Source of the DNA: Planctomycetota bacterium
GTDB taxonomy: Bacteria > Planctomycetota > Brocadiia > Brocadiales > Bathyanammoxibiaceae
DNA length: 11,167 nt
NCBI GenBank assembly: GCA_030623665.1
Contig: JAUXLO010000034.1
Location: 1-11,167, forward strand
Direction: 5' to 3'
This document shows, in pieces, positions 1-11,167 of the stretch (its first letter is position 1; each line of letters opens with the position of its first letter). Both the position numbers and the translations under genes were made by a program. The notes under the pieces were generated by a model. The model saw only the letters and a program-made list of their open reading frames with translations. It was not told where the DNA came from and ran no database searches.

Positions 1-1322
1 AGCGGTGAGAAACTTGACACACAGCCCACGTAGTATAAGACCTTTGCCCTCGGCTTCTGGAGCCCTTTATATGGTGGTTCCTTCTCCATGAAATCCACCC
101 ACAGTGCCCGCTCTACGTTGGGATAGTTGAAGATGTTGCCTTCGGCGGCCACACCGTCCTTTATGTGCCGAAAGCCCTTGGGGGACATACCTGCACCCGT
201 GGAATACTCTTGTCGCATCGAGTACCAGACGTTCTGGAGGTCTATTTTGGAGGGGCACACCTCGGTACAATAGCCGCACAGCGTACAGCGGAAGGCGGCC
301 TCAGAGAGTGTGCTGAGATCCTCTTCAGAAAAACTCTTCCCGCCCAGAAGCCCGGAGACCCAACCTGGTCCGTATTTATGGAGCAGGTGGTCCTTCATCT
401 CCTTGAGTTTTATAGCGGGCGCTATGGGGTCCACCTCGCGGTTTTTATAGGTCTCGCACACCCTGAGGCACTCTCCGCAGCGGGTACATCCCGAAAATTC
501 AATGAGCTGTTTGAGGGTGAAGTTCCGGGTCTTCCCGGCCGGGTCGATAGAAACGAAAGACGGCCGGTGGTCCAGCGAATTGAGCATCAGCGTAAGAGGG
601 GTGGCTAACAGGTGAAACGCCCTGGAGAAGGGGATGTATGAAAAGAACGCCAGTGAGACCAGGGCGTGGAACCACCAGACGTAAAGGTACGAACCCGTAC
701 GGCCGAGGTCCAGGGGTGAAAATACGCTCACCAGCGCTGCACCGACAAACGACGCCCGTGACTCCAGACCGCTGGACGACAGACGGATCCCCTCTACCGC
801 ATATCCGCTTACAAGTGATACGAGAAGGAGCGTGACCAGGACCCTGTCGTCCAGGAAGGTCTTGAGGTAGGGAAGCTTCAACACGTAGCGTCTGTGCAGG
901 GCCAGGAGTAGGCCCACGAGCAGCAGCACCCCTGCGGCATCGTTGACAAAGGCAAACCAGGGCCTGTCCTTTCCGATATCCAAAAGGCCCCAATCCGTGA
1001 ATTGGTCACCAAGGCTGCCTATGAAAAAGAGGACGCAAAAACCCAGGGCCAGGGGGAAGTGCATGGGCCATCGTGTCGGGTCTCTCCTTAGCAGGGTCTT
1101 TTCAAGCAGGATGTCACGGGAGAAGAGGCGAAGAAAGCCCCTGGCAAAGACCACCGTGTAGAGGGCACCGGCCAGGAAGTAGAGTTTTTCGCCAAAGCTG
1201 CCTGCATTGGTCCTGGTAAGGGCGCCCTTAAACCAGAAACTAAGGTGGGCGAGTATGCCTGCAACGAATATGATTACCGACAGCGCCTCAACCGCAGGAA
1301 ATAGGTGTGGATATTGCTCCAA
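1..1322 (-). CDS. Membrane b-type cytochrome / HdrD-like iron-sulfur fusion protein (3' end off window)
   Basis: Probable membrane electron-transfer enzyme related to the HdrE-HdrD and DsrM-DsrK pairs, fused in one chain. Residues 1-245 form about five hydrophobic helices in the style of the NarI/HdrE gamma subunit, with His26, His88, His143, His219 and His237 as candidate haem b ligands. Two ferredoxin-type 4Fe-4S motifs follow: CTRCGECLRVCE (279-290; Cys279, 282, 285, 289) and CTLCGYCTEVCP (346-357; Cys346, 349, 352, 356). The chain then enters what looks like the first Cys-rich (CCG-type) region, ending in VLYYVGC at 428-434, and leaves the window after about 440 codons. Start chosen: TTG at 1322, preceded by AAGGA nine bases upstream; no ATG fits the N-terminus. 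It is the last visible gene of the tusA-thiF-dsrEFH-tusA operon, 56 bases after tusA. Expected role is oxidation or reduction of a thiol/disulfide or persulfide coupled to quinone; the substrate is inferred only. It is not clearly DsrK itself. Confidence 0.85.
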   Translation of the reverse strand, partial: MEQYPHLFPAVEALSVIIFVAGILAHLSFWFKGALTRTNAGSFGEKLYFLAGALYTVVFARGFLRLFSRDILLEKTLLRRDPTRWPMHFPLALGFCVLFFIGSLGDQFTDWGLLDIGKDRPWFAFVNDAAGVLLLVGLLLALHRRYVLKLPYLKTFLDDRVLVTLLLVSLVSGYAVEGIRLSSSGLESRASFVGAALVSVFSPLDLGRTGSYLYVWWFHALVSLAFFSYIPFSRAFHLLATPLTLMLNSLDHRPSFVSIDPAGKTRNFTLKQLIEFSGCTRCGECLRVCETYKNREVDPIAPAIKLKEMKDHLLHKYGPGWVSGLLGGKSFSEEDLSTLSEAAFRCTLCGYCTEVCPSKIDLQNVWYSMRQEYSTGAGMSPKGFRHIKDGVAAEGNIFNYPNVERALWVDFMEKEPPYKGLQKPRAKVLYYVGCVSSFSP

Positions 1323-1378
1323 GATATTTATTCCTTAGGCGCACTGCCTTTTAGTATACGCAGGCCGGAAGAAGGTGG

Positions 1379-1630
1379 TTAGTCTGCCTTTTCTATGAGA
1401 ATTCTCCAGAGGTTCTCGGCCTCCTGGAGGATTTCTATAGAATAGCCCTTCTTTTGGCAGAAGTTGGGGATAGTGTTTTTGGCAGCCGGCTCGTAGTCGC
1501 ACATAACCTCCAGAACCTGTCCCTTTGAAAGGCCCTTCAGGGAGTCCCTGGTATCTATCAACGTGTACGGGCATATCTTTCCACGAATATCAACCGACTG
1601 TTCAGGCTGTTTTTCCCGCAGGGAAGTCAT
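1379..1630 (-). CDS. tusA: TusA-family sulfur carrier protein (second copy of the operon)
   Basis: An 83-residue TusA/SirA-like protein (IF3-like alpha/beta fold). TusA proteins carry sulfur as a persulfide on one cysteine. The signature region reads DIRGKICPYTL, with the acceptor cysteine at residue 20. The usual CPxP motif is CPYT here, as in other non-enterobacterial TusA relatives. Cys44 and Cys58 are additional and their role is unknown. The conserved EVMCDYEPAA segment (41-50) corresponds to the usual LxVxxDDPxA strand/turn. ATG start at 1630 lies 14 bases after the dsrH stop; the Shine-Dalgarno sequence is weak (GGAAA), so it may depend on translation from upstream. It differs clearly from the first tusA of the operon, so it is not a recent duplication. 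The partner is probably the DsrE-type protein or the membrane Fe-S protein encoded next. Confidence 0.88.
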   Translation of the reverse strand: MTSLREKQPEQSVDIRGKICPYTLIDTRDSLKGLSKGQVLEVMCDYEPAAKNTIPNFCQKKGYSIEILQEAENLWRILIEKAD

Positions 1631-1644
1631 CTATTTTTCCAATA

Positions 1645-1914
1645 CTATGCAAAATTTATCACCTTATTCTCTACTACCAGGTCCACAAGCCGGTCGTAGT
1701 CTATAAGCTCCACGTCCTCGGGCACCCGGTCTACCAGGCCCCTTTTTTCGACGTCGCTCCTTACTACGTACACCTTTGCCTTTGAGCCCGCGAGGCGGTG
1801 TGGGTCAAAGTAGACCCCGTCCTGCAGAAGTACCACGTGTGCATCATCGTCCAGTTTTACTAACTTGAGTCCGTTCTCTCCGTAGGTCTTGTTTATCAGG
1901 TACAGGTTAGCCAC
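1645..1914 (-). CDS. DsrH/TusB-like protein
   Basis: An 89-residue protein of the DsrH/TusB family, the smallest subunit of the DsrE2F2H2 (TusD2C2B2) sulfur-transfer heterohexamer. Its assignment rests on size, position third after dsrE and dsrF, and the LLQDGVYF segment (29-36), which matches a DGVY motif found in the other two paralogues. It contains no cysteine, so the cysteine present in Allochromatium DsrH is missing and this subunit should be structural. GTG start at 1914 with AAAGGG five to six bases upstream; no ATG is available. It lies 12 bases after dsrF and 14 before tusA. Confidence in the DsrEFH superfamily is high; the exact subunit name is inferred from order. Confidence 0.82.
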   Translation of the reverse strand: MANLYLINKTYGENGLKLVKLDDDAHVVLLQDGVYFDPHRLAGSKAKVYVVRSDVEKRGLVDRVPEDVELIDYDRLVDLVVENKVINFA

Positions 1915-1926
1915 GGGAACCCTTTC

Positions 1927-2277
1927 TTAAAAATCCATGACGAAATCCACTGTCTTGACAACCGTCAACAGATCCTTGCGCGGAATAATCTCGAACTCGG
2001 TGGCAACGTCCCTCTCCTTTATACCGCGCTCCTTCAGGGACTCTTTTTCCACCAGCATTTTGGCTCCCTGTTTCTGGAGGGTCGCTATATACCTCTCCGT
2101 GTCCTTTCTGTCCACACCGTGGAGGGTAAAGTAAACGCCGTCACCCAGATAGGCCACGGTGGCGACGTTCTCGTCAATCCCGCTCGTGATTCCCACGGCG
2201 GCCCTCAACCCCTCCGTGTAGTAGATGTTGCCGAAGGGTGCCTGGTTGATGGTTACAAGTACCGTTCTTTGCGCCAC
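1927..2277 (-). CDS. DsrF/TusC-like protein
   Basis: A 116-residue DsrE/DsrF-superfamily protein, probably the DsrF (TusC) subunit of the cytoplasmic sulfur-transfer heterohexamer. The N-terminus begins with a beta strand, TVLVTINQAPFG (5-16), followed by helix 21-31 and the strand/turn VAYLGDGVYF (41-50), the usual order for this Rossmann-like fold. There is no cysteine, consistent with a non-catalytic DsrF/TusC. GTG start at 2277; GGGGAG lies six bases upstream. The gene sits 11 bases after dsrE and 12 before dsrH, so the three subunits are almost certainly made together. Confidence 0.86.
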   Translation of the reverse strand: MAQRTVLVTINQAPFGNIYYTEGLRAAVGITSGIDENVATVAYLGDGVYFTLHGVDRKDTERYIATLQKQGAKMLVEKESLKERGIKERDVATEFEIIPRKDLLTVVKTVDFVMDF

Positions 2278-2288
2278 AAGAAGCTCCC

Positions 2289-2642
2289 CTATAAGGTAAT
2301 AAGGCTGTCTACCTCACTTACCATCTCGGCGAAGTCAGGCAGTCCCCCTACCGTCACACCCTCGATATAGTCCTTCCCCTTCTCCAGCCCGCGCGCATTC
2401 ACGCATATGCCGCATGCCACAATCGTTGCCCCCTTCTTCACAAGTTCCTCAAAATGGTCCTTGGGTACGGTGTTCGTGTCGGGAAAGGTCTGCAACTTTA
2501 TGGGGTTGTACACACCGTCCAGATACAGAAACATCTTTACCTCATGGCCCTTGTCCAGGGCGGCGTTTGCGATGTTGCAGGCCGTTTCCCAGTTCTCGAA
2601 CTGGTAAGGGCCAAGGGTAAGTAAAAATCCAATCTTCGCCAT
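2289..2642 (-). CDS. DsrE/TusD-like sulfurtransferase subunit
   Basis: A 117-residue DsrE-family protein, probably the catalytic (TusD-type) subunit that carries persulfide within the DsrEFH-like complex. Features: N-terminal strand KIGFLLTLGPY; a helix with A21-C22; the KMFLYLDGVY segment (36-45); and IVACGICVNARG (74-85), where Cys80 lies at about the place of the catalytic Cys78 of E. coli TusD, with Cys77 three residues before it as a CxxC pair. The pair may allow a disulfide or a second sulfur site. ATG start at 2642 with AAGGA eight bases upstream. It lies 33 bases after the ThiF-like gene. Simple single-subunit DsrE proteins exist, but the dsrF and dsrH neighbours argue for the complex. 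Confidence 0.88.
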   Translation of the reverse strand: MAKIGFLLTLGPYQFENWETACNIANAALDKGHEVKMFLYLDGVYNPIKLQTFPDTNTVPKDHFEELVKKGATIVACGICVNARGLEKGKDYIEGVTVGGLPDFAEMVSEVDSLITL

Positions 2643-2675
2643 CTGGTTATTCCTTAGAGCATGAGCAACGTAGGG

Positions 2676-3479
2676 TTAGGAGTGAACCTGACAGAACTCC
2701 TGGTAATCTATAAGCTCTTTGATCGTTGGTTTTTCCCCGCAAACCGGGCACTTTGGGTTCTTGCGGATACGCACCTCGCTGAACTCCATGGTCAGGGCGT
2801 TGTATAGCAGGAGCCGCCCCTTGAGGAGTTCGCCCTTGCCCAGTAGGAGCTTCACTACCTCTGTGGCCTGGATGGTCCCTATTACTCCGGGTAATATGCC
2901 GAGAACGCCCGCCTCCTGACAGGAGGGCACCATGTCGGCAGGTGGAGGCGCTTCAAACAGACACCTGTAACAGGGCGTCTCGCCGGGCACGATGGTGGTC
3001 ACCTGGCCTTCAAACTTAAAGATAGAGCCGTGGGAAAGGGGTTTCCCGGACAGCACACATGCGTCGTTGACCAGATATCTTGTAGGAAAATTGTCAGAAC
3101 CATCGAGTATGACGTCATAGTCCTTTATGATATCCATTATGTTTTCAGAGGTGAGCCTGTGCGTGTACGGAACCACCTCGACGTCGGGGTTAAGGGCCTC
3201 GATCGTGGCCTTTGCGGAGAGTGTCTTGGGAAAGCCGACGTCCTTTGATGAGTGGAGTATCTGTCGCTGCAGGTTGGAGTGGTCCACGTCGTCGTCATCG
3301 ACTATCCCGAGCCTGCCGACGCCGGCCGCGGCCAGATACAAGCCCGCAGGCGAGCCCAGACCGCCGGCACCGACCAGAAAGACCTTAGACCTGAGGAGCT
3401 TCTTCTGTCCCCGTCCGCCTACCTCGTTCAGTATGATGTGTCTTGAGTAGCGCTTTATCTGTTCTTCAGAAAAATCCAT
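2676..3479 (-). CDS. HesA/MoeB/ThiF-family adenylyltransferase (E1-like)
   Basis: A 267-residue E1-like enzyme. Family members adenylate the C-terminal glycine of ubiquitin-like sulfur carriers (MoaD, ThiS) so that it can be thiocarboxylated. Visible: RYSRHIIL (10-17); nucleotide-binding GAGGLGS (37-43); the acidic VDDDDVDHSNLQRQ segment (60-73); DGSDNFPTR (126-134); zinc-ligand pairs CYRC (170-173) and CPVC (244-247); and Cys187 in SCQEAGVLG, at the position of the catalytic ThiF/MOCS3 cysteine. There is no C-terminal rhodanese domain. Start chosen at ATG 3479, where the family N-terminus (MDFSEEQIKRYSRH) begins. It is five bases after the tusA stop, with AAGGAG 13 bases upstream; an ATG at 3521 would add a non-family leader overlapping tusA. 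No moaD, thiS, moaE or thiG is adjacent, so its carrier partner is unknown. Confidence 0.92.
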   Translation of the reverse strand: MDFSEEQIKRYSRHIILNEVGGRGQKKLLRSKVFLVGAGGLGSPAGLYLAAAGVGRLGIVDDDDVDHSNLQRQILHSSKDVGFPKTLSAKATIEALNPDVEVVPYTHRLTSENIMDIIKDYDVILDGSDNFPTRYLVNDACVLSGKPLSHGSIFKFEGQVTTIVPGETPCYRCLFEAPPPADMVPSCQEAGVLGILPGVIGTIQATEVVKLLLGKGELLKGRLLLYNALTMEFSEVRIRKNPKCPVCGEKPTIKELIDYQEFCQVHS

Positions 3480-3483
3480 ACCC

Positions 3484-3744
3484 TTAATCAGTCTCCTTCT
3501 TAAACACCATCTTCCAGTCAACCTCGTTCAACTTCTCGACGGCTAACACCCTTTGCCCGTCGTTCTGCATGCTTTTCGGCACGTTTTCAACCGCAGGCTC
3601 GTGGTCTACGATTACTTCCAGAACCTCGCCCAACTGCATGTCCTCCATTGCAAGCTTTGACTTTACGAACGTGTAAGGGCAGACCTCACCCTTCAGGTCT
3701 ATTTTTCGGTGGGGTTTTATGTCGTCTTTGGCGTCGCTTACCAC
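3484..3744 (-). CDS. tusA: TusA-family sulfur carrier protein (first gene of the operon)
   Basis: An 86-residue TusA/SirA-family protein with IDLKGEVCPYTF (15-26); Cys22 is the persulfide acceptor and the only cysteine. Like the downstream copy it has CPYT instead of CPxP, and it shares the EVIVDHEPAVENVP segment (43-56). It opens the leftward sulfur operon. Start: GTG at 3744 with GGAGGG about five bases upstream (an overlapping ATG at 3747 runs into a stop at once). A promoter with an extended -10 lies at 3798-3825, giving a leader of roughly 45 bases. Its likely job is to receive or deliver sulfur between a cysteine desulfurase or rhodanese (not in the window) and the DsrE-type subunit; direction cannot be told from sequence. 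Confidence 0.9.
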   Translation of the reverse strand: MVSDAKDDIKPHRKIDLKGEVCPYTFVKSKLAMEDMQLGEVLEVIVDHEPAVENVPKSMQNDGQRVLAVEKLNEVDWKMVFKKETD

Positions 3745-3797
3745 ATATGCCCTCCCACTCCAGCCGGCCGGCGAGTCCGTAAAGGGTACAAATCCAG

Positions 3798-3825
3798 ATT
3801 ATAGCACAAAAAGACCTCCTTTCAA
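3798..3825 (-). promoter_or_regulatory. Predicted sigma70 promoter of the tusA-thiF-dsrEFH operon
   Basis: Read on the minus strand: -35 TTGAAA (3825-3820), 16-base spacer, -10 TATAAT (3803-3798) preceded by TGC, that is, an extended -10. Predicted start of transcription is near 3791, about 47 bases before the GTG of tusA. The first four bases of the -35 lie inside the dyad at 3822-3853. Confidence 0.7.
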
Positions 3826-3853
3826 CCACTTTTTGGCCGCAAAAAGTGGTTGA
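3822..3853. promoter_or_regulatory. Perfect 13-bp-arm dyad between divergent promoters (candidate operator)
   Basis: Arms TCAACCACTTTTT (3822-3834) and AAAAAGTGGTTGA (3841-3853) are exact reverse complements around the 6-base centre GGCCGC. Each arm ends with the TTGA of a -35 box, one per strand, so a dimeric regulator bound here would cover both promoters. It is not followed by a T-run at a gene end, so terminator function is unlikely. The regulator is unknown. Confidence 0.6.
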
Positions 3854-3877
3854 CTGTGTAACATCTAATGCTAGAAT
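3850..3877 (+). promoter_or_regulatory. Predicted sigma70 promoter of the bifunctional nuclease - tRNA-Ser unit
   Basis: -35 TTGACT (3850-3855), 16-base spacer, -10 TAGAAT (3872-3877). Predicted transcription start is near 3884, giving a leader of about 36 bases before the ATG at 3920. The -35 starts inside the right arm of the dyad shared with the opposite promoter. Confidence 0.62.
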
Positions 3878-3919
3878 TGAGCTGGTTAGTTGTTCACAAG
3901 TCTGTTAGGAGTAAGATTT

Positions 3920-4327
3920 ATGGTTAAGATGGAATTATCAAGGATAATGATATCCGAGACGAGCGACCACCAGGTAATAGTCCTGAAAGAGTCGCAGGGC
4001 CAGCGCAGTTTCCCCATAGTTATCGGGCTGCACGAGGCCTGGGCCATAGACCGTGCGGTAAAGGAGATACCGACGCCGAGGCCGCTTACGCACGACCTCA
4101 TCAACAACGTGATAGAGGGGCTTGGGGGAGGCCTTTCCCAAATAGTCATAAACGACTTAAAGAACAACACCTTCTACGCCAAGCTGATGGTCCGGGGTAA
4201 CGATAACGGGGTAATCGAGATAGATTCCCGTCCCAGTGACGCCATAGCCATCGCCATGCAGAGGAAGACGCCGATCTTTGTGGAAGAGAAGGTCCTCGAC
4301 GAGGTCTGCAAGTGGAACAGTCCCTAG
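3920..4327 (+). CDS. Bifunctional nuclease family protein (DUF151)
   Basis: A 135-residue single-domain protein of the DUF151/bifunctional nuclease family. The plant members were reported as nucleases with RNase and DNase activity; the role of the bacterial ones is poorly known. Family marks: QRSFPIVIGLHEAWAI (28-43), TPRPLTHDL (52-60), a Y-A-K-L strand (86-89), the highly conserved SRPSDAIAIA (103-112) and PIFVEEKVL (118-126). Length fits the minimal bacterial form without a UVR tail. Start ATG 3920 has AGGAG eight bases upstream; an in-frame TTG at 3890 would be nearly on the transcription start. It diverges from the tusA operon and is followed with no gap by tRNA-Ser, so the two are probably co-transcribed. 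Confidence 0.9.
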   Translation: MVKMELSRIMISETSDHQVIVLKESQGQRSFPIVIGLHEAWAIDRAVKEIPTPRPLTHDLINNVIEGLGGGLSQIVINDLKNNTFYAKLMVRGNDNGVIEIDSRPSDAIAIAMQRKTPIFVEEKVLDEVCKWNSP

Positions 4328-4416
4328 GGAGGGATGGCCGAGTGGACTAAGGCGGCAGTCTTGAAAACTGCTGTGCGCTTCGCGCACCGTGGGTTCGAAT
4401 CCTACTCCCTCCGCCA
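4328..4416 (+). tRNA. tRNA-Ser (anticodon UGA)
   Basis: Acceptor stem GGAGGGA (4328-4334) pairs with TCCCTCC (4406-4412), followed by G and an encoded CCA (4414-4416). The anticodon stem GCAGT/ACTGC encloses the loop CTTGAAA, anticodon TGA (UGA), which reads UCA-type serine codons. A long variable arm (TGTGCG-CTTCG-CGCAC) and the T-loop TTCGAAT are typical of class II tRNA-Ser. Its first base follows immediately after the TAG of the preceding gene, so 5' maturation by RNase P must cut at the end of an mRNA. Confidence 0.96.
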
Positions 4417-4420
4417 TTTC

Positions 4421-4440
4421 CCGTTGTAACGGATCTTTTT
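4421..4440 (+). terminator. Weak candidate Rho-independent terminator after tRNA-Ser
   Basis: CCGT-TGTA-ACGG (4421-4432) forms a short 4-bp stem with a tetraloop, then ATC and TTTTT (4436-4440). Position just after the tRNA is right, but the stem is short. Confidence 0.35.
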
Positions 4441-4515
4441 CCGCTGTGCCTCTCATCACGCATGTAACCACAAGTATTCCTGCCCGAAAGCCCCTGGTAA
4501 TCGGCCAAGGCGGAC

Positions 4516-4545
4516 GGAGACTCCGGGTTCAGCGTGTAAGTCTCC
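4516..4545 (+). repeat. 7-bp inverted repeat in the gap before the MORN-repeat gene
   Basis: GGAGACT (4516-4522) and AGTCTCC (4539-4545) are complementary with a 16-base loop. It lies in the 213-base gap 4417-4629, where I see no gene and no convincing promoter. It could be a leader hairpin or chance; no T-run follows. Confidence 0.25.
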
Positions 4546-4629
4546 TGCATAATATTGAGTATTGTAAGTTAGTTATATGTGTTCCTTTGAAATCAGAGGG
4601 CCGTTGAGTTAGGGCCAAGGAGTTGAATC

Positions 4630-5502
4630 ATGAAGAAGGTGTCTTTCTTGCTGGCTGCAATGGTGTTCTGTTTTGCTCTGGCGACTGCGGAGGCAGACTT
4701 CCTGGATGATATGATAGACAAAAGCATAGAGAAAAGTAAGGCAGAGCAGAAGGAGTTAGAGCAGAAAAACGGCGAATACAAGACCTACTACGATAATGGC
4801 AACGTAAGGAGCGTTGAGAACTATAAAGACGGCAAAAGGCACGGCGTCTACAAGGAGTTCTATGAGAACGGACAAGTGGAGCGTGAAGAACATTACAAAG
4901 ACGACAAAAGAGACGGCATCATCAAGACATACGCTGAGGGAGGAACATCGCTGATGGAAGGTCGTTATAAAGACGGCAAACCTCATGGCAAAAGCAGAAA
5001 ATACTACGAAACCGGACAGCTGGAGGCGGAATGGACCGACGTAAACGGCAAAAAGGAAGGCGCCCTGAAGATGTACCACAAGAACGGGCGGCTGAAGAGG
5101 GAGTATAACTACAAAGACGGCAAGAGGGAAGGTATAGGCAGGGGTTACTACAAGAGCGGCGATCTGGAGAATGAATGGAACTTCGTGAACGACATACAAG
5201 AGGGCACGCAAAAGACCTACTACAAGAACGGGCAGGTGGACGATGAACATACCTACAAGAACGGCAAAACAAACGGCCCGGCAAAGAAATACTGGGAGAA
5301 CGGCAAGGTGATGGGAGAAGGGACCTTGATAGACGGCAAAAGAGACGGCGCCTACACGGAGTACCATGAGAACGGACAGCCGCGGCTGAAGGCCGAGTTC
5401 GAAAACGGCAAACGGGTAGGAAAAGCCAGGTTCTTCGATGAGAAGGGAAACGAGACAGAAGAACAAACATGGGGGATACCGGGTTTATATCGCGGGATAT
5501 AA
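4630..5502 (+). CDS. Secreted MORN/YwqK-type repeat protein
   Basis: 290 residues. An N-terminal Sec signal peptide (KK, hydrophobic 5-19, cleavage probably after AEA at 22) precedes a charged linker (23-47), nine tandem repeats of exactly 24 residues (48-263) and a partial tenth (264-282). The repeat core is G-x-x-K-x-Y-Y-x-N-G-Q-x-x-x-E-x-x-Y-K-D-G-K-R-x, the MORN_2 type annotated as YwqK-family antitoxin. The sequence is rich in Lys, Glu, Asp, Asn and Tyr. ATG 4630 has AAGGAG seven bases upstream. The name antitoxin comes from Bacillus YwqK, which is cytoplasmic; with a signal peptide and no toxin gene beside it, a periplasmic or surface binding role is more likely. There is no lipobox. 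It faces the membrane-protein gene at 5587 tail to tail. Confidence 0.88.
   Translation: MKKVSFLLAAMVFCFALATAEADFLDDMIDKSIEKSKAEQKELEQKNGEYKTYYDNGNVRSVENYKDGKRHGVYKEFYENGQVEREEHYKDDKRDGIIKTYAEGGTSLMEGRYKDGKPHGKSRKYYETGQLEAEWTDVNGKKEGALKMYHKNGRLKREYNYKDGKREGIGRGYYKSGDLENEWNFVNDIQEGTQKTYYKNGQVDDEHTYKNGKTNGPAKKYWENGKVMGEGTLIDGKRDGAYTEYHENGQPRLKAEFENGKRVGKARFFDEKGNETEEQTWGIPGLYRGI
4771..5418 (+). repeat. Nine tandem 72-base coding repeats (24-residue MORN-type units)
   Basis: Units begin at each G-x-x-K/R-x-Y (residues 48, 72, 96, 120, 144, 168, 192, 216, 240) with no change of length across nine copies. Recurrent DNA pieces such as 'tacaaagacggcaa' and 'aacgg(a/g)caagg' mark the periods, but the copies have diverged in sequence, so this is an old array and not a recent slippage expansion. 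Confidence 0.9.
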
Positions 5503-5586
5503 GAAAGTCAGACCCACCCTCCAAACTAACTGGCGGGCCTTCAGGTCTGTCCTGCGGTCAGGTTTAAAAATCATGTCTGTCCCACA

Positions 5587-6024
5587 TCACACCACGTCCT
5601 CTTTTGTGATATGCGGAAAATCTTCCTTTTCGAGACGGTCGGGGCCCTTCTCAAGGCCGTATGACTCCTGGACCTGCACCCTTATAAAATAACCTGCCGT
5701 GAACATGCAGACCGCAAAGCCGAGGCCGTACATGTAATTAACGTCATAATTCTTTGACACAAGACAGTACGAAATAAAGAATACCAGGGCATTCGCCGCC
5801 GAGCCTGTCACTATCGCGTACCAGCCCGGGCGGTCATACCTTATTATGCCTATGCTCAACACGAATATAAAGATCAGGCCGTTCAGGATGGTAAGCGGGG
5901 TTATCTGGCCGAGGACAAACAGCGGGACGCCGATGCAGGCGGCCGTCAGCGCCATGAACGTTATAAAGGCCGCTTTGAGCCTGAGCGGCCGGCCCATATC
6001 CGTCCTTATCACCGAGCGTCTCAC
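5587..6024 (-). CDS. Small four-helix membrane protein, unknown function
   Basis: 145 residues with about four hydrophobic segments: 18-39, 43-62, 68-89 and 96-115, then a charged, acidic cytoplasmic-type tail (120-145, ending KEDVV). Arg/Lys residues near the N-terminus and after helices 2 and 4 suggest both ends in the cytoplasm. Start chosen: GTG at 6024, whose last bases overlap the TGA stop of the symporter gene (GTGA), with a strong AGGAGG eight bases upstream. A longer reading from ATG 6252 would lie wholly inside the symporter gene in another frame. Tight coupling suggests it works with, or is expressed in proportion to, the symporter. I do not recognise a family. Confidence 0.75.
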   Translation of the reverse strand: MRRSVIRTDMGRPLRLKAAFITFMALTAACIGVPLFVLGQITPLTILNGLIFIFVLSIGIIRYDRPGWYAIVTGSAANALVFFISYCLVSKNYDVNYMYGLGFAVCMFTAGYFIRVQVQESYGLEKGPDRLEKEDFPHITKEDVV

Positions 6025-7757
6025 CTGCGCGTCCTCCTCTGGTGTCTGGAGAAATAGTCCCTGGTCAGATACACCACCACGGGACTGAGTGCGATAATGG
6101 CAATGAGGTTGGGGAAAGCCATTGACGCGTTTGCGATATCGGAAAAACCCCACACGAACCGCAGCTGTGTCATGGCCCCCAGGAACAGGAACATGAGATA
6201 GACGCACCTGTACGGCAGCAGCGCTGCCGGACCGAATAAATACCGAGCGCACCGGTCGCCGTAATACGACCAGCTTATGGCCGTCGAGATGGCAAAGAGT
6301 ATCAGCCCGGTGGTGACTATATAGCCCCCCACAACGGGTATCCCCGCATTGAAGGCGTTCTTGGTAAGCACCGACGAGTCAGCACCGCTCATCCACTGCC
6401 CGGTGATTATAATGACGAGACCCGTCAGGGAGCATAATATCAGGGTATCTACCAGTGGTTCCAGGAGCGCCACAAGCCCCTCCCGCACGGGTTCCTTGGT
6501 CCTTGCCGCCGCATGGGCGATGGCCGCGCTCCCAAGCCCCGCCTCATTGGAGAAGACGGCCCTCTTTATCCCCCAGTTAATGGTAAACAGCACCGTGGCC
6601 CCTGCAAACCCGCCCGCCGCAGCGGTGGGGGTGAAGGCGTGGTAAAATATCTGGCGAAACGCATCGGGCACCTCACTGATATTCCAAAAAATAATCGCCA
6701 GCGCACCCACCGTATATATGATACTCATTATGGGGACCAGGCGGCTTGCCACGTGGCCGATGCGTCTGATACCGCCGATAATGACCGCACCCACCACGGC
6801 GCAGATAATGAGACCGATTACGGCCCGCCAGGCCCATTTCTGCGGCACCGTGGTGGCTATCTCGTTCTCCGACAACCGGTTAAGCGACCCGTCTTTTTTG
6901 AGGAGGCCAAGCTCTCTCAGTGTGGCAGCCTCGCCGTACGGCTGTAGTGAGAACCTGCCGTCGCCCAGCGTATGGTTGGTCAGCACGATGCTGTTCTGGT
7001 CGTTTGCTATTGAGGCCGTCACCCGGCCCTTGTTTGAGGGGTTGTTGTTGATGAGGTTGAGGAGGTCCTCCACGGTCTCGGCGCCTGCCACCTTGACCAC
7101 GAAAGAGCTGCCGTCTCTCAGGTCTATCTGAAACCCGGCATCGTCTCCATGCGTGATGCCCCTGCCGCCGTTCAGTTTTGAGAGCGGTTCGTCGGGATAA
7201 TATTTGGGCAGTGCGAACTGGTCGATAAAGGCGATGGTCACGGAGTTGGACTGCACCATGTTGCCCCCGCCGAAGGTTGCCACCAACCCGGAGCATGCAA
7301 ACACTATGGCCAGCCACCTGAAGCGCGGGCCGAGGCCTCGTTCTATATAGTACATGGGCCCGCCGCTTACCGTGCCGTCCTCGTGATGCACCCTGTACTT
7401 CTGCGCCAGCGTGCACTCGGCGTATTTTATGGCCATGCCCAGGAACCCGGACACCCACATCCAGAAGAGCGCCCCCGGTCCGCCGGCATGTATGGCGGTC
7501 GCCACGCCTGCGATATTGCCCACCCCCACGGTCGCAGAGAGTGCGGCGCAGAGGGCCTGAAAATGGGTGACGTCGCCGGGGTCCCCCTCCTTGCTGTACT
7601 TCCCCATGGTAATGGCAATGCTGTGTGGGACCCTTCGCACCTGGGGGAAGAGGAGGCGCGCCGTGTAAAAACAGCCGGTGGCCAGTATGAGTATGACAAG
7701 CGGCAGCCCGAATATATAACCCGCAACGAGCTCCAGTGCGTTAGCTATACTATCCAT
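6021..7757 (-). CDS. AGCS-family Na+/alanine (or glycine) symporter with an inserted extracytoplasmic domain
   Basis: 578 residues, against the usual 440-490 for the alanine/glycine:cation symporter family (LeuT-fold). Family signatures: SATVGVGNIAGVA (74-86), GGPGALFWMWVSGFLGM (92-108, the PROSITE-type Na:alanine signature), GGGNMVQSNSV (163-173), GGIRRI (328-333), NWGIKRAVFSNEAGLGSA (394-411) and SYYGDRCARYLFG (497-509). About 11 helices. The extra length is one block, about 187-304, between the helix ending near FIDQF and the helix beginning WAWRAVIG. By the positive-inside rule the block faces the periplasm. ATG 7757 has no clear Shine-Dalgarno; a possible promoter lies so close (7766-7794) that the message might be almost leaderless. 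The stop overlaps the next gene by four bases. Substrate (alanine, glycine or related) is not decided by the sequence. Confidence 0.93.
   Translation of the reverse strand: MDSIANALELVAGYIFGLPLVILILATGCFYTARLLFPQVRRVPHSIAITMGKYSKEGDPGDVTHFQALCAALSATVGVGNIAGVATAIHAGGPGALFWMWVSGFLGMAIKYAECTLAQKYRVHHEDGTVSGGPMYYIERGLGPRFRWLAIVFACSGLVATFGGGNMVQSNSVTIAFIDQFALPKYYPDEPLSKLNGGRGITHGDDAGFQIDLRDGSSFVVKVAGAETVEDLLNLINNNPSNKGRVTASIANDQNSIVLTNHTLGDGRFSLQPYGEAATLRELGLLKKDGSLNRLSENEIATTVPQKWAWRAVIGLIICAVVGAVIIGGIRRIGHVASRLVPIMSIIYTVGALAIIFWNISEVPDAFRQIFYHAFTPTAAAGGFAGATVLFTINWGIKRAVFSNEAGLGSAAIAHAAARTKEPVREGLVALLEPLVDTLILCSLTGLVIIITGQWMSGADSSVLTKNAFNAGIPVVGGYIVTTGLILFAISTAISWSYYGDRCARYLFGPAALLPYRCVYLMFLFLGAMTQLRFVWGFSDIANASMAFPNLIAIIALSPVVVYLTRDYFSRHQRRTRR
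6846..7199 (-). other. Inserted domain resembling a flagellin hook IN motif (FliD-type repeat)
   Basis: Symporter residues 187-304. The order LNGGRGI (195-201), FQIDLRDGSSFVVKV (209-223), ETVEDLLNLINNN (227-239), RVTASIANDQNSIVLTNHT (245-263) and TLRELGLL (279-286) parallels the hook-IN repeat of flagellar hook-associated proteins (LNGG-G-I, DxxRDG, V-D-LxxLINNA, V-A-I, G-LVLTD, A-LGL). This is recognised by eye, not by a search. The reading frame is open through both borders and the borders sit in a normally short loop. Confidence 0.65.
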
Positions 7758-7765
7758 GCAACGAC

Positions 7766-7794
7766 GATTTAGCAGTTTTTACGTCTGTTTTCAA
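7766..7794 (-). promoter_or_regulatory. Possible promoter of the symporter unit
   Basis: On the minus strand: TTGAAA (7794-7789), 17-base spacer, TAAATC (7771-7766) preceded by TGC. The -35 is good and the -10 poor (3 of 6). If used, transcription would begin within a few bases of the ATG at 7757. Confidence 0.3.
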
Positions 7795-7866
7795 GTAGTT
7801 TGTTTAGCCGGCATGAGGACCTGGGGTGGCGTCTGGCAGCCAAATGGGGCGGTTAAACTTGTGTAT

Positions 7867-7888
7867 CAAGAAAAGCCGGCGAGCCGAC
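7867..7888 (-). terminator. Probable Rho-independent terminator of the M50-mnmA unit
   Basis: On the minus strand GTCGG-CTCG-CCGGC (7888-7875, one G-T pair) is followed by TTTTCTTG. It lies 29 bases after the stop of the secreted lysozyme-like gene. The gap 7758-7916 holds nothing else that I can support. Confidence 0.5.
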
Positions 7889-7916
7889 GAAAAACCTTAT
7901 GGACCAAACGGACGTC

Positions 7917-8336
7917 CTACTTCCCTTCTTTCTCCTGCCGCTCCTTCTTTAGAAAGAACCGGACGTTGCCCAGCCAGTTTTTATTCACCTTTTTTGCGTA
8001 CTCGCTTACGCCCTTCCCCTTGGTAGGGGCGTATCTTGAGCCCAGAAATTTCAGGAAGGTGTCATACTCCTTGTGGCCGTATTCAGTGTAACGCTTCCGG
8101 TTATCCTTTATGGTGTTCAGGCATATCTTACGTGCGTCCGCCTCGTCAGTGTAAGGGATGGAGCGGATCCCGTATAGATAGGTCGCTTTTTCCCCGCCCT
8201 CTGCCCTGAAGATGGCGTCTGCTATCTCATCGTCGGTGTAGGTCTCAGCGGATGCGGAAGCGGGAAGGCTTATTAGCGCAATCAGCGCGAAAATGATAAT
8301 CATGGACGGCATTGTCATCAGAATCTTTTGTTTCAT
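7917..8336 (-). CDS. Small secreted lysozyme/transglycosylase-like protein
   Basis: 139 residues with a Sec signal peptide (MKQKI, hydrophobic 8-26, cleavage likely after ASASA at 30). The mature part has the pattern DDEIADAIFRAEGGEKATYLYGI (35-57), ARKICLNTIKDNRKRY (68-83), FLKFLGSRYAP (94-104), NKNWLGNV (118-125). This resembles small exported proteins annotated as hypothetical or transglycosylase-like; Glu46 in RAEGG is the plausible catalytic acid. That enzymatic role is an inference. Start: ATG 8336, overlapping the mnmA stop as ATGA, where the signal peptide begins. An in-frame ATG at 8414 would put a charged 26-residue leader before the signal and overlap mnmA by about 80 bases. Translation is probably coupled to mnmA. 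Confidence 0.75.
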   Translation of the reverse strand: MKQKILMTMPSMIIIFALIALISLPASASAETYTDDEIADAIFRAEGGEKATYLYGIRSIPYTDEADARKICLNTIKDNRKRYTEYGHKEYDTFLKFLGSRYAPTKGKGVSEYAKKVNKNWLGNVRFFLKKERQEKEGK

Positions 8337-9478
8337 ATAGATACTTTCGAGTTTCTGTGGAGAGGGCTTGCGGGGGTTGAGGGTGCGCTTAAAGGGGTTT
8401 TTCGCTTTATCCATCCCCCTCCCAGGACTGTGTCTTTAGCATAAAAGACCGCGGCCTGTCCGGGTGTAACGGCCTTTTGCGGCTCGTCAAAGACCACCCT
8501 CACCACATCGTCTTTGACCGGGCGGATGGTGGCCGAAGCGGGCCTATGCTTGTACCGTATCTTCACCTCTGCCCTGAAATTTTCGGCCGCCGGTTTTTTT
8601 ATGGATACCCAGTTAAGGTCCGAGACGAGGAATTCCGATACAAGCGTCTCATCGTCCCTCCCCACGGTCACCACCTGGCCCACCGGGTCTATGTCCACCA
8701 CGTAGTAGGGCTCCCCCATGGCTATACCAAGGCCCCTGCGCTGGCCTATGGTGAAGAACTGGATGCCGGGGTGGTTTCCCAGCACCCTTCCGCGGGTGTC
8801 TTTTATAAGTCCTGGTGTGGCGGCACCTTCCATGCGTTCTCGGATAAGCCCTCCGTAGCCCTCCTCCGGGACGAAGCATACCTCCTGGCTGTCCGGCTTT
8901 GCCTTGGTCCTCAGGCCCAGTTCACCCGCCTTTTTCCTTACCTCCTCCTTGGTCCACTCCCCCAGGGGGAAGAGGGCGTGCGCAAGTTGCTCCTGTGACA
9001 GGGGGAAGAGTACGTAGGACTGGTCCTTCCGGCCGTCACGAGCGGCCTTTAAGCTATAACGCCTCCCCGTCAGTGCCAGTCTTGCATAATGACCCGTTGC
9101 AAGGTAAGCGGCGCCAATATCACCTGCAAATCTCAGCAGTTTACCGAATTTCAGGGTCTGGTTGCATATTATGCACGGGTTGGGCGTCCTGCCCCGCGTA
9201 TACTCGGCACAGAAATAGTCAACCAACCCCTCAAACGCCCCCTTGAAATTGAGCACGTAGAAGGGGATGTCAAGGGACTCTGCTACCCTCTCCGCGTCAT
9301 GCGCATCCTCCACGCTGCAACAGCTCCTGGCCCTGGGCTCATCTGCCGTAGCGGCCCCGGACAGGTTGCCCATCCTCATAAACAACCCAACTACGTCGTA
9401 GCCCTGCTCTCTCAGCAGGTAGGCGGCGACACTACTGTCCACACCGCCGCTCATGGCTATAACCGCCTTTTTCTTCAT
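8333..9478 (-). CDS. mnmA: tRNA-specific 2-thiouridylase MnmA
   Basis: 381 residues. MnmA activates C2 of U34 in tRNA-Lys, -Glu and -Gln with ATP and replaces the oxygen by sulfur from a persulfide donor. Visible: the PP-loop SGGVDSS (10-16); NPCIICNQTLKFG (100-112), whose Cys105 in the CN pair is the usual nucleophile; SQEVCFVPE (197-205) with Cys201 as the second catalytic cysteine; FFTIGQRRGLG (241-251); and the C-terminal beta-barrel with YKHRPA (309-314) to VLGGGWI (351-357). A 20-odd-residue Ser/Pro-rich tail follows the normal end. ATG 9478 matches the family N-terminus (MKKKAVIAMSGG); the ribosome site is weak. It lies 44 bases after the M50 gene. TusA and DsrEFH-type proteins encoded about 6 kb away could supply its sulfur, as TusABCDE does in E. 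coli, but no TusE is visible. Confidence 0.96.
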   Translation of the reverse strand: MKKKAVIAMSGGVDSSVAAYLLREQGYDVVGLFMRMGNLSGAATADEPRARSCCSVEDAHDAERVAESLDIPFYVLNFKGAFEGLVDYFCAEYTRGRTPNPCIICNQTLKFGKLLRFAGDIGAAYLATGHYARLALTGRRYSLKAARDGRKDQSYVLFPLSQEQLAHALFPLGEWTKEEVRKKAGELGLRTKAKPDSQEVCFVPEEGYGGLIRERMEGAATPGLIKDTRGRVLGNHPGIQFFTIGQRRGLGIAMGEPYYVVDIDPVGQVVTVGRDDETLVSEFLVSDLNWVSIKKPAAENFRAEVKIRYKHRPASATIRPVKDDVVRVVFDEPQKAVTPGQAAVFYAKDTVLGGGWIKRKTPLSAPSTPASPLHRNSKVSI

Positions 9479-9522
9479 GTCGGGAACTCGGCAAAAAACT
9501 GCACTTTCGCCTATTACATCGC

Positions 9523-10326
9523 TTAAGGTGCCTCGAATTTTAACGGCGCAGGAGTAAAACACACTGCGAAGATAATGAGCAGGGCCACACCTATCAGTTT
9601 TCTCCTGCTGTCAAGCCCGGTGAATTCGTCCAGGGGCGCCGGGTGGCGAAACCCAAAAACGAGTAACAGCATGGCGAACAGTAACCATCCCGGATAGTAA
9701 AACACCGCTATACAACAGAACGCAAAAATACCCATCCTGTAGACAAGCTCACTTTTTCTTCCGAGGAGGGCGTAGATGATGTGGCCGCCGTCCAGTTGTC
9801 CTATGGGCAGGAGGTTTAATGCAGTTACAAATAACCCCGCCCAACCCGCAAACGCAATCGGGTGGAGGTATATGTCGAATCCCTCCGGCACGTTTCCGAC
9901 GACCGCATTGGCAAGGAAGGTAAAGAGCAAGGGTTCGCCGAGTCCCATATAATGTGTGTCCTCGGTGGTAGGCACTGCGTGCACCTCTGAGAGGCTGAGC
10001 CCGATGATGACAGCGGGGATGGCAAAGACCAGTCCGGCCAGGGGGCCCGCTGCTCCTATGTCGAACAGCGCCTTCTTGCTGGGAATGTGGCCCCGCATCT
10101 TAATCAGTGCACCGAACGTGCCGAAGGGCGGAAAGGGCACGGGGATAAAAAACGGCGCCGTAGCCTCCACGCCGTATTTCCTGCACATGACAAAGTGTCC
10201 CATCTCATGGGACAGGAGTATGGTCATTATGGCCATGGAATAATACGGGCCGTTGACCAGATAAGTGGTGCACGCAGTGCAAACAAATAGAATTATGTTG
10301 GTTCTGTATTTTTGAAAGAATTCCAT
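9523..10326 (-). CDS. M50-family site-2-type membrane metalloprotease
   Basis: 267 residues, integral membrane zinc protease. Zinc motif HEMGH (40-44) sits at the end of the first hydrophobic region, and the second motif NLLPIGQLDGGHI (171-183) gives the LDG aspartate (Asp179). Between them: the PVPFPPFGTFGALIKMRG region (62-79) and GAAGPLAGLVFAIPAVIIG (91-109), typical of the S2P group that resembles plant EGY proteins, without a PDZ domain. Further helices cover about 156-175, 195-230 and 242-258. Such enzymes cleave membrane-anchored regulators or remnant signal peptides; the substrate here is unknown. ATG 10326 has AAGGA nine bases upstream. It heads the unit M50 - mnmA - lysozyme-like gene, from the promoter at 10377-10405. 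Confidence 0.93.
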   Translation of the reverse strand: MEFFQKYRTNIILFVCTACTTYLVNGPYYSMAIMTILLSHEMGHFVMCRKYGVEATAPFFIPVPFPPFGTFGALIKMRGHIPSKKALFDIGAAGPLAGLVFAIPAVIIGLSLSEVHAVPTTEDTHYMGLGEPLLFTFLANAVVGNVPEGFDIYLHPIAFAGWAGLFVTALNLLPIGQLDGGHIIYALLGRKSELVYRMGIFAFCCIAVFYYPGWLLFAMLLLVFGFRHPAPLDEFTGLDSRRKLIGVALLIIFAVCFTPAPLKFEAP

Positions 10327-10376
10327 TGAGGATTGTCCTTAAGGCAAGGAATAGAACAATCTTATGAACAATAATG

Positions 10377-10405
10377 ATTTTAGCCCGGCCTGTAAGCCTT
10401 GTCAA
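10377..10405 (-). promoter_or_regulatory. Predicted strong sigma70 promoter of the M50-mnmA unit
   Basis: On the minus strand: -35 TTGACA (10405-10400), 17-base spacer, -10 TAAAAT (10382-10377). Predicted start near 10370, about 44 bases before the ATG. Confidence 0.8.
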
Positions 10406-10406
10406 G

Positions 10407-10432
10407 CACAAACGGTTTGACAACCGCTTGTG
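10407..10432. promoter_or_regulatory. Imperfect dyad centred on the hemB -35 box (candidate operator)
   Basis: CACAAACGGTT (10407-10417) and AACCGCTTGTG (10422-10432) pair at 10 of 11 positions around TGAC. The centre coincides with the hemB -35 and the left edge lies next to the opposite promoter's -35, so one protein could affect both. Chance is possible. Confidence 0.4.
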
Positions 10433-10445
10433 GCAATCCTATAAT
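10417..10445 (+). promoter_or_regulatory. Consensus sigma70 promoter of hemB
   Basis: -35 TTGACA (10417-10422), 17-base spacer, -10 TATAAT (10440-10445): full consensus in both boxes with optimal spacing. Predicted start near 10452, leader about 33 bases. The -35 boxes of this promoter and the divergent M50 promoter are 11 bases apart. Confidence 0.85.
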
Positions 10446-10484
10446 GTGCCCTTTAGTCCCTATTTATAAAGGAGATGGTACTGC

Positions 10485-11167
10485 ATGTTGTTTCCAAGCT
10501 ACCGTCCCAGGCGGCTTCGCAGCAAAGAGGCGATCAGGAGGCTTGTCAGGGAGACAGACCTCAGCGTGAACGACCTGATAATGCCCCTCTTCGTGAGGCC
10601 GGGTAAGGGCGTAAGGAAGCAAATCGCCTCCATGAAGGGCAACTACCAGATGTCCGCTGACGTCCTGGCCAAGGAGGCGAAGGAGCTGGAAAAGCGGGGG
10701 ATTCCCGGCTTGATACTCTTCGGCATCCCGGAGGCCAAGGACCCCCAGGCCACGGGCGCCTACGCCGATGACGGCATCGTGCAGAGGGGAATAGAAGCAA
10801 TAAAGGAGAAGACAAAGGATATATTGGTAATCACGGACGTCTGCCTCTGTGAGTATACGGACCACGGTCACTGCGGCCACGTAGTAAAGGATAAACGCAC
10901 CGGACGATTTGACGTTGACAATGACGCCACGCTGGAACTCCTCAAAAAGACCGCCCTATCCCATGCCAAGGCCGGCGCCGACATAGTTGCGCCCAGCGAT
11001 ATGATGGACGGCCGCGTGGGTGCAGTAAGGCAGGTACTTGACGGGGAAGGATTCCACAACATACCGATAATGTCGTATGCAGCGAAGTACGCCTCATCCT
11101 TCTACGGCCCGTTCCGGGATGCGGCCGAATCGCCGCCAAAATTTGGAGACAGGCGCACCTACCAGAT
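10485..11167 (+). CDS. hemB: Porphobilinogen synthase (delta-aminolevulinate dehydratase), 3' end off window
   Basis: The first 227 residues of about 320-330. HemB condenses two 5-aminolevulinate molecules to porphobilinogen in the tetrapyrrole pathway, as a cytosolic homo-octamer. N-terminal RPRRLR (7-12) and MPLFVRPG (33-40) are typical. [14 protein letters not shown] (118-131) gives the three-cysteine zinc site (Cys120, Cys122, Cys130), so this is a zinc-type enzyme and not the Mg-only form. [12 protein letters not shown] (169-180) and [17 protein letters not shown] (197-213) follow; Lys201 is one of the Schiff-base lysines, and the second lies beyond the window. ATG 10485 has AAGGAG ten bases upstream; an ATG inside that sequence (10475) is in the wrong place for a ribosome site. 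Transcribed from the consensus promoter at 10417-10445. Confidence 0.97.

Follow-up and report, generated by a model that had tools for sequence, protein, structure and literature searches.

Members of the AGCS (sodium:alanine symporter) family couple the import of small neutral amino acids to Na+. As LeuT-fold carriers they are regarded as compact, and the TM4-TM5 loop of LeuT-fold carriers is located near the extracellular vestibule. In the structure of AgcS (PDB 6cse), the two stretches that align with the protein described here end and begin at residues 184 and 188; at this point the protein encoded in the window (the whole 11,167-nucleotide stretch of DNA analyzed, from a member of the Brocadiales) has ~121 extra residues, which resemble a repeat of flagellar proteins. 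PMC5595980 describes flagellins with an enzymatic insert, a metallopeptidase within flagellin, where a domain has likewise crossed between flagellar proteins and others. The direction is opposite, however: in that case flagellin receives an enzyme, whereas here a transporter holds a flagellar-type domain.

The AGCS gene occupies positions 6021..7757 of the minus strand and encodes 578 aa. The protein matched PF01235 with 460.5 bits (cut-off 24; E = 7.6e-138) and TIGR00835 with 505 bits (cut-off 272.65; E = 1.6e-151). In the alignment with 6cse (8.5e-103), query residues 8-183 pair with chain residues 7-184 and query residues 313-568 with 188-442; the protein has a LeuT fold like AgcS. The PF01235 and 6cse matches are both broken in two, revealing an extra block between residues ~184 and 307. 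The original prediction of a 578-residue AGCS symporter with an added block at residues 187-304 (6846-7199) was correct to within two residues; alignment with an insert-free relative (locus L115) refined the block to residues 185-305 (6843..7205, minus strand), with one alignment splitting the gap (185-241 and 246-305). As read from the sequence, the carrier itself is complete and has the ~121-residue block in addition. The window genome is fragmented and 82% complete, which could favor an assembly or gene-call artefact, but such an origin is extremely improbable because the same block recurs in 14 genome records and in 119 other homologues among those listed. The best 120 homologues listed (own protein included) are 568-600 aa in length and match 98-100% of the query, which rules out a misassembly at the borders of the block.

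At least 119 other homologues, all longer than 550 residues, share the block. Names among the listed homologues are Brocadiales, Brocadiaceae, Planctomycetota, Scalindua, Scalinduaceae, and marine sediment. A scan of species genomes found 15 relatives, 14 of which contain the insert: nine are named Scalindua, two Anammoxibacter, and the others are "Brocadiaceae bacterium S225," an uncultured bacterium, and Planctomycetota CSMAG_693. These 14 are a lower bound, since the scan was seeded with AGCS-flank motifs and insert-bearing genes without those motifs escape it; records close to the window's own genome may also be absent from the scan. An AGCS match is present in 33 of the 62 genomes of the window's order, and 17 of the 62 encode the insert in a frame of AGCS length (573-616 codons), comprising three genomes of the window's genus, two of the Anammoxibacter family, and 12 of the Scalindua-type family. 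In an 18th genome the sole insert match is weak and lies in a 1038-codon frame. The remaining 16 AGCS-matching genomes comprise 15 with an uninterrupted AGCS that lacks the insert at this site and one (G396) with an uninformative fragment. A complete orthologue was found in 18 genomes of the order, and the insert is kept in 17 of them. The titles and abstract beginnings of the best-ranked literature matches contain no mention of this insert, and neither "alanine" nor "symporter" occurs in the passages of anammox papers examined.

A direct Pfam assignment of the insert was rejected, as scores were not significant. The original prediction had proposed PF07196 for residues 187-304, which is not borne out by the single sequence: the scores were 13.1 bits (full protein) and 13.9 bits (insert) against a cut-off of 22.7, and 3 of 18 insert sequences matched PF07196 at E <= 1 (best, 0.0023). 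The NCBIfam FliD model matched the protein weakly (E = 0.0034, far under its cut-off). Pfam found no FliD_N or FliD_C in the whole protein at E <= 1, and the window protein is not a FliD. A search of PDB sequences with the insert profile gave 10 matches at E <= 10, the best (0.039) ubiquitin-like and none of them FliD.

Kinship with flagellar repeats is instead seen with A2, a profile made from 18 inserts, with which 392 Planctomycetota genomes were searched. Matches at E <= 1e-4, the best at 5.5e-24, were found in 102 of the 392 genomes, a lower bound because at most 11 candidates were scored per genome; seven of the 102 belong to the window's order (AGCS-length frames) and 95 lie outside the order. 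Inspection of 19 matching regions identified nine as FliD-like and nine as FlgL-like by their N-termini, and one (L043) in a frame of 6793 codons. The FliD-like and FlgL-like proteins mostly hold several repeats. Pfam was run on eight of these 18 proteins: FliD_N and FliD_C are present in four, of which three pass the PF07196 cut-off and one falls just under it, and the other four have Flagellin_N over the cut-off and Flagellin_C at or just under it; the labels of the remaining 10 rest on the reading of N-termini. In the FliD-like protein L037, PF07196 matches residues 280-320, within the A2 match at 255-346. The best repeat, residues 772-892 of L034, covers A2 positions 3-121 of 125 (i-E 1.7e-24); it shares 39% identity with the insert of S. 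sediminis (120 aa) and 32% with the window insert (115 aa). Pairwise identity between inserts and FliD/FlgL repeats is 32-40% over 94-120 aa. Comparison of the insert alignment with the FlgL and FliD repeat alignments by hhalign gave 99.7% and 99.6%, respectively, although these scores are not an independent test because the repeats were preselected by A2.

Homology of the insert to FliD/FlgL-type repeats is therefore supported by significant profile matches, by identity, and by structural alignments headed by flagellar entries, and the original reading of the block as a hook-IN-like repeat stands in this form. Convergence on a common beta fold could also produce such a likeness, but this is very improbable given near full-length A2 matches and, in the FlgL-like repeat with 39% identity over 120 aa, the shared motifs PL-LN-G-G, TVGD-L, and INNHP-N. 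The insert resembles PF07196, FliD D2, and the planctomycete FliD and FlgL repeats in sequence profile, identity, and fold, but unlike hook-IN/FliD D2 repeats it is a single copy within a transporter and has a hairpin-like linker to TM5. A tree of the repeats did not separate a FliD from a FlgL origin of the insert. The AGCS inserts are not monophyletic in this tree because two long-branched FliD repeats of Scalindua (L094 and L095) group among them.

The insert domain is predicted to fold on its own. The hook-IN/FliD D2-like part spans residues 190-287 (6897..7190, minus strand) and is followed by the C-terminal linker, residues 288-305 (6843..6896, minus strand), which forms two short strands in the insert model and lies outside most FliD/FlgL matches, past their end. 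The best structural alignments of the separate insert model are flagellar entries, and structure comparison gave a FliD D2 fold. Foldseek alone gave the insert model no PDB match at E <= 0.001, with FliD D2-D3 at rank 7. The AlphaFold model of the full-length protein is unreliable in the membrane part. In this model TM4 (residues 144-182; 7212..7328, minus strand; in to out) consists of helices with low pLDDT and TM5 (residues 308-328; 6774..6836, minus strand; out to in) is a helix. With helix borders taken from the same model, the loops after TM1, TM3, TM5, TM7, and TM9 and the C-terminus each contain a mean of 3.0-4.7 K+R, and the N-terminus and other outer loops 0-1.5. The insert loop averages 17.4 acidic versus 12.8 basic residues. 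This charge pattern, which agrees with the predicted location of the block outside the inner membrane, supports an extracytoplasmic insert in the outward-facing TM4-TM5 loop, which corresponds to EL2 in LeuT numbering.

Most insert-bearing genes also share a gene neighborhood. Genes for a presumed M50-like membrane peptidase (9523..10326, minus strand) and a presumed MnmA-like protein (8333..9562, minus strand), both names being our assignments from motifs, precede AGCS in 12 and 13, respectively, of 15 loci (the scan loci and the window), some of which are cut by contig ends. A small gene at 7917-8414 (minus strand), between the MnmA-like and AGCS genes, has no Pfam match; it clusters with a gene of one locus (L100) and with none in the other 13 loci compared. 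Locus L115, the contig of record JACQHT010000150.1 (NC_groundwater_1106), has the same M50-MnmA-AGCS order and no insert, and its protein is 67-69% identical to the window protein on both sides of the insert site. The protein recurs as P0121, with four member sequences and a longest contig of 90,581 bases. The consulted part of PMC10467342 places the JACQHT01 genomes, NC_42_111 included, in Ca. Subterrananammoxibiaceae. Identity is 40-53% for the other 14 insert-free loci, in which neither neighbor gene is present within the stretches compared.

A tree of 41 core sequences, confined to AGCS of the window's order, split the insert carriers plus L115 from the order's 10 other AGCS (UFBoot 100). 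L115 pairs in this tree with the insert-bearing P0022 (UFBoot 100), and L115 was therefore rejected as a pre-insertion state; support for the order of the deepest branches is weak (65-82). The simplest reading of this topology is one gain of the insert followed by loss in the L115 lineage, where the gene apparently kept its place and the insert was cleanly lost. Tree and synteny together suggest a single gain in a common ancestor of several anammox families, inheritance at the same locus, and at least one loss. L115 and P0022 form a natural pair without and with the insert.

The insert evolves faster than the carrier. Mean identity over 78 pairs of 13 loci is 0.44 for the insert versus 0.76 for the core. 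For 24 of the 25 closest pairs with a value, dN/dS (NG86) lies at 0.10-0.36 in the insert versus 0.04-0.11 in the core; these values are rough, since dS is often close to 1 or higher. These comparisons point to purifying selection on the insert that is looser than on the core. Of the 94 domain positions in an alignment of 32 sequences, 21 reach at least 90% conservation, and the mean frequency of the commonest residue is 0.80 in the N-side linker, 0.62 in the domain, and 0.62 in the C-side linker.

A flagellar role for the insert is unlikely from the distribution of FliD. FliD_N is present in 37 of the 62 genomes of the order (36 over cut-off). Of the 17 genomes with the insert, 12 have it; it was not found in the other five, which are 82-95% complete, nor in any of nine genomes of the window's family. 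The consulted passages of PMC9723696 report no flagellum genes in Ca. Bathyanammoxibiaceae, to which the window's family may belong, and those of PMC11104535 report that ODZ Scalindua lost flagellar genes. Apart from one short additional fragment, frames with FliD_N in the Scalindua-type family have 1032-1301 codons, and those in another family of the order (f2) mostly ~490-630. The hydrazine synthase domain is present in 39 of 61 genomes of the order, including one of three of the window's genus; it was not found in the window genome (82% complete).

Related modules also occur elsewhere in the phylum. A2 matches parts of giant planctomycete frames of 6793, 12316, and 12094 codons (L043, L160, and L161), the first of which scores over the cut-off of PF07196 and weakly matches an M12 peptidase. 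The repeats in these frames are not recognizably flagellar, suggesting that the module is used outside flagella. L160 and L161 are from a set of five further A2-matching regions, which also yielded fragments of flagellar appearance. AGCS matches are present in 102 of 294 genomes of the phylum, and among the places listed, none of the A2 matches outside the order coincided by eye with a PF01235 match. Several other planctomycete AGCS proteins have inserts of their own. Of 20 AGCS loci from other Planctomycetota, picked largely for long matches and hence not a fair sample, 14 (L138-L151) have a TM8-TM9 loop enlarged by 44-223 aa, and two have ~40 aa extra, in two pieces, in the TM4-TM5 loop; outer loops of planctomycete AGCS have thus accepted inserts more than once. 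Pfam at E <= 0.001 found no domain beyond AGCS and permease families in any of the six TM8-TM9-insert proteins scanned. These proteins are like the window protein in family, phylum, and use of an outward-facing loop, as judged from charge topology, but the loop is a different one.

Docking is the favored function of the domain, followed by gating or a tolerated passenger. The LeuT-fold core would import small neutral amino acids by ordinary Na+ coupling, as expected from family membership, and the insert would be an accessory extracytoplasmic module that docks the carrier to another component of the envelope. The insert would be neither a flagellar part nor essential for transport. We assign a probability of roughly 0.45 to an extracytoplasmic docking module that is dispensable for the transport core. 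The loss in L115 fits equally well a dispensable domain without an important role. A chance self-folding insertion may have been tolerated and kept only because misfolding would hurt the carrier, as could be argued from the clean loss, the weaker constraint than on the core, and the few highly conserved domain positions. This is rather unlikely, since the insert is kept in all but one of the order genomes with a complete orthologue, across deep divergence, with dN/dS well under 1. It is comparably unlikely that the domain acts as a lid or regulator that alters substrate access, affinity, or the transport cycle. Its position between TM4 and TM5 of a LeuT-fold carrier and an N-side linker more conserved than the domain would suit such a role, but L115 retains a typical AGCS core without the insert, the domain is far more variable than the core, and the C-side linker is not more conserved than the domain.

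Returning to docking, a broader scenario can be proposed with considerable doubt. A flagellar cap/junction domain may have moved into an ancestral anammox secondary transporter, been reused for docking so as to place or couple the carrier in the anammox envelope, and outlived the flagellum in lineages that lack one, with the outer loops of planctomycete AGCS broadly hosting accessory domains. The insert appears to document a flagellar domain reused outside flagella and is a protein feature common to several anammox families, made up of uncultured bacteria from marine and groundwater settings. As a conserved, outer, folded domain, it is also a natural tool for asking what accessory domains add to AGCS carriers.

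Elsewhere in the window, Rfam recognizes only a tRNA at gathering score, and no riboswitch was found. A tRNA-Ser(tga) gene directly follows a gene with a bifunctional nuclease domain (3890-4416, plus strand). A protein of MORN_2 repeats is encoded at 4630-5502 (plus strand), and a compact sulfur-relay-like cluster of TusA, DsrH, two DsrE, ThiF, and TusA is located at 1379-3744 (minus strand).
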